A DNA stretch of 64,000 bases from Thalassotalea sp. PS06 (GTDB lineage: Bacteria; Pseudomonadota; Gammaproteobacteria; Enterobacterales; Alteromonadaceae). The DNA lies in assembly GCF_007197775.1 (NCBI RefSeq), contig NZ_CP041638.1, forward strand, positions 1,364,001-1,428,000. The letters are read 5' to 3'. Positions 1 through 64,000 of the stretch are shown one piece after another. Made by a program: the position numbers and the translations under genes. The first letter of the stretch is position 1; each line of letters starts with the position of its first letter. The notes under the pieces were generated by a model. That model ran no database searches and was not told the DNA's origin. It saw nothing but the letters and a program-made list of their open reading frames with translations.

Positions 1-874
1 AAGTGGTATCTGGTTTATTGGTGGCGACCAAACCTTAATTACTAAAGTGCTACTCAACAACGATGGTTCCGACACCAAAGTGTTACAGCAGATTCGTAAG
101 GTGTTCGAGAGCGGTACAACTATCGGCGGTACCAGCGCTGGGGCAGCAATTATGTCGAACATTATGATTGCTGGTGGTAACAGCCAGGGCGCGCTATTTT
201 CAGGCTTTAAACATGAATATACCAGCATGGATGAGCAGGAATACGGCCCGGCGGCTACCACAAAGGGGCTAGGGTTTTTCAAAGATGGAATTATCGATCA
301 GCACTTTGATCGCAAAGGTCGTCTCGGTCGTTTGCTCGTTACTCTGCTGAACGAACCAGAGTACGGACTTGGCTTCGGTGTTGATGAAGGCACGGCGATG
401 ATCGTTGATGGCAGCAGTATTAACGTTATTGGGGAAGGGGGCGTTACTATTGTTGATGTCGAAAATGTTACCGGCTATCAGACAGGAACCTTTCCGGTTA
501 AAGCCAACAATATTCGCCTGAGCTTCTTGCAACCTGGTGATAGCTACGATTTAACCTCGGGTAAATTAACCAAACGCCAAGGGGCTTATGAAACGGTCTC
601 TAAAGAATATTTTAATGTACCGGAGCAAAGTATTTCCGGTTTGGTTAACGCCAATCGTAATCTCTACCAATTTATCGGTTATGACCTGTTAGACAACAAA
701 GCCACAAACCAGGTGTCTTCCTGGTTAATCGATGGCGATAAGGCCATCAAGATGACCTTTAGTCAGGATGAGAAAAGCCAGGGTTATTGGAATACCGATG
801 TAACTGCCGATGTCTATAGTTTTGAAAACGTGAAAATGGATATTCAACCGTTGAAAATCCGTATTTCGGAATAA
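1..874 (+). CDS. Cyanophycinase-like S51 peptidase, 5' end missing
   Basis: The frame is open from base 2, so the gene begins before the window; the GTG at 47 is internal. The visible part starts with the GIWFIGGDQ block typical of cyanophycinases, followed by GGTSAGAA, the nucleophile elbow carrying the catalytic serine of peptidase family S51. DQHFDRKGRLGRLL and GFGVDEGTAMIV are further cyanophycinase signatures. Family members cleave beta-aspartyl-arginine bonds of cyanophycin or related isopeptides. No cyanophycin synthetase or isoaspartyl dipeptidase is in the window, so the substrate is open. The export signal, if any, would lie upstream of the edge. A strong hairpin follows the stop codon. 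Confidence 0.85.
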   Translation, partial: SGIWFIGGDQTLITKVLLNNDGSDTKVLQQIRKVFESGTTIGGTSAGAAIMSNIMIAGGNSQGALFSGFKHEYTSMDEQEYGPAATTKGLGFFKDGIIDQHFDRKGRLGRLLVTLLNEPEYGLGFGVDEGTAMIVDGSSINVIGEGGVTIVDVENVTGYQTGTFPVKANNIRLSFLQPGDSYDLTSGKLTKRQGAYETVSKEYFNVPEQSISGLVNANRNLYQFIGYDLLDNKATNQVSSWLIDGDKAIKMTFSQDEKSQGYWNTDVTADVYSFENVKMDIQPLKIRISE

Positions 875-918
875 GTTCGGAATAAGTAAGAAAAGTTATG
901 AGCCAAGGCTTTTGCGAT

Positions 919-953
919 AAAGGATGTTTCTGCAGCACGAAGAAACATCCTTT
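919..953. terminator. Bidirectional hairpin terminator
   Basis: A near-perfect inverted repeat, AAAGGATGTTTCT ... AGAAACATCCTTT, with a short loop. It lies between the convergent cyanophycinase-like and sugar dehydrogenase genes, so it could stop transcription from both sides. The T tract is short on both strands. Confidence 0.7.
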
Positions 954-966
954 CCCCTAATCTTGA

Positions 967-2085
967 TTAATCGGCTTCAATCAACAGAAGTTTGGCATCT
1001 TTACCATCGGTTAGGACCGCGACATTACCATCTTCTGTCACCAATACATCTCTTAGGCGTCCAGTCACTTCCGGGAATACCTGGTATTGAGAAAACTTAC
1101 CATTGGCTAAATCAACCGCATAAAGCTTGCGGTCTACCAATGTGGTGATTAAGGCATGTTCTTGCAGGGACGCAAAGCCATTGTCAGCAGAGCCATAGTA
1201 GGCCATTCCCGAAGGAGCAATTGAAGGTGTCCAATCAACAACTGGCTTTTGCATACCGTCATACTCGGTGAATGGAGAAATACGCGCTTGCGAGTAATCT
1301 TTTCCATAGGTGATAACCGGCCAGCCATAGTTGGTGCCTGGGGTTAAGTAATTTAATTCGTCGCCACCTGCCGGGCCATGCTCATGGCTGACAATTTGTT
1401 TGCTATCGTAATCATAAATCAGCCCTTGAGTATTCCGGTGGCCAATCGAGAAAACCGCATGAGCGGTTGGGTTTTCATCATCAATAAAAGGGTTATCTTT
1501 GGGAATACTGCCATCTAGATTTATCCGCAATACTTTACCAAGTTGAGAGCTTGGAACCTGAGCCTGTTCACGGTAATCAAAACCATCGCCACTTGTGAAT
1601 AATAGGGTATTGTCCGGAAGAATAAGCGCACGACCCGCATAGTGTTGAGGGGTACCTTTATCTGTGGCTACCTGATAAATAATTTCCGGTTTGGAAAATT
1701 TGCCACCGTCAAATGTCGCTTTCGCAATCACCAAGCGGTTGGCTTTTAGCTCTCCCTGGGCGTAAGTAAAAATAACCTCATTTGACTCGGTAAAATCCGG
1801 AGATAACAGGATGTCGAGCAAACCACCTTGGCCTGCGACATATAAACCATCGAGATTGAGGTTAACTCTGGATTGCTCAGGACCTTTAGCAATAACTACA
1901 TGACCGTCTCGTTCGGTGATTAACCAGGTGCCATCCGGCAATGCGACCATACTCCAGGGCGATTGCAGTTCACTGGCGACAGGGGTTATCAGATAATCTT
2001 CATCGGGCAATGCGGAATGAGCGTTCAAGGAAAAGGTGGTAAATATAGACAGTGCTATAAAAGGGATGAATTGTTTAAGCTGCAA
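967..2085 (-). CDS. PQQ-dependent soluble aldose sugar dehydrogenase (YliI/Asd family)
   Basis: A six-bladed beta-propeller dehydrogenase of the glucose/sorbosone dehydrogenase family, which oxidises aldose sugars with PQQ. Typical blocks are SPWSMVALPDGTWLITERDG near the start, GGLLDILLSPDF, HYAGRALILPD, GKVLRINLDGSIP and EHGPAGGDELNYL...NYGWP. A hydrophobic signal sequence (FIPFIALSIFTTFSLNAHSA) indicates periplasmic location. The start is uncertain: the longest frame reaches an ATG at 2163 but would overlap the divergent membrane gene that starts at 2133. A TTG at 2085 just before the signal sequence avoids the overlap and is used here. No PQQ synthesis genes are in the window. Confidence 0.8.
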   Translation of the reverse strand: MQLKQFIPFIALSIFTTFSLNAHSALPDEDYLITPVASELQSPWSMVALPDGTWLITERDGHVVIAKGPEQSRVNLNLDGLYVAGQGGLLDILLSPDFTESNEVIFTYAQGELKANRLVIAKATFDGGKFSKPEIIYQVATDKGTPQHYAGRALILPDNTLLFTSGDGFDYREQAQVPSSQLGKVLRINLDGSIPKDNPFIDDENPTAHAVFSIGHRNTQGLIYDYDSKQIVSHEHGPAGGDELNYLTPGTNYGWPVITYGKDYSQARISPFTEYDGMQKPVVDWTPSIAPSGMAYYGSADNGFASLQEHALITTLVDRKLYAVDLANGKFSQYQVFPEVTGRLRDVLVTEDGNVAVLTDGKDAKLLLIEAD

Positions 2086-2132
2086 GCCTTTGTTAGGGTA
2101 AGAAAAAAACTTTACGTTAAGTTGAGATAAGC

Positions 2133-2579
2133 ATGCAATTTTTGACACGTTTCCTGCTTCCATTTTTAGTTTCTTGGTTGCTTACATTTTCTTTAGCTAG
2201 CTTGTTCCATAGCCAATATGTTGTCAATCAATTAGTTAAGGTTGGCGTGGTAGTCGAATTTGGCGACCGCCTGAATTTAACGTTCGACGATTGGCTGGGG
2301 TTATTACCGACATACGGCACGATAATCGCCGTTGCCTTATTAATAGCTTTTGGTATTGCCGGTTGGATTTCCAAAAAGCTCGAGAATTACAGATTGCCCT
2401 TATTTATCCTGGCTGGAATCGCCGCGTTTATTACGGTATTGCTGGCCATTGAATCCATCATGAATATCAACATTATTGCGGGTGCAAGAGGTTGGGGCTT
2501 CTATGCGCAACTATTGGCAGGTGCTATTGGTGGCTATGTTTTTGCTAGGATGAGTGCGGTTAAATCCGCCGAGAGCTAA
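2133..2579 (+). CDS. Small integral membrane protein, unknown function
   Basis: A 148-residue protein with four predicted membrane helices: residues about 5-25, 58-80, 88-108 and 122-142. The region between helices 1 and 2 (VVVEFGDRLNLTFDDWLGLLP) is the most polar stretch and would face one side of the membrane. No catalytic or metal-binding motif is visible. It is divergent from the sugar dehydrogenase with very little room for a promoter. Function not recognised. Confidence 0.7.
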   Translation: MQFLTRFLLPFLVSWLLTFSLASLFHSQYVVNQLVKVGVVVEFGDRLNLTFDDWLGLLPTYGTIIAVALLIAFGIAGWISKKLENYRLPLFILAGIAAFITVLLAIESIMNINIIAGARGWGFYAQLLAGAIGGYVFARMSAVKSAES

Positions 2580-2622
2580 TTTTCACTAAATGGCACTTTA
2601 GGGCCCCTCAGAAATTAGAAAA

Positions 2623-2925
2623 ATGAAGTTAGCAATCAAAAACATTTTCTTATTGATGACTTTAACAAGTTACTTTGCATCGCTGATCATTTATATACTG
2701 GATCTTCAATATGAGTCAGCTTTAGGCATTGTGGCCTATCTTATAATGGTGTTAACCTCAATCGTTCGCTTTGGAATCGTAAACAACGTATTGTTTGACT
2801 TAATTGGACTGAACATTGGAAACTATAATGTTGTAGTTGGGTTCATAGCATCAATCATTGTAGCGATTTTCGCAGATTACTTATTTCGGCTCTGGTTAAA
2901 CAAAAGTAAGCCTAGTAATTTCTGA
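2623..2925 (+). CDS. Small hydrophobic membrane protein, unknown function
   Basis: A 100-residue protein with three probable membrane helices (residues about 8-27, 33-52 and 65-93) and a basic C-terminal tail. It is more AT-rich than the gene before it. The ribosome binding site is weak. It lies 43 bp after the preceding membrane gene and may be co-transcribed. It is immediately followed by the hairpin-repeat cluster. The length and codon use make it a plausible gene, but no family was recognised. Confidence 0.5.
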   Translation: MKLAIKNIFLLMTLTSYFASLIIYILDLQYESALGIVAYLIMVLTSIVRFGIVNNVLFDLIGLNIGNYNVVVGFIASIIVAIFADYLFRLWLNKSKPSNF

Positions 2926-2990
2926 GTAAGTAATCCGCGGAACATAAAAATGTTTAGCTTTTATATTAGATACTGCTAACAAGCGGCTAT

Positions 2991-3680
2991 TGGCACTGAA
3001 GAGTCATTCGGCCCAAGCCAAGATTCCCTGTAGTATCAGGGAATGACGCAAGGGTTTTTGCTTTTTACTCGAAGCGACGTTTTTTTTAGCGGGTACAGAA
3101 TTTCGGTTCCAGACAAATTCTGCATACCAACGTCCATGTCGGTAACCCGGAACAATCTTTGATTGTGTACTCGAAGTGACGTTTTCCGTCACGTACCCGG
3201 AGTATCGTTTGCGATACGTACTCAGGGAGTTTTAACTCCCGCTTGTGGCACACTAGAGACATTCGGCTCCAGCTAAGATTCCCTGTAGTATCAGGGAATG
3301 ACGCAAGGGTTTTTGCTTTTTACTCGAAGCGACGTTTTTTGTCGCGGGTACAGAATTTCGGTTCCAGACAAATTCTGCATACCAACGTCCATGTCGGTAA
3401 CCCGGAACAATCTTCGATTGTGTACTCGGAGTGGCGCTTTCTGCCACGTTCTAGGAGTATCGTTTACGATACGTACTAAGGGAGTTTTAACTCCCGCTTG
3501 TGGCACATCAGAGACGCTCGCCCATTAACTTAGATACCGTGCAGAGTCACGGTATGACTCAAGTTTTTTGCTTTTTTCTCGGAGCAGCGTGTGCTAGGAG
3601 CTGATAACACCAGCGTGCTAAGAGTGGCGTTTTCTGCAACGTACTATGAACAATCTTTGATTGTGTACTCGGCGTTTCGC
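2991..3680. repeat. Tandem 255-bp repeats made of short hairpins (three copies, third degenerate)
   Basis: Copies start with TGGCAC at 2991, 3246 and 3501, an exact 255-bp period; the third is diverged and ends against the stop codon of the GGDEF-EAL gene. Each unit is a chain of inverted repeats: ATTCCCTG...CAGGGAAT, GCGAC...GTCGC, a longer AGAATTT...AAATTCT, ACAATC-TTT-GATTGT, GTGACG...CGTCAC, GTATCG-TTTG-CGATAC and GGGAGTT-TT-AACTCCC. The last several are separated by a near-constant linker GTACYCGGA/GTACTCGAA. Related sequence recurs at 49860-49995. Short open frames across these repeats follow the repeat period and are not credible genes. Confidence 0.9.
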
Positions 3681-5588
3681 TTAGATACCTTCAGGCTTAC
3701 CTATGTAATAGCCTTGGCAACCATCTACCAGAATTTCATCAAAGGTATGTTTTTCTTCCTGAGTTTCCACACCCTCAGCCAATACTTTGATGCTCATACG
3801 ATGCGCTAAATCAATCATCAGACGCAAGAAGTATTGGTTATTCTTATCGTTTTCGATGTTGCGGGTATAACTGCCATCCATCTTAATGAAATCAGGCGAT
3901 AGCTCTCTAAAGAACTTAAACGAGGTAATACCAACGCCAAAATGTTCGACACATACTTTCGCACCAACACGATGGACCATGTTGATAAAGTAGATACTGT
4001 CCTTAACATTTTGCTGTAAACCAAATTCACTTACCTCGAACACTAAGCGTTGGCTAATGTCTTTGTCTTTTAACAGGCGTCTCTCAAGCCAAATAATAAA
4101 GTGCTCATCATGGATAGAGCGAGAGCTCAGGTTAATACCAAAAGATTGCTCAGTCAGGTTCTTTTTGCGTATCTCAGATAACGCGGTTTCGATAACCAAC
4201 CGGTCGATCAGAATAATTTTATCGAGTTTCTCCGCCATGGCGATAAACGACGCGGTTGGCATTTGTTCACCTGCGGTATTGGTAAAACGTGCCAGGATTT
4301 CATGGTAGATTCGATTGTTACGGGCATTTGGCTGAATCAACTGAGTTAGCAGTGAAACATTCTGATGCTCGATAACGTAGTCGATTTCCTTGCCCCAACT
4401 CTGACTACCGTAGCCCATGGCATTGCTGTCATCCATTTTCTCATAGGATTGGATATACCAGGAATTCTTGTGTTTGGTTTCAGCAATACTGATTGCCGTA
4501 TCTGCCAGCGCTAGTAATTCCCCTAGTGGACGATCAATTTCAAAATTAACAATACCGGTGTAGGCGACGGAATCAATATCAGCGAGTACCTGATATTCAT
4601 TAAACAATCCCGTTAACTCATCGGCATAGGTTTGAGAGGCTTTCAAGGTAATGTTGGGAATAAAGGTCGCGAAATCAGAACCATTAAGGCGGAACAGTGA
4701 TGCGCCCTCAATATTCTTGATTTGTCGTTGCAGAATATTTGCTACCTGACACAGGTAACGGTCACCTTCCTGATAGCCATGCACCTTATTCAGAATTCTT
4801 AACTCGGTACAGCGAGTGATGAAAAGTACTCCAAAACTGCTGCCGCGAGTGTGCTTAGCGTACGCAGCGAAGAACTCGGCAAAGCTGTTACGATTAGACA
4901 AACCGGTAAGAGGGTCCACATACGCAGTCTGCTTTAATTCTTCAGTTTTTGATACTTTGGTGGTAATGAACTCTTTCAACTGCTGAATGGTAGTGTTCAC
5001 TTCGTTAAAAGCACTCGGCAACTGGAACTGTTCGATATCCTGTTGGTTATTGATCGCCTGTTTGATTTCTTCGGAGATCATACTGGAAATCTTTTCCGAT
5101 GCTTTACGATTGGCACGGACAGTCATCCGGGATGTAAGAAAAGTACCGACAATCACCATAAAGATGGTTACCAGAAGAATGAAAATGCTCAGGGTATTAA
5201 ACCAACTGATTAGCTCATCCTGATTTAAGCGATAACTTACTTTCGCGGTTAATGGTTTCGCGGTGATCGTATGCAGATCATCGGCATGTAACCAACTTGC
5301 CAGAGTTGCATAGGCTATTTTACGTTTGCTAAATGTGCCAACGTCATTTTTCGCCTGATCACGAACCGACAAATAGTCGTAATCGTAAGTATTATGTAGA
5401 GTCGTAGAGAAACGCTCTAATTCAGAGCCTTGGAATGTAATAGCATGGGTCAGAATCTGCGCTCTGTGCTGTTGATGTTGGTGATCAATGAAACCCTGAA
5501 GCCCAGTAAGGCTTAGGGTAAAAAATCCTATGAGAAAGATAACGGCAAAGATGATGTTTTTTGCCAAAATTTTTGCAACTGTCGACAT
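3681..5588 (-). CDS. LapD-type membrane receptor with degenerate GGDEF and EAL domains
   Basis: A 635-residue inner-membrane protein: helix 11-31, periplasmic LapD/MoxY-like domain about 32-125, helix 127-149, a HAMP-like linker, GGDEF domain about 220-380 and EAL domain about 400-630. The cyclase signature reads NGSDF (302-306) instead of GGDEF. The phosphodiesterase motif reads EIL (430-432) instead of EAL, and the metal-binding DDFG is EHFG (548-551). Both activities are therefore probably lost, while c-di-GMP binding by the EAL domain may remain, as in LapD. Known LapD proteins control the periplasmic protease LapG and adhesin release; no lapG or adhesin is nearby. The 3' end touches the hairpin repeats, and no separate terminator is evident. 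Confidence 0.85.
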   Translation of the reverse strand: MSTVAKILAKNIIFAVIFLIGFFTLSLTGLQGFIDHQHQQHRAQILTHAITFQGSELERFSTTLHNTYDYDYLSVRDQAKNDVGTFSKRKIAYATLASWLHADDLHTITAKPLTAKVSYRLNQDELISWFNTLSIFILLVTIFMVIVGTFLTSRMTVRANRKASEKISSMISEEIKQAINNQQDIEQFQLPSAFNEVNTTIQQLKEFITTKVSKTEELKQTAYVDPLTGLSNRNSFAEFFAAYAKHTRGSSFGVLFITRCTELRILNKVHGYQEGDRYLCQVANILQRQIKNIEGASLFRLNGSDFATFIPNITLKASQTYADELTGLFNEYQVLADIDSVAYTGIVNFEIDRPLGELLALADTAISIAETKHKNSWYIQSYEKMDDSNAMGYGSQSWGKEIDYVIEHQNVSLLTQLIQPNARNNRIYHEILARFTNTAGEQMPTASFIAMAEKLDKIILIDRLVIETALSEIRKKNLTEQSFGINLSSRSIHDEHFIIWLERRLLKDKDISQRLVFEVSEFGLQQNVKDSIYFINMVHRVGAKVCVEHFGVGITSFKFFRELSPDFIKMDGSYTRNIENDKNNQYFLRLMIDLAHRMSIKVLAEGVETQEEKHTFDEILVDGCQGYYIGKPEGI

Positions 5589-6079
5589 GCGAAAATTCCC
5601 CAGTTAGTATTATTTCCCAGTCCTTTACAAATAGTCAGTACTGACTTTTCGCTTCAAGATCCTACGATACGGTTATTATTCGTTCAATGCAATATTGACG
5701 TGTGAATTCGTTATCGAGGAATTTAAGTAACTAACTATAATTTCAAAGATTTCCTGAATATTTGAGCGGCGGAAGGCTGACGCTATCTGGTGCGGCATAC
5801 AAGCTAACCTCCTGAGTATCTGTTTTCACTGCTTTGCGCTTTCGCGAAATTCCGTCAATATTTTATTACGAGTCAACAGCATAATGCTTAGCTATACCTT
5901 ATAACCAAGAATTAGAGGCAACGGCCATCATCTCACCTGCACTAGCATACTGAAAACGTAATATGATTGAATCCAATTTAGATTAAAATGCGCGCCCAGC
6001 TTTTATTTGCGAAGTGTTTAATTAAGCTGTTATTTTATCTACAATTAACTTTCTTAACGAATAATCAGGTTTTCCAATA
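5589..6079. other. Divergent intergenic region, no gene seen
   Basis: A 491-bp region between the divergent LapD-type gene and dgkA. It should hold promoters for both. I see no RNA gene, long inverted repeat or recognised operator, and no open frame of credible composition. Confidence 0.5.
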
Positions 6080-6475
6080 ATGACAACACCCAGTGAACCT
6101 GCGGCAAAGCCAAATGGTCAGGGCATCATGCGCATTTATCGCGCCTTCTTCTGTTCTATGCAAGGGTTTCGAGATGCCTTTAAATATGAAGCGGCATTTC
6201 GCCAGGAATTATTGCTTGTTATCATTATGTTGCCGTTCAGCTTTGTTCTGGCAACATCGCTAGAAAACTGGCTAGCGATGGTTTTTAGTTTGATCTTTTT
6301 GTTGTTTGCCGAGTTAATTAATTCGGCGCTAGAAGCATTAGCAGATAAGGTATGTACCGAACATGATCCGCTGATTGGCCGTTGCAAAGACATCGGTTCG
6401 GCCTTAGTGTTCGTGGCGTTTATCTGGTTGCTTGTGCTTTGGGGCACGAATTTGTATTTATTTTTAATGTCGTAA
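6080..6475 (+). CDS. dgkA: Diacylglycerol kinase
   Basis: A 131-residue integral membrane kinase that phosphorylates diacylglycerol to phosphatidic acid, recycling lipid released by membrane-derived glycan synthesis. The family core is clear: YEAAFRQE on the first amphipathic helix, then AELINSALEALADKV, which matches the active-site helix (ExxNSAIE) of E. coli DgkA, and GRCKDIGSALV with the conserved K-D-x-GSA block. Three membrane helices follow the usual plan. The N-terminus is about ten residues longer than in E. coli. The next gene starts 64 bp downstream. Confidence 0.95.
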   Translation: MTTPSEPAAKPNGQGIMRIYRAFFCSMQGFRDAFKYEAAFRQELLLVIIMLPFSFVLATSLENWLAMVFSLIFLLFAELINSALEALADKVCTEHDPLIGRCKDIGSALVFVAFIWLLVLWGTNLYLFLMS

Positions 6476-6539
6476 TTTTTACTAACTTAAATCCCGGGAG
6501 AAACGAATTGCACACTGACGGATTAACGGCTGCTAACTG

Positions 6540-7610
6540 ATGACTTTATTGATTGTTTATTTGTGTATCGCCATTGGCGTATCCTTTCTGTGCTCAATCC
6601 TTGAAGCTGTACTTTTATCGATTACCCCGAGCTATGTTGCTGAATTGCAACAAAAAAAGGCTCGTGGTTATCAGCAGCTGACACAAGCAAAACAAAAGCT
6701 TGATCAATCGATTTCCAGTATTCTTATTTTGAACACCTTTGCCCACACCATGGGGGCGGCTGGTGTTGGCTCCCAGGCACTGCAGGTGTTTGGAGAAAAA
6801 TGGGAAACGTTAATAGCATTTTTACTGACGCTGGCGATTTTATACCTCTCAGAAATTATTCCGAAAACCATTGGTGCCCATTACTGGCGAGCGTTAGCGA
6901 TCCCTGCAGCCATTATCATCAACTTTCTGGTTAAACTCGTGTATCCATTGGTTTGGATCTCCGGGTTTCTGACTCGTTTGTTCAGTAGTAAACATAAACA
7001 ACCAGCAATTTCTCGTGAAGAAGTGGTTGCGATTACATCCCTTGGCCACAAAGGAGGGACAATCGCGACCCAGGAAAGCCAGCTTGTGCAAAATATCCTT
7101 ATGCTGCGCGATGCCAAGGCTGCAGATATTCTGACGCCTCGAAGTGTTGTACACGCGCTGAGTGAAGACACCACAGTGGCTGAGGCTTTAGCTTCGCCCC
7201 AGACCGAGTTTTTCACTCGGATACCGGTTTATCAGGACAGTATCGATAATATAACCGGCGTTATCATTAAAAATGGGTTGTATGAGTCTGAGCGAAATGG
7301 GCAACCCGATGTGGCGCTTCGCGAGCTGGCAATGCCAGTGCATCGAATATCGGAAAGTTTTCCGGTTCTGAATTTGGTCGATCTGTTCTTAAAGCGTCAG
7401 GAACATTTGTTTTTAGTGGAAGACCATTTTGGCCAAACCGCAGGCATCGTCACTTTAGAGGATGCTATAGAGACCATTTTGGGGCGCGAAATTGTCGATG
7501 AAACCGATTCGGTAGAAGACTTACAAATGCTTGCTAAAGCAAATTACCGAAGTCGTTTGAAAGCCAAGTTTAATAAAGTAAACGATCCAGGTTCGGACAA
7601 AGAGGAGTAA
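6540..7610 (+). CDS. CNNM/CorB-like membrane protein with CBS domains
   Basis: A 356-residue protein with an N-terminal DUF21/CNNM domain of three to four membrane helices (about 1-140) and a cytosolic CBS pair (about 190-325). Family features include the early SFLCSILEAVLLSITPSYV segment, YLSEIIPKTIGAHYW, and the CBS motifs DAKAADILTPRSVV and DHFGQTAGIVTLEDAIETILG. Relatives are annotated as hemolysin C-like, but those characterised are Mg2+ (or Co2+) transporters or efflux regulators. The C-terminal CorC_HlyC domain seen in longer members is absent. It probably shares a transcript with dgkA. Confidence 0.85.
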   Translation: MTLLIVYLCIAIGVSFLCSILEAVLLSITPSYVAELQQKKARGYQQLTQAKQKLDQSISSILILNTFAHTMGAAGVGSQALQVFGEKWETLIAFLLTLAILYLSEIIPKTIGAHYWRALAIPAAIIINFLVKLVYPLVWISGFLTRLFSSKHKQPAISREEVVAITSLGHKGGTIATQESQLVQNILMLRDAKAADILTPRSVVHALSEDTTVAEALASPQTEFFTRIPVYQDSIDNITGVIIKNGLYESERNGQPDVALRELAMPVHRISESFPVLNLVDLFLKRQEHLFLVEDHFGQTAGIVTLEDAIETILGREIVDETDSVEDLQMLAKANYRSRLKAKFNKVNDPGSDKEE

Positions 7611-7648
7611 TTGTTAAGAGTGGCCTCTTTACTTAAGGTGCTTTTCAG

Positions 7649-9520
7649 TTGACTATACGCGAGAGACAACAACCCAGAGAAGGCACCTTGTCAGCCAGCA
7701 AGCCAAACAAAAATCTTCAGCATTTCTATATCGCTGAAGAGCAATCCATTTACCTGTTAAGCCACAAAGATGCAGAGAAGTTAAAGCAGTGGATTGAGCT
7801 TTGTAAATCGCAATTGCGACAATTGGGCTATACCAATATCGAATTGTTGGGCAAGGGGGCTTATGGCTTTGTCTTTTGTGGTGAAAACGGTGGCGGTGAA
7901 TCTCAGGTATTCAAGTTCTCCAGAATAACCTTACCTCAACACGTTCAGGATCGCCTTGCTGATGAAGCCTTGATGCAGTCGACCATTGACCATCCTAATA
8001 TTCCAAGACTGGTTGAATATCGAAAAATAAAGCGCCAGTCGATTTTGCAAATGAGCCGGGCGCCCGGTGTGGATATGGAAGTGTATTCCCATCAGCACGG
8101 CCCACTGTCCCCGGAGCTTGTGGTAAAGCTTGCGATTCAGCTGATTAAAATCCTCAAATACCTGAGAGAGCCCGCCAACCATCAACAACTCAAGCCTATT
8201 GTTCATGGCGATATAAAACCGTCAAACCTGGTGTTTGATTCCTCTACTGGCGAAATTCAGTTAATTGACTGGGGCTCATCGGTTTGGGCACAGGTGGATA
8301 ACCAGGGCCAGTCTACAGCATCAAATGTTATGGATTTGATGAGCGGCGATTTACAGCACACTAATGCCCGCATGGGGGATGTGTATTTTATTGGCGAAGA
8401 ACAGTTAAATGGCGGTTTATCTTCACCTCGTTTTGATGAGCAGGGGATGGCTGCAACCTTATACGCGTTAGCCTCCGGACAATCCTGTCGTTATGGTTAT
8501 AAAGTGATAACCGCTTCGTCATTAGGGTTACCAAAAGTTTTAGGGAAATCACTCGATGCCATGCTCGGTGATGATGCCGATATGCGCCAAAAGGCCGGCG
8601 ATTACCTATTTTCTCAGTTACCTTTGCTGGAAAACATGGTGTTAAAACCAAACCCTAAAATTAATCTGATCAAATCAGTCATTCCGGTGTGGATCAAACC
8701 CAAAGTCGCGGAAATGGACACGGTTGTTTATGGTTCCCGCAAATCCTTCTTAAGGGAGTCTTCTGAGCGCGATAAGCTCGTCGATATCGACGATGTACAG
8801 CTGGAAAAATATTATAAAAATTTCTTAGTGGGCATGGGTGCAACTGAAAAGGCATTTATCGCCGCCGTTAGCCGGCTTGCCCGTTACCCGGTGGTGGGTG
8901 GTCTGGCTATTCGCTGGGAAAAAGATGGCCTTTATGTGGATTCTAATCTGACCTTGTTTGATCAGACATTGGAAACCGCTTTTAAGTCGGCGGTAAACAA
9001 TATGGTAACACTGGCACAAGGGATTTTCCGGGTCGGTATCTTTAAATCCTGTTTGTTTGACGCCCGTAATACCCTGCATGTTGAGCGCAAGAGCAGTGCC
9101 GTTCCGTTTAAGGCTGCAGCGGGGCAGTTTATTCCATTTGAGGTTAGTAATCTTGATGAGGTTGATAAGCCAACACGATTACATTCTTATTTTGAAGACG
9201 GTAAAGATCCTGACGAATATCTGCGCCTGCCAGATAAAATAATGGCGGTGTTAACCCGGCTAAATAAGATTCATCATACCGGTTGTATTATTTTCGAAGT
9301 GCTGGAAACCCATTTGAAAATTCACAGCTATTTGATGCTGCTGAATCACGCTAAAAAAGCAGAGTTTGCTCAGTGTCTGAAGGAAATCATTGAATTGCTA
9401 CCAACCATTAAAGGATTAGGGATATCTGGCTTTATGAAGCTACCCTATAAAGACACGCGATTTTTTGAGCATATTAATCAGTTACCGGACAAGTTTTATC
9501 CTAAAAACCCAAAACGTTAG
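7649..9520 (+). CDS. Hanks-type Ser/Thr protein kinase with unknown C-terminal domain
   Basis: A 623-residue protein with TTG start, preceded by TAAGGTG. The kinase domain spans about 60-340: glycine loop LGKGAYGFVF (67-76), ATP-binding lysine in VFKF (89), helix-C Glu at about 106, HGDIKPSN (186-193) replacing HRD, and DWG (207-209) in place of DFG. Lys190 and Asn193 are present, so it should be active. Residues about 345-623 form a separate domain without transmembrane helices, PASTA repeats or any motif I recognise. It lies between the CNNM gene and a VOC gene 16 bp downstream. No cognate phosphatase is seen. Confidence 0.8.
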   Translation: MTIRERQQPREGTLSASKPNKNLQHFYIAEEQSIYLLSHKDAEKLKQWIELCKSQLRQLGYTNIELLGKGAYGFVFCGENGGGESQVFKFSRITLPQHVQDRLADEALMQSTIDHPNIPRLVEYRKIKRQSILQMSRAPGVDMEVYSHQHGPLSPELVVKLAIQLIKILKYLREPANHQQLKPIVHGDIKPSNLVFDSSTGEIQLIDWGSSVWAQVDNQGQSTASNVMDLMSGDLQHTNARMGDVYFIGEEQLNGGLSSPRFDEQGMAATLYALASGQSCRYGYKVITASSLGLPKVLGKSLDAMLGDDADMRQKAGDYLFSQLPLLENMVLKPNPKINLIKSVIPVWIKPKVAEMDTVVYGSRKSFLRESSERDKLVDIDDVQLEKYYKNFLVGMGATEKAFIAAVSRLARYPVVGGLAIRWEKDGLYVDSNLTLFDQTLETAFKSAVNNMVTLAQGIFRVGIFKSCLFDARNTLHVERKSSAVPFKAAAGQFIPFEVSNLDEVDKPTRLHSYFEDGKDPDEYLRLPDKIMAVLTRLNKIHHTGCIIFEVLETHLKIHSYLMLLNHAKKAEFAQCLKEIIELLPTIKGLGISGFMKLPYKDTRFFEHINQLPDKFYPKNPKR

Positions 9521-9536
9521 CGGAAGAGGAAAATCC

Positions 9537-9920
9537 ATGAGCAACAATAATATTACCGAAATGGCCTGGTTAGATTTAACCGTTGAAAATGCTGGTGAAG
9601 TGAAGGACTTTTATCAGCAGGTTATTGGCTGGGAAGTAGAAGCCTGCTCGATGGGAGAGTATGATGATTATGCGATGAATAATCCTGCTAATGATTCACC
9701 ACAAGCTGGGATTTGTCATGCTCGTGGCGTCAATGCCGATTTACCACCGGTATGGATGCCATACTTCCTGGTTGCCGATATCGACGCTTCCATTGCCGCA
9801 GTCACCGCTAAAGGCGGGGAATTACTTACCGAAGTAAAATCCATGGGCGGCGAAGATAAATATGTGGTTATCAAAGATCCTGCCGGCGCCGTGTGCGCCC
9901 TGTATTATAAGAAACCCTAA
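9537..9920 (+). CDS. VOC (glyoxalase/bleomycin-resistance) superfamily protein
   Basis: A 127-residue protein starting at the ATG at 9537, preceded by GAAGAGGA; an upstream in-frame start inside the kinase gene is less likely. It has one vicinal-oxygen-chelate module: WLDLTVENAGEVKDFYQQVIGW at the N-terminus and VIKDPAGAVCALY at the C-terminus. Such proteins bind a divalent metal and act as lyases, dioxygenases or binding proteins. The close coupling to the kinase gene (16 bp) suggests one transcript. Substrate unknown. Confidence 0.8.
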   Translation: MSNNNITEMAWLDLTVENAGEVKDFYQQVIGWEVEACSMGEYDDYAMNNPANDSPQAGICHARGVNADLPPVWMPYFLVADIDASIAAVTAKGGELLTEVKSMGGEDKYVVIKDPAGAVCALYYKKP

Positions 9921-10044
9921 AAACCAGTATTAATCCCAATTGCTTTTGGTTTTACTGTACGCGTTGTAACTATCAAGGGGCAACGTGTTGATTCTCAATG
10001 AACTCTGAGCCCTTGAACGAATCCTCGTAAATTAATGCTGATTC

Positions 10045-11097
10045 CTACCAGGCCAGTGGCTTTACTCTGTCAAGGTTCTGGTGCTGCACAAAATCATCCA
10101 GACTTTCTGCTAACTGATCGGTAGCCGCAAGAACCGTTTGCCAGTATTTAATCCGCTCGGTTGGCGGCAAATCAGTGAAATCTTTTCTATCCGGAATTTT
10201 TTGAAAAGGCAGGCTCGCCACAAAATCTTCAGATGGTACCAGCATCACCACATTGTCATAATGTTTCTTATCGACAAAGCGATTTAAGGATTTATCAAAC
10301 CAACCGGCTTTCGGGATAGCGCTAAAATGCGGGTACAATATCAAGCCGGTATTACCAACAATGTCTAAATCAAAATGATAATCGATAATACCACCATCCC
10401 GGTACATTCCTTTGGGAGAGTCGGGCACATCTTTTATGCCTTGCATCACGGCAGGTATAGACCCACTGGCAAGTAATGCATCAAGGGTATTTGCCTGGGT
10501 TAACGGTAGATATGAGGTATCAAATTGATAGGGATCGCTGATAGATAGATTGCTTTGTGGGTGATGGTAGATGACCCGCTGATACTGATGTTTTAACAAT
10601 CCCCGATCGATACGATTTAATCCATAGCTGGCCACAAGCCCGAGCATTTGCAGGGCTTTATTTTCATAACTGGTAAGGCCGTTGCAACGACAAGCAACAA
10701 AGTGTGCTTTATATACCGGGTTATTGATGATTTCGTCGATACCGGTATCGCCAAACACCGCTGACATCAAGTCATAAGCCTTACCGGTAATTTCTTTGGC
10801 ATCGGCTTTGTCGGAATATACGGTTTGTGAATAATTTTCTGCCAACCGGGTGATGCCGGCGACAGGATCCTTTTGAGAGAGGGCGGCAAATCGAAATGCG
10901 CCAGCGGAAGAACCGATTAAATTTAATTCAGATGTCCGGTCTTGAAATAGCTCACCAAAGAGATATTTATCCAGGCCGTAAAGAGAAAACCATTTGGGGC
11001 CGCCGCTGGCACCAATCATGGTGGAGAATAATTCCTGGGAGAATCCTTGTTGCTTGAGCGTTGCAAGTGCGTTCTTGCCGGCGTAAATATCTAACAT
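10045..11097 (-). CDS. Patatin-like phospholipase family protein
   Basis: A 350-residue protein with the patatin catalytic dyad. The glycine-rich oxyanion motif is GASGGPKWF (29-37), the nucleophile elbow is GSSAG (62-66, Ser64) and the aspartate lies in DGG (MYRDGGIIDYH). These enzymes are acyl hydrolases on phospholipids or other lipids. There is no signal peptide, so it is probably cytosolic or peripheral. It is shorter than the ExoU/RssA types and contains no cNMP-binding domain. Divergent from the next gene. Confidence 0.8.
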   Translation of the reverse strand: MLDIYAGKNALATLKQQGFSQELFSTMIGASGGPKWFSLYGLDKYLFGELFQDRTSELNLIGSSAGAFRFAALSQKDPVAGITRLAENYSQTVYSDKADAKEITGKAYDLMSAVFGDTGIDEIINNPVYKAHFVACRCNGLTSYENKALQMLGLVASYGLNRIDRGLLKHQYQRVIYHHPQSNLSISDPYQFDTSYLPLTQANTLDALLASGSIPAVMQGIKDVPDSPKGMYRDGGIIDYHFDLDIVGNTGLILYPHFSAIPKAGWFDKSLNRFVDKKHYDNVVMLVPSEDFVASLPFQKIPDRKDFTDLPPTERIKYWQTVLAATDQLAESLDDFVQHQNLDRVKPLAW

Positions 11098-11233
11098 TGA
11101 ATTTAAGCTTCCTGGCGAAAATTATGGGAGGTATTTTAAGGCTTGTTGCCGGTAAGGAAAAGAGCTATCAAGATTCAACTTCGTTTTATTTTTCCTGTGC
11201 TAGATTGAATATTAAACACTTTCAGGAGTTATC

Positions 11234-12322
11234 ATGAAGCGTTCTATGACCATTATCGTCACCTTTTTCTCAACCTTAAGTTTAATTTTTACCCCTATTA
11301 CTCAGGCTTGTACTGGAATTACATTACACAGTGAAGACGGTGCAGCTATCCCAGGTCGCACTATGGAATTTAGCTTTGATATTCAATCGCAAATCAGCAT
11401 TATCCCGGCAGGCACCGAAATTGAAACATTAATCACCGAAAAGAAATACAAAGGATTCAAATATAAAAGCAAATATGGATTTGTCGGCTTAAACGGCATG
11501 AAGGAGCCGGTTATCGTAGATGGCCTTAACGAGAAGGGATTATATTTCGGCGCTCACTATTTTACTGGCCAGGCAAAGTTTTCCAAGCTTACTGACGAAA
11601 ATGCCTCTAGTGCAATAAATTCCGCCGAGCTGGGAAGCTGGCTACTAGCAAATTTTGCAACAGTTAAAGAAGTAAAGAAAGTCATACCCAAAACAACGGT
11701 AGTTGAATCGTATATTGAAGCAATCAAAGGCAATGTACCTGTTCATTATCGTTTAATCGATGCTTCAGGCGAAAGCATTGTTATCGAATACACCGAAGAC
11801 GGTTTGAGTCTTTATGACAATGATATCAACGCATTTACCAATAGCCCAAGATACAGCTGGCATATGACTAATCTGGTTAATTATTTAGGATTGACCCCCG
11901 TTAATCGCCCTGCAAAAGAAATCAACGGCAAATTGTTTGCGCCATTTGGTGAAGGGACAGGGCTGGTTGGCATGCCGGGTGATTACAGTGGTCCATCTCG
12001 GTTTGTGCGCGCTGCGGTATTCGCAAATACCGCAATTCCATCAAAGACCGCTGAAGATGGTGTTTTTCATGCGTTTCATATCTTAAATGCCTTTGATATT
12101 CCTAAAGGCGCAATTCGTAGCGAAGAAGGAGAAGAGGTGGCGATGGACTACACCATCTGGACTTCTGTGGCGGATACTAAAAACCTTATTTATTACATTA
12201 AAACCTATGATAGTCAGCGATTAGAGAAAATCGACTTGGCCGAAGCTTTGCAAAACATTTCGAAAGTGACGAATTTGCCGTTAGATAGCAAATATCAGGT
12301 GATTGACCGCACACCGAAGTAG
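11234..12322 (+). CDS. Exported linear amide C-N hydrolase (choloylglycine hydrolase / penicillin V acylase family)
   Basis: A 362-residue Ntn hydrolase. A signal peptide (residues 1-25, ending TPITQA) is followed directly by Cys26 (CTGITLH), so cleavage would expose the nucleophilic N-terminal cysteine needed for activity. Supporting blocks are PGRTMEF (Arg of the active site), DGLNEKGLYFGAHYF and FTNSPRYSWH. Family members hydrolyse bile-salt amides, penicillin V or N-acyl homoserine lactones. In a marine Gram-negative organism an acyl-amide or AHL substrate is more likely than bile salts, but this is inference. The SD CAGGAG lies 7 bp before ATG. Confidence 0.85.
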   Translation: MKRSMTIIVTFFSTLSLIFTPITQACTGITLHSEDGAAIPGRTMEFSFDIQSQISIIPAGTEIETLITEKKYKGFKYKSKYGFVGLNGMKEPVIVDGLNEKGLYFGAHYFTGQAKFSKLTDENASSAINSAELGSWLLANFATVKEVKKVIPKTTVVESYIEAIKGNVPVHYRLIDASGESIVIEYTEDGLSLYDNDINAFTNSPRYSWHMTNLVNYLGLTPVNRPAKEINGKLFAPFGEGTGLVGMPGDYSGPSRFVRAAVFANTAIPSKTAEDGVFHAFHILNAFDIPKGAIRSEEGEEVAMDYTIWTSVADTKNLIYYIKTYDSQRLEKIDLAEALQNISKVTNLPLDSKYQVIDRTPK

Positions 12323-12341
12323 GCGGTGAGTGATTGATGAC

Positions 12342-12369
12342 CCGCAGATACCACATCTCCTATCTGCGG
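12342..12369. terminator. Hairpin between convergent genes
   Basis: Inverted repeat CCGCAGATA ... TATCTGCGG with a ten-base loop between the amide hydrolase and the ACT-domain gene. It lacks a strong T tract, but its position suits a bidirectional terminator. Confidence 0.5.
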
Positions 12370-12373
12370 CTGT

Positions 12374-12790
12374 TTATACGATTTTGGGGCTTGGTAGATT
12401 GCTTAATGCTATCAGGCTCTGTAGCGCTAGCTGCGCCTTATCTTTTGGTACAAAAATATGATCGTGGAAATAGGCAGCGACAACATTAGCGCTAATCCCT
12501 TCCTTTGCAAGGGCTGTGGAGATGGCTGCGGTAAGGCCTACCGCTTCTAAGCTCGAATGTACGGTTAATGTAATTTGCTTAAACACACCCTGATAGTCAA
12601 TGCTAGCGCTATCTGCCTGATGCTTATCCAATATCAGGGTTAACCCTTCAGATTCGACAAAACTTGCCAATGGGTTTAGCTCCAGATAATCACCAACATC
12701 ACCGGCCAGGGTCACAAAGACAAACTCTCGTCCGCTAAGTTCTGGTTTCATACTGGCAATGAGTTGATTTAAATCAGTAATGGCGCTCAA
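12374..12790 (-). CDS. ACT domain-containing protein
   Basis: A 138-residue protein with TTG start, placed by a good SD (AAGGAG, five bases upstream). It fits the family of small proteins with two ACT-like halves (LNQLIASMKPELSGREFVF near the start, then ITLTVHSSLEAVGLTAAIS and VVAAYFHDHIFVP). ACT domains bind amino acids or other small ligands; these stand-alone members have no known reaction. It lies 89 bp downstream of the dGTPase-like gene on the same strand and might be co-transcribed. Confidence 0.75.
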   Translation of the reverse strand: MSAITDLNQLIASMKPELSGREFVFVTLAGDVGDYLELNPLASFVESEGLTLILDKHQADSASIDYQGVFKQITLTVHSSLEAVGLTAAISTALAKEGISANVVAAYFHDHIFVPKDKAQLALQSLIALSNLPSPKIV

Positions 12791-12879
12791 GGTAACTCCT
12801 TAACTTCAGGTATATGAAAGCTTACTTCCACCTTCCACTTCCACCTTAAAAGAAATAGGAGAGGGGTTAAAAATAATCG

Positions 12880-14226
12880 CTAAACACAATGCTTTTCATT
12901 AACACCACTGGCATTCGCAATAAACAGATTGTTGTATACCCGAGTGGCGAATTCATCGGTCATGCCACTGAGATAGTCGGCAATTACCCGGTTCGGATTC
13001 TGACCATTGTCGGCAACTTTTTGCCAGCGACGACGGGTTGATTCTGGCAACAGGCGCTCGGGATCACTGGCAAAGGCTTCAAACAGTTCCATCACAATTT
13101 GCTGGCCTTTGTACTCCAGACGCTGAATATCGGTTTGCTTAATCACGAATCGATAAACGAAGTCTTTTAATAGGCTGAGCACTTTCGCCGGTGCTGGAGA
13201 GAGTTTGGCATTATAACGCAGCAAATCTTCGCTGAAATCGGCTTGCTGTAATTCATTTAAATCGACGATAGCGATGGACGTGATCAGATAATTTACCAAT
13301 GAACCAATCGCATCTTTTTGCAGGTGATGCTGCTGGCTGAATAGGTTATCGGTGATAGTGTTGTGATGATCCTGAACCCAGGCGTCATTGATTTCCGCCA
13401 TTGGTTTGGTCACATACTCTTCAAATAAATGTCTGGAAACCACGCCGGTTACGATAGCATCTTCTAAGTCATGGACGCCATAAGCGATATCATCGGCGAG
13501 TTCCATGATTGAACAATCCAATGATTTAAACTGAGTCTTTCTGTGGTTGTTATCTCGAGCGACACTGCTCTGGAAATATTCTTTATCTGAGTATGACAGT
13601 GGCTCTAACACCCAATGCAGCATATCCAAATCGTCGGAGTAAATGCCTTTTGGTGGATGCCAGTCACCAGCTTTAAGCTGACGGTAATTGTTTGGCAATG
13701 TTTCTGGGTAGGAAATCTGCAGAGCGTCGATGGTTTGCGGATATTTCAGGAAGCCGAGTAGGGTGCGGCGAGTAAGGTCCATCCCAAATGCTTCCGTATA
13801 GGGTTCGAGTTTACTGACAATACGAAACGTCTGGCCGTTACCTTCAAAACCACCATGTTTATGCATCATAAAGTTCAGAGCAACTTCACCACCATGACCA
13901 AAAGGCGGGTGACCAATGTCGTGAGCAAGGCAAATGGCTTCTATTAATGCATCATCGTTTGGAAACAACTTGTCTGCCAAATCGCTGTGCTTGTTTCTTA
14001 ATTGCGCGCTGATCCCCGAACCAATTTGCGCCGCTTCCAAGGAATGGGTTAAGCGGGTGCGATAAAAATCGCTAACGCCGACGCCCATCACCTGAGTTTT
14101 GGCTTGCAGGCGCCGGAATGCTGCCGAATGCAGGATACGTGCTCTGTCTCGCTGGAACGGCGAACGATGGTCCTGAATACGAGTGGAATTTGGAGAAAAT
14201 TTACGTTGTAACCAATTTTCGTTCAT
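12880..14226 (-). CDS. dgt: dGTP triphosphohydrolase-like HD-domain protein
   Basis: About 448 residues from the ATG at 14226 (the longer frame would use a TTG four codons upstream). The HD metal site is visible: RLTHSLEAAQIG supplies the first His and LAHDIGHPPFGHGGE the HD pair and flanking histidines. RRLQAKTQVMG and ELADDIAYGVHDLEDA are further family blocks. The enzyme removes tripolyphosphate from dNTPs, adjusting nucleotide pools; relatives can restrict phages by dNTP depletion. No defence genes are adjacent, so a housekeeping role is more likely. The symbol marks the family and not proven orthology with E. coli Dgt. Confidence 0.88.
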   Translation of the reverse strand: MNENWLQRKFSPNSTRIQDHRSPFQRDRARILHSAAFRRLQAKTQVMGVGVSDFYRTRLTHSLEAAQIGSGISAQLRNKHSDLADKLFPNDDALIEAICLAHDIGHPPFGHGGEVALNFMMHKHGGFEGNGQTFRIVSKLEPYTEAFGMDLTRRTLLGFLKYPQTIDALQISYPETLPNNYRQLKAGDWHPPKGIYSDDLDMLHWVLEPLSYSDKEYFQSSVARDNNHRKTQFKSLDCSIMELADDIAYGVHDLEDAIVTGVVSRHLFEEYVTKPMAEINDAWVQDHHNTITDNLFSQQHHLQKDAIGSLVNYLITSIAIVDLNELQQADFSEDLLRYNAKLSPAPAKVLSLLKDFVYRFVIKQTDIQRLEYKGQQIVMELFEAFASDPERLLPESTRRRWQKVADNGQNPNRVIADYLSGMTDEFATRVYNNLFIANASGVNEKHCV

Positions 14227-14322
14227 AAAAATGCGCAATTAATTTTCATTTATGCCTATGATTACTCTATTTTCAGTCTTGAACAAGTAAATTCTCAGGA
14301 CCTTTCAAATGATTAGAACACT

Positions 14323-14745
14323 ATGTTTATCAATTTAACGATTGTTTTTGCCTGGCTTCCATCGCTGGCCTTATTAGCGACGGTGATGATTTCGCTCATT
14401 AACTTTATGACCGGAAGCTTTTCAAACGAACAGCTCTCTGCAGCCTCGCAATCGCCATTACAAGCAAGCTTACTAGTTATCTGGGTAATTGCTGTTGTGT
14501 TCAGTTTCTGGAGTCTGTGCTCGGTTTGCTTTGGTTTGAAAATGAACTTTCTGTGGCGGCTAATAGCCTTAATAGTCGGAACCTTGGCTTACCTGATACC
14601 GTTCGCATTTTTCCTGCCGTTAATTGCCAGCTTCTCATTGCAAGGGTTGATGACGGTGATATTAAGCTTATTGGCGATAGCCGCCTTGATTCACCTAATC
14701 CATGCTTTCATGCATTTGCGGCTAATAGTCAAAGCGGAGGAATGA
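14323..14745 (+). CDS. Small integral membrane protein, unknown function
   Basis: A 140-residue protein with four predicted membrane helices (about 3-27, 48-70, 78-105 and 110-132) and a polar tail. No recognised motif. It is divergent from the dGTPase-like gene and followed by repeats. Its hydrophobic periodicity and length suggest a real gene. Function unknown. Confidence 0.6.
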   Translation: MFINLTIVFAWLPSLALLATVMISLINFMTGSFSNEQLSAASQSPLQASLLVIWVIAVVFSFWSLCSVCFGLKMNFLWRLIALIVGTLAYLIPFAFFLPLIASFSLQGLMTVILSLLAIAALIHLIHAFMHLRLIVKAEE

Positions 14746-14801
14746 TCTAGGTGTTTGCGAAGGGAAGGTGTCAGAGCATTCTTCCACCTTAATCCTGAAG
14801 C

Positions 14802-15180
14802 CGTCATTTCCAGCTACGACTGGAAATCAAAGCCTTGGCTTAAGCTGGAGATCTCCTTTTTCAAGGAGATGACGTTTAGAGGGGCTTTTGAATTACCGTC
14901 ATAGCTTTAGGTCATTTCCAGCTACGACTGGAAATCAAAGCCTTGGCTTAAGCTGGAGATCTCCTTTTTCAAGGAGATGACGTTTTAAGAAGCTTCTGAG
15001 CTATTTTGATGGAGTCAGAGCTTTCTTCCACCGAAAATTGCTCCTGCATTTTCGGCATATAGTCCATCCCTGGCCAAAACCTTACTCTTCCACCTTCATA
15101 CTATCCCCGTCATTTCCAGCAACGACTGGAAATCAAAGCCCTCAGCTTAGCTTGAGATCTCCTATGTCAAGGAGATGACG
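14802..15180. repeat. Cluster of three about 73-bp palindromic repeats
   Basis: Copies at 14802-14874, 14911-14982 and 15108-15180. Each begins CGTCATTTCCAG or GTCATTTCCAG, contains a hairpin TTTCCAG...CTGGAAA, then AAGCC...GGCTT, and ends in a second hairpin ATCTCC...GGAGAT followed by GACG. Copies 1 and 2 are almost identical; copy 3 differs mainly in the middle. An unrelated repeat (CGAAAATTGCTCCTGCATTTTCG and its 3' flank, 15031-15083) sits between copies 2 and 3 and recurs near 49715. Confidence 0.9.
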
Positions 15181-15256
15181 TGGAAAGAGACTTTTTATTT
15201 TTCGGGAAGGGGGCTTGCTTTTCTTCCACCTCCAACTTACCTCATATCTTTCTTTT

Positions 15257-16222
15257 TTACGCTTCGGCGATAAAAATCGCGCGAAGCGGCGCCGGATATC
15301 CTTCGATGGTCTTATTGCTGTCTTCAGGGTCGAGAAAGTCTTGTAGCGATTCGGTATCCATCCAGTCGGTTTTACGCTGCTCTTCAAAAGCGGTTTGGTC
15401 GCTATTTACCATGCGCACATTTTTAAAACCAAGACGGCGCATCCAGAACATCAGGGCTTCAGCACTCGGGATAAACCAGACATTACGCATCTTGGCGTAG
15501 CGCTCACCCGGTACCAGAACCGTTTGCTCGTCGCCTTCCACAACTAGGGTTTCTAACACTAGTTCACCGCCCGGACGCAACTGAGCTTTTAGCTGCTGCA
15601 GAAAATCAATTGGCGATTTACGGTGATATAACACCCCCATGGAAAATACCGTATCAAAGGTTTTTAATGCCGGCAGGTCATCAACGCCTAACGGTAATAA
15701 GTTTACTTTTGGATCTTTGATGAAATGCTGAATTGCCTGAAACTGCATCAGGAATAACTGGGTTGGGTCAATACCGACAACAAACTCGGCGCCTTCGCCG
15801 CGCATCCGCCACAGGTGATAACCACTGCCACAGCCGATGTCTAATACCGTGCGTCCTTGCAGCGAGCTGATATGGGGTAGTAAACGATCCCATTTAAAGT
15901 CCGAGCGCCATTCGGTATCAATGTGCAGACCATGAATATGGAAAGGCCCTTTACGCCAGGGTTTGAAATTCTTCAGTAATGCTTCAATGCGTTTGCGCTG
16001 CCCTTCGGGAATGTCATCGGCAGAGCCAATGGTGACACTGTCTTTCAAATCCAGCGAGGAGTATTGAGTTTGCGGCAGGGCATCCAGGGTTTTCAGCCAC
16101 TTACCATATTCACCATGCAAATGGTTTTTCTGCCAGTCTTCCAGCTGCGCTGGAAGACTGGTTAACCAGTGACTTAACTGATTCGTAGCAATTTGTTGGT
16201 AGAAGGTATTAAACATAGTCAT
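15257..16222 (-). CDS. cmoB: tRNA U34 carboxymethyltransferase
   Basis: About 321 residues. CmoB transfers the carboxymethyl group from carboxy-SAM to 5-hydroxyuridine 34 of tRNA, making cmo5U. The N-terminus from the ATG at 16222 ([20 protein letters not shown]) aligns with the start of E. coli CmoB, so this start is preferred over the ATG at 16252, which overlaps cmoA. The SAM-binding block is [15 protein letters not shown], followed by [16 protein letters not shown]. It lies directly downstream of cmoA in one operon. No clear SD precedes the start, consistent with coupled translation. Confidence 0.95.
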
Positions 16223-16238
16223 GGTTGTGATTGGTATT

Positions 16239-16985
16239 TTATTTGATGGCAACTAAAGAGAAAAAGTTAAAGCACTGAAACCAGGGCGTGGCGTGTGAGA
16301 AACCTGCTTGTTCTAAGCGGTCTAAATGATTTTGCAAATGATCCGGCTTCATTACGTTTTCAATGGCAGAACGCTTCTGCGCAATTTCCAATTCGCTGTA
16401 GCCGTTGGCGCGTTTAAAATCGTGGTGCAGCTCATTCAGCAGCTCTTTACAGGCTTCATCTTCATCGTAAATTTTCTCAGAGAGAATAAATAAGCCACCT
16501 GGAACCAGCGCTTTAGCAATATTTTCAATCAATTGCGCACGTTTTTCCGGGGCGATAAATTGCAAGGTAAAGTTCAACACGATCACCGAAGCGTTTTCCA
16601 TTGGCTCGGTGAGGATATCGCCAAGTTTAACCTCACACGGGGTGTCGCCTTTAAAGGCATTAATGTGGATTTTACAGCGCTCTACCATATCTTCAGAGTT
16701 ATCGATGGCAACAATCTTACAGTTTTTGGCCTCAATGCTGCGGCGCATGGCGAGACTTGCTGCACCTAAAGAACAACCCAAATCATAAATATTGGTATTG
16801 TCTTTGGCATAACGGCCGGCAAGGTTGCCGATGGTGTCGATAATGGTGTTGTAGCCCGGTACCGAGCGTTTGATCATATCAGGGAATACTTCAACCACTT
16901 GAGCATCAAAGCGAAAGTCGGCAACTTTTACCTGCGGCTTTGAGTAAATAAGGTCTGTATCGGTTTGTGTATCTTTGCGGGACAT
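16239..16985 (-). CDS. cmoA: Carboxy-S-adenosyl-L-methionine synthase
   Basis: A 248-residue SAM-dependent enzyme that converts SAM and prephenate into carboxy-SAM, the donor used by CmoB. Recognised from [21 protein letters not shown] near the start, [16 protein letters not shown] as the SAM-binding loop and VLNFTLQFI. Length is normal for the family. First gene of the cmoA-cmoB unit, divergent from aspS, as in many gammaproteobacteria where this pair lies close to aspS and ruv genes. Confidence 0.95.
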
Positions 16986-17150
16986 GAATGTCGTCCAATT
17001 GCATACTATGGGGCTTATTTTATCTTAAATATCTGAGATATTGAAAGTTCATGGACAAATTTGGCAATTATGACGGGCTATTTATGCAATATTGCTTTTT
17101 TCACCACACATACCGCCAATACAGGTGACTTCTATCTGGTTTTCCTTATA

Positions 17151-17412
17151 ATACCAATCCGCATTGATATGGGAGCTATTCAGAATGTCAGCCGAGGTTT
17201 TTATACTAGGCGTCGTTATTTAGGAATGGCCATTCCATTTCAAATAGCGACAACGCCGTAGAAACTCCTCTCGGGCATTCCCGGATGGGCGAATATAATT
17301 TCTACTGGTTATATTCATTCGATTTCATATCAATAATTTCGATGAATTAATCGGCCGCGTTTACTATTCCAATTATTCGCTGAATGATCAGTCTTCAGTG
17401 CGGATTGGTATT
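17151..17412 (+). mobile_element. MITE family A, copy 1
   Basis: A 262-bp element bounded by perfect 13-bp inverted termini ATACCAATCCGCA / TGCGGATTGGTAT. An inverted copy is at 38699-38958; both contain GAGCTATTCAGAATGTCAGC (or complement) and the segment around CCATTCCATTTCAAATAGCG. There is no coding capacity, so it is probably non-autonomous. It sits between the divergent cmoA and aspS genes, 108 bp before the aspS start, and may supply or disturb promoter sequence. Confidence 0.8.
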
Positions 17413-17520
17413 TAGTGCCGCTTTATTATTTTATGGGTATTGATGATCGCGTCGGTGCCATGATGATCCCGCTATAATGAACTCGGGTTCAAGCTATTTA
17501 CATATCAGGAACAGTCAATA

Positions 17521-19302
17521 ATGCGTAGCGTATATTGTGGTGAGGTAAATGAATCTCACATTGGTCAGGAAGTCACTCTATGTGGTTGGGTAAACCGTCG
17601 TCGCGACCTTGGTGCGGTAATCTTTCTAGATTTGCGTGACCGTGAAGGTATTGTGCAAGTGGTTTACGATCCGGATTTCCCAGAAGTACTGGAAAAGGCC
17701 AACACCCTACGTAACGAATTCTGTGTTCAGGTAAAAGGTAAGGTTCGCGCTCGTCCTGAAGGTCAGGTGAACAAAGATATGGCGACCGGTGCTGTGGAAG
17801 TACTTGGTTTAGAGCTTACTATCCTGAACAAAGCGGCTCCACTGCCGTTAACGCTAGATGATCACCAGAACAATTCTGAAGAGCAGCGTTTAAAGTATCG
17901 TTATCTTGACTTGCGTCGTCCGGAAATGACTGAGCGTTTGCGCTTTCGTGCCAAGGTAACATCTGCGGTTCGTGAATCACTGGAGTCGCAGGGCTTTATG
18001 GATATCGAAACTCCGATTCTTACTGCCGCTACCCCAGAAGGTGCACGTGATTACTTGGTACCGAGCCGTACTCACAAAGGCAGCTTCTTTGCTCTACCTC
18101 AGTCGCCACAATTGTTCAAACAGTTGCTGATGATGTCAGGTATGGAGCGTTACTATCAAATCGTAAAATGTTTCCGTGATGAAGATTTACGTGCTGACCG
18201 TCAGCCTGAATTTACTCAAATCGATATTGAAACCTCATTTATGACCGCTGATCAGGTAATGGAAGTTACCGAAACCATGATCCGCGATTTGTTCAGCAAA
18301 TTACTGAATGTTGATTTGGGCGATTTCCCTCGCATGTCTTATGCCGAAGCCATGACTCGTTACGGTTCGGATAAGCCAGATTTACGTAACCCACTTGAGT
18401 TGGTCGATGTTGCCGACTTATTAAAAGACGTTGAGTTTAAAGTATTCTCAGGTCCTGCTAACGATGAGAAAGGTCGTGTTGCCGTTATCTGTGTACCAGG
18501 TGGTGCAGAGAAGTTCTCTCGTAAGAACATTGATGAATACGGCAAGTTCGTAGGTATCTACGGTGCTAAAGGTTTGGCCTGGATGAAGGTTAATGACCGT
18601 GCTGCTGGCATGGAAGGCATTCAATCGCCAATTCTTAAGTTCTTACCAGAAGATGCGGTAAACGGTTTGCTTGAACGAACTAACGCACAAAGTGGTGATA
18701 TCATTTTCTTCGGTGCTGATAACTACACCGTAGTTACTGAAGCCATGGGCGCGCTACGCCTTAAGCTTGGTGAAGACTTAGACATCGTTAGCGATGAGTG
18801 GAAGCCTCTTTGGGTTGTAGACTTCCCAATGTTTGAAGAAGTGGATGGTCACATGCACGCGCTGCATCACCCATTCACTGCACCTTCTGAACTAAACGCA
18901 GAAGAGCTGGAAGCAAATCCAGTAGGCGCGCTTTCTAATGCCTACGATATGGTTCTCAATGGCTGTGAATTAGGTGGTGGTTCTGTTCGTATCCACGACC
19001 AGGCAATGCAGGCTGCCGTATTCCGTATCCTTGGTATTAGCGATGAAGAAGCCGAAGAGAAGTTTGGCTTCCTACTTGAAGCTTTGCGTTACGGTACGCC
19101 GCCACACGCAGGTTTAGCATTTGGTCTTGACCGTTTGGTCATGTTAATGACAGGCGCAACCTCTATTCGTGACGTAATGGCATTCCCGAAAACCACGACA
19201 GCGGCTTGCCCATTAACCAACGCACCAGGCAAAGCCAACCCAGCACAATTAGCGGAACTTGGCGTCCAAATCGTTGCGGAAGAGAAAAAGTCTGAAGACT
19301 AA
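17521..19302 (+). CDS. aspS: Aspartyl-tRNA synthetase
   Basis: A 593-residue class II aminoacyl-tRNA synthetase that charges tRNA-Asp. Domains: N-terminal OB-fold anticodon-binding (1-105; [20 protein letters not shown]), catalytic core with motif 2 ([18 protein letters not shown]) and motif 3 ([15 protein letters not shown]), and an inserted GAD domain (about 290-420), the bacterial layout. Length matches the E. coli enzyme. The SD CAGGAA lies ahead of ATG. Monocistronic: a strong terminator follows. Confidence 0.98.
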
Positions 19303-19337
19303 TTCCCTTACAACCTAGAAGCCAAAACCTAAATCCC

Positions 19338-19376
19338 AAAAGCCGGCGACAAGCACTTTGTCCCCGGCTTTTTTAA
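19338..19376 (+). terminator. Rho-independent terminator of aspS
   Basis: Stem AAAGCCGG...CCGGCTTT with an inner GACAA...TTGTC extension, followed by a run of six T. A textbook intrinsic terminator 36 bp after the aspS stop, so ruvC needs its own promoter. Confidence 0.9.
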
Positions 19377-19488
19377 TGGAATCCTATTTTCAGATAAACA
19401 ATCATTTATGCGATCAGTTTTCTGATGACATAAAATCTTGCCTCATTTAAACTAGCGACAAATAATAACGGCAAGAATAATACAGACA

Positions 19489-20016
19489 TTGAGCATCATC
19501 TTAGGCATAGATCCCGGCTCCAGAATTACCGGCTATGGCATCATTGAAAAAAAAGGTCGCACCTTCAACTATCTAGGCAGCGGTTGTATTAAGACGTTGG
19601 CGGCGGGGGATGACCAATCAAAGCGCTTGCAGATAATTTTTGCCGGCGTATCAGAACTGATTATTCAATATAGACCGGATTTATTCGCCATTGAGCAAGT
19701 GTTTATGGGTCTTAACCCTTCTGGGGCACTTAAGCTTGGACAAGCGCGTGGCGCAGCCATGGTTGCTGCAACCAATAACAATGTACCCGTGGCCGAATAT
19801 TCAGCCAGACAGATCAAACAATCTGTGGTGGGAACCGGTGCTGCAGATAAGACACAGGTGCAGCATATGGTGGCATCGATATTAAAACTGCCGGGTACGC
19901 CACAAGCCGATGCCGCTGACGCATTAGCGGTCGCTATTTGCCATGGCCACAGTTATGATTCCTTGGTGAAAATGGCGGGGCAGGCATCGAAAACCGTTCG
20001 TGGCCGTTTACGCTAA
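19489..20016 (+). CDS. ruvC: Crossover junction endodeoxyribonuclease RuvC
   Basis: A 175-residue Holliday junction resolvase. It starts with TTG at 19489, because the family N-terminus ([16 protein letters not shown]) begins there. The acidic active site is visible: Asp in GIDPGS, Glu in FAIEQVF, and the Asp pair in [13 protein letters not shown]. RuvC cleaves junctions migrated by RuvAB. It is separated from ruvA by 194 bp that hold a promoter and a LexA-like box, so ruvC and ruvAB are probably regulated separately, as in E. coli. No yebC gene lies between aspS and ruvC. Confidence 0.97.
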
Positions 20017-20064
20017 TCAATCCACTTATATCCCCAGCGATTTCACAAATTCCGCAATTAAAAA

Positions 20065-20092
20065 TTGACATCACTGTATATATATATAGTAT
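20065..20092 (+). promoter_or_regulatory. ruvAB promoter overlapped by a LexA-like SOS box
   Basis: TTGACA at 20065-20070 is a perfect -35; a 16-bp spacer leads to TAGTAT at 20087-20092 as a possible -10. Overlapping the spacer is CTGTATATATATATAG (20074-20089), one base from the gammaproteobacterial LexA consensus CTGTATATATATACAG. It lies about 120 bp before ruvA. SOS control of ruvAB is established in E. coli; here it is inferred from the site. Confidence 0.7.
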
Positions 20093-20210
20093 TTGAGTTA
20101 TCCAAGAATAGTAACAACTCAATCGCATCTGGTATTGATAACCACACAGGTATATTGCCTGTGATCAGTAATTCTGCCAGAGCGCATGTAATCAGGGCGA
20201 GGAAAGCAAC

Positions 20211-20837
20211 GTGATAGGACGATTAAGAGGAACCGTGGTAGATAAACAACCACCGGAAATTTTAATTGAGTGTGGTGGGGTGGGATACGAAGTCACATTA
20301 CCCATGACCAGCTTTTACCATTTACCCAAACTCGACGAAGAAGCCATTATCTATACCCACTTTGCGGTACGGGAAGATGCCCAACAATTGTATGGCTTTG
20401 CCAATGTTACCGAACGTAAGCTATTCCGCTTGCTTATTAAAGTAAATGGCGTCGGGCCAAAACTGGCTCTGGCCATTCTGTCAAACATGTCATCGTCTCA
20501 ATTTGTGCACTGTGTACAAATCGACGACGTAGCCACCATTGTAAAAATTCCAGGTGTAGGTAAGAAAACCGCTGAGCGCCTATTGATAGAAATGCGCGAC
20601 AGACTAAAAGACTGGGGGCAGGATATCGCCACGCCGAACGCCGATGAGTTTGCCTTACAAAGCGAAGAGGTTGGCTCTACGTTTGTTTCCGTTGCTAATG
20701 AAAAAGACGATGCGATAACGGCATTGGTATCGTTAGGCTACAAACAGAATCAGGCGGAAAAAGCCGTTTCTGGCGTGCATCAGGATGGCATGAGCTCGGA
20801 AGAGTTAATTCGTGATGCATTGAAATCTATGTTATAA
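20211..20837 (+). CDS. ruvA: Holliday junction branch migration protein RuvA
   Basis: A 208-residue protein with GTG start, preceded by GGCGAGGAAAG. RuvA binds four-way junctions as a tetramer and loads RuvB. The N-terminal OB fold ([20 protein letters not shown]), the central helix-hairpin-helix motifs ([29 protein letters not shown]) and a C-terminal RuvB-binding three-helix domain ([20 protein letters not shown]) are all visible. It is followed after 48 bp by ruvB. Confidence 0.98.
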
Positions 20838-20885
20838 CCAGCGTTATAACAAAACCTGTAAGCAACCTTTGGTCAAACCATAAAG

Positions 20886-21896
20886 ATGATAGAAGCGGAT
20901 CGTTTAATACAACCTACTTCCACAACCCGTGAAGAAGAAACCATCGACAGGGCAATACGCCCGAAAATGCTCGCCGATTACACCGGCCAGGAGCATGTAA
21001 AAGAGCAGATGGAAATCTTTATTGAGGCGGCAAAAAAACGAAATGAACCGCTGGATCATTTGTTGATTTTTGGGCCTCCAGGCTTGGGTAAAACTACGTT
21101 AGCGAATATCGTTGCTAACGAGATGGGCGTCAATATTCGCACGACCTCGGGGCCGGTATTGGAAAAGGCCGGCGATCTCGCGGCGCTGTTAACCAACCTT
21201 GAAGAAAATGACGTGTTGTTTATTGATGAAATTCACCGTTTGAGTCCTGTGGTTGAGGAAGTTTTATATCCGGCGATGGAAGATTATCAGCTCGATATCA
21301 TGATAGGTGAGGGTCCAGCAGCTCGCTCCATTAAGTTAGATTTACCACCCTTTACCTTGATTGGCGCAACAACCCGCGCCGGCGCGTTAACTTCTCCTTT
21401 GCGCGATCGTTTCGGTATCGTGCAACGTCTGGAATTTTACAAAGTCGAAGATTTAACCGATATCATTGCCCGCAGTGCTCACTTTTTAAATGTTGAACTG
21501 GATAACGAAGGCGCAATTGAAGTTGCTCGTCGCTCGCGTGGCACGCCACGTATTGGTAACCGCTTATTGCGTCGTGTCAGGGATTTCGCTGAAGTTAAAA
21601 ATGATGGTACCGCAGATCAAGAGATCGCTTCAAAAGCTTTGAATATGTTGGAAGTGGATAGCGAAGGCTTTGATTTAATGGACCGCAAACTGCTGCTAGC
21701 CATTATTGATAAATTTATGGGCGGACCGGTTGGTCTGGACAATGTCGCCGCGGCAATTGGTGAAGAGCGCGATACCATTGAAGATGTAATTGAACCATTT
21801 TTGATTCAGCAAGGATTTTTACAGCGGACTCCTCGTGGCCGCATGGTTACGGAGAGAGCCTATTTGCACTTTGGCTTGGATAAACCAGAACGGTAA
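20886..21896 (+). CDS. ruvB: Holliday junction DNA helicase RuvB
   Basis: A 336-residue AAA+ motor that drives branch migration with RuvA. Walker A is [11 protein letters not shown], Walker [10 protein letters not shown], sensor 1 lies in LIGATTRAG, and the arginine-finger region is [16 protein letters not shown]. The C-terminal winged-helix domain ([20 protein letters not shown]...RTPRGR) is complete. Length matches E. coli RuvB. Co-transcribed with ruvA. Confidence 0.98.
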
Positions 21897-21908
21897 CTTC
21901 TTTAAACA

Positions 21909-21939
21909 GGGCAGCGTATTGAGTCTTTAACAGCTGCCC
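21909..21939 (+). terminator. Hairpin after ruvB
   Basis: GGGCAGC ... GCTGCCC with a 17-base loop, followed by a T/C-rich stretch (TTCTGTATTCTCTTTT). It lies between convergent ruvB and the MAPEG gene and probably terminates ruvAB. Confidence 0.55.
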
Positions 21940-21957
21940 ATTCTGTATTCTCTTTTC

Positions 21958-22353
21958 TTATAAAAAAATATTAGCGATGTTGATTACTGCCAAAATAAGT
22001 ATCGCTAAAAAAGTGCCCAAGACGCCGACAAAACGTTGCCAGCTTGTTCCCGCAGTTTTGCTCACACCAATGGCGTGCAAAAATCGACAGGTTACTAAAG
22101 CGCCGCCGATCGCGTGCAGCAACATTGGTGAGCCCTGGTTTACCTCGAATATTGCGAACAAAAGCATTGCCATCGGGACATATTCGATAAAATTACCATG
22201 GACGCGAATCGCTTTTCTCAAGTCTTTATTCTCGCCATCACCTAAACCTACTTGAAAACGACGGCGCAGGCCAATGACCTTGAAAGATAGGGTGATGTGA
22301 AGCAGGGCGAGGATACCTGTGTAAAAACCAGTAATGGCTAAAGAATGTTCCAT
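21958..22353 (-). CDS. MAPEG family membrane protein
   Basis: A 131-residue protein with four membrane helices. The MAPEG hallmark GENKDLRKAIRVHGNFIEYVP lies between helices 1 and 2 and carries the conserved R-x-H-x-N-x-x-E pattern of the glutathione-binding region. Relatives are membrane glutathione transferases or peroxidases; bacterial ones are mostly uncharacterised. A good SD (AAGGAAG) precedes the ATG. Convergent with ruvB. Confidence 0.85.
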   Translation of the reverse strand: MEHSLAITGFYTGILALLHITLSFKVIGLRRRFQVGLGDGENKDLRKAIRVHGNFIEYVPMAMLLFAIFEVNQGSPMLLHAIGGALVTCRFLHAIGVSKTAGTSWQRFVGVLGTFLAILILAVINIANIFL

Positions 22354-22382
22354 TTTAACTTCCTTAATCTTTTTGTGACGTT

Positions 22383-22657
22383 ATACCAACCCCACTAAGT
22401 TTGTGCACAACTCAGAGTTAGGGCCGAGGTTCAGTTACAACATAGATTTTATTGATATAGTCATTCTATATTAATGAAATATAGGGTAGTAAATGGGCCT
22501 CTCACTAACTCCCTACGGGTGAGTTTTAAAGGCATTTGGACTACGTTACTGATTTTGGCTAATTTTGAGAGCGGAATAACCATTCTCTGCAATCAAAGCC
22601 TTGTCTAAAAGCCTTTAAATTCTCACTGAGTGAGCAATAATTTAATGGGATTGGTAT
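22383..22657 (+). mobile_element. MITE family B, copy 1
   Basis: A 275-bp element with ends ATACCAACCCCACTAAGTTT and ATTTAATGGGATTGGTAT, imperfect inverted repeats. An inverted copy of the same length is at 37038-37312. Shared internal marks include TTGTGCACAACTCAGAGTTA, CCTACGGGTGAGTTTTAAA and TTCTCACTGAGTGAGCAAT. There is no coding capacity. The outer ends resemble those of family A. It lies upstream of the first TonB-like gene and downstream of the MAPEG promoter side. Confidence 0.8.
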
Positions 22658-22810
22658 TAGTTTACTGCAAACATATGTTGACGAAAAGCGCTTCGCACAA
22701 TAGCGAACTAACTTGTGTAAAAACAATCTTACAAACAACTATAATTAATGCGAGCCAGGCAGTGAGAGGTAGCAAGCTTGCAAGTTAATTTCCCTGTAGA
22801 AGGAGGAAGG

Positions 22811-23422
22811 GTGAAATTCTTCGTTGCTATTATTGCCGGGGCCTGTATCTCTATGGGTATTCTTGCCATCATGGCTGCTCTTGTATCGTCAGATGACGTA
22901 TATATTGAGAATGTTGAAGAGTACCCACTGGTTGAGTTGACTGAGCCTCGCAAAGATAGCAAAGCGGTTTATAAAAAGCGGATTTTAGAACCGCCTCCTG
23001 AACCACCCCAAAAACCCGGAGGGATCTCTTCGGTAAGGGCTGTTCCGGCCAAAACTACCGCAGACATCAAGCAAATCGAAATGCCAGATATGGATATCGA
23101 TACGAGTTTGCAGTCTCAGGAATTTGCCATGGATACGCCAGAAAGCGGTGGAGCTACACCGATTTATCGTGCATTACCCCGGTATCCAATTTCTGCGGCC
23201 AGACAAAAGGTTCGTGGCTGGGTGAAATTGAAGTTTTCGATTAATCCGCAGGGAGTGCCTGAGGATATCGAAGTGTTGGAGTCGCAACCGGAGCAGATAT
23301 TCGACCAGGCCGCAATTGATGCGCTGGCGCGGTGGAAATACCGCCCAAAAATGGATAATGGCAAACCGGTAAAGCAGGAAAATCTTAGCGTTCGCATTGA
23401 TTTTGGTAAAAAGAAAAAATAA
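22811..23422 (+). CDS. TonB-like energy transducer, paralogue 1
   Basis: A 203-residue protein from the GTG at 22811, which directly follows a strong SD (AGGAGG at 22801-22806). The alternative TTG at 22778 lacks one. The GTG start also gives exactly the length of the paralogue downstream. A single membrane anchor (about 3-24) is followed by a proline-rich periplasmic linker (EPPPEPPQKPGG) and a TonB C-terminal domain (PRYPISAARQKVRGWVKLKF ... AAIDALARWKYRPKM). Such proteins pass proton-motive energy from ExbB-ExbD to outer-membrane receptors. No exbBD or receptor gene is nearby. Confidence 0.85.
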   Translation: MKFFVAIIAGACISMGILAIMAALVSSDDVYIENVEEYPLVELTEPRKDSKAVYKKRILEPPPEPPQKPGGISSVRAVPAKTTADIKQIEMPDMDIDTSLQSQEFAMDTPESGGATPIYRALPRYPISAARQKVRGWVKLKFSINPQGVPEDIEVLESQPEQIFDQAAIDALARWKYRPKMDNGKPVKQENLSVRIDFGKKKK

Positions 23423-23618
23423 TTCCAAATAATACTAAGCCTATAATATTCAATAGCTTAACCTCCATAATCATCCATCTGAATTTAAATTTAAATAAAA
23501 ATAAATTTCTTAACCCCTTTTCAAATCCTCAGTCGTTTTACTAGCAAGGCAATAGGGAAAGTTGCTTGTGATCACGAACCAACCCTCTGATTAACAATGA
23601 TGAAAGTGAGGCAGGCTG

Positions 23619-24230
23619 ATGGCTCGATTAATAAATATTATCTTTTTAGCATCCATAGTAAGCTTTGGATTATTTGCGTTTATGGCGGCGCTTGTTAAAG
23701 ACAACGGCGGTTTTACTCAAGACCCAGTGCCGTATATCCCAGTTGAATTTACCGACCAACCAAAGGATAGCAAGGTTCAGGAAAAGCAAAAGTTAGACCC
23801 TCCGCCTCAACCTAAGCCTATGCCGCAACCGCCGCAACAAGTGACGGCGGTTGATCCGACAGAAGCAACAGTAAAAATTAATGTTCCCGGGCCAAAAATC
23901 GATTTAGTAAATGAAGGTCCAACAATTTTGGGGCCAAATGCCGGAGGCGATGCCAGACCTATTGTTCGGGTGAGTCCTAAATATCCCATTGTTGCGGCGC
24001 GTGACGGTATTAGCGGCTGGGTTCAGTTAGCCTTTTCCATTGATGAAGCTGGCGGCGTAACCGATATTGAAGTCATTGACTCCTCGCCAAAGCGTACCTT
24101 TGACAAAGCGGCAATCAAAGCGTTAAAACGCTGGAAATATAAACCAAAAATGGTTGATGGCAAGCCACTAAAGCAAACGGGTTTGACGGTGCAATTGGAT
24201 TTCAAAATGGACCAAGCCACTGGCTCGTAA
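23619..24230 (+). CDS. TonB-like energy transducer, paralogue 2
   Basis: A 203-residue protein with the same plan as the gene before it: membrane anchor 3-24 ending in FMAALV, proline-rich stretch (DPPPQPKPMPQPPQQ) and TonB C-terminal domain (SPKYPIVAARDGISGWVQLA ... AAIKALKRWKYKPKM). The identical length and the shared MAALV, KDSK and RWKY-KPKM segments show a tandem duplication with considerable divergence. The two genes are separated by 196 bp of AT-rich sequence, so each may have its own promoter. Confidence 0.87.
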   Translation: MARLINIIFLASIVSFGLFAFMAALVKDNGGFTQDPVPYIPVEFTDQPKDSKVQEKQKLDPPPQPKPMPQPPQQVTAVDPTEATVKINVPGPKIDLVNEGPTILGPNAGGDARPIVRVSPKYPIVAARDGISGWVQLAFSIDEAGGVTDIEVIDSSPKRTFDKAAIKALKRWKYKPKMVDGKPLKQTGLTVQLDFKMDQATGS

Positions 24231-24245
24231 GTTTCAATACTGTAT

Positions 24246-24270
24246 GATAGCCAGCTAAGCGCTGGCTATC
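24246..24270 (+). terminator. Strong hairpin after TonB-like paralogue 2
   Basis: Inverted repeat GATAGCCAGC ... GCTGGCTATC with a five-base loop, 15 bp after the stop codon. It is followed by only a short T run (CGTTT), so termination may be partial. It separates the tonB pair from the sigma factor gene. Confidence 0.6.
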
Positions 24271-24332
24271 CGTTTCAAAGTTAGCGCACGGTTTAAAACC
24301 ATTCCAAGCCATAAAACCAAAAGGATGTAAGT

Positions 24333-24998
24333 TTGGCGAAGATATCTTCACTCATTAAAAGTTGGCTAAACCCGGCATTAAGTGCAGAGCAGCAAATGCT
24401 GGCATACGCACAAAACCCGGAACCTGCGCTATTAAAACCTTTAGTGGAACGATTCAGTGATGATCTCTACCACTTTCTGATGGCTCAGGCCGGAGCATCA
24501 TATGCGGATGATGTATTGCAGCAAACCTGGTTAAAGGTGATAGAAAAACGCCAATCTTTTGCTGCAGGAACCAGTGTAAAAAGTTGGTTATTTACCATTG
24601 CCCGCAACACTTTGGTGGATGAATTGCGCAGAACCCAACGTTGGGACTTTAGCGATATCGATGAAGTATCAGCGGATGGCAAACCAGGGTCTGAATGTGA
24701 GGCGCAGTTATCTCATATTTCTGCAGAACAACGAGTGAGTGATAATGAGCAACGCGAGCTTTCTCAACAAGAGTTTCAAGATATGCTGCAATCACTAACT
24801 TTAGCGCAACGAGAAGCGGTGGTGCTGCAATTGGAAGGCTTTTCAATTGAGGAAATTGCGTCAATTACCTCGGAAAAACGCGAAACCATAAAATCACGTT
24901 TACGTTATGCGAAACAGGCATTGAAAAAACACATGGTAAATTTTAATTCACTAGATAAGGCTGAAAATGTCTGCGTTGCCGGTAAGGAGTGTCAATAA
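24333..24998 (+). CDS. ECF-type RNA polymerase sigma factor
   Basis: A 221-residue sigma-70 family protein with TTG start (AAGGATG eight bases upstream). Region 2 is DDVLQQTWLKVIEKRQSF ... SWLFTIARNTLVDELRR; region 4 is LTLAQREAVVLQLEGFSIEEIA with the helix-turn-helix ETIKSRLRYAKQALKKH. There is no region 3, as expected for the ECF group. The linker of about 50 residues between regions 2 and 4 is long. The stop codon overlaps the next start (TAATG), so a membrane protein, probably its anti-sigma factor, is translationally coupled. Confidence 0.9.
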   Translation: MAKISSLIKSWLNPALSAEQQMLAYAQNPEPALLKPLVERFSDDLYHFLMAQAGASYADDVLQQTWLKVIEKRQSFAAGTSVKSWLFTIARNTLVDELRRTQRWDFSDIDEVSADGKPGSECEAQLSHISAEQRVSDNEQRELSQQEFQDMLQSLTLAQREAVVLQLEGFSIEEIASITSEKRETIKSRLRYAKQALKKHMVNFNSLDKAENVCVAGKECQ

Positions 24999-25735
24999 TG
25001 AGCAGTAATAAGCGCGACTTTGAGCAAACTCTGCAATCGGCGTATCAAGAGCATAAAGCTCAGAACCGATTAAGTTCAACAGATAAAGAAAAGCTTTTCA
25101 GTAAACTGGAACAGGCATCGGCTGAGAACGCGCAAGATGAAGCGATTCCCCATGGTTTTATGAGTCAATATCGTCGTTTTAATTACCTCAAACCGGTGAT
25201 TATTTGCAGTATTGCGTTAGTGCTGATTGTGCCGCTGTTTAGTCTGGTAAAAGAGCAAACCCAGTTAATAAATCCCGAAGCGCCGATCTATGCTGAGGTG
25301 ACTTTTGACGAGCATTTGTTGTCTTCGGATGAACTTAAACAACCGCAACTGGCAATTACGTTGCCGCAATTACCTCTTTCTAATCGACCTGAAATTGCGA
25401 TCAGAGAAATCGCTGCCAGTACGCCGGAGCAAAAGCTGAATAACTTTAATCAACTAATCGAAAGCTTGCGTGAAGAAGCTCATAATGCAGCGCAAATGGC
25501 AGGCTTAGATTTTGCCGATGAACTGCGCCAGGGCAAGTTAGTACAATTAGACGGCGATTGGTTTATCGAGTTTTGTAACGAACAACGAGAGCGATTGCGC
25601 ACTGACGTTATCGAACATTCGTTATTGGCAGCTTCACCCGCAGGCCCACAATCGGAAATTACGTTTGACGTTTATTCCAATCAAAATGGCGTTATTGCGT
25701 TATTGCAAAACACTCAGCCATTGATGTGCGATTAG
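24998..25735 (+). CDS. Single-pass membrane protein, probable anti-sigma factor
   Basis: About 245 residues from the ATG at 24998, preceded by AAGGAG; the alternative GTG at 24989 is less well placed. The N-terminal 60 residues are polar and helical, followed by one membrane helix (YLKPVIICSIALVLIVPLFSL) and a periplasmic domain of about 160 residues with no recognised motif. The layout and the one-base overlap with the ECF sigma gene suggest an anti-sigma factor. A canonical ZAS zinc motif (HxxxCxxC) is absent, so this role is inferred from context. Confidence 0.7.
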   Translation: MSSNKRDFEQTLQSAYQEHKAQNRLSSTDKEKLFSKLEQASAENAQDEAIPHGFMSQYRRFNYLKPVIICSIALVLIVPLFSLVKEQTQLINPEAPIYAEVTFDEHLLSSDELKQPQLAITLPQLPLSNRPEIAIREIAASTPEQKLNNFNQLIESLREEAHNAAQMAGLDFADELRQGKLVQLDGDWFIEFCNEQRERLRTDVIEHSLLAASPAGPQSEITFDVYSNQNGVIALLQNTQPLMCD

Positions 25736-25798
25736 CCTTATTTCACGGGCATTTTCAACGGAGTAAAGCGGAAGACAGGTAATTAGCAGCGCGAATTT

Positions 25799-26668
25799 AT
25801 GACACATACATTGAAGACCACAAGCTTAACCATATTGGCGCTTATCGCTTTCGCGGCTAATTCGGTATTGTGCAGACTGGCGCTTAAAGATGGTGTTATC
25901 GACGCATCAGGTTTTACCACAGTGCGCCTGGTATCTGGCATAACCATGTTTTTGCTGTTAATGCTTGTCTATGGAAAACCTGGCAAGCAACAGACACAGC
26001 AAACCAATAGTAAAAAGCCATGGCTTTCGGCTTCCATGCTCTTTCTTTATGCTATTACCTTTTCTTTTGCTTATATTTCATTGGATACCGGAACTGGCGC
26101 GTTGATTCTATTTGGCGTAGTACAACTTACCATTATCGCGATTAGCTATTTCCAAGGCGATAAATTGTCGCTCGCTGAATGGATTGGCGTATTGGTTTCA
26201 TTCTCTGGCCTTACATATTTAGTTGCGCCAACCGTAACAACACCCGATGCTTTTGGCTTTATTTTAATGGTGTTATCCGGGATTGCCTGGGGCTTTTATA
26301 CGGTTATGGGCAGAGGCTCAATATCAGCGTTTAACGATACGGCTCGAAACTTTGTACTGACATTTCCATTGGTAATCTTGCTAGTTTTGGTTACCTGGTC
26401 TGATATTAACCTGTCGGTAAAAGGTATGGTTCTTGCCAGTTTATCCGGCGCAGTGGCTTCAGCATTGGGCTATACCATCTGGTATCAGGCTCTTCGAAAC
26501 CTTTCTAATATTGAAGCTGCCGTGGTGCAGTTATCGGTGCCGGTGATAGCGGCGGTCGGCGGGGTACTTTTCGTTGCTGAAGTTGTCACATTGCGGCTAA
26601 TTATCGCCAGTGTCTTAGTACTAGGCGGCATTTTTCTGGTGATTATAAATAAGTCCCGAAGCGCTTAA
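25799..26668 (+). CDS. EamA/DMT superfamily transporter
   Basis: A 289-residue protein with ten membrane helices in two EamA repeats, the drug/metabolite transporter layout. Typical segments are LIAFAANSVLCRLALKDG at the N-terminus, LDTGTGALILFGVVQLT and VVQLSVPVIAAVGGVLFVAE. Substrates in this superfamily range from amino acids to nucleotide sugars and cannot be read from sequence. It lies immediately upstream of recR, where E. coli and many relatives have dnaX-ybaB. Confidence 0.85.
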   Translation: MTHTLKTTSLTILALIAFAANSVLCRLALKDGVIDASGFTTVRLVSGITMFLLLMLVYGKPGKQQTQQTNSKKPWLSASMLFLYAITFSFAYISLDTGTGALILFGVVQLTIIAISYFQGDKLSLAEWIGVLVSFSGLTYLVAPTVTTPDAFGFILMVLSGIAWGFYTVMGRGSISAFNDTARNFVLTFPLVILLVLVTWSDINLSVKGMVLASLSGAVASALGYTIWYQALRNLSNIEAAVVQLSVPVIAAVGGVLFVAEVVTLRLIIASVLVLGGIFLVIINKSRSA

Positions 26669-26730
26669 ATTCACTCTTGCAACTTTCCTGTGTTATTCTT
26701 GCCAACATTAGTATTTGACCAGATGTATTT

Positions 26731-27330
26731 ATGAAACTTAGTCCGTTAGTACAGGATCTTATTGATAACTTGAAGCACCTACCTGGAGTTGGGCCTAAAT
26801 CGGCGCAGCGAATGGCGTTTCATCTACTTGAGCGCAACCGCAAAGGTGCAACTAAGCTTGCCAATTCCATGGCCAGTGCCATGGAAAATGTTGGCCATTG
26901 CCGAACCTGTCGAACCTTTACTGAGCTGGAACAGTGTGACATCTGCGCAAGCCCCAAACGTCAGGCAAGCCGTTTGCTTTGTATCGTAGAATCCCCATCG
27001 GACATCCTCGCTATTGAACAAACCGGCGAATTCATTGGCCGTTACTTTGTATTGATGGGACATTTATCGCCTATCGATGGTATTGGCCCGGAAGAGCTTG
27101 GCCTGGACCAGTTACAACACCTTTTGGCCAGCGATGAATTTGATGAAATGATCCTGGCGACAAACCCGACGGTAGAAGGCGAGGCAACCGCGCACTTCAT
27201 TGCCGATTTAGCTGGCTCTTACGACGTGTCGGTTACCCGAATCGCCCATGGCGTTCCGGTTGGTGGCGAACTTGGCTATGTTGACGGCAACACCTTATCC
27301 CACGCCTTTTCCGGCCGCAAAAAACTTTAA
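26731..27330 (+). CDS. recR: Recombination mediator RecR
   Basis: A 199-residue protein acting with RecO and RecF to load RecA at single-strand gaps. N-terminal helix-hairpin-helix [20 protein letters not shown], a four-cysteine zinc motif (CRTC ... CDIC), a TOPRIM domain and the C-terminal [17 protein letters not shown] segment are all present. Followed by htpG and adk, the E. coli gene order, but dnaX and ybaB are not upstream. Confidence 0.97.
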
Positions 27331-27335
27331 TCTTT

Positions 27336-27370
27336 TATCAAGGGCTCAGCAATCAGTGACCCCTTGATAA
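27336..27370 (+). terminator. Hairpin after recR
   Basis: TTATCAAGGG ... CCCTTGATAA with a 15-base loop, then TTTCTTT. It lies six bases after the recR stop and before the htpG promoter, so recR and htpG are probably separate transcripts. Confidence 0.6.
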
Positions 27371-27389
27371 TTTCTTTAAAAAAAATTTT

Positions 27390-27418
27390 CTTGTACCTCT
27401 TTAAAACCCATTCCCCAT
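27390..27418 (+). promoter_or_regulatory. Heat-shock (sigma-32) type promoter of htpG
   Basis: CTTGTA at 27390-27395 and CCCCAT at 27413-27418 with a 17-bp spacer resemble the RpoH consensus (CTTGAA / CCCCAT). The site is about 60 bp before the htpG start. Heat-shock control of htpG is established in E. coli; here it is inferred from the match. Confidence 0.6.
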
Positions 27419-27478
27419 CCCCACATTAATTTCTAGAACCAATGCTTCGGCAATAACAAGATTAGGAGACACGTGTTT

Positions 27479-29419
27479 ATGTCTGATTCAGGTCATAAAG
27501 AAGTTCACGGCTTTCAAACTGAAGTAAAGCAATTACTACAATTGATGATCCACTCGCTGTATTCCAATAAGGAAATCTTCCTTCGCGAGCTGGTTTCCAA
27601 CGCAGCTGATGCTGCCGACAAACTGCGTTTCAAAGCATTATCCGATGCCAGCCTTTATGGCGGTGACGGTAACCTGCGCGTGCGTATTAGCGCCGACAAA
27701 GACAACAACACCATTACCATTTCCGATAATGGAATCGGTATGACCCGTGATGACATCATCACTCACTTAGGTACTATCGCCAAATCAGGCACCGCTGATT
27801 TCTTCAGCCGTTTATCCGGCGACCAAGCAGCAGATTCGCAGCTTATCGGTCAATTTGGTGTAGGTTTCTACTCGGCATTTATCGTTGCCGACAAAGTGGT
27901 GGTTCGCTCACGTGCCGCAGGTGTTGACGCCGATCAGGCCGTTGAATGGTCGTCAAAAGGTGAGGGTGATTTCTCGGTAGAAGATATCGAAAAATCGTCA
28001 CGAGGTACCGATATCATCCTGTTCTTAAAAGAAGATGAGCAGGAATTTTTAGATGACTGGCGCTTAAAGTCGATCGTCACCAAATACTCCGATCACATCT
28101 CAATTCCGGTAGAAATGCTAACGCCGGAAATTCCTGAAGTACCAGAGAGCACCGGCGAAGATGGCGAAGTGATCCCTGCCGTGCCTGGCAAACCTGCTGA
28201 GTGGGAACCGGTGAACAAGGCCGAAGCGCTATGGACCCGTGAAAAATCTGATATCAAAGACGAAGAGTACCAGGAATTTTACAAGCACGTATCCCATGAT
28301 TTTGCCGAGCCACTTCTATGGGCCCATAACAAAGTGGAAGGCAGTACCGAATACACCTCGCTGTTATACGTGCCAAGCAAAGCGCCGTTCGATTTATACA
28401 ACCGCGAACGTCAGCACGGCTTAAAACTTTACGTACAGCGTGTATTCATCATGGATGACGCCGAGCAGTTTATGCCGACATACCTGCGTTTCGTGAAAGG
28501 TTTGTTGGACTCAAACGATTTACCACTAAATGTTTCTCGCGAAATTTTGCAGGACAACAAAGTCACTCAGGCAATGCGCAAAGGTTGTACCAAGCGCGTG
28601 TTAACCATGCTTGATCGTCTTGGCAAAAACGACAAAGAGAAATACCAGGGCTTCTGGGACGAGTTTGGTCAGGTGATCAAAGAAGGTCCGTCGGAAGACA
28701 TGGCAAACAAAGAAGCGATTGCTAAGTTATTGCGATTTGCGTCAACGGAAAACGACACGCCAGTACAGAACGTTTCCCTGACCGAATACATCGAACGCAT
28801 GAAAGAAGGTCAGGATAAGATTTACTACGTGGTTGCCGATAGCTTTGATGCAGCGAAAAACTCGCCGCACCTGGAAGTATTCCGTAAGAAGGGCATCGAA
28901 GTGTTATTGATGTCTGATCGTATCGATGAGTGGTTAATGAGCCACTTGACCGAGTTCTCTGACAAGCAGTTCCAGTCAGTAACTCGTGGCGGCCTTGATT
29001 TAGGCGATATGGATGATGAACAGACAAAAGAAGCTCAGGAGCAGCTGGAAAAAGAATTTGATTCGGTTGTGAGTCGCTTAAAGGAAAGTCTTGGTGACAA
29101 GGTCAAAGATGTGAAAATTTCCCAACGTCTGACCGACTCTCCAGCCTGTATCGTTACCGATGAGAATGACATGAGCTCGCAGATGATGAAGCTAATGCAG
29201 TCTGTGGGACAGGAAGTACCCGAGTCCAAGCCAATTTTCGAAATCAATGCCGAGCATGATTTGATTAAGCACATGGCCGATGAGGCCGATGGCGATAAAT
29301 TCGGTGAATGGGCAGAGGTGTTGTTTGAGCAGGCAATGCTAGCCGAGCGCGGTAGTCTGAAAGACCCGGCATCTTTTGTTGCTCGTTTGAATAAATTGAT
29401 GCTAAGCCTGACTAAATAA
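27479..29419 (+). CDS. htpG: Chaperone HtpG (Hsp90)
   Basis: About 646 residues from the ATG at 27479; an in-frame GTG two codons earlier is also possible. A cytosolic homodimeric ATP-dependent chaperone. The GHKL ATPase domain carries [17 protein letters not shown] and [11 protein letters not shown]; the middle domain has [11 protein letters not shown] with the catalytic arginine. The segment [20 protein letters not shown] (about residues 220-240) is an acidic/proline-rich insertion in the charged-linker area. Followed by a terminator and then adk. Confidence 0.98.
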
Positions 29420-29478
29420 TGATATTGGGTAGTCTGGCAGATTTAGCTTAAAGCCGGCACTCAAATCGGTAGCGAAAG

Positions 29479-29527
29479 CGAGAAATTGATAAGGAATACT
29501 TCCTTTTTCGGTTTCTCGTTTTTTATT
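29479..29527 (+). terminator. Rho-independent terminator of htpG
   Basis: CGAGAAA ... TTTCTCG with an inner GGAA...TTCC pairing, followed by TTTTTTATTTT. It lies about 60 bp after the htpG stop codon. Confidence 0.8.
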
Positions 29528-29668
29528 TTCACGTGTAATTTATATATAACAACATACCGAAATTTAATTTACACAGCGCCCCTTGTTTGCGCTGCTGCAT
29601 GCAAGTATGATTAGGCCTTAAAAAATACAGCTTCTATGTCATTGACAATTGGCATTGAAAAAATTTAA

Positions 29669-30340
<672 letters not shown>

Positions 30341-30365
30341 GCCTTAACAAGCTAATATTTCTTTG

Positions 30366-30393
30366 AAAAAGCCACCTTCGAGGTGGCTTTTTT
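30366..30393 (+). terminator. Rho-independent terminator of adk
   Basis: AAAAAGCCACCT-TCG-AGGTGGCTTTTTT: a perfect stem with a tight loop and T tract, 26 bp after the adk stop codon. Confidence 0.92.
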
Positions 30394-30524
30394 GATTCTA
30401 TCGCTCAAGGGTCTCAGTCATTGAAAATTAGCAATATTTCAACAACTGCGGATTCACGCCCTTTCTCGATATAGAGCTTTTCGCTATACTGGCCAGAGTT
30501 TTCTCAGCGCTTGATCAAATACTA

Positions 30525-32474
30525 ATGAATAAAACAAAAAGCGTATCTCAAGCGTTTTCTTCTACCGGCCCTTTGGCAAAAGCGATTAATGGTTTTAACC
30601 CTCGCCAGGCACAGCTCGATATGAGTCTTGAAGTCGAGCAGGTAATCGCCGACAAAGAGACCTTGTTGGTAGAAGCCGGAACCGGTACCGGTAAAACCTT
30701 TGCATATCTGGTACCAGCGTTTTTAAGCGAGCAAAAAACTATTGTTTCTACGGGAACCAAAACCCTGCAGGAACAGCTATTTCACAAAGATTTACCCCTG
30801 GTGAAAAAGGCCCTTGGCAGCAAATTGAAAATTGCCTTGTTAAAAGGCCGCAGTAATTATCTGTGTACCTATCGATTAGAAGAAAACTTTTCCAGTCAGC
30901 CCCATAAACGCAGACAAGCCGGCGTTCAGCTGGATGCTGCGGCATTGGCGGATTTGGTAAAAGTCCGACAATGGTCCAGTCATACCCAATCAGGCGATCT
31001 TGGCGAACTGACCGATGTCGCTGAAGATTCTGCAATCTTTGCACAAGTGACATCAACAACAGATAACTGCTTAGGTCGACAGTGCCCGGATTATGAAACC
31101 TGTTATTTGGTAAAAGCGCGGGAACGGGCGATAGAAGCGGATGTGTTAGTGGTGAACCATCATCTGTTTTTCGCTGATTTAGCGTTAAAAGATACCGGCT
31201 TTGGCGAACTTATCCCCAGTGCACAAACCATTATCTTCGATGAGGCCCATCAAATTCCCGATATTGCCACAGAATATTTTGGCCAAAGCTTTTCATCACG
31301 GCAATTACTGGATTTAGCCAGTGATTGTATGCAGCAATATCGCACTGAATTAACCGATGTAAAACAACTGAGCAAGGCCGCGGAAAAGCTGCAACGTTCT
31401 GCCGCGGATTTTCGTTTGCTGTTTGGGCAAAATCCGGAGCGGGGCGATTGGCGTCAGCGCCTGAGAATGACAACCTTTAAGCAGGGCTTTAATCATGTTG
31501 TTGATGATCTCAAGTTTTTGTACGAGGTGCTTAAGCTTTGTGTATCGCGGACCGAGACAATTGATAACTGCTTTGAACGTGCCACACAATTATTAAACCT
31601 GTGTGATTTAATGCAACAGGTGGACAAGCCTGGCACTAGTTTGTGGTATGAAACTACACGCCGTCACATTACCTTGCACCTGACACCACTTAGTGTTGCC
31701 GATAAGTTCTCTGAAGTGGTATCGAAAAGCGACAGTGCCTGGGTATTTACCTCGGCAACACTTGCAGTTGATGGTCAATTTGAACACTTTTCCAAGCAGC
31801 TTGGTTTAGCGAATGCAAAGAGTATGTTGCTTGATAGCCCCTTTGATTATGCCGACCAGTCGTTGTTGTTAGTGCCTAGATATTTGCCTGACGCTCAGGC
31901 TCATAATCGCGCTCAGGCCTTGGTCGATATTGCCATGCCGTTAATAGAAGCGAGTGAAGGGCGATGTTTTATGCTTTTCACCTCATACCGAATGCTGAAT
32001 CAGGTTGCTCAAATATTGACTGAAGCCATTGAAAACCCACTGCTTGTTCAGGGGCAAATGGCGAAAAGAGTGCTTTTGGATCATTTTATTGACCAGCCAG
32101 ATTCGGTATTATTGGCCACTGCAAGTTTCTGGGAAGGGGTTGATGTCCGAGGTAACAACCTGACCTGTGTTATTATTGATAAATTGCCGTTTGCCTCACC
32201 GGATGATCCGTTGTTGCAGGCAAAGAGTGCTGATGTGAAAAGTCAGGGCAAAGATCCTTTCGCGCAAATTCAACTGCCTCAGGCAGTCATTGCCCTAAAA
32301 CAGGGGGTTGGTCGATTGATTCGCGATATCGATGATAGAGGCGTGATGGCAATTTGTGACGCTCGTCTGGTGAATCGTCACTATGGCCAGGTGTTTTTAA
32401 ACAGCCTGCCGGATATGCAGCGTACCCGGGAACTGAAGCGTGCCATAACATTTTTAGAAGCGATAAACCGCTAG
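30525..32474 (+). CDS. yoaA: ATP-dependent DNA helicase YoaA (DinG/XPD family)
   Basis: A 649-residue superfamily 2 5'-3' helicase. Walker A is EAGTGTGKTFAYL, the DEAH box lies in IIFDEAHQIPD, and four cysteines of the iron-sulphur cluster are visible (YLCTYR, DNCLGRQCPDYETCYL). C-terminal motifs are FASFWEGVDVRG-like (ATASFWEGVDVRGN) and QGVGRLIRDIDDRG. E. coli YoaA works with the HolC subunit of DNA polymerase III in repair of stalled forks. It is followed after 30 bp by tsaB, the order also found in E. coli. Confidence 0.93.
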   Translation: MNKTKSVSQAFSSTGPLAKAINGFNPRQAQLDMSLEVEQVIADKETLLVEAGTGTGKTFAYLVPAFLSEQKTIVSTGTKTLQEQLFHKDLPLVKKALGSKLKIALLKGRSNYLCTYRLEENFSSQPHKRRQAGVQLDAAALADLVKVRQWSSHTQSGDLGELTDVAEDSAIFAQVTSTTDNCLGRQCPDYETCYLVKARERAIEADVLVVNHHLFFADLALKDTGFGELIPSAQTIIFDEAHQIPDIATEYFGQSFSSRQLLDLASDCMQQYRTELTDVKQLSKAAEKLQRSAADFRLLFGQNPERGDWRQRLRMTTFKQGFNHVVDDLKFLYEVLKLCVSRTETIDNCFERATQLLNLCDLMQQVDKPGTSLWYETTRRHITLHLTPLSVADKFSEVVSKSDSAWVFTSATLAVDGQFEHFSKQLGLANAKSMLLDSPFDYADQSLLLVPRYLPDAQAHNRAQALVDIAMPLIEASEGRCFMLFTSYRMLNQVAQILTEAIENPLLVQGQMAKRVLLDHFIDQPDSVLLATASFWEGVDVRGNNLTCVIIDKLPFASPDDPLLQAKSADVKSQGKDPFAQIQLPQAVIALKQGVGRLIRDIDDRGVMAICDARLVNRHYGQVFLNSLPDMQRTRELKRAITFLEAINR

Positions 32475-32504
32475 CGTTTATTGCTAAACAGAGAGAGAAA
32501 TTGA

Positions 32505-33209
32505 GTGAACTATCTGGCCATTGATGCATCGACGGAAGCTTGTTCTGTCGCCCTTCAATATCAGGGCAAACGTTTTTGCCGTTACGAATTAAGCCCACAA
32601 TCTCATAGCAAATTGTTATTGCCTCAGGTGGATGAGGTACTAAACGAAGCTGGGGTGAAGCTTAAAGATTTAGATGGCTTGATTTTTGGTCGTGGCCCGG
32701 GAAGTTTTACCGGCGTTCGCATTGGTATTGGTGTGGCACAAGGGTTAGCCTATTCCGCCGATTTACCTGTGGTTGGTGTTTCCACACTGCGGACAATGGC
32801 CCAGCAGGCCTTTGAACAACATGGTCAATCAACAGCCGTTGCTGCAATTGATGCGCGCATGTCAGAAATTTATTGCGGCTGTTTTAAAGCCGATGAAAAT
32901 GGCATTGTTCAGGAACTAAGTTCAGAACAGGTATTTTCGCCAGAATTGTTGGCGCAAAAGCTGGAAGAGCTATCCATTAACACCAGTGATGTTGCCGGCG
33001 TTGGCTCTGCCTGGCAGGCCTATCCTGAGCAATTAGCAGATTGTAAATTAACTCGCATTGATGAGCAGGTGCGCTTTCCTAAAGCTGAATACATGTTGGC
33101 CATCGGCGCTGCCGCTTTTGCCAACGGTGAGGGCGTTGATGCGGCGTTAGCACAACCTGTCTATGTACGCGATACCGTGACCTGGAAAAAACTCCCGGGT
33201 CGCGAATAG
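32505..33209 (+). CDS. tsaB: tRNA threonylcarbamoyladenosine biosynthesis protein TsaB
   Basis: A 234-residue protein with GTG start (AGAGAGA upstream). It belongs to the ASKHA fold: YLAIDASTEACSVAL at the start and GRGPGSFTGVRIGIGVAQG as the dimerisation/phosphate segment. TsaB is the scaffold that pairs with TsaD and TsaE for t6A37 formation in tRNAs reading ANN codons. It has no HxxxH metal site, as expected for TsaB versus TsaD. Confidence 0.95.
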   Translation: MNYLAIDASTEACSVALQYQGKRFCRYELSPQSHSKLLLPQVDEVLNEAGVKLKDLDGLIFGRGPGSFTGVRIGIGVAQGLAYSADLPVVGVSTLRTMAQQAFEQHGQSTAVAAIDARMSEIYCGCFKADENGIVQELSSEQVFSPELLAQKLEELSINTSDVAGVGSAWQAYPEQLADCKLTRIDEQVRFPKAEYMLAIGAAAFANGEGVDAALAQPVYVRDTVTWKKLPGRE

Positions 33210-33357
33210 CTAAATTCCCTATGGGGTTAGAGTCAATTATCAAAATATCATTGTTATATATTTCATATAGTTAAGTGCCATTCAATGACGACTCTGTCCC
33301 CTTAAAAACAAAACTTCATAAAATTATTAGCGACTCAAAACAATAACAGGTTGCACT

Positions 33358-34023
33358 ATGAGTACAAAATCCGGCTGGCTACCATTACAGAATTTCTGGT
33401 TTCTGGTATTGATCGCTGTGCTGTTCAGCCAAATCCCCATCGTTAACATCCCGTTTCAGTGGTTAGAAACCTTCTTCCATGAAATCAGCCACGGTTTAGC
33501 GGCAATTCTCTCTGGCGGACATATCATCCGTATCCAGCTATTCGCCAATGGCGCAGGCCTTTGCACCAGCGCTGGCGGTAACTCGGTTTTCGTCGCATTC
33601 AGCGGCTATGCTGGCGCCGTATTGTTTGGCATGCTCTTGTATTGGGGCGCAGGTGTTCATCGTCAGGGCGCAAAGATCATCAGCGGCATATTAATCGCTA
33701 TGATCATTGTAACCTTATTGTTGTGGGTGAAAGATTTGCTAACCGCAGTGATCTGTTTGGTACTGACAGCAATATTCTCTTTAAAGCTAGCCTACAGTCG
33801 CAGCACCTGGCTTGCGCCAATTTTAAAAATTATTTCCCTGGTGGTTTTATTAAATGCGTTGCAAAGCCCCTGGTATTTGTGGTCGACACCACAGAAAAGC
33901 GACGCCTATTTACTGGCACAATACACCATGATCCCAGGTTTTATCTGGATAATTATCTGGTTGGCGATGGCAATCTGGGGGCTATTATTGTTGAGCAAAC
34001 GTAATCAAGGAGCGAAAGGATGA
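33358..34023 (+). CDS. M50-family membrane metallopeptidase-like protein
   Basis: A 221-residue polytopic protein with about six membrane helices. FFHEISHGLAAILSGG contains the HExxH zinc motif of M50B peptidases, followed by the glycine-rich SGYAGAVLFGMLLYW segment. A second metal-binding Asp motif is not obvious, so activity is uncertain. It overlaps the following hydrolase gene by four bases (ATGA), implying translational coupling. Confidence 0.75.
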   Translation: MSTKSGWLPLQNFWFLVLIAVLFSQIPIVNIPFQWLETFFHEISHGLAAILSGGHIIRIQLFANGAGLCTSAGGNSVFVAFSGYAGAVLFGMLLYWGAGVHRQGAKIISGILIAMIIVTLLLWVKDLLTAVICLVLTAIFSLKLAYSRSTWLAPILKIISLVVLLNALQSPWYLWSTPQKSDAYLLAQYTMIPGFIWIIIWLAMAIWGLLLLSKRNQGAKG

Positions 34024-34946
34024 CGATTAAACCTCGCCGCTTTTCCTTAGAAAAATCTTCTCAGACAAGTGCTGAATCGTCAATGGAGGCTGTCGCACCA
34101 TTTGAGCTTGCAGCTCTGACAACCGGTAATACCCATGGCAAGGTGGTTCTATGCCTACATGGCTGGCTTGATAATGCCGCCAGCTTCGTCCCTTTTTTCG
34201 AGCACTTGCAGGAGACGAACTCAGAGCTTGTTAACGACTATCAATTTATTGCCATCGACTGGGCAGGGCATGGTTTATCTTCTCATCGTTCAAGCGATGC
34301 CTATTACTATTTCACCGACTGGGTTGACGATTTATACCAACTGATTGAATCCCAGGGGTGGCAGCAAGTGATCTTACTTGGCCACTCGATGGGCGCCATG
34401 GTAGCTAACCTGTTCACCGCAGCCTTTCCTGAAAAAGTTGAATCGTTATTTTTAATCGAAGGTATTGGCTTGCTACCTCTATCAGAACATCCGGCTAAGC
34501 AATTACGTGATGGCATATTAAGTCGCCGCAAAACTCGCATGAAAAGTCGTCACCAAAGCCTGGAATCGGCCATTCAGGCACGTCTTAATGTCTCTGATCT
34601 CGAATACGCTCAGGCAGAGCTTCTTACTAAGAGAAGCATGAAGCAGTCAGACCATGATAAAGATGACTATCAATGGTTATCGGATCCCAGGGTTCGAAAT
34701 ACCTCAGTCATTCGTTATTCGCAAGCCGAAGTAGATCAAATCATCGCTAATATTGAATGTCCGGTAACGGTATTTTATGGCGACAAAGGGTTTGAGTCGG
34801 TGCAAAAAGGCTTAAGCCATTGGCAATCGACCTATAAACAGTTGCAAAGTTATAAGTTAACCGGTGGTCATCATGTTCATATGCAGGATGTGGCATCACT
34901 TGCCAGGCATTTAACAAGCCATTTACCTGCTACGAGCCAGTCGTAG
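34020..34946 (+). CDS. Alpha/beta-fold hydrolase
   Basis: A 308-residue hydrolase. The oxyanion segment is CLHGWLDNAASF, the nucleophile elbow GHSMG (ILLGHSMGAMVANLF), and the catalytic His lies in LTGGHHVHMQD; an acid in FYGDKG completes the triad. There is no signal peptide. Relatives in this position near fadD may act as esterases or thioesterases, but the substrate is not known. Translationally coupled to the M50-like gene. Confidence 0.85.
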   Translation: MTIKPRRFSLEKSSQTSAESSMEAVAPFELAALTTGNTHGKVVLCLHGWLDNAASFVPFFEHLQETNSELVNDYQFIAIDWAGHGLSSHRSSDAYYYFTDWVDDLYQLIESQGWQQVILLGHSMGAMVANLFTAAFPEKVESLFLIEGIGLLPLSEHPAKQLRDGILSRRKTRMKSRHQSLESAIQARLNVSDLEYAQAELLTKRSMKQSDHDKDDYQWLSDPRVRNTSVIRYSQAEVDQIIANIECPVTVFYGDKGFESVQKGLSHWQSTYKQLQSYKLTGGHHVHMQDVASLARHLTSHLPATSQS

Positions 34947-35353
34947 CGCTTATTTGCGGTAATTATGACCAGCCGATGACAAGAATGTGAATTTTTCTGG
35001 TCTTACCTCTTGCTTTTAGATGCCAGTGTGGAATCATAGAGCACTTTGGTTCTTTAGCGGGACTGGCATTCAATTCGACTATAATTGAGCTAACTTAATT
35101 TTTATCTGCGCTTTCGCACGCTTTGGCATGGATTTAAAGACGGTTTTCAAGCTCAAGTTCAATGAACAACGCCTGCTATATAAAAACAATAATGATACGG
35201 CACTGAAGTTGAGTAGTACGGACAACGTACGCTTGATTAAAACAAACCAGATATCATCTCCAGCGAAGAACATGATTATTTTGACAATAAGTTCAAACCG
35301 CAGAGTTGGTACAGATAATAAACGGTGCTTTGAAAAATGTTAGGAGAAGTATT
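34947..35353 (+). other. Intergenic region before fadD
   Basis: A 407-bp stretch with no convincing gene; a short open frame at 35128-35343 has no SD and no recognisable domain. TCTGGTCTTACC (34996-35007) has the CTGGTNNNACC core of a FadR site, but its outer half is wrong and it is about 345 bp from fadD. The fadD SD (TAGGAG, 35341) marks the downstream end. Confidence 0.4.
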
Positions 35354-37009
35354 GTGGAGAAAATTTGGCTTGAGAAAAGTTATCCTCCCGGAGTACCTGC
35401 GGAGATAGATGCTGATAAGTATCAGTCTCTCGCGCAACTATTTACAAAATACAGCCAGCAATATGCGGATAAAACGGCATTCATCAATATGGATGTTAAG
35501 TTGTCTTATCGCGAGCTGGAACAACAAGCCACTGCTTTTGCCGCTTACTTACAACAGGATTTAGGCCTGAAAAAAGGCGATAAGCTAGCAATCATGGTTC
35601 CAAATACACTGCAGTACCCAATTGCATTGTTTGGTGGTCTGATGGCTGGTTTAACTATTGTAAACGTCAACCCGCTATACACGGCTCGTGAATTAAAGCA
35701 TCAGTTGAATGACTCTGGCACTAAGGCCATTGTTATCATCGAAAACTTCGCAAAAACCCTTCAGGACGTTATCGCCGACACCCCGGTAGAGAAAGTCATT
35801 CTTACCTCGCTAGGTGATCGCTTAGGTTTCTTAAAAGGCAACCTGGTCAATCTGGTTGTGCGTCATGTAAAGAAAATGGTGCCAGCTTATCAATTGAATA
35901 ATACCGTGAGTTTCAATCAGGTATTAGAGAAGGGCGCAAAACTGGATTTCACGCCAGTGGCGGTTGCAGGCGAAGACTTAGCTTTCTTACAATACACCGG
36001 CGGCACCACAGGTGTTTCCAAAGGTGCAATGCTTACTCATCGCAACATGATTGCTAACCTTGAACAGGCAAAGGGCGTGCTTGGACCAATGTTAGAAGAT
36101 GGCAAAGAGCTTGTGGTTACCGCATTGCCTCTGTATCACATCTTTGCATTAACCGCGAACTGCATGCTGTTTGTTACGTTAGGTGGTAGCAACTTACTGA
36201 TCACCAACCCGCGTGATATGCCAAGCTTTGTGAAAGAGCTAAAGAAATACAGGTTCACCGCGTTAACTGGCGTAAATACTTTGTTCAACGGCTTATTAAA
36301 TACCGAAGGTTTCAAAGATTTGGACTTCTCCAGCCTGAAGATTTCTCTTGGTGGTGGTATGGCCGTTCAGCAGCCGGTTGCCGAACGTTGGCAACAAGTT
36401 ACCCGTACCCGTTTACTTGAAGGTTACGGCTTAACCGAGTGTGCTCCGCTGGTAACCGTAAGCCCTTATAATCAGCAAGCTTATAATGGCACCATTGGTT
36501 TACCTGCACCGTCTACCGACGTAAAAATCGTCGATGAGCTAGGCAATGAACGACCGCTAGGTGAAGCTGGTGAGATGATTGTTAAAGGCCCACAGGTAAT
36601 GAAGGGCTATTATAATCGTCCAGAGGCAACGGCTGATGTGTTAAAAGACGATTGGTTATATACGGGTGATATCGCCTGCATGGACGAGAATGGTTACTTC
36701 AAGATTGTTGATCGGAAGAAAGACATGATCATCGTATCTGGTTTCAATGTTTTCCCGAACGAAATTGAAGAAGTAGTAATGATGCATCCTGATATCGTTG
36801 AAGCTGCAGCGATAGGTGTACCCCATGAGGTCAGTGGCGAAATGGTGAAGATTTTCGTAGTTACTCGTAATTCCGAGCTTTGCGAAAAAGACTTGATTAA
36901 ACACTGTAAAGAACATTTGACCAACTACAAAGTACCTAAGTTGGTTGAGTTCAAAGATGAGTTGCCAAAGAGTAATGTCGGAAAGATTTTACGCCGGGAA
37001 CTACGATAA
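35354..37009 (+). CDS. fadD: Long-chain fatty acid-CoA ligase
   Basis: About 551 residues from the GTG at 35354, which follows TAGGAG and matches the E. coli FadD N-terminus (VEKIWLEK...). The enzyme activates imported fatty acids to acyl-CoA at the inner membrane. Signatures: [18 protein letters not shown] (AMP-binding P-loop), [30 protein letters not shown] and GKILRREL at the C-terminus with the catalytic lysine. fadD-rnd order is as in E. coli, but a MITE separates the fadD stop from its terminator. Confidence 0.96.
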
Positions 37010-37037
37010 CCCTGATACACGGTGATTTTGATATGTA

Positions 37038-37312
37038 ATACCAATCACATTAAATTATTGCTCACTCAGTGAGAATTTAAAGGCTTTTAGACAAGGCTTT
37101 GATTGCAGAGAATGGTTATTCCGCTCTCAAAATTAGCCAAAATCAGTAACGCAGGATAAACGCCTTTAAAACTCACCCGTAGGGAGTTAGTGAGAGGCCC
37201 ATTTACTGCCCTATATTTCATTAATATAGAATGACTATATCAATAAAATCTATGTTGTAACTGAACCTCGGCCCTAACTCTGAGTTGTGCACAAACTTAG
37301 TGTGATTGGTAT
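37038..37312 (-). mobile_element. MITE family B, copy 2 (inverted relative to copy 1)
   Basis: A 275-bp element, reverse-complement relative of 22383-22657, with ends ATACCAATCACATTAAAT and CTTAGTGTGATTGGTAT. The outer inverted repeat ATACCAATCACA / TGTGATTGGTAT is almost perfect here. It starts 28 bp after the fadD stop codon and ends directly at the fadD terminator hairpin. No coding capacity. Confidence 0.82.
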
Positions 37313-37350
37313 AAGCGCGGCGTCAGGGTAACTGGCTCCGCGCTTTTTTA
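37313..37350 (+). terminator. Rho-independent terminator, probably of fadD
   Basis: AAGCGCGG ... CCGCGCTT followed by a T run. It begins at the last base of MITE B copy 2, so fadD transcripts would now carry the MITE in their 3' untranslated region before terminating. Confidence 0.8.
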
Positions 37351-37467
37351 GTTCTGTGATTTTTTAGTTCTGTGATTTTTTTTAGTTTGTTGTTAACATG
37401 TTGTTTTTGGTAGATGTTGTCTGCCGTGATAAATATATTGCCAATCTGCCAAGCCCCCGGAGAAACT

Positions 37468-38610
37468 GTGCAAGCTGAATACATACAAGATCAATCCGCC
37501 TTGGATTCGTTCTGCGAATCTATTTCCGAAGATGCAGTGCTTGCTGTCGATACCGAGTTTGTCCGTACCAGAACACTATTTCCAAATTTAGGGTTAATCC
37601 AGGCCTGCGATGGTAATCGCCTGGTGCTCATCGACCCGCTGGCGATTGACGATTTATCATGTTTTTGGCAGTTGCTGGAAAATCCACAAATCCTGAAACT
37701 CATTCATTCCTGTTCTGAAGATCTGGAAGTCTTTCTCCATGCCGGCAATTGCCAGCCGGTAAATATGTTAGATACACAGATTGTGATGGCATTTCTTGGT
37801 CATGGCCTGTCATTGGGGTATGCGTCGATGATCCTGCATTACTTGGATATCGAACTGGATAAAAGTGAATCCCGTACCAATTGGTTAAAGCGCCCGTTAA
37901 CCGACAATCAGTTGGTGTATGCGGCTGCAGATGTTAAATACTTGCATCAGATTAGTGCTCAGTTGCTTGATGAAATTAAGCAGGCAGGTTGGTACGATGA
38001 AGCGTTGCAGGAATCGACGCGGATGATCGCCAAAAAATTCCAGCCGATTGATGAAAGTCAATTGTATCTGGAAAACAAGCAGGCTTTTCGTCTAACGCCA
38101 GCGCAGCTGTCGTTATTGCAAGAGCTATACGCCTGGCGGTACCGATTGGCCGTTAAGCGCAATTTACCGCTTAACTTTATTGCCAAAGATAATACCCTGT
38201 TAACGCTGGCGCGCCGCCAACCAACCAATGTTGGCGCAATGGCAAACTATGAAGGCATCGACATTCTTGATGTTCGCCATCAAGGCAAAGCGATGCTGAG
38301 TGTTATCAGAAAAGCGGTGAAGCTTCCTCCTGAACACCTACCTAAACCCATTTCTCGTCTGGACAGCTACCCAGGCTACAAAAATGTGTTTAAAAACCTT
38401 AAAACCTATCTTGGCAAACTTGCCGAAAAGCAAAACCTGGATTTACCGGTAGTTGCTGGTAAAAAACAGATGAATCAGTACCTTGCCTGGTTCTGGCAGC
38501 TCAATGAACAAGACCTTCACCCGGAACAAGTTGATCTGATAAATGGTTGGCGCGGGGAACTTTTCAAAGAAGATCTGCTCGAATTTGCTAAGCAGGGATT
38601 TAAACTTTAA
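37468..38610 (+). CDS. rnd: Ribonuclease D
   Basis: About 380 residues from the GTG at 37468, which follows CGGAG and fits the family N-terminus better than the longer frame from 37414. A 3'-5' exoribonuclease for tRNA and stable RNA maturation. DEDDy residues are visible: VDTEFVRT (D, E), HSCSEDLEVF (D) and YAAADVKYL (Y, D). An HRDC domain follows (LYAWRYRLAVKRNLPLNFI...LLTLAR). Next to fadD, as in E. coli. Confidence 0.94.
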   Translation: MQAEYIQDQSALDSFCESISEDAVLAVDTEFVRTRTLFPNLGLIQACDGNRLVLIDPLAIDDLSCFWQLLENPQILKLIHSCSEDLEVFLHAGNCQPVNMLDTQIVMAFLGHGLSLGYASMILHYLDIELDKSESRTNWLKRPLTDNQLVYAAADVKYLHQISAQLLDEIKQAGWYDEALQESTRMIAKKFQPIDESQLYLENKQAFRLTPAQLSLLQELYAWRYRLAVKRNLPLNFIAKDNTLLTLARRQPTNVGAMANYEGIDILDVRHQGKAMLSVIRKAVKLPPEHLPKPISRLDSYPGYKNVFKNLKTYLGKLAEKQNLDLPVVAGKKQMNQYLAWFWQLNEQDLHPEQVDLINGWRGELFKEDLLEFAKQGFKL

Positions 38611-38698
38611 AGCCTAGAGCTGACCTGAGCACGAGCAGAAATTCAATTTCTCGAACAAGAAAATTGCATCCACAAACGGTTTCGCATAGATTGACTTT

Positions 38699-38958
38699 AT
38701 ACCAATCCGCATTAAAGACTGAGTATTCAGCGAATGTAACGAGCAATAAACATTGCAGAGTAATTCAAAGATAATATTCAGTATTGTAATAGAGCGAATG
38801 TTTTTACGTTTTCAAATTCGCCCGCTGGGAATGCCAGAGATGAATTTTTACTGCATTGTCGCTATTTGAAATGGAATAACCATTCCTAAATATCGACGCT
38901 TTGGAAAAATACCTCGGCTGACATTCTGAATAGCTCCAATATCAATGCGGACTGGTAT
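38699..38958 (-). mobile_element. MITE family A, copy 2 (inverted relative to copy 1)
   Basis: A 260-bp relative of 17151-17412 in the opposite orientation. Ends are ATACCAATCCGCA and TGCGGACTGGTAT, one mismatch. It fills most of the 424-bp gap between rnd and ycgL and ends 76 bp before the ycgL start, so it could carry part of the ycgL promoter. No coding capacity. Confidence 0.8.
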
Positions 38959-39034
38959 TTGAAGCCGTAATACGTTGGCCTGATAAGGGTTACGTGGTAT
39001 ATTGCTGAGCCATTTTCTAGCCGGTGATTGAATT

Positions 39035-39313
39035 ATGATTTGCGCTGTTTATCGAAGCCCTAAAAAGCCTCAAACTTTCTTGTATGTTGTCAAACGTGAT
39101 GACTTTTCGGCAGTGCCGGAAGCATTACTCACTACTTTTGGTACCCCTCAACTGGTAACTCTGGTAAATTTGGCGAATCGAGATAAACTGGCTTTGGCCG
39201 ATATCGATAAAGTGCAATCAGAGCTACTGGACAAAGGCTTTTATTTGCAGTTACCGCCCCCAACCGAAGATTTATTAAAACAGCATAAAGCTGAACAATT
39301 ATCACAACAATAG
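39035..39313 (+). CDS. ycgL: YcgL domain-containing protein
   Basis: A 92-residue protein that matches the YcgL family throughout: CAVYRSPKKPQTFLYV at the start, FSAVPEALLTTFGTP and GFYLQLPPP near the end. Function unknown in all species. Followed after 14 bp by a lytic transglycosylase and then ycgN. In E. coli ycgL and ycgN lie close together as well, which supports the assignment. Confidence 0.92.
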   Translation: MICAVYRSPKKPQTFLYVVKRDDFSAVPEALLTTFGTPQLVTLVNLANRDKLALADIDKVQSELLDKGFYLQLPPPTEDLLKQHKAEQLSQQ

Positions 39314-39327
39314 TTATAGGGGTTGCT

Positions 39328-40371
39328 ATGTTTTCAACAAGCAAGATTCGTCGACTACTTTTCCTTTCCGCAATTTCCTGTGCGGCTTTTTCCAATGTTG
39401 CCATTGCTCAAAAACAACTGACTCAGGAAGGTTTTGAACAATATGTTGAAGGTCTAAAACAACAGGCCCTGGAAAAGGGCTTCAGTCAGGAATTTATAGA
39501 CAGCACATTTGCTAACGTCGAGCTATATAAGCGCGCGATCAAAGCCGATAAAAACCAACCAGAGAAAGTAGAAACTCTGGAAACCTATCTACCGGTTCGG
39601 GTTTCCGACTGGAAGGTAAATAAAGCCAAAGAAATGATGAAACTGCACCGTGATGAGTTGCAGAAAGTTGGCAAAGAGTACGGTGTACAACCGCGTTTCA
39701 TCGTAGCTCTATGGGGCCTGGAATCCAATTTTGGTGCCATCACCGGTAATTACAATGTAATTTCTGCGCTGAGCACGCTTGCCTATGAAGGCCGCCGCGA
39801 AAGTTTTTTCACCCGCGAGTTAATGAACGCATTAACCATTATTGATCAAGGGCATATCAAAGCCGAAGATATGAAAGGCTCCTGGGCTGGCGCTATGGGC
39901 CATAACCAGTTTATGCCAAGTTCATTCCTTGCCTATGCTGCAGATGGTGATGGCGATGGCAAAAAAGATATCTGGAATAATACCACCGACGTGTTTGCAT
40001 CGATTGCTAAATACTTGAAATCCGTCGGCTGGGACGATTCCATTACCTGGGCTCGTCAGGTACAACTGCCGGAAGATTTCGATTATTCGCTGGCGATTCC
40101 GCAAAACACCGGTGGTCGCTCAAACTGGCTGAAAGCCTGGAAGCGCACCGAAATGTCTTTAGATGACTGGCAAAAAGCCGGGGTAAGACGTTTTAACGGT
40201 CAGGATCTGCCTAAGGTTGATATCACCGCGGCATTGGTTTTCCCTGATGGTGAAAAAGGGCGCGCTTATCTTGCCTATGACAATTACAAATGCTTGATGC
40301 ATTGGAATTTGTCCTATTATTTTGTTACCAGTGTTGGCCATTTAGCCGACCGGATTAAATTCAATCCATAA
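39328..40371 (+). CDS. Lytic murein transglycosylase, MltB-like
   Basis: A 347-residue exported enzyme that cleaves the MurNAc-GlcNAc bond with 1,6-anhydro ring formation. A signal peptide (LLFLSAISCAAFSNVAIA) precedes the mature part. There is no lipobox, so it is probably soluble in the periplasm. The catalytic Glu lies in WGLESNFGAITGNYNVI; SWAGAMGHNQFMPSSFLAYA and DGDGKKDIWNNTTDVFASIA are SLT_2 family blocks. SD AGGGG precedes the ATG. Confidence 0.9.
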   Translation: MFSTSKIRRLLFLSAISCAAFSNVAIAQKQLTQEGFEQYVEGLKQQALEKGFSQEFIDSTFANVELYKRAIKADKNQPEKVETLETYLPVRVSDWKVNKAKEMMKLHRDELQKVGKEYGVQPRFIVALWGLESNFGAITGNYNVISALSTLAYEGRRESFFTRELMNALTIIDQGHIKAEDMKGSWAGAMGHNQFMPSSFLAYAADGDGDGKKDIWNNTTDVFASIAKYLKSVGWDDSITWARQVQLPEDFDYSLAIPQNTGGRSNWLKAWKRTEMSLDDWQKAGVRRFNGQDLPKVDITAALVFPDGEKGRAYLAYDNYKCLMHWNLSYYFVTSVGHLADRIKFNP

Positions 40372-40394
40372 GCGTTGGTATTTGGATTCAAATT

Positions 40395-40931
40395 TTGAGT
40401 AAAAACTTACCCCCAGAGTTTTGGAAGCACAAAACTTTAACCGAGATGAGCCGTCAGGAATGGGAAGCCATTTGTGACGGTTGCGCAAAATGTTGTCTGC
40501 ACAAAATCATTGAAGACGATAGTGATGAAGAACCGGGCGAAGATCATGAGCCGGTCGAATCCTTGAGTCCGACGGATTATATTCGTGAAGGTGAAGAGCT
40601 GCTTTATACCAATATTGTCTGCCATCTTCTTAACGACAAAACCTGCAGTTGTTCAAAGTACAGTGAACGCACCCGCTTGGTTCCCGATTGTGTGCAACTG
40701 ACTCAGGATAACCTTGAAGACATTTTCTTTATGCCGCCGAGTTGTAGTTATCGTCGCTTACACGAGGGCAGGGGCTTGCCGTCCTGGCATCCGTTGTTAA
40801 ATAAAGGCAAAAAGTCGGAAATGCATAAGGCTGGTATGTCGGTACGCGGTAAGGTTTTGAAAGATAACGACGTGGATATCTACGATTATGAAGATCACCT
40901 TGTTACCTGGCCATTAGAAGACGTTGATTAA
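40395..40931 (+). CDS. ycgN: YcgN family cysteine cluster protein
   Basis: A 178-residue protein with TTG start. It carries the UPF0260 cysteine cluster: CDGCAKCCLHK near the N-terminus, then CHLLNDKTCSCSKY, PDCVQL and PPSCSYRRL, which suggests a metal or iron-sulphur site. Function unknown. It follows the transglycosylase by 23 bp and precedes the DTW gene by 14 bp, so these may form one transcript with ycgL. Confidence 0.92.
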   Translation: MSKNLPPEFWKHKTLTEMSRQEWEAICDGCAKCCLHKIIEDDSDEEPGEDHEPVESLSPTDYIREGEELLYTNIVCHLLNDKTCSCSKYSERTRLVPDCVQLTQDNLEDIFFMPPSCSYRRLHEGRGLPSWHPLLNKGKKSEMHKAGMSVRGKVLKDNDVDIYDYEDHLVTWPLEDVD

Positions 40932-40945
40932 GAGTAGTTAGCCGA

Positions 40946-41800
40946 TTGCCAACCTATCCAGCAACATTCCCCCACGCCGTACATCAACTTTTTCAATATC
41001 GAAAATCGATTAGCACTCGACCTTTCAATGCCAGAGGCTCGGGTGTTGAACGCTGCGAATACTGCCGCATTGATATCAAGCACTGCATTTGCGAATTACT
41101 CAAACCGCAAACCGCCGATGCATCTTTTGTGTTGCTGATGTTTGATGATGAGGTTCTAAAACCCAGCAATACCGGGCGCTTGATAGCCGATGTGTTACCG
41201 GATACCCAGGCATTTTTGTGGGACCGAACCCAAATTTCGCCGGAATTCATTTCATTAATTAACTCACCAAAATACCAACCAATTTTGGTTTTCCCCGATG
41301 AATATGCGCTCGATGAGCAACCTTTGCTGCCAGTTGAGAAGCTAAGAGACAGGTGTTTCACAGAGGAAAGTTCGGCAAGGCCATTATTTATCATGCTTGA
41401 TGCAACCTGGCGACAAGCGCGGAAAATGTATCGCAAGAGTCCTTATCTGCACAATATTCCTATGCTTTCCATCCCGGCAGAACTGATGGCAAAGGAACCT
41501 ATAGCCGATAAACCACAATCAAAGACAGGTTCTTCGGATTCATCGGATTCATCGGATTCATCGGACTCAATAATCGCATCCCGATATCATGTGAGAACAG
41601 CGTCTAAAGAACAACAACTGGCAACGGCTGAAGTCGCTGCCAGAGTATTACAGTTGTCGCAAAACACGCAGGCAGGGGATGTATTGGCGTTATGGTTTGA
41701 CGTGTTTAGTTACCGTTATCAGTGCGGTGTTAAACAAACCAATTCCGGTGATGCCAAAGCTGTCGAGCATTATCTAAGCTACCTGGATAAAACTTCCTGA
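40946..41800 (+). CDS. DTW-domain protein, probable tRNA-uridine aminocarboxypropyltransferase
   Basis: A 284-residue member of the TDD/DTW family, which adds an aminocarboxypropyl group to uridine (acp3U) in tRNA (TapT in E. coli) or rRNA. The N-terminal cysteine motif RCEYCRIDIKHCICELLKP probably binds zinc, and the catalytic signature reads LDATWRQARKM. Start is TTG at 40946. An unusual Ser-Asp-Ser repeat near residues 196-207 is encoded by a 9-bp tandem repeat. Which RNA position is modified cannot be told from sequence. Confidence 0.85.
   Translation: MPTYPATFPHAVHQLFQYRKSISTRPFNARGSGVERCEYCRIDIKHCICELLKPQTADASFVLLMFDDEVLKPSNTGRLIADVLPDTQAFLWDRTQISPEFISLINSPKYQPILVFPDEYALDEQPLLPVEKLRDRCFTEESSARPLFIMLDATWRQARKMYRKSPYLHNIPMLSIPAELMAKEPIADKPQSKTGSSDSSDSSDSSDSIIASRYHVRTASKEQQLATAEVAARVLQLSQNTQAGDVLALWFDVFSYRYQCGVKQTNSGDAKAVEHYLSYLDKTS
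41532..41568 (+). repeat. Short 9-bp tandem repeat inside the DTW gene
   Basis: Four near-identical 9-bp units (TCTTCGGAT, TCATCGGAT, TCATCGGAT, TCATCGGAC) encode a (Ser-Ser-Asp) repeat. Because the unit is a multiple of three, slippage would change length without breaking the frame. Confidence 0.85.
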
Positions 41801-41880
41801 CAATCCGGGTCACTCTCCGATATTGACAAAGGATAGTGAACAGGCGACATTAAGTTGCAAGTTTGTAAAGGAATTCATCT

Positions 41881-42900
41881 ATGAAAATTGTCGGATCATC
41901 TAAACGCTCGTCTTGGAAATCGCGGCTAGCAGCACCTTTGGCGCGATCTGTAACACTGGCTGTAAAATTGGCTGTAACATTGGCTGTGACCCTACCTTTT
42001 ACCCTATTAATGGCGTTAACGGCTCAGGCAGAGGATGAAATTTATCTGGCAACGCTTGTCGATGATAAAGCCACAGATGTGGTGAACATAACCAACCGGC
42101 AAGGTTACGACAACCAACCGCATTTCACCCCGGATTCCAAGTTTTTGTTATTTACTGCCATGTTCACCACCAAACAGGGTGAGGAAACGGCGCAGCAAAC
42201 CGACAGCATGCGCTTTGATATCGCCAACGCTAAGCTTGAGAACCTTACCGAGTCTACTGCCAGTGAATATTCTCCAACCGTTACTCCCGATGGCGAGCAT
42301 TTTAGTGTGATTCGCGTCGGTAGCGATGGCCGTCAATTGTTATGGCAATACCCTTTAGAGGAACGCAAGAATCCTGGCAATTCTTTGTACCCTGAGCTTT
42401 TTGATATTGGTTATCACGTCTGGTTGAACGAAGAAGAGCTATTGTTGTTTGTATTAGGCGATCCGATGGAGTTACAAAGAGCCGATATTGACGCAAAAGA
42501 ATCTGAGCTGGTGGATATCAATATCGGCCGTACCTTACGTCAGGTTCCTGGTACTGAGTTGTTTAGTTACAACAAAGAACATGGACAGGGCTGGCAAATG
42601 TTCATCTACAACCCAGATGAAAAGAAAACCTATGGCAATATCAATTTACCATCGCCAAACATGTATTACGCCTGGCATCAGGACGGTTCCTTATTAACCG
42701 CGATTGGCAATAAAGTATATCAATCGAAAGTGAATTTAACGCCAACTGCCGAAGCCATCACCCTGAAACAACCGGAAGTCAGCGGCAGTAAATGGGCCGT
42801 GTGGCATGATTTCTCGGATAGCTGTGATGGCAATATCACCCGCATGGTAATGAGTCCTGATAAAAGCTACTTCGCTTTTGTTTGTAATACAGCGGAATAA
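41881..42900 (+). CDS. Exported TolB-like beta-propeller protein
   Basis: A 339-residue protein with a long signal peptide (cleavage probably after ALTAQA at about residue 49), then WD40-like/PD40 repeats: YDNQPHFTPDSKFLLFTA, EYSPTVTPDGEHFSVIR and MVMSPDKSYFAFVC. This fold suggests a periplasmic binding or scaffold protein. The signal region contains a 12-bp tandem repeat. It has no partner genes that reveal a role. The SD AAGGAA precedes the ATG. Confidence 0.75.
   Translation: MKIVGSSKRSSWKSRLAAPLARSVTLAVKLAVTLAVTLPFTLLMALTAQAEDEIYLATLVDDKATDVVNITNRQGYDNQPHFTPDSKFLLFTAMFTTKQGEETAQQTDSMRFDIANAKLENLTESTASEYSPTVTPDGEHFSVIRVGSDGRQLLWQYPLEERKNPGNSLYPELFDIGYHVWLNEEELLLFVLGDPMELQRADIDAKESELVDINIGRTLRQVPGTELFSYNKEHGQGWQMFIYNPDEKKTYGNINLPSPNMYYAWHQDGSLLTAIGNKVYQSKVNLTPTAEAITLKQPEVSGSKWAVWHDFSDSCDGNITRMVMSPDKSYFAFVCNTAE
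41951..41986 (+). repeat. 12-bp tandem repeat in the signal-peptide coding region
   Basis: Three imperfect 12-bp units (TAACACTGGCTG, TAAAATTGGCTG, TAACATTGGCTG) encode repeats of TLAV/KLAV, lengthening the hydrophobic core of the signal peptide in frame. Confidence 0.75.
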
Positions 42901-42972
42901 ACTCTTAAGGAATGACAATAAAGCAAGCAAGTGACATTAGTTTGGGAAGGAAAGTAAAGGATCGAGTTTTAA

Positions 42973-43380
42973 ATGGATATCATAAGAATAATTTCGAAAA
43001 TTCCAATGCTGAAAGAGGCGTATCAAATTAAAGTTTCACCCACTGAAATAGTCGGTGAAAACCTAGTTAATCGAAAAGTTTCATGCGTTGTGAGAGCCTC
43101 TACCCACCCAAGAACTTTAACTGGTGATTTTTTTCATTTAGAGCAAGACATGAAACAAGTTATGGGGGAGTTAGCTACCAGAAGCTGGGTAAAGCCAGAT
43201 GTACTAATTTGCCTACAAGGTTTGAGCGAGGGTGGTTACACAAACATTGAAAAAAAAGCATTTAGAGAGGCTGCATTCGGTGCCGGAGCTATGGACGTAT
43301 ATTTAGCAGAGCAACCTATCGATTTTACGTTAGCTTATGATGTGCTGGTGAGAGGCATAGATGGTAATGTTACGGAATAA
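42973..43380 (+). CDS. MreB-like mini-protein (partial actin-fold), unknown function
   Basis: A 135-residue protein, SD AGGATCGAG. Residues about 50-120 resemble the middle of MreB: GDFFHLEQDMKQVM, then WVKPDVLICLQG, then FREAAFGAGAMDVYLAEQP, matching MreB's DFF, RPxVLVCVP and IREAAxxAGAxxVYLIEEP segments in order. The phosphate-1 (DLGT) and phosphate-2 (DIGGGT) loops are missing, so ATP binding in the actin manner is not possible. It may be a decayed mreB fragment or a regulator that interacts with MreB. The intact frame and good SD favour a living gene. AT-richer than neighbours. Confidence 0.6.
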   Translation: MDIIRIISKIPMLKEAYQIKVSPTEIVGENLVNRKVSCVVRASTHPRTLTGDFFHLEQDMKQVMGELATRSWVKPDVLICLQGLSEGGYTNIEKKAFREAAFGAGAMDVYLAEQPIDFTLAYDVLVRGIDGNVTE

Positions 43381-43416
43381 GCCCTGCTTTGAGTGAAAAG
43401 GAGGCAGCAATATTTA

Positions 43417-43649
43417 ATGGATATAAGGAAAGTATTTAAGGTTTTTGTGCTAGGTGGCATTTGCGACTATTTTTTTCGGGTTACTTTTTAACGAATAATG
43501 CGAGTGCGGTTTTACTCTTTCTTTGGTTTTTTGCTGGCTCATATATGACCAAAAATTCTACCTGTCCAAATTGCGTTCGACCATTGAGTAGTAACAGCTT
43601 AAATCTGTGGGAAGTGATCGTTTCTGGCAAATGTTTTCGTTGCAGATAA
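43417..43649 (+). pseudogene. Small membrane protein with C-terminal zinc ribbon, split by a -1 frameshift
   Basis: An ATG at 43417 follows a strong but distant SD (AAAAGGAGG, 12 bp away) and reads MDIRKVFKVFVLGGICDYFF before meeting TAA at 43489. At a run of seven T (43470-43476) a -1 shift joins it to a frame that reads SGYFLTNNASAVLLFLWFFAG and ends in CPNC ... CFRC, a likely zinc ribbon. The joined product of about 77 residues has a consistent design: membrane helices, then a metal site. It could be a decayed gene, a sequencing error or a true slippage site (U UUU UUU). Function unknown. Confidence 0.45.
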
Positions 43650-43910
43650 TGTAGGGCAGCTCGCGGGCTAGTTAGAGCGATTTATAGTCTTTCACCTCCC
43701 AAATATTCATAGATTATACTTATTGGTTACGTACTTGCTGTCTACGAATATTGAGCGAGAAACATTTAATGATCTCCGTTTTTCCTTCGATTCAGCAAGA
43801 ACCTTTGCTCATTAACGAATACTCAGGGCAAGCTCCTTTTTGATAGCTAGCTATATTTCTTTCGAAGAGCGCAGGACCACGTAACTGACTTCAGTATTAG
43901 GAGGTTAGTG

Positions 43911-44048
43911 ATGGGTTTCTACTCCGGCAAGTTTGCCGCGTTCATCGGTCTTGACTGGGCCAAATCTAGTTTAATCGTTCTAATCGCCCTACCTCAGCTA
44001 TGTGAGTTAAAAACTATACGCTGTGGTAAACGGCTTAACTCCTATTGA
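43911..44048 (+). pseudogene. IS110-family transposase N-terminal remnant
   Basis: An ATG with a strong SD (TAGGAGG) starts a frame reading MGFYSGKFAAFIGLDWAKSS. FAAFIGLDWA is the typical N-terminus of IS110 DEDD transposases, containing the first catalytic Asp. After about 20 residues similarity stops, and the frame runs into the 3' end of the opposite-strand amidohydrolase gene. It is a non-functional insertion-sequence fragment and marks past recombination at the edge of the accessory stretch. Confidence 0.65.
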
Positions 44049-46019
44049 TTTGAACATTTCATGTGGCTTGAACATTCGTCCGTCTTTCACGACTAAAGCA
44101 ACTTTTCTGATCTCGCTAATGTTCTCAAGCGGGTTACCATCTATCAATATAAGATCGGCCACTTTTCCCTCTTCGATTGTTCCTACATCATCTCTACCAG
44201 CGATTCGTGCGGCATTTACGGTGGCAATTTTCAATACTTCTCTATTGGGTATCCCAGCCTTCACATAAAGTTCTAATTCCCGGTGTAAGGTAAAACCTGC
44301 TAAGCCATCAGTTCCAGCAACAAGACGAACGCCCCCAAGATAAAGCTTATGAACCATATCCAGTAATGCTTGTGCCGACCTTTCGTATTGCTTTTCGTTT
44401 TCTTTGGTTATATCTAACTGCTGACCTAATAAATATCGCTGGTAGCTCGCGGGTAGGATATCTGCAACCGCTTCATATGAAGGGTCAATTTCTCCTGCTT
44501 TATTGAGGAACATACTTTGGAAAATTGTAACGGTAGGGTCTATAACCACGTTTTTCTCGTTGAGTAAAGCAATGAAGTCTTCTACTTGTTTTGAGTTGAG
44601 ATTCAAATCCCCCGCCTTTTCAGCTACTAGCATAAATCGTAAAGGTGTCCGGGTATCGTCCTTATCGCTAGCTAAGAAGTTAAGAAAAACCATGTTGATA
44701 TGCTGAATTTCATTATATCCATCCATTACAGCCTGCTCCGCAGACATGAAGGAGGGGATATGACCACCTACCCTCATGTTGCGCGTATGAGCGTGTTCTA
44801 CGATAGACTCTACCCACTCAGGCTCAATTGAACTGTAAATCTTGATTTGTTGATAACCTCTTTCGGAATACCAGTCAACATACTCCAATGCTTCATCTAA
44901 TGTTGTTGCTATTTTTCCAACAGGTATGGAATAGGCAGATTTTTTATCGAGCATTCCGCCTCTATAAATACTTGGCCCTATAGCTTCGGCGGAGTCGAAC
45001 GCTTTAATCAATTTCATAAGCTGATCATGATCATTTCCTAGATCTCGGACGCTCGTAACGCCGTTAGCTACATTGAGCAAACCGCTAATCAAACTCATAT
45101 GGGAGTGCATATCCCATAGTCCTGGCATCATTGTTAAGCCTTGGCCGTCGATAGTTTTAGCTTGTTTCAGTTCGCTTGCACCTTCTCCAATAGCTATAAT
45201 TTTTCCGTTTTTAATGGCAACCTGAGTATTACCTATTAACTCATCATCTACAGCATTAAAAACATTTATGTTGGTAAATAATGTTATGCCAGTAAGCTCT
45301 TTAGTATGACGTTCAGCCAACTTTTGATAATATTGAATAGTTGTTTCATTTTCGAATTCAAGTAATCGAGTTAAGTTGTCCCCCCACCCCCGAAGCACTA
45401 ATCCGCCCCATGAAGATCCATAAGCGAAGAAATTCAAATCTTGGTCAAACCAGGCAAAGATTGGGGTTAAATCTAGGCCATTAATAGCTATAAGTGTCAC
45501 CTCTCTAGATTCTTCGCCTTTAGTTACTCTGGTATTCATTAATTTTTGAATGGACGCTGTGCCTGAAGGTAATAAGGTTAGCGATTTGTTTTTTTGTTTA
45601 TCAATCGCTTGCACGAGCAACTCTAAGTTAAGGTATGTTCCATCTGCTGAATAGTAAAAGTAGTTTTTATCTAATTTACGAGACTCATTTTCGTATGTGG
45701 TCCTCCACTTGGCTTCCCCCTGTTTATACTGATAACTTTCATCGATTTTTGCTCCATAATAGGAGTTTCCACTAATCTTTTGATCAATGATAAGGCCGTT
45801 TTCATTAAGTGTTATTGTTTCGGTAACTTTGGGGCCGCGTCCACGATCAGTGAACTCATAATTCGAACTATATTGATATTCATTAATTTGAGTTACCGTT
45901 TGAAAACCAGTTTTTTGACCCTTGACGATCCAATCATAATGAGTCACTTGCTTGGCAAAGGCCGAAGAAATAATTGCAGTGGTGATAGCTAAAGCCATCA
46001 GTAAATTTTTAATTATCAT
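44007..46019 (-). CDS. Exported metal-dependent amidohydrolase
   Basis: A 670-residue protein with signal peptide (about 1-22, ending SSAFA). Residues 23-260 form an N-terminal domain of unknown role. From about 265 a composite amidohydrolase domain follows: GLTMMPGLWDMHSHM supplies the HxH metal pair, VGGHIPSFMSAEQA and EIQHINMVF the next histidines, and VAGTDGLAGFTLHREL the catalytic Asp. The C-terminal EEGKVADLILIDGNPLENI is the usual family ending. Relatives include imidazolonepropionase-like and Xaa-Pro dipeptidase enzymes. Divergent from an MBL-fold gene across a palindrome pair. Confidence 0.85.
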   Translation of the reverse strand: MIIKNLLMALAITTAIISSAFAKQVTHYDWIVKGQKTGFQTVTQINEYQYSSNYEFTDRGRGPKVTETITLNENGLIIDQKISGNSYYGAKIDESYQYKQGEAKWRTTYENESRKLDKNYFYYSADGTYLNLELLVQAIDKQKNKSLTLLPSGTASIQKLMNTRVTKGEESREVTLIAINGLDLTPIFAWFDQDLNFFAYGSSWGGLVLRGWGDNLTRLLEFENETTIQYYQKLAERHTKELTGITLFTNINVFNAVDDELIGNTQVAIKNGKIIAIGEGASELKQAKTIDGQGLTMMPGLWDMHSHMSLISGLLNVANGVTSVRDLGNDHDQLMKLIKAFDSAEAIGPSIYRGGMLDKKSAYSIPVGKIATTLDEALEYVDWYSERGYQQIKIYSSIEPEWVESIVEHAHTRNMRVGGHIPSFMSAEQAVMDGYNEIQHINMVFLNFLASDKDDTRTPLRFMLVAEKAGDLNLNSKQVEDFIALLNEKNVVIDPTVTIFQSMFLNKAGEIDPSYEAVADILPASYQRYLLGQQLDITKENEKQYERSAQALLDMVHKLYLGGVRLVAGTDGLAGFTLHRELELYVKAGIPNREVLKIATVNAARIAGRDDVGTIEEGKVADLILIDGNPLENISEIRKVALVVKDGRMFKPHEMFKSIGVKPFTTAYSF

Positions 46020-46506
46020 AAATGTGCCGCTGTACGTAACGTTGTTAATTTTATTACTTGCCAGTTCTAACGCTATTGGGAGTTAATACGTAGATTCCTT
46101 GTTTACATTCACTCCTGGCAGACTGCTTGGCTCAGTTAATTATTGAATAAAAACAATTAAAATCAATATAGTGACAGGTTTACTCGGTCCTCTTTTGTGA
46201 TGTAAATACATTTCGCGTTAAATCATTAAAATGTATTTACATTAGAAATTGCAAAAAGACTATAAATGGCACTTTTAGTTCGGTCCGCGCAATCCGGTAC
46301 TTTGGAATAACGGCAGGGGACTATAATGAGCGTGAAGCGGCAGCTGAGAATTGTTTCTTATTTTTCCAATTTTATACTTTTCCGTCTGAGATGATTAACA
46401 AAAGCTTGTAACTAACTGGTTGAGTTTTAATGGTTTGTTTTTGCTCTGGTTTTCGTTAACAATTAAAGCCTTAGTTAATTAAATCGCTCAGCCTTGGAAG
46501 ACTTAT
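46020..46506. other. Divergent intergenic region with no gene
   Basis: A 487-bp AT-rich region between the amidohydrolase and MBL-fold genes. It holds the two palindromes at 46200-46242 described separately. No other structure or credible gene was seen. Confidence 0.6.
46200..46242. promoter_or_regulatory. Pair of 12-bp palindromes, candidate operator
   Basis: ATGTAAATACATTT (46200-46213) and its exact reverse complement AAATGTATTTACAT (46229-46242) flank a 15-bp spacer. Each contains a palindromic core ATGTA-WW-TACAT, and the two core centres are 31 bp apart, about three helical turns. The site lies in the divergent promoter region, so a dimeric regulator binding both copies is plausible. 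No regulator gene is adjacent. It could also fold as a hairpin. Confidence 0.6.
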
Positions 46507-47478
46507 ATGAAGATATTCATTTTGCTTTTTGCCATGGTAGGGTTAGTTTCAGGAGCATCTGGCCAGACAGTAAAAGATGTGAAAGTAACTATTCTATCTA
46601 CCATGATCGCGGACTATGGTACGGCCGAAAAACCTCTTTTTGGTGAGTGGGGGTTCTCAGCTTTGGTTGAGATAGATGGAAAGAAGATCCTGTTTGATAC
46701 TGGCAGAAGTGAGAACCTAGTTCTTGAAAACGCTGATGCGCTAGGGATAGAACTCTCGGACGTAGAAGATGTAATTCTAAGCCATTACCATTTCGATCAT
46801 ACGGGAGGCTTACTGAACATGCGCAAACGACTTTCAGCTAAGAACCCTAAAGCTCTGTCAAGACTTCATGTTAATAAAGGTATGTTTAGTCATAGACACC
46901 ACCCTGACGTTGATGGCGAATTCAACCAAATGGTCGCTGAGCGAAAAACCTATGAAAAAACGGGTGGAAAGGTATTTGTTTATGATACTGAGGAAGAGAT
47001 TTTTCCGGGAGTTTGGTTGAGTGGCCCCATCCCCAGAAAAAGTGGCGAAGAAAATTGGTCAACTGATGGAAAGCTAAAAGTCCAAATTGAAAACGAGTGG
47101 ATTCTAGATACCGTGCCCGAAAGCCTGTCACTGTTTATCGCAACTGACAAGGGCACCGTTATAATCTCTGGTTGTGGCCATGCTGGGTTAATTAATATTG
47201 CACATCATTCTAAATTGGTTACTAAGTTAAGTAACCTAAACGCTGTAATAGGAGGATTTCATTTGATGAGTGCCTCTGAGGCACAATTGGCATCCACTGC
47301 GACCACTCTTTCAAAAATGGGGGTTAAGCACTTTATCGGCGCTCACTGCACTGGAATCGAATCAACACATTCACTCAGGGACAAATTAGAATTAAACAGG
47401 TCAAATATGATTAACGGCTCTGTTGGCACTATCTACACCATATCTGAGGGGGTGAAACCAACTTGGATTGTCAAATAA
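46507..47478 (+). CDS. Exported MBL-fold metallo-hydrolase
   Basis: A 323-residue protein with signal peptide (about 1-19, ending SGASG). The metallo-beta-lactamase metal motif is SHYHFDHTGG (HxHxDH variant H-x-H-F-D-H), with later ligands in SGCGHAGLINI and GGFHL and a C-terminal GAHCTG. The overall pattern resembles the dihydropterin (DHPPP) synthase-like MBL group seen in methanogens and many bacteria; the substrate is not known. The SD TGGAAG precedes the ATG. It shares the divergent control region with the amidohydrolase. Confidence 0.83.
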   Translation: MKIFILLFAMVGLVSGASGQTVKDVKVTILSTMIADYGTAEKPLFGEWGFSALVEIDGKKILFDTGRSENLVLENADALGIELSDVEDVILSHYHFDHTGGLLNMRKRLSAKNPKALSRLHVNKGMFSHRHHPDVDGEFNQMVAERKTYEKTGGKVFVYDTEEEIFPGVWLSGPIPRKSGEENWSTDGKLKVQIENEWILDTVPESLSLFIATDKGTVIISGCGHAGLINIAHHSKLVTKLSNLNAVIGGFHLMSASEAQLASTATTLSKMGVKHFIGAHCTGIESTHSLRDKLELNRSNMINGSVGTIYTISEGVKPTWIVK

Positions 47479-47590
47479 TAAAGTTATCTAAACCAGCAAG
47501 GGGCTGACAGAAAAATCGTGTAAGGTAAAATTTTGTATTACCCTTTACTGAAGGACTGATACGATTGCGTCAGTCTGTGAATTCGCTAAG

Positions 47591-49417
47591 TTAATAACCT
47601 TGTGCCTGACCATCTTTCCGCATTTCACTGGCACCGTGATAAACACCAGTATTGGGGGCTCTCATAATTGCCTGGTAACCACCAAAGTTGAGGTTTGATA
47701 CATGAACCTTATGGCCTCTAGCCTGAAGGTCTTTAACGACATCTGCTTTAATACCACTCTCTAATACCAATACGCCACCGTCATCCATTCTTCCTTCCCA
47801 GGTCGGTGACGTAGAACCGTCATGACGAAAACGAGCCGCATCACCAGCTTGCTGTACGTTCATCTCAAAATCAATCATGTTGATAATCATCTGGGCATGC
47901 CCTTGTGGTTGCATTGAACCGCCCATCAACCCGAAGCTCATATAGGGTTTGTTATCTTTGGTAATAAATGCCGGAATGATGGTATGGAAAGGACGCTTCC
48001 CCGGTGCATAAGCATTAGGGTGGTTTTCCGATAACGAAAATTGGGCGCCACGATTCTGGAACATAAAGCCAAGACCATCGGGCACCAATCCACTACCCAA
48101 CAAATAAAAATTGCTCTGGATCAGGCTCACCATCATCCCGTCCTTGTCAGCAACGGTAAGATAAATGGTATCTCCCTCGATAAGCTTAGGGTCACCGTGT
48201 TCAACCTTCGTAGCAGCAACCTTAAAGTCAATCAGTTTTGCTCTTTCCTTTCCATATTCCTTTGACAGTAAATAATCAATATTGATGGTTTGATAATCAG
48301 GATCGGCATAGAATCGAGCCCGGTCTTCAAAAGCAAGCTTTTTCGCTTCTGTCATGACATGCAAGTAATCAGCGCTATTATGACCCATTTTTTTTAGGTC
48401 GTAGTTTTCCAGTATCGTCAGCATTTGCAAAGCTGCAATCCCTTGGCCATTCGGGGGTAACTCCCAAATATCATAACCACGATAGTTTACTGACACAGGT
48501 TCAATCCATTCACTCTTGTGACTTGCAAAATCGTCATAGCGCAGCGGTCCACCAATACGCCTGAAGTAACTATCCATTGTTTTGGCAATATCACCTCGAT
48601 AAAAGGCATCACGACCATTTTTGGCGATTTTTTCCAATGTATTGGCTAAATCCGGGTTTTTAAACATCTCTCCTTCTTTAGGCGATTTACCATTAATCAG
48701 AAAGGTCTTCTTATAGTTATCAATCTCTTCTACTACACCTCCGGCTTTAAATATCCTTGGAAATCGTTTTTGATAATAATCCATATCGTAGGCAATGAGT
48801 TCCGTAACTGGAAATCCATCTCTTGCGTATTGTATCGCCGGGGCAAGGTTATCAGTCATTTTCAGTTTACCGAATTTGCTATGAAGCTCGAACCACGCAT
48901 CGACGGTGCCGGGTACGGTAACAGATGGCGTCCCCCAGTCTGGGATATACTCAAAGTCACCGATTTTTACTTTTAGTTCCGAAAGACTCTGACCTTTCGC
49001 AGATCGTCCGGAACCGTTGATTCCATGCAGCTTTTTGGTTACTGGGTCCCAAACAATGGCAAATAAATCACCGCCAATACCGTTGCCCGTGGGTTCCATT
49101 AATCCGATAGCAGCATTGGCTGCTATCGCTGCATCCATTGCTGTACCACCTTTTTTGAGAATATCGATCGCTACCTGTGTGGCTAACGGATGAGATGTTG
49201 CCGCCATACCATTAGTCGCAAGTACGGGAGAACGTGTCGCCCAGGGGGAGCCAACGACCCGGTCGCCGCGACCATCTTCTCGCATCTGTACTACGTCACC
49301 GGTAACATCATCAATGATCGTGTCTTCGTTAGCACTATAGGCAATCGCAGACACTAATAGAGTGCTAATGAAAAACACTGCACTATTTCTCGTAAGTGGT
49401 TTCATGGTTTTCGACAT
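47591..49417 (-). CDS. Gamma-glutamyltransferase family protein
   Basis: About 608 residues from the ATG at 49417 (another ATG at 49405; the longest frame starts at 49471). A signal peptide (about FFISTLLVSAIAYSA) sends it to the periplasm. The proenzyme self-cleaves before a Thr: here GDTIYLTVADKDG, the Thr about 192 residues from the C-terminus, the usual small-subunit size. Other family blocks are GGTAMDAAIAANAAIGLMEP and GGSMQPQGHAQ. The GDTIY site differs from the THFSV of E. coli GGT and is typical of the hydrolase-like subgroup, so the substrate may not be glutathione. Confidence 0.9.
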   Translation of the reverse strand: MSKTMKPLTRNSAVFFISTLLVSAIAYSANEDTIIDDVTGDVVQMREDGRGDRVVGSPWATRSPVLATNGMAATSHPLATQVAIDILKKGGTAMDAAIAANAAIGLMEPTGNGIGGDLFAIVWDPVTKKLHGINGSGRSAKGQSLSELKVKIGDFEYIPDWGTPSVTVPGTVDAWFELHSKFGKLKMTDNLAPAIQYARDGFPVTELIAYDMDYYQKRFPRIFKAGGVVEEIDNYKKTFLINGKSPKEGEMFKNPDLANTLEKIAKNGRDAFYRGDIAKTMDSYFRRIGGPLRYDDFASHKSEWIEPVSVNYRGYDIWELPPNGQGIAALQMLTILENYDLKKMGHNSADYLHVMTEAKKLAFEDRARFYADPDYQTINIDYLLSKEYGKERAKLIDFKVAATKVEHGDPKLIEGDTIYLTVADKDGMMVSLIQSNFYLLGSGLVPDGLGFMFQNRGAQFSLSENHPNAYAPGKRPFHTIIPAFITKDNKPYMSFGLMGGSMQPQGHAQMIINMIDFEMNVQQAGDAARFRHDGSTSPTWEGRMDDGGVLVLESGIKADVVKDLQARGHKVHVSNLNFGGYQAIMRAPNTGVYHGASEMRKDGQAQGY

Positions 49418-49639
49418 TTTCAGTGTAAATTTTAATTTAACTATAGGGGACTCTAAGCAAAAAACTAACAATAGTCATTTATCATCAGGGAGTTATATGG
49501 CGGGGCTAGCAAATAAGCCTTGGTTCGTATTAAATTCCTCGCGGTGTGAAATGTTAGTTTGCTTTGGAAGAGTCTCAATAAAGGATTAACAACTCCAAAC
49601 ATACGTATATTAGCAATTGCTAACAGACCGAGTATGACA

Positions 49640-49995
49640 CTTAAGAGACACTCGTCTCACACCTGAGATACCGTGCAGTATCACGGTATGACGCAAGAGT
49701 TTTTGCTTTTTCTTCCACCGAAAATTGCTCCTCGATAACTGCTCCTGCGTTATTCTACCTACATACATCCATGTATTAGTGCATTTTCGGCATATAGTCC
49801 ATCCCTGGCCAAAACCTTCCACCTTCCACCTTCCACCTTTCACTTCCACCTGCGAAGCGAAGCTTACCTCACTCGAAGCGACGTTTTGTGTCGCGTACCC
49901 GGAACAATCTTTGATTGTGTACCCGAAGTGGCGCTTTCTGCCACGTCCTCGGAGTATCGTTTACGATACGTACTGATGCAGTTTCAAGTCCCGCA
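49640..49995. repeat. Composite of dispersed repeats
   Basis: Three known blocks are joined. 49665-49693: GATACCGTG...CACGGTATGACG, also in the third 255-bp repeat near 3531. 49715-49810: a split copy of the CGAAAATTGCTCC ... CATTTTCGGCATATAG repeat found at 15031, with an extra segment of about 48 bp in its middle that is itself hairpin-rich. 49860-49995: five hairpins of the 255-bp family (GCGAC...GTCGC, ACAATC...GATTGT, GTGGC...GCCAC, GTATCG...CGATAC, and a degenerate last one). Open frames here are not credible genes. Confidence 0.85.
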
Positions 49996-50007
49996 CTTTA
50001 GGTTTCG

Positions 50008-50958
50008 CTAACTCTTCACCAGCCAGTTATGCACGGTACTCGCGCTAACTTCTGGTTTTCGAGCCCAGCGGAAATGATCGGCGCTAAAGCCTAAATCGTC
50101 TGAGGTAAGGGTGATGGTTTCGATGTTGGCGGCGGGGTATTTGTCTAATACCAGCTGACTTGGCTGGGGTGGGGCATAGATATCTTCACTAAACTGCAGG
50201 CTTAAAATGTCGCCAGAAAAGCCTTGCAAATGATGCTCAAAATCCTTTTCTACACCTTTAGCTTTATAGATGTTGGTCAATACAAGATTGCGCCAATCGA
50301 GCATTAACTGCTGACCTTCTTTGCCTGCAAATCCAGTAAATTCACCGTGATAATAGCCAAGTACCTTATTCATTAGCGGAATGCTGTGATAAAGGCCCTG
50401 CAGTAAAAATCCGGTCTTACGATCAAACGCTTTGTGATAAGGGGATGCGCATCCAGAAAGAATGATTCGATCGACTTGGTTAGGATTTAACGCAGTAAAG
50501 CAGCTTGCCAGATGACCACCTAAACTGTGGCCCATCAGGTTTATCGGTTGATTATCATGCTTCTCTGATACATAAGCGCTGGCGAGTTCAATGTCAGCGA
50601 TATACTCCTTAAAACCATAATTACACTTTCGTCCTGGGCGCATACTGCTGTGGCCATGGCCACGTTGCTCAAACAAATATACGGTAATGTTTTGCCTGGC
50701 GAGTTGCTGAGCAAATGGCCGATAATACCGGGCAGCCATCCCCATGGCAGGCAACAACATCAGGTGTTGCTTTGTTGCTGGTTCACCTTCGAGGTCGCAC
50801 TCGATATTACTCTTAAGAGAGCTCTCAACATAATTGCCAAGATGATCTTCTGGCCGAAAGACTTCCAACGGCACCTGGTAGCCGGAATCATCCTCTAACA
50901 GTTCGAGGTTCCAGTTATCTGTTTTAATTGCGCCGTTGCTGGTATTCATCTTGGTCAC
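50008..50958 (-). CDS. Alpha/beta-fold hydrolase
   Basis: About 316 residues with GTG start at 50958, or 313 from the ATG at 50949. The oxyanion block LLPAMGMAARYYRPFAQQL, the EQRGHGHS segment, and the nucleophile elbow GHSLGG (INLMGHSLGGHLASCF) define a serine hydrolase of the lysophospholipase/esterase type. The catalytic His is probably in FSADHFRW near the C-terminus. It is last of a run of minus-strand genes that starts with hisG. Confidence 0.82.
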   Translation of the reverse strand: MTKMNTSNGAIKTDNWNLELLEDDSGYQVPLEVFRPEDHLGNYVESSLKSNIECDLEGEPATKQHLMLLPAMGMAARYYRPFAQQLARQNITVYLFEQRGHGHSSMRPGRKCNYGFKEYIADIELASAYVSEKHDNQPINLMGHSLGGHLASCFTALNPNQVDRIILSGCASPYHKAFDRKTGFLLQGLYHSIPLMNKVLGYYHGEFTGFAGKEGQQLMLDWRNLVLTNIYKAKGVEKDFEHHLQGFSGDILSLQFSEDIYAPPQPSQLVLDKYPAANIETITLTSDDLGFSADHFRWARKPEVSASTVHNWLVKS

Positions 50959-50982
50959 TTTTGTTCGTTCTATTCGTCTATT

Positions 50983-51474
50983 CTAATCTTTGAGCATTTC
51001 TATATGAGGAATTCCGTCTTCTAAATACATATCAGAGATACGGGTAAATCCATGCTTGTTGTAGAAGGCTTCAAGGTGCTCCTGAGCGGAGATTTTTACG
51101 CTAAAATCTGGCCAATATTGCTGGCAAAGACGCAAAGCTTCTCTCATTAAAGGATGGCCAAGACCTTTGCCGCGATAGTCCATATCCGTTGCTACCCGGC
51201 CAATGGCAACCATACCCGGATAACAAAGGCCCGGCGGGAGAATTCTCAGATAGGCTGCTAGTGGTTTAAGGCCTAGCTCATTTGCAGTGCCGTTGTTATC
51301 AAAAGCAAACAGATGCAGAACCTCAGCGTCGATATCTTTATTGTCCAGCTCTGGGTAATAACAGGTTTGCTCAACGACAAACACGTCGACTCTGAGTTTT
51401 AGCGCCTGATAAAGTTCGGCGGCGCTAAGTTCATTAAAATGTTTTGCTTGATATTCAATGGCAAGAGATGTCAT
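50983..51474 (-). CDS. GNAT family N-acetyltransferase, ElaA-like
   Basis: A 163-residue protein. RVDVFVVEQTCYYPELDNKD at the N-terminus and IGRVATDMDYRGKGLGHPLM (acetyl-CoA binding loop RGKGLG) place it in the ElaA group. The C-terminal KISAQEHLEAFYNKHGFTRI matches the GNAT beta-5/helix-4 region. Acceptor substrate unknown. It lies 24 bp downstream of hisIE and may be read from the his promoter. Confidence 0.88.
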   Translation of the reverse strand: MTSLAIEYQAKHFNELSAAELYQALKLRVDVFVVEQTCYYPELDNKDIDAEVLHLFAFDNNGTANELGLKPLAAYLRILPPGLCYPGMVAIGRVATDMDYRGKGLGHPLMREALRLCQQYWPDFSVKISAQEHLEAFYNKHGFTRISDMYLEDGIPHIEMLKD

Positions 51475-51498
51475 AGGGATGATAAAACCTAAATCTTG

Positions 51499-52116
51499 TT
51501 AACGATGACGATTCTTTAATACTGCCATAACTTCGCTTAAATCTACATCCTGATCACGAAGTAACACTAGGGTGTGGTAGAACAAATCGGCACATTCCTG
51601 CAATAACTCGTCGCGATCACCTGTTGCCGCCGCAAGCGCTACTTCGACACCTTCTTCGCCAACTTTTTGCGCCGAACGCTTGGTGCCCTGGCTCAATAAT
51701 TTGGCAGTATAACTGTCCTCTGGCTTATCAAACTGACGCTGTTTTACCACTTGCTCTAGCAAGGACAAAAAGTGTTTTTGATTAAATTCCTGCTCTGGAA
51801 AACAAGAGTCATCGCCCAAGTGACAAGTAGGTCCATTGGGACGACAGACAAGCAATAACGAGTCTTTGTCACAATCGGTATAAATGGTTTGTACATCCAA
51901 TGTGTTATTCGATGTTTCACCTTTGGTCCAAAGGCGTTGCTTGGAACGGGAGAAAAACGTCGCTTTTGATATTTCTAAGGTCTTGTCCAGTGCGTCTTTA
52001 TTCATGAAGCCTTGCATCAATACCGCTCCGGTATCTGCGTGTTGGATTATGGCAGGGATCATGCCTTGCATTTTATCCCAGGCAAGTTCTGAAACGTTGT
52101 CGGCCGTAACTATCAT
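51499..52116 (-). CDS. hisI: Bifunctional phosphoribosyl-AMP cyclohydrolase / phosphoribosyl-ATP pyrophosphatase
   Basis: A 205-residue fusion for steps two and three of histidine synthesis. The HisI half (1-115) carries FFSRSKQRLWTKGETSNN and the metal-binding cysteines in TDCDKDSLLLVCRPNGPTCH. The HisE half (about 120-205) carries SYTAKLLSQGTKRSAQKVGE and EVALAAATGDRDELLQECADL. Fused HisIE is standard in enterobacteria and Alteromonadales. It is separated from hisF by 198 bp of AT-rich sequence containing small inverted repeats, larger than any other gap in the operon. Confidence 0.96.
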   Translation of the reverse strand: MIVTADNVSELAWDKMQGMIPAIIQHADTGAVLMQGFMNKDALDKTLEISKATFFSRSKQRLWTKGETSNNTLDVQTIYTDCDKDSLLLVCRPNGPTCHLGDDSCFPEQEFNQKHFLSLLEQVVKQRQFDKPEDSYTAKLLSQGTKRSAQKVGEEGVEVALAAATGDRDELLQECADLFYHTLVLLRDQDVDLSEVMAVLKNRHR

Positions 52117-52314
52117 AATTTATTACTCTATTTCGCCTGCTTTCCTTAATCAAAGTGATTTAAACCGCAGGACTCAATGTTATTGATAAAAGAATTCAGA
52201 GTTCAGACTTTAATGTGGCTAACACCAATTCTGAATACAGAATTTAATTTTTTATCCGGAATTCTTTATTCTAAATTATTAATTTTATTAATTAGTAATT
52301 TCCTAATTTCGCAT

Positions 52315-54480
<2,166 letters not shown>

Positions 54481-54484
<4 letters not shown>

Positions 54485-55551
54485 AGCACACCTTTCGAGC
54501 TAGGCAGTTCATCAGAGCTTACGGTGATAGCCTGACCAAGCGCTCGGCCGAACACTTTAAACAGACTCTCAACCTGGTGGTGACAGTTGCCTTCAGACGT
54601 TGATAGGTGCAAGGTAATCGCCATCGCATCACTTAATGATTTAAAGAAGTGACCAACCATTTGCGTCGACATACCGCCAACACGGTTATCGGTAAATTCG
54701 GCGTTAAATTCAATGTGCGCGCGGCCGGATAAATCCAGGCTACATTCGGCACGGCACTCATCCATAGGCAAGACAAAACCAAATCGGTTAATGCCACGCT
54801 TATCGCCAAGGGCTTGTCTTAATACTTCACCTAACGCCAGAGCGGTATCTTCAACACTGTGATGGTCATCAATGTGTAAATCGCCATCGACTTTACATTG
54901 CAGTGAGAAACCACCGTGGGTGGCAATTTGATCCAGCATGTGATCGAAAAAGCCAATGCCGGTTTCAATGCTGTTGCCACCGCGCTTATCAAGATTGACG
55001 CTAACACGAATATCGGTCTCTTTGGTGGTGCGAACCACGGTTGCTTCGCGCGGGCTGGTGAGCAATAGCTCGGCAATTGCCGGCCAGTTAAGGCCATCGC
55101 GTTGATACTGTAATCCTGGAATGCCCATATTTGCGGCCAGCTGTAAATCGGTTTCCCGGTCGCCAATCACGTAAGAGTTGGCAAAATTAATGCGGCGCTG
55201 CTGCAGGTAGTCGCTGACTAAACCCAGCTTTGGTTTGCGACAACTGCAGTTGTCCTCTTCAAAGTGCGGACAAATCAGCTGGTCGGCAAACTTAACGCCC
55301 TGGGAGAGAAAGATCTCCAGCATTTTATCGTGAGCCAGATCAAAATCTTCCTGAGGAAAGCTATCCGTCCCTAAACCGTCCTGATTAGAAACCAGTACCA
55401 ACTGGTAGCCTTTCTCCATCAGTTTCAACAGTACCGGAATAACCTGAGGTTCAAGCACCAGCTTTTCCAGACTATCGACTTGTTTATCCGTTACTGGCTC
55501 TTCAATTAAGGTGCCATCGCGGTCGATAAATAAAATATTATTGGTTTGCAT
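54481..55551 (-). CDS. hisB: Bifunctional histidinol-phosphatase / imidazoleglycerol-phosphate dehydratase
   Basis: A 356-residue fusion. The N-terminal HAD phosphatase has [12 protein letters not shown] and a zinc loop ([14 protein letters not shown]). The C-terminal dehydratase has [28 protein letters not shown] and [11 protein letters not shown], which together hold the manganese-binding histidines. This fused form is characteristic of enterobacteria and related gammaproteobacteria. It overlaps hisH by four bases and is 71 bp after hisC. Confidence 0.97.
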
Positions 55552-55622
55552 GTTTATCTTCTTACTTCGGATTTTCTTAATTCGGAATTTCTAAATACAC
55601 TAATACGTTAAATGCCGGGCAT

Positions 55623-56759
55623 TTATGAAATCGTCTGGTTAAACGCTGCTAGCAGACGCTTAAATTCGTTCAGTTCCTGCTCCGAGCCAATGGATATTCG
55701 CAGACAATTTTCCAGGGTTAACTGTTTGGATTGGTTGCGAATTAACACCCCGTTTTCGCTCATAAATGCAAACAGCTGCTGGCACTTTTGTGTATCTGTT
55801 GTGCGAAACAAAACAAAGTTAGCTTTGCTGGTAAATACTTGTTCAACCCAAGGCAGCACTTTGAGCTCGATGACAATTTCTTCTCTGAGCTCAAGTGTGC
55901 GCTTGATATCACGTTGCAACGTTAACGTGGCTTCAGAGGATAGGGCGGCGCTGGCAATGTCTGCCACAGGTTTGGCAATCGGATAAGGGGCAATGATCTT
56001 ACTCATCAGCTCGATAACCTGAGGATTGGCGATGGCAAAACCACAACGAAGCCCGGCTAATCCAAATGCCTTTGACAGGGTTCGTAAAATAACCAGATTC
56101 TCAAATTGCTCTAAAAGCTCTACGCAAGAGGCTTGCATACAATAATCGATATAAGCCTCATCAACTACCACAAGCGCTTTGCCAGAGAACATTTTCAGTG
56201 TTTGAATGATGTCCTGTTGATTGATTAAATCGCCCGTTGGGTTATTTGGTGAGCAAATAAATACCAGTTTACATTTGCCTATTTGTTGCTCTAACGCCGC
56301 TAAATCCAGCTGCAATTCTGAGGTTAATTGCACCGTCGTGGTGTCGGTCAGATGCCCTTTAGCGCTGATGGCATACATGCCATAGGTTGGCGGACAAATG
56401 ACGATATTGTCCTTGCCCGGCTCACAAAAGGTACGGATCAAAACTTCGATGGCTTCATCGGCTCCGCGTGTAGCCAGCAATTGCTTAGTGCTTACCTGAG
56501 CGTAACTGGCATAAGCATTAATCAGAGCAGAAGGTTGAAAATCCGGATAGCGGTTTAACTGTTCAATCGGTTGTGAGAATACGTTGTTGCCACCTTGCTC
56601 ATTAGCGTTAAGCCATACGGTACCGCCGGATTGTTCGCGGCGCGCCGATTGATAAGCAACCATATCGATAACGTCCTGTCGAACCAGATTAAGAACACTG
56701 TTGTCAGTATTTTCTTTAGCGGTGTCGCTTTGCGGATTTGCGTTTATTTCGATACTCAT
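55623..56759 (-). CDS. hisC: Histidinol-phosphate aminotransferase
   Basis: A 378-residue PLP-dependent class I/II aminotransferase. The PLP lysine lies in LRTLSKAFGLAGLRCGFAI; VVDEAYIDYC and CSPNNPTGDLI are cofactor and phosphate contacts; the C-terminal LRISIGSEQE motif is typical. The N-terminal extension of about 30 residues is polar. Start overlaps hisD stop by four bases (ATGA). Confidence 0.96.
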   Translation of the reverse strand: MSIEINANPQSDTAKENTDNSVLNLVRQDVIDMVAYQSARREQSGGTVWLNANEQGGNNVFSQPIEQLNRYPDFQPSALINAYASYAQVSTKQLLATRGADEAIEVLIRTFCEPGKDNIVICPPTYGMYAISAKGHLTDTTTVQLTSELQLDLAALEQQIGKCKLVFICSPNNPTGDLINQQDIIQTLKMFSGKALVVVDEAYIDYCMQASCVELLEQFENLVILRTLSKAFGLAGLRCGFAIANPQVIELMSKIIAPYPIAKPVADIASAALSSEATLTLQRDIKRTLELREEIVIELKVLPWVEQVFTSKANFVLFRTTDTQKCQQLFAFMSENGVLIRNQSKQLTLENCLRISIGSEQELNEFKRLLAAFNQTIS

Positions 56760-58072
56760 GCCTGCGTCCCCTCTGCGTTTTCAGAGCTTGCATTAACACG
56801 CAAGGTTACTGCTCGTTGGTGAGCGTCCAATCCTTCGGCATCGGTCAGCTCAACAATGGTTTGCGCCAGGCTTTCTAATCCCGATTTAGTCAGAGTTTGC
56901 ACCGTGTAGCGACGGCTAAAGTCCGAAAGTGATAATGATGAGATCACTTTTGAATAGCCATAAGTAGGTAGTACGTGGTTAGTACCACTGGCGTAATCAC
57001 CAGCAGATTCAGGTGAGTAATCGCCAACAAAGATGGATCCGGCGTTGCGAACTTTGCCAAGTAATGCGTCAGTGTCACGAACCTGCAGGCTTAAGTGCTC
57101 AGGGCCGTATAAATTTGAAACGATGGCCGCTTCATCGAGGCTGGCGCATAAAATCAAACGGCTTTGTTCAAGTGCTTTTTCGGCAATGTCTTTGCGGGGT
57201 AGAGTAGAGAGCTGCGTTTGTAGCTCTTGTCCAACCGCTTCTATCATTTGCTCGCTATCGCTTAACAGAATCACTTGTGAATCCGGGCCGTGTTCTGCTT
57301 GAGATAATAGGTCAGCGGTGACAAATACTGGGTTAGCACCGGCATCAGCAATGACTAGTAACTCAGAAGGGCCAGCCGGCATGTCGATAGCAAAGCCAGG
57401 CACCGATTGTGATAACTGTTTCTTTGCTTCGGTGACGAATTTGTTACCCGGGCCAAAAACTTTATTAACCGGCGCTAAGGTTTCACTGCCAAGCGCCAGT
57501 GCCGCTATCGCCTGCGCGCCACCAATGCGGTAAATCTCTTTGATACCACAGACCGCTGCGGCATAGATGATTTCATTGGCCAAGTCGCCGTTTTTATCTG
57601 GCGGGCAAACTAATACCACACGTTCACAACCGGCAAGTTCGGCAGGAACACCTAACATTAATACCGTAGAAGGCAGTGGCGCAGAGCCTGCGGGAATATA
57701 TAAACCAACCGATTCAATCGGCTCTGATTTTAGCTGACAGGTAACGCCAGGTCGGGTTTCAACCTTGATATCCTGAAATTGTTGAGCGCTGTGAAATGCT
57801 TTGATTTGCTCATAAGCGGTTTGAATCGCTTGTTTACGCTCAACCGTTAACGCTTGTTCGGCACGTTGCACATGAGATTCAGGTAGACGCAAATCATCGA
57901 GTGTCACGCCATCAAATGTCTGGGTGAAATCAAGCAAGGCGGTATCGCCATTATCGCGAACCGCGTCGATGATGCTTCTAACGTTTTGTTCAAGTACCAG
58001 GTTGTCGCTAATCGCAGGGCGAGCTAATACCGAGACTTGTTCTTGTTTACTGAGTTGCTGCCAGGTGATCAT
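56756..58072 (-). CDS. hisD: Histidinol dehydrogenase
   Basis: A 438-residue zinc enzyme for the last two steps, histidinol to histidine with NAD+. Signatures are KVFGPGNKFVTEAKKQL, MPAGPSELLVIAD, SQAEHGPDSQVIL (catalytic and zinc residues) and YGPEHLSLQV. The C-terminal EGLDAHQRAVTLRV block with the zinc His is present. It starts two bases after the hisG stop codon. Confidence 0.97.
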   Translation of the reverse strand: MITWQQLSKQEQVSVLARPAISDNLVLEQNVRSIIDAVRDNGDTALLDFTQTFDGVTLDDLRLPESHVQRAEQALTVERKQAIQTAYEQIKAFHSAQQFQDIKVETRPGVTCQLKSEPIESVGLYIPAGSAPLPSTVLMLGVPAELAGCERVVLVCPPDKNGDLANEIIYAAAVCGIKEIYRIGGAQAIAALALGSETLAPVNKVFGPGNKFVTEAKKQLSQSVPGFAIDMPAGPSELLVIADAGANPVFVTADLLSQAEHGPDSQVILLSDSEQMIEAVGQELQTQLSTLPRKDIAEKALEQSRLILCASLDEAAIVSNLYGPEHLSLQVRDTDALLGKVRNAGSIFVGDYSPESAGDYASGTNHVLPTYGYSKVISSLSLSDFSRRYTVQTLTKSGLESLAQTIVELTDAEGLDAHQRAVTLRVNASSENAEGTQA

Positions 58073-58074
58073 GG

Positions 58075-58980
58075 TTATCCCATCATTTTTTCAATTGGTA
58101 AAACAAGAATGGAGTTACAACCTAAATCTTTAAGCTCTTCCATGGTCTCCCAGAAAAACGTTTCGGTGCTTACCATGTGCACGGCAACTCTGTCATCACG
58201 CTCCGCCAGTGGCAAAACAGTCGGTGTTTCAGAGCCCGGCATTAAGGTGATAACTTCCGAAAGCTTATCTTTAGGCGCGTGCAACATGATGTATTTACTT
58301 TCTCTGGCTTTCAGTACCCCTTGAATACGAGGCAACAGCTTGTCGAAGATCTTTGCTTTTTCACCTGACAAAGGCTTTTCGCCGCTGATAAGGGCCGCTT
58401 TTGAGGTGTAGATAACTTCGACTTCTTTTAAGCCATTGGCCTCAAGAGTAGTGCCGGTAGAAACTAAATCACAAATGCCGTCGGCTAGACCCACGCGCGG
58501 TGCAACTTCAACCGAGCCATTTAGGCGACAGGTTTCGAACTTAATGCCGTTTTGTTCGGCAAAGCGATTTAACAGGCGAGGGTAAGTGGTTGCCAGACGC
58601 AGGCCGTCTAAAGATTTGATGCCCTGATAGTCCACCTCTTCGGGTAAGGCGATAGACAGGCGACAGCCACCAAACTTTAACGAACAGATTTTGTTATAAG
58701 CACTGGCTTCACCATTAAGCTTGCGCTGCAGTGCGTGCTCTTCCAGAGTATTGTCACCAACAATACCGATATCACACACCCCATCCATGACCAAGCCTGG
58801 AATATCGCTGGAGCGAACCAACATTAAATCAATTGGCATATTGCCAACGTGGGCAAGAAGTTTGCGGTCGGCAAGAGATATTTTCAGACCACAGCGTTTG
58901 AATAAATCTTGAGAAGAGTCGGACAAGCGTCCGGATTTTTGAATGGCGATTCTTAATCGTCCGTTATCATTGTTAATCAT
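58075..58980 (-). CDS. hisG: ATP phosphoribosyltransferase, long form
   Basis: A 301-residue enzyme that starts histidine synthesis from ATP and [23 protein letters not shown] opens the protein; the PRPP loop is [14 protein letters not shown]. The extra C-terminal ACT-like regulatory domain (about 225-301) marks the long form inhibited by histidine. A good SD (GGAGCAA) precedes the ATG. It lies directly after the leader peptide and attenuator. Confidence 0.97.
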
Positions 58981-59000
58981 GTTTCATTGCTCCAAAAAAT

Positions 59001-59030
59001 AAAAAACCCGAAAAAGTGGACTCTTTCGGG
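59001..59030 (-). terminator. his operon attenuator hairpin
   Basis: On the minus strand: CCCGAAA-GAGTCCACTT-TTTCGGG followed by TTTTTTATTTTTT, between the leader peptide and hisG. It has the properties of an intrinsic terminator and should act as the his attenuator. Confidence 0.88.
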
Positions 59031-59092
59031 GCATCTGCTTTTTGAGCACTTACACTGAAAGGTCCATAGCCTCTCAGCGAATAACCTGAGGG

Positions 59093-59140
59093 CTAACCGT
59101 TGATATGATGGTGATGGTGCAAGCTCAGGGTATTTATCAT
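59093..59140 (-). CDS. hisL: his operon leader peptide
   Basis: A 15-residue frame, MINTLSLHHHHHING, with five consecutive histidine codons (CAC/CAT). It lies about 110 bp before hisG and just before the attenuator hairpin. Ribosome stalling on these codons when charged tRNA-His is scarce would prevent the terminator from forming and turn on the operon. Too short for most gene callers. The SD is weak (GAGAG). Confidence 0.93.
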   Translation of the reverse strand: MINTLSLHHHHHING

Positions 59141-59380
59141 GTCTGTTGTACTCTCTTGTAAATTGGATTCTGATTCGCTCTATCGTCATAACTGGGAACA
59201 ACAATTAGAGTGATTACTTGATGTTTTTATAACCTTAAAGGTTACACCTTGGCTTCGTCAAGCTCTAAAGGTTAATTTTTTGTGAATATGTATATACCTA
59301 AATGGAATAACAACGCGGCTTTCTATCGTCAACCGTTGTACTTGATATTAACAAGTCTGGCCGATGCTACCTGTTCGGAG

Positions 59381-60082
59381 TTATCCCGATTGCTCTGGCG
59401 TATCTATGTCGAACAATACACCGCTATCATTCACGTCGACTCTTAAAACGGGACAATTAGACGTTTGGATCAACGCTGCAGCACCTTCATCACGATTTAA
59501 TGAGGTGAGAGCTTTTAAGAAGGTGGCAGGCAGGCAAACCGGATGACCGGACTTTCCTTGATAACGAGGCCGAACTACAGCATCTGGAGATTTAGCAGAC
59601 TGTGCCAACAACTGCTCAATGGTGGCATGTTTGATATTTGGCATGTCTCCTAAAAACACCATCAACCGTTTTGGTGGCTGGGTTTTCTCAAGTATATATT
59701 TTGCTGCAGTTGCAAGGCTGACGCCTAATCCGATTGGTGCTTTTGGGGCAGCTACTGCATTGACAGGGTAATGTTTCAACAGTGCTAAAATGTCCTCATC
59801 TTCAAAGCGATGCACGACAACGATGTGTTGAAACTGAGGGACAATGCTGTCCAGAGTTGCCTGCAACAAAGGTTTTGATTGCACGGTTTCTTTGTTGCTC
59901 AGTTGCAGCGGGTGAAAGCGTTTATCACTACCAAAGCGTTTAGAAAACCCAGCGGCGAGGACGATAGCTACTGTCTCATCGCCCGCTACTTTCTCTACCT
60001 GGCTGACTTTTTCGTTACCTGATTGGCTGCCTGGTTGATTAGTTGTTTGGTTTCGTTGTGGAGAGTTACTTGGGTTTGCCAT
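59381..60082 (-). CDS. MobA/MocA-like nucleotidyltransferase
   Basis: A 233-residue protein. The nucleotide-binding signature IVLAAGFSKRFGSDKRF and the FLGDMPNI motif (Asp for metal) identify the molybdenum cofactor guanylyl/cytidylyltransferase group. Pairing with an xdhC gene points to MocA, which makes molybdopterin cytosine dinucleotide for xanthine dehydrogenase-type enzymes. The N-terminal about 30 residues are rich in Asn/Gln/Ser and not conserved in the family. Overlaps the XdhC gene by 17 bp. Confidence 0.83.
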   Translation of the reverse strand: MANPSNSPQRNQTTNQPGSQSGNEKVSQVEKVAGDETVAIVLAAGFSKRFGSDKRFHPLQLSNKETVQSKPLLQATLDSIVPQFQHIVVVHRFEDEDILALLKHYPVNAVAAPKAPIGLGVSLATAAKYILEKTQPPKRLMVFLGDMPNIKHATIEQLLAQSAKSPDAVVRPRYQGKSGHPVCLPATFLKALTSLNRDEGAAALIQTSNCPVLRVDVNDSGVLFDIDTPEQSG

Positions 60083-61046
60083 TTCTTACCCGAATGATGT
60101 CGGCCATAATGGCAATCGCAATTTCTACTGGGGTCTTACTGCCAATAGGAAGGCCCACCGGTGCATGCAGGCGTTCAAATTCTTTATCACTAAAGCCACA
60201 AATACGCTGCAGGCGTTCCTGGCGCTTGGCACTGGTTCTGGAAGAACCCATAGCGCCAACGTAGAACGCATCGGTTTCAAAAACGGTCATTAAGCCCACA
60301 TCATCGATGCGAGGATCGTGAGCGAGGGCGAGAACGGCACTGCGTTCATTGGCATACTGTTCGATAAACTCATCGGGAGAGCGCCATTCAATATCAACGC
60401 CGCCATTGTCTTTGGTAAAGGTCCAGCTGTCTCCCAGCTCTTTGCGCATATCGCAAAGCTTAACGTCGTATCCAGCCATAATGCCAAGCTCGGCAACATG
60501 TTGGGTAACCTGGCCAATGCCAAGCAGTAGTAGCGACCAAACCTGACCATAGGTGAGAGTAATGGTGGTTTCGGTTTCATCAATAACCTGAGCCGTTTCA
60601 TTAGCAAGTTCGATAAGCTGCTTGTGACTGTTCTTGGAAGATAAGTCGATGATGCGCTGACACGGCTTTTTCGCTTCTGCGTTTGCGAGCCAGACTTTCA
60701 GGTGGTCGCGATTGTCGTCATTTTGGGTAATTGGCTCGACCAATAAACGAATGGTGCCGCCACAAGGGAGTTCCTTAACCACATTGGTGTCGTCCAGGTG
60801 CTTCCCGTAGACAAAAATTTGGTCATGAGGCTCAAATTCCCCGCGTTCCAGCATTTCAACGAAGGCATCTTCCAGACATCCTCCTGAGATTGAACCAACA
60901 CGCTGGTTGCCATCGGTGATAAAAATTGAGCCAATAGGGCGGGGGGCGCTTCCGTAGGTGCCTATGATGGTACACATCCAGAACGTTTTTCGCTGTTCAA
61001 ACCAGACATTGGCCTGCTTGAGTACGTCAAAATCCGTTAATTGCAT
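60066..61046 (-). CDS. XdhC/CoxI family protein
   Basis: A 326-residue protein. The N-terminal XdhC domain has CTIIGTYGSAPRPIGSIF and GSISGGCLEDAFVEML with the conserved Cys; the C-terminal Rossmann domain has VGAMGSSRTSAKRQERL. XdhC proteins bind and insert sulphurated molybdenum cofactor into xanthine dehydrogenase-like enzymes. The overlap with a MocA-like gene supports this job, but no molybdoenzyme gene is in the window. Confidence 0.9.
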   Translation of the reverse strand: MQLTDFDVLKQANVWFEQRKTFWMCTIIGTYGSAPRPIGSIFITDGNQRVGSISGGCLEDAFVEMLERGEFEPHDQIFVYGKHLDDTNVVKELPCGGTIRLLVEPITQNDDNRDHLKVWLANAEAKKPCQRIIDLSSKNSHKQLIELANETAQVIDETETTITLTYGQVWSLLLLGIGQVTQHVAELGIMAGYDVKLCDMRKELGDSWTFTKDNGGVDIEWRSPDEFIEQYANERSAVLALAHDPRIDDVGLMTVFETDAFYVGAMGSSRTSAKRQERLQRICGFSDKEFERLHAPVGLPIGSKTPVEIAIAIMADIIRVRNGKPK

Positions 61047-61297
61047 ATAGATATCTTAAAAATAATTTTTAAAGGGGTAAGAAAATTTCAGGTATCTCTC
61101 TAGCCCCTATGTTCTCTGCTAAGGATATGAGATCCCGGCTCAAACTACAATCTTGTCACCCACAAACCTGGTTGAAAATCGTTGTAAACCAAGGCAGTAT
61201 GAATTTTGAGCCAGTTTGGAAAGAGCTGGTATCAAGCTTAACTAAATTCACGGAACGAAGGATTTCCTTCAGAATTTTACCGATGAGGATTAGCGAT

Positions 61298-61792
61298 ATG
61301 GAGTTACATCTCTATCTCAAACGGAACAAGCGAATACCCCCACTGTTGCTGTTCTTAACCATATTTGGTCTTGGAGGCTGTGCGTACAAAGAAGTATCTT
61401 TGTCCCATCAGCAAACCGAGCGTCAGGTCAGTTGTGTAGGTTTTTACGTCGACTGGCATGTCTCGGATCAAACCGTAGACTATATCAATATGCATTGTGC
61501 AAAAAACCTGATTGAAGAGGGTTATCAGTTGCAGGATGACTCGCTTATGTCGGTTGATTTCACCGTACCCGAACCTCCCAAAGGGGATGAGTGGGACCAG
61601 GCTCTTGCCGCTCACTATTATGAATCGGGACAAATTACTGACCGCGAATACGGCAATGTTCTAGGCGCATTGGAAGTGGCTTATTACGACAAACTGGAGC
61701 GGGCCAGGATACTGAAGAAAAAAGGCAAGATTGATCAGACACGATATGAACAGCTTCTCGAGCAGGCAGAAATTGAACTGACGGGTAGCTAA
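61298..61792 (+). CDS. Putative lipoprotein, unknown function
   Basis: A 164-residue protein from the ATG at 61298, preceded by GAGGA; a longer frame from 61109 has no support. The signal (LLLFLTIFGLGGC) ends in a lipobox, Cys28 being lipidated. The mature part has a charged helical C-terminus (YYDKLERARILKKKGKID...YEQLLEQAEIEL) that may form a coiled coil. No family recognised. Followed by the tandem hairpin array. Confidence 0.65.
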   Translation: MELHLYLKRNKRIPPLLLFLTIFGLGGCAYKEVSLSHQQTERQVSCVGFYVDWHVSDQTVDYINMHCAKNLIEEGYQLQDDSLMSVDFTVPEPPKGDEWDQALAAHYYESGQITDREYGNVLGALEVAYYDKLERARILKKKGKIDQTRYEQLLEQAEIELTGS

Positions 61793-61800
61793 TTCAGTTT

Positions 61801-62640
61801 TTCGTCATTCCTGACTCCGATAATGTACCGTCATCCCGGACTCCGATAATGCACCGTCATCCCGGACCATGTTCCGGGATCTAAGCGTAACTCGTCATTC
61901 CGGACCCCGATCCGGAATCTTAGCGTAAATCGTCATTCCGGACCCCGATCCGGAATCTTTATGGCACAACTAATGTAGTAGCTAAATGTAAAACCTGAGA
62001 TACCGGGCGACCCCGGTATGACGTGAAGGATTGGTTGGGCTCCGCCAAACCGTCATCCCGGACCATGTTCCGGGATCTAAGCGTAACTCGTCATTCCGGA
62101 CTCCGATCCGGAATCTTTATGGCACAACTAATGTAGTAGCTAAATGTAAAACCTGAGATACCGGGCGACCCCGGTATGACGTATAGGATTGGTTGGGCTC
62201 CGCCAAACCGTCATCCCGGACTCCGATCCGGGATCTTAGCGTAACTCGTCATTCCGGACTCCGATCCGGAATCTTTATGGCACAACTAATGTAGTAGCTA
62301 AATGTAAAACCAGAGATACCGGGCGACCCCGGTATGACGTATAGGATTGGTTGGGCTCCGCCAAACCGTCATCCCGGACCATGTTCCGGGATCTTAGCGT
62401 GAATCGTCTTTCCGGACTCCGATCCGGGATCTTAGCGTAACTCGTCATTCCGGACTCCGATCCGGAATCTTTATGGCACAACTAATGTAGTAGCTAAATG
62501 TAAAACCAGAGATACCGGGCGACCCCGGTATGACGTATAGGATTGGTTGGGCTCCGCCAAACCGTCATCCCGGACCATGTTCCGGGATCTTAGTGTAACT
62601 CGTCATTCCGGACCCCGATCCGGAATCTAAACTAGAAAGG
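61801..62640. repeat. Tandem array of 158/196-bp hairpin units
   Basis: Units start with CGTCATCCCGGA at 61855, 62051, 62209, 62367 and 62563: spacings 196, 158, 158 and 196. The 38-bp difference is one extra hairpin module (CGTCATTCCGG...CCGGAATCTTAGCGTAA, or a close variant). Each unit contains CCCGGA..TCCGGG, TTCCGGA...TCCGGAA, the segment TTTATGGCACAACTAATG, then GATACCGGG...CCCGGTATGACG and GGTTGGGCTCCGCCAAAC. Copies differ by few bases. It fills the 904-bp gap between the lipoprotein and the next minus-strand gene. Confidence 0.93.
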
Positions 62641-62696
62641 TATTCCGAAAACTAAGCCGCCAAGGCATGCCAGAATCTCAGCGCAACCTAAAAGCC

Positions 62697-63047
62697 CTAA
62701 ACGCTAATCAACAATCCAGGCATGAGAAATATCAGGGCGAACGAGCTGGTACCAAATAGAAATACTGCAAGGGTGTAAAACGAGGCCTGAGTGAAATAAA
62801 CGCCGGGGCGATTCACCACTGCACTGCCAATACAATACTGGAAAATCCGCAACATTTGCTTACCTTCATTAAGCGCAGTTTGCAGTTTTATTAGCACCGG
62901 ACGATAGTAAATCAGCAAACACGAAAGCAACACCTCTATGCCGGCGATATCGGCTATCAGCTTAAGATCTGGCGCGAAAGGTAACACCGCAATAAAAGCC
63001 AGGGTTATGAGAAATTTTTGAGTTTTCGTTAATCTTTGCCATTCCAT
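62697..63047 (-). CDS. Small membrane protein, unknown function
   Basis: A 116-residue protein with three predicted membrane helices (about 11-26, 30-48 and 86-114); the SD AAAGGGA precedes its ATG. The basic N-terminus (MEWQRLTKTQK) should stay in the cytoplasm. No motif recognised. It is divergent from the OYE gene and its 3' end faces the tandem array. Confidence 0.6.
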   Translation of the reverse strand: MEWQRLTKTQKFLITLAFIAVLPFAPDLKLIADIAGIEVLLSCLLIYYRPVLIKLQTALNEGKQMLRIFQYCIGSAVVNRPGVYFTQASFYTLAVFLFGTSSFALIFLMPGLLISV

Positions 63048-63287
63048 GCGGATTTGATCCCTTTATCTGCAAATTTGCTAAGTTTTTGTATTTCATCATT
63101 TTGTTCAATTAATACTTGATATTGGGTTGCTGGTAATCTTTTCAACCCTCTGAATTAAATGAACTTTTTTGGGATGGCTAGCGTAGAGGAAAAAGTGCGT
63201 TAATTTGTAACCGGCCGTTGTGTTTGGCCCGTGTATCGGGTAAAAATCGAGCCATTCATTAATTCAATAAAAATTTGTCGACGCTTT

Positions 63288-64000
63288 ATGTTACTAAGCC
63301 CTTTTACACCACTTAAATTAGCCAATGGTCAGGTGATTAAAAATCGTCTGGTGAAGGCGGCAATGGAAGAAAATTTAGGTGACGCCAAACTCGGTCCATC
63401 CAATGAGCTTGTGAATCTTTACAGGCAATGGGTGCGGGGGGGCGTAGGTGCCATTATCACCGGTAATGTTATGGTTGATCGTTTGGCGATGACCGGACCC
63501 GGTGGCATTGCATTAGAAGCGGAATCAAATCTGGATGCGTTTCGTGAGTGGAGCTCTGTGGTTGATAAAAGCGAGTGTAAGCTCATCATGCAAATCAACC
63601 ATCCCGGCCGTCAGGTATTTAAGCGCCAGGGCGGTAAAGCAATAGCACCATCGGCAGTTGCCCTGGATTTAGGCAAGCATTCTTCGATGTTTGCAGAGCC
63701 AACAGCTATGACAGAAACCGATATTGAAGATGTTATTGAACGTTTTGTTGCCACCAGTAAACAGGCACAATTAGCTGGCTTTAATGGTGTGCAGATTCAT
63801 GCGGCTCACGGCTATTTAATCAATCAGTTTCTTTCGCCAAAAACTAATCAGCGTCAGGATAAATGGGGTGGTAATATTGAAAATCGCGCCAGGTTGTTGC
63901 TTGCTGTGGTTAGCCAGATCCGCGAGGCGGTTGGGTCGGAGTTTATCGTTGCGGTTAAACTAAATTCAGCGGATTTCCAACGTGGTGGATTTTCAACCGA
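63288..64000 (+). CDS. NADH:flavin oxidoreductase (old yellow enzyme family), 3' end missing
   Basis: About 237 residues are visible from the ATG at 63288; the gene runs past the window edge. SPFTPLKLANGQVIKNRLVKAAM opens the FMN-binding barrel; LIMQINHPGRQV and GVQIHAAHGYLINQFLSP (His-Ala-Ala-His, flavin and substrate contacts) and NQRQDKWGGNIENRARLL are family signatures. Such enzymes reduce activated C=C bonds. Without the C-terminus I cannot tell whether an iron-sulphur/FAD extension like that of 2,4-dienoyl-CoA reductase is present. Confidence 0.9.
   Translation, partial: MLLSPFTPLKLANGQVIKNRLVKAAMEENLGDAKLGPSNELVNLYRQWVRGGVGAIITGNVMVDRLAMTGPGGIALEAESNLDAFREWSSVVDKSECKLIMQINHPGRQVFKRQGGKAIAPSAVALDLGKHSSMFAEPTAMTETDIEDVIERFVATSKQAQLAGFNGVQIHAAHGYLINQFLSPKTNQRQDKWGGNIENRARLLLAVVSQIREAVGSEFIVAVKLNSADFQRGGFST

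Follow-up and report, generated by a model that had tools for sequence, protein, structure and literature searches.

Background

BIMEs of enterobacteria are intergenic mosaics of palindromes and conserved linkers. Their regularly spaced REPs alternate in orientation, according to the consulted part of PMC2817692. REPs are sorted into GTAG- and CGTC-tagged families in the consulted sections of Di Nocera 2013 (PMC3733652), where CGTC-1 of Neisseria is equated with dRS3. The same sections place REPs predominantly in convergent and unidirectional gaps, describe complementary changes in their stems and report head-to-tail dimers as absent, under-represented or negligible. In Pseudomonas fluorescens, tandem arrays of GI and GIII REPs have forward orientation around 2 Mbp and the reverse one around 4 Mbp, and conserved 16-mers are repeated at 72 and 112 bp (excerpts of PMC3116915). 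A change from GTAG to GTAC shifted the cleavage site of the Marinomonas TnpA-REP (REP loop TTTA) and abolished cleavage by the Stenotrophomonas TnpA-REP (excerpts of PMC8266576). Each unit of a TIGR array contains two spacers of 8-12 nt, and a Nop-domain protein accompanies the array (excerpts of PMC12045711).

The chains described here from Thalassotalea sp. PS06 consist of head-to-tail hairpins of 13-24 nt with free stems and a near-constant 9-nt linker, GTA-CYC-GRA, a combination that matches no family in the literature consulted. The original prediction of a layout without a named family holds for the chain itself, which has neither an Rfam match nor a published description in the open-access literature searched, but intergenic palindromes that combine complementary stem changes with a conserved unpaired tag are known.

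The 255-bp units of the window

The window, i.e. the whole analysed stretch of 64,000 nucleotides, covers positions 1,364,001-1,428,000 of the single 3,795,229-bp chromosome. Its chain elements are the following, with the basis of each reading in brackets:

2986-3240, + strand: copy 1 of the 255-bp unit, 91-92% identical to copy 2 at a spacing of exactly 255 bp
3023-3048, - strand: CGTC-tagged palindrome of copy 1 (tag 3045-3048, stem 3023-3030/3037-3044, 6-nt loop)
3074-3091, + strand: GCGAC..AGCG stem of copy 1, broken (sequence)
3096-3122, + strand: hairpin CAGAATTT-CGGTTCCAGAC-AAATTCTG, of a conserved-loop class whose stem varies elsewhere (loop-motif count)
3127-3142, + strand: hairpin CCAAC..GTCGG, with one A.C mismatch on the + strand (sequence)
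3152-3166, + strand: hairpin ACAATC-TTT-GATTGT of copy 1 (sequence, alignment A1)
3167-3175, + strand: linker GTACTCGAA (linker composition count)
3176-3192, + strand: hairpin GTGAC..GTCAC of copy 1 (alignment A1)
3193-3201, + strand: linker GTACCCGGA (sequence, linker composition count)
3202-3217, + strand: hairpin GTATCG-TTTG-CGATAC of copy 1 (sequence, alignment A1)
3225-3240, + strand: closing hairpin GGGAGT-TTTA-ACTCCC of copy 1 (sequence, alignment A1)
3241-3495, + strand: copy 2 of the unit, abutting copy 1 with no gap; query of the genome search
3278-3303, - strand: CGTC-tagged palindrome of copy 2 (that of copy 1 shifted by 255)
3329-3345, + strand: hairpin GCGAC-GTTTTTT-GTCGC of copy 2, intact (sequence)
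3407-3421, + strand: hairpin ACAATC-TTC-GATTGT of copy 2 (sequence)
3431-3447, + strand: hairpin GTGGC..GCCAC of copy 2, changed on both sides relative to copy 1 (sequence, alignment A1)
3457-3472, + strand: hairpin GTATCG-TTTA-CGATAC of copy 2 (sequence)
3480-3495, + strand: closing hairpin GGGAGT-TTTA-ACTCCC of copy 2 (sequence)
3496-3682, + strand: third copy, degenerate and rearranged, about 75% identical over 90 bp
3534-3664, + strand: third-copy hairpins ATACCGTG..CACGGTAT, GCTGAT..ACCAGC, GTGGC..GCAAC and ACAATC..GATTGT (sequence)
49635-49992, + strand: partial unit in two pieces, 49635-49711 and the chain at 49871-49992 (sequence match)

Each unit begins with the CGTC-tagged palindrome, the GCGAC stem, the CGGTTCCAGAC-loop hairpin and the small CCAAC..GTCGG hairpin, and continues with the ACAATC, GTGAC or GTGGC, GTATCG and GGGAGT hairpins, short linkers lying among these last four. 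Three copies had been counted, but the predicted exact period of 255 bp applies to two full ones; the third is broken and degenerate, its later piece (3648-3682) follows at a spacing of 243 bp, and its GCTGAT..ACCAGC and GTGGC..GCAAC hairpins carry one mismatch each. It extends as far as the stop codon of a GGDEF/EAL-like gene (domains named by eye) that is convergent to it. A further copy had been placed near 49860, where a partial unit in two pieces is indeed found.

The letter changes on which the original prediction was built are present in the sequence: both arms of GTGAC..GTCAC are altered in copy 2, the ACAATC and GTATCG hairpins differ in their loops (TTT to TTC, TTTG to TTTA), the stem broken in copy 1 is whole in copy 2, and GTACYCGRA-like linkers separate the hairpins. 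Besides these loop changes and compensated stem changes, however, the linkers also differ between copies 1 and 2. As plus-strand RNA the copies fold with z-scores of -3.19 (copy 1) and -2.75 (copy 2); copy 2 reaches -5.23 as minus-strand RNA and -4.10 as plus-strand DNA. The CGGTTCCAGAC-loop motif occurs 18 times in the stretches of this genome that were read, 16 times with a stem and in 7 different hairpins.

In a search for an empty site, the end of the neighbouring gene is found in 7 of 14 congeners, followed by other DNA, and the chain pattern is present at none of the 14 congener loci; synteny is broken there, and thus no clean empty site can be read. Elsewhere in the window, positions 61803-62628 hold tandem arrays with periods of 26, 38, 158 and 196 bp, made of CGTCATTCCGG...CCGGAATCT palindromes that resemble CGTC-tagged REPs.

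Chains in the Thalassotalea sp. PS06 genome

Used as a BLAST query, copy 2 matches its own genome 104 times; the pattern GTACYCGRA-N12..24-GTAC occurs 111 times, against 9 for a reversed-pattern control. A catalogue of the fetched stretches comprises 218 modules, 204 of which have a strict linker and form 35 clusters; some few of the 204 are probably chance matches. These 204 modules contain 94 distinct hairpins, and the 84 of them that have five or more Watson-Crick pairs are about 13-24 nt long. Successive hairpins mostly follow in 24-28-nt steps. All modules point one way in 29 of the 35 clusters and both ways in six; the two-way arrays inspected consist of two arms diverging from a centre, each arm with other stems. 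The same hairpins recur in differing orders and neighbourhoods.

For linker composition, exact catalogue hairpins were sought anywhere, linker not required, giving 227 occurrences; these hairpins came from a linker-based catalogue, and the count is hence less biased, not bias-free. Upstream of the hairpin C4 is present in 227 of 227, G7 in 221, A9 in 224 and G or A at position 8 in 224, and on the downstream side the next two letters are G in 217 and T in 218. One reading of the linker is GTA-CYC-GRA, which places GRA 5' of each stem and, in most cases, GTA 3' of it; an R8.T2 pair with an A9.G1 mismatch could extend the stem. The tetranucleotide after the module is GTAC in 139 of 204, GTGC in 31 and GTTC in 19. 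Stems start purine-pyrimidine in 53 of 60 and otherwise share no consensus. Self-pairing of the linker core YCGR was judged by eye from the linker counts, where its two variable positions look uncorrelated. A CsrA sponge acting through linker GGA was rejected on reasoning, because GAA is nearly as frequent in the linker as GGA (89 vs 115).

Some chains carry a second, GTGCTAGGA-like linker with 7-nt inserts, mostly of the form purine-pyrimidine-GNA-purine-pyrimidine, e.g. GCGAAGC, ATGCAAT, ACGAAGT and GTGAAAC; GCGAAGC we take to be an unusually stable DNA mini-hairpin. Such mini-hairpin chains or single copies lie at chromosome positions 2733704-2733904 (L054) and in L221, L222, L106, L124 and L136. 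By our count both base pairs are formed in 22 of 27 and a GNA loop in 25 of 27, from 32 listed rows with five of another kind left out and 13 of the 27 from one array. Compensatory changes in these RY-GNA-RY hairpins concern two base pairs only.

At chromosome positions 262571-263958 (L033), 204-bp versions of the unit stand head to tail; three are identical over the chain part and thus probably go back to recent duplication. A 398-aa frame is open across this tandem array at 262.6 kb, with three Pfam matches, all below cut-off. Protein coding is unlikely for the chains: no ORF of at least 100 aa crosses the window copies, and modules of 24, 25 and 26 nt break the frame. Both 255 and 204 are multiples of three, which leaves some room for coding in places.

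Pairing in the chain hairpins

Inserts between two linkers were collected regardless of whether they pair, which gave 228 instances and 119 distinct sequences. In 82 of the 119 the five outer positions all form Watson-Crick pairs; 1000 shuffles, in which the 3' halves were swapped among inserts of equal length, gave 19.7 such inserts on average and 30 at most. Counted by instance, 188 of 228 possess five outer pairs and 17 possess four. Twenty-two distinct inserts fall short of four pairs: 11 of them each consist of two 7-nt mini-hairpins spanning a GTGCTAGGA-like linker, and the other 11 are, in our reading, broken, misframed or chance.

Alignment A1 comprises 32 rows, i.e. paralogues of one genome plus two T. 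litorea rows, so that its cells are not independent events. Over its 25 pairs 98.4% of the cells are paired, and six pairs and 20 cells are changed on both sides; pair 38-48 of the GTGAC..GTCAC hairpin, for instance, is AU in 20 rows, GC in eight and GU in four. Covariation is 0.117 vs 0.080 in shuffled alignments, with none of 500 shuffles reaching the score, and the count of further pair types is unexceptional (12 vs 10.9, 90 of 500 shuffles). With the 3' side slid by 1-3 columns, paired cells fall to 16-56%. Six hairpin families together show 34 cells with two-sided changes and 26 with a single mismatch.

The excess of compensatory changes, on which the original prediction had been staked, is hence present in both the insert shuffles and the A1 covariation, and mutations are not spread equally over stems and loops, the mean minor fraction being 0.050 in stems, 0.085 in linkers and 0.121 in loops. 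Pairing is maintained in the chain hairpins, of which we are close to certain. Stem letters vary freely provided that both sides pair, and the linker stays nearly fixed. Selection on a folded nucleic acid and not on protein had been proposed; pairing is kept as letters change and coding is unlikely, as this proposal holds, but template switching could produce the same pattern. Pairing may thus be kept up by selection, acting on RNA or on single-stranded DNA, or by mutation that corrects palindromes.

The folded strand

Helices 1-3 of A1 contain 24 G.U cells and five unpaired cells, and the first non-Watson-Crick pair of the 94 distinct hairpins is G.T in 26, A.C in 10 and another in 17, with 41 unscored. 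This excess of G.U or G.T favours the strand reading GTACYCGRA. Counter to a forward-strand reading, mismatches within the stems of the six families are G.T in 12 cells, A.C in seven and others in seven, several of the G.T cells stemming from one inherited change, and copy 2 as RNA folds better on the minus strand (z-scores above). Single-hairpin energies (n=84) give no clear preference, neither as RNA (forward 26, equal 42, reverse 16) nor as DNA (forward 23, equal 41, reverse 20). With the signal thus mixed, the folded strand is probably the forward one, and RNA and DNA are about evenly matched as the acting form.

Gene context and replication direction

Gene calls are mechanical and ORF-based, with minimum lengths of 80, 110 and 130 aa. 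At 80 aa, the 35 clusters occupy 16 convergent, 14 tandem and five divergent gaps. At 110 aa, the 26 placed clusters lie in 11 convergent, 12 tandem and three divergent gaps; among the 237 remaining gene pairs in these stretches 33 are convergent, 163 tandem and 41 divergent, which makes an enrichment in convergent gaps (11/26 vs 33/237) with a one-sided Fisher p of 0.001. At 130 aa, 30 clusters are distributed 12, 16 and two against 24, 153 and 33 (p 0.0003). One-way clusters in tandem gaps run along the genes in nine of 11 cases and against them in two (110 aa); at 130 aa, 10 run along and two against.

ORFs of at least 80 codons overlap 18 of the 35 clusters and are probably mostly short and spurious. 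Five clusters lie wholly inside such ORFs and 30 do not: four of the five are in ORFs of 82-100 codons, and the fifth stands ahead of the YicC domains in a 381-aa frame that probably begins downstream of its called start.

The gene dnaA lies at base 364, and in the fetched stretches GC skew has mostly positive values up to about 1.9 Mb and mostly negative ones past 2.18 Mb. Two doubtful clusters and the six two-way clusters left out, 23 of 27 one-way clusters are co-oriented with replication (one-sided p 0.00016). Gene direction confounds this orientation in tandem gaps. It favours neither side in convergent gaps, and there 11 of the 15 one-way clusters are co-oriented by our count. No other terminator-like hairpin is present within 500 bp upstream in 36 of 41 cluster-directions tested. 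The array at 4541-5024 of L048 lies close to four tRNA genes (Rfam matches), and repeated tRNA-like sequence is found at chromosome positions 1436500-1437220 beside an array at 1436886.

Occurrence in other genomes

According to excerpts of PMC7564069, Thalassotalea sp. PS06 groups with T. litorea and T. mangrovi. Among 15 genus genomes and 395 drawn from the family, the three-linker pattern is confined to the genome of PS06. BLAST against 39 genomes including its own yields, outside PS06, just a single short and weak match in each of three relatives (L064, L065, L066), to the CCAAC..GTCGG part of the unit. Hairpins with a GTTCC(A/C)GAC loop and varying stems (window 3096-3122) have similar, gene-adjacent counterparts in L065 and L066, a congener and another genus of the family.

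In the species-genome collection at least 120 loci carry the pattern, and 10 among those listed hold hairpins between strict linkers, five of T. mangrovi and five of T. litorea. None of 87 viral loci scanned (of 95 stretches found) holds hairpins between strict linkers, and the linker pattern is unmatched in the plasmid and phage collections. The family is thus present in three Thalassotalea-like genomes, and its distribution is narrow within the collections searched.

Among 16 loci inspected six are Thalassotalea chains and the others are different repeats, including GTACCCGAA runs in Paraburkholderia and arrays in Sinomonas. Those of Sinomonas albida, an unrelated actinobacterium, are two-armed (L112 5990-6246, L146 7275-7650), one arm with TCTCGGGTAC or TTTCGGGTAC and the other with GTACCCGAAA.

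One T. litorea locus (L111) is orthologous to the rpoS region of PS06 (L217), with an RpoS-like protein of 96% identity. In both genomes rpoS and an rfaH-like gene (named by eye) are separated by an array that begins about 15 nt past a terminator-like hairpin; many of its hairpins are common to the two and arranged differently. In all 14 congeners (L281-L294) rpoS is followed by a hairpin and then by other DNA, the chain pattern being absent from the locus; this DNA mostly resembles a convergent mutS (by eye). Three parallel arrays of T. mangrovi differ in their third hairpin, ATAAATTC, ATAAAACC or ATAAAATT, each with its exact complement, and the hairpins next to it are similar.

Comparison with REPs, BIMEs and TIGR arrays

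REPs were defined by five criteria in the excerpts of PMC12306157. The chains agree with REPs in being usually extragenic (30 of 35 clusters not inside called ORFs of at least 80 codons), in being short palindromes (84 hairpins of about 13-24 nt; 14-40 nt in E. coli REPs) and in being multicopy (204 modules in 35 clusters, a few of them probably chance). As for a shared consensus, the linker is conserved and the stems share just the purine-pyrimidine start (53 of 60).

Like CGTC REPs in the consulted sections of PMC3733652, the unit is intergenic and multicopy, and its first hairpin, on the minus strand, possesses the CGTC tag and an 8-bp stem starting with AT, within the 8-9 bp of that family. 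In contrast, its loop has 6 nt instead of 4-5 and its tail is CTT instead of mostly CCA, and the GTAC hairpins of the chain are of another design. By its sequence this first hairpin appears CGTC-REP-like and is not assigned as a member.

With GTAG REPs, as the excerpts of PMC3733652 and PMC8266576 present them, the chains share short intergenic hairpins that adjoin an unpaired tetranucleotide of fixed sequence, complementary changes in the stems and a location mostly in convergent or unidirectional gaps. Unlike in GTAG REPs, the tag is GTAC (after 139 of 204 modules) within a 9-nt linker, GTAG does not stand at the hairpin end, the stems have no consensus and no RAYT was found. The search for RAYT (PF01797) gave one sub-threshold Y1 match (22.1 bits vs a cut-off of 23) at a locus without the chain pattern; relatives of this gene are present in 12 of 15 genus genomes including PS06, 14 of the 15 without the pattern. 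Judged by these searches, no transposase seems tied to the chains. The protein behind this match, a lone IS200-like (Y1) protein at 1420-2028 of L225, seems to be without the usual HxH motif (by eye). On the minus strand, GTAC directly precedes the hairpin in each chain module, and this likeness to a TnpA-REP substrate may serve as a lead by analogy, not as evidence.

The tandem REP arrays of P. fluorescens (excerpts of PMC3116915) offer a head-to-tail precedent, with an orientation resembling the replichore bias of the chains and with compensatory changes in REPIN spacers, but they repeat conserved 16-mers, whereas the chains step by 24-28 nt with many stems. BIMEs are alike as intergenic mosaics of palindromes and conserved linkers; unlike their alternating REPs, a chain arm has one orientation (29 of 35 clusters are one-way) and dozens of stem sequences. 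TIGR arrays, in the excerpts of PMC12045711, are likewise tandem variable palindromes with fixed motifs, but their two spacers per unit and their Nop-domain protein are both not found here: PF01798 has no match in the PS06 genome, with the control search positive in four of 14 genomes. Rfam covariance models have no match in the window, L217, L218, L106 and L111, and in L048, L054, L192 and L136 they match four tRNAs only, not the chain.

Origin and upkeep of the chains

We read the chains as intergenic mosaic palindromes of the REP/BIME kind that act as passive or mildly useful 3'-end spacers, and give this reading an even chance of being right. Convergent and tandem placement and the CGTC palindrome in each full copy speak for the REP kind. 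The folded forward strand, which reads GTACYCGRA, would be what is recognised or tolerated, folding either as a run-off transcript of the upstream gene or as single-stranded lagging-strand template. Chains may spread and change as units duplicate in tandem and hairpin modules are exchanged at the linkers; the recurrence of hairpins in new orders and the rpoS-rfaH array shared with T. litorea count for such exchange. Their present role as spacers would be much like the one commonly assumed for REPs.

Selection could also act on the RNA, if chains were co-transcribed with the upstream gene and their hairpins protected, processed or terminated the transcript. This agrees with the convergent and co-directional placement, the excess of G.U over unpaired cells in A1, the 36 of 41 cluster-directions with no other terminator-like hairpin upstream and the array near four tRNA genes. 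Yet the rpoS array begins about 15 nt past a terminator-like hairpin and the array of L192 has one just before it, so that the upstream transcript would mostly stop first; half of a two-armed array is reverse strand; and in all 14 congeners rpoS is followed by a hairpin, with the array absent from the locus. We regard such a 3'-end RNA element as unlikely, and we place at the same level a purely mutational origin, in which quasi-palindrome template switching perfects the stems and tandem duplication multiplies them, with no function. For the latter speak the 34 two-sided against 26 single-mismatch cells in six families and a replichore bias compatible with a replication-linked process. Deamination of C on an exposed forward strand would likewise favour G.T intermediates. 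Template switching leaves unexplained, however, the linker that is constant in three species despite differing stems, the purine-pyrimidine stem starts (53 of 60) and the GNA triloops in 25 of 27 mini-hairpins.

A structure-recognising enzyme that cuts or joins at the GTAC linker of the folded forward strand could move modules singly; since it would read the fold and cut at the linker, any pairing stem would be accepted. If true, the arrays would be cassette strings of bare hairpins built on single-stranded DNA, with the linker as sole conserved signal, but we consider this unlikely. A TIGR-like or other guide-RNA array with the variable stems as guides is nearly refuted: variable palindromes and fixed motifs are joined in TIGR stem-loop arrays too (excerpts of PMC12045711), but the genome lacks a Nop-domain match, the clusters are 35 and scattered, Rfam has no match to the chain, and just the 9-nt linker lies between hairpins.

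Implications

Most dispersed bacterial palindromes keep their sequence, which makes effects of sequence and of structure hard to separate. In the chains dozens of diverged stems are present in one genome with linker and pairing kept, which sets apart what is recognised, i.e. the linker and the fold, from what is free, i.e. the letters of the stem. The chains are thereby a natural test of whether such palindromes are kept up as RNA, as single-stranded DNA or via palindrome-correcting mutation.
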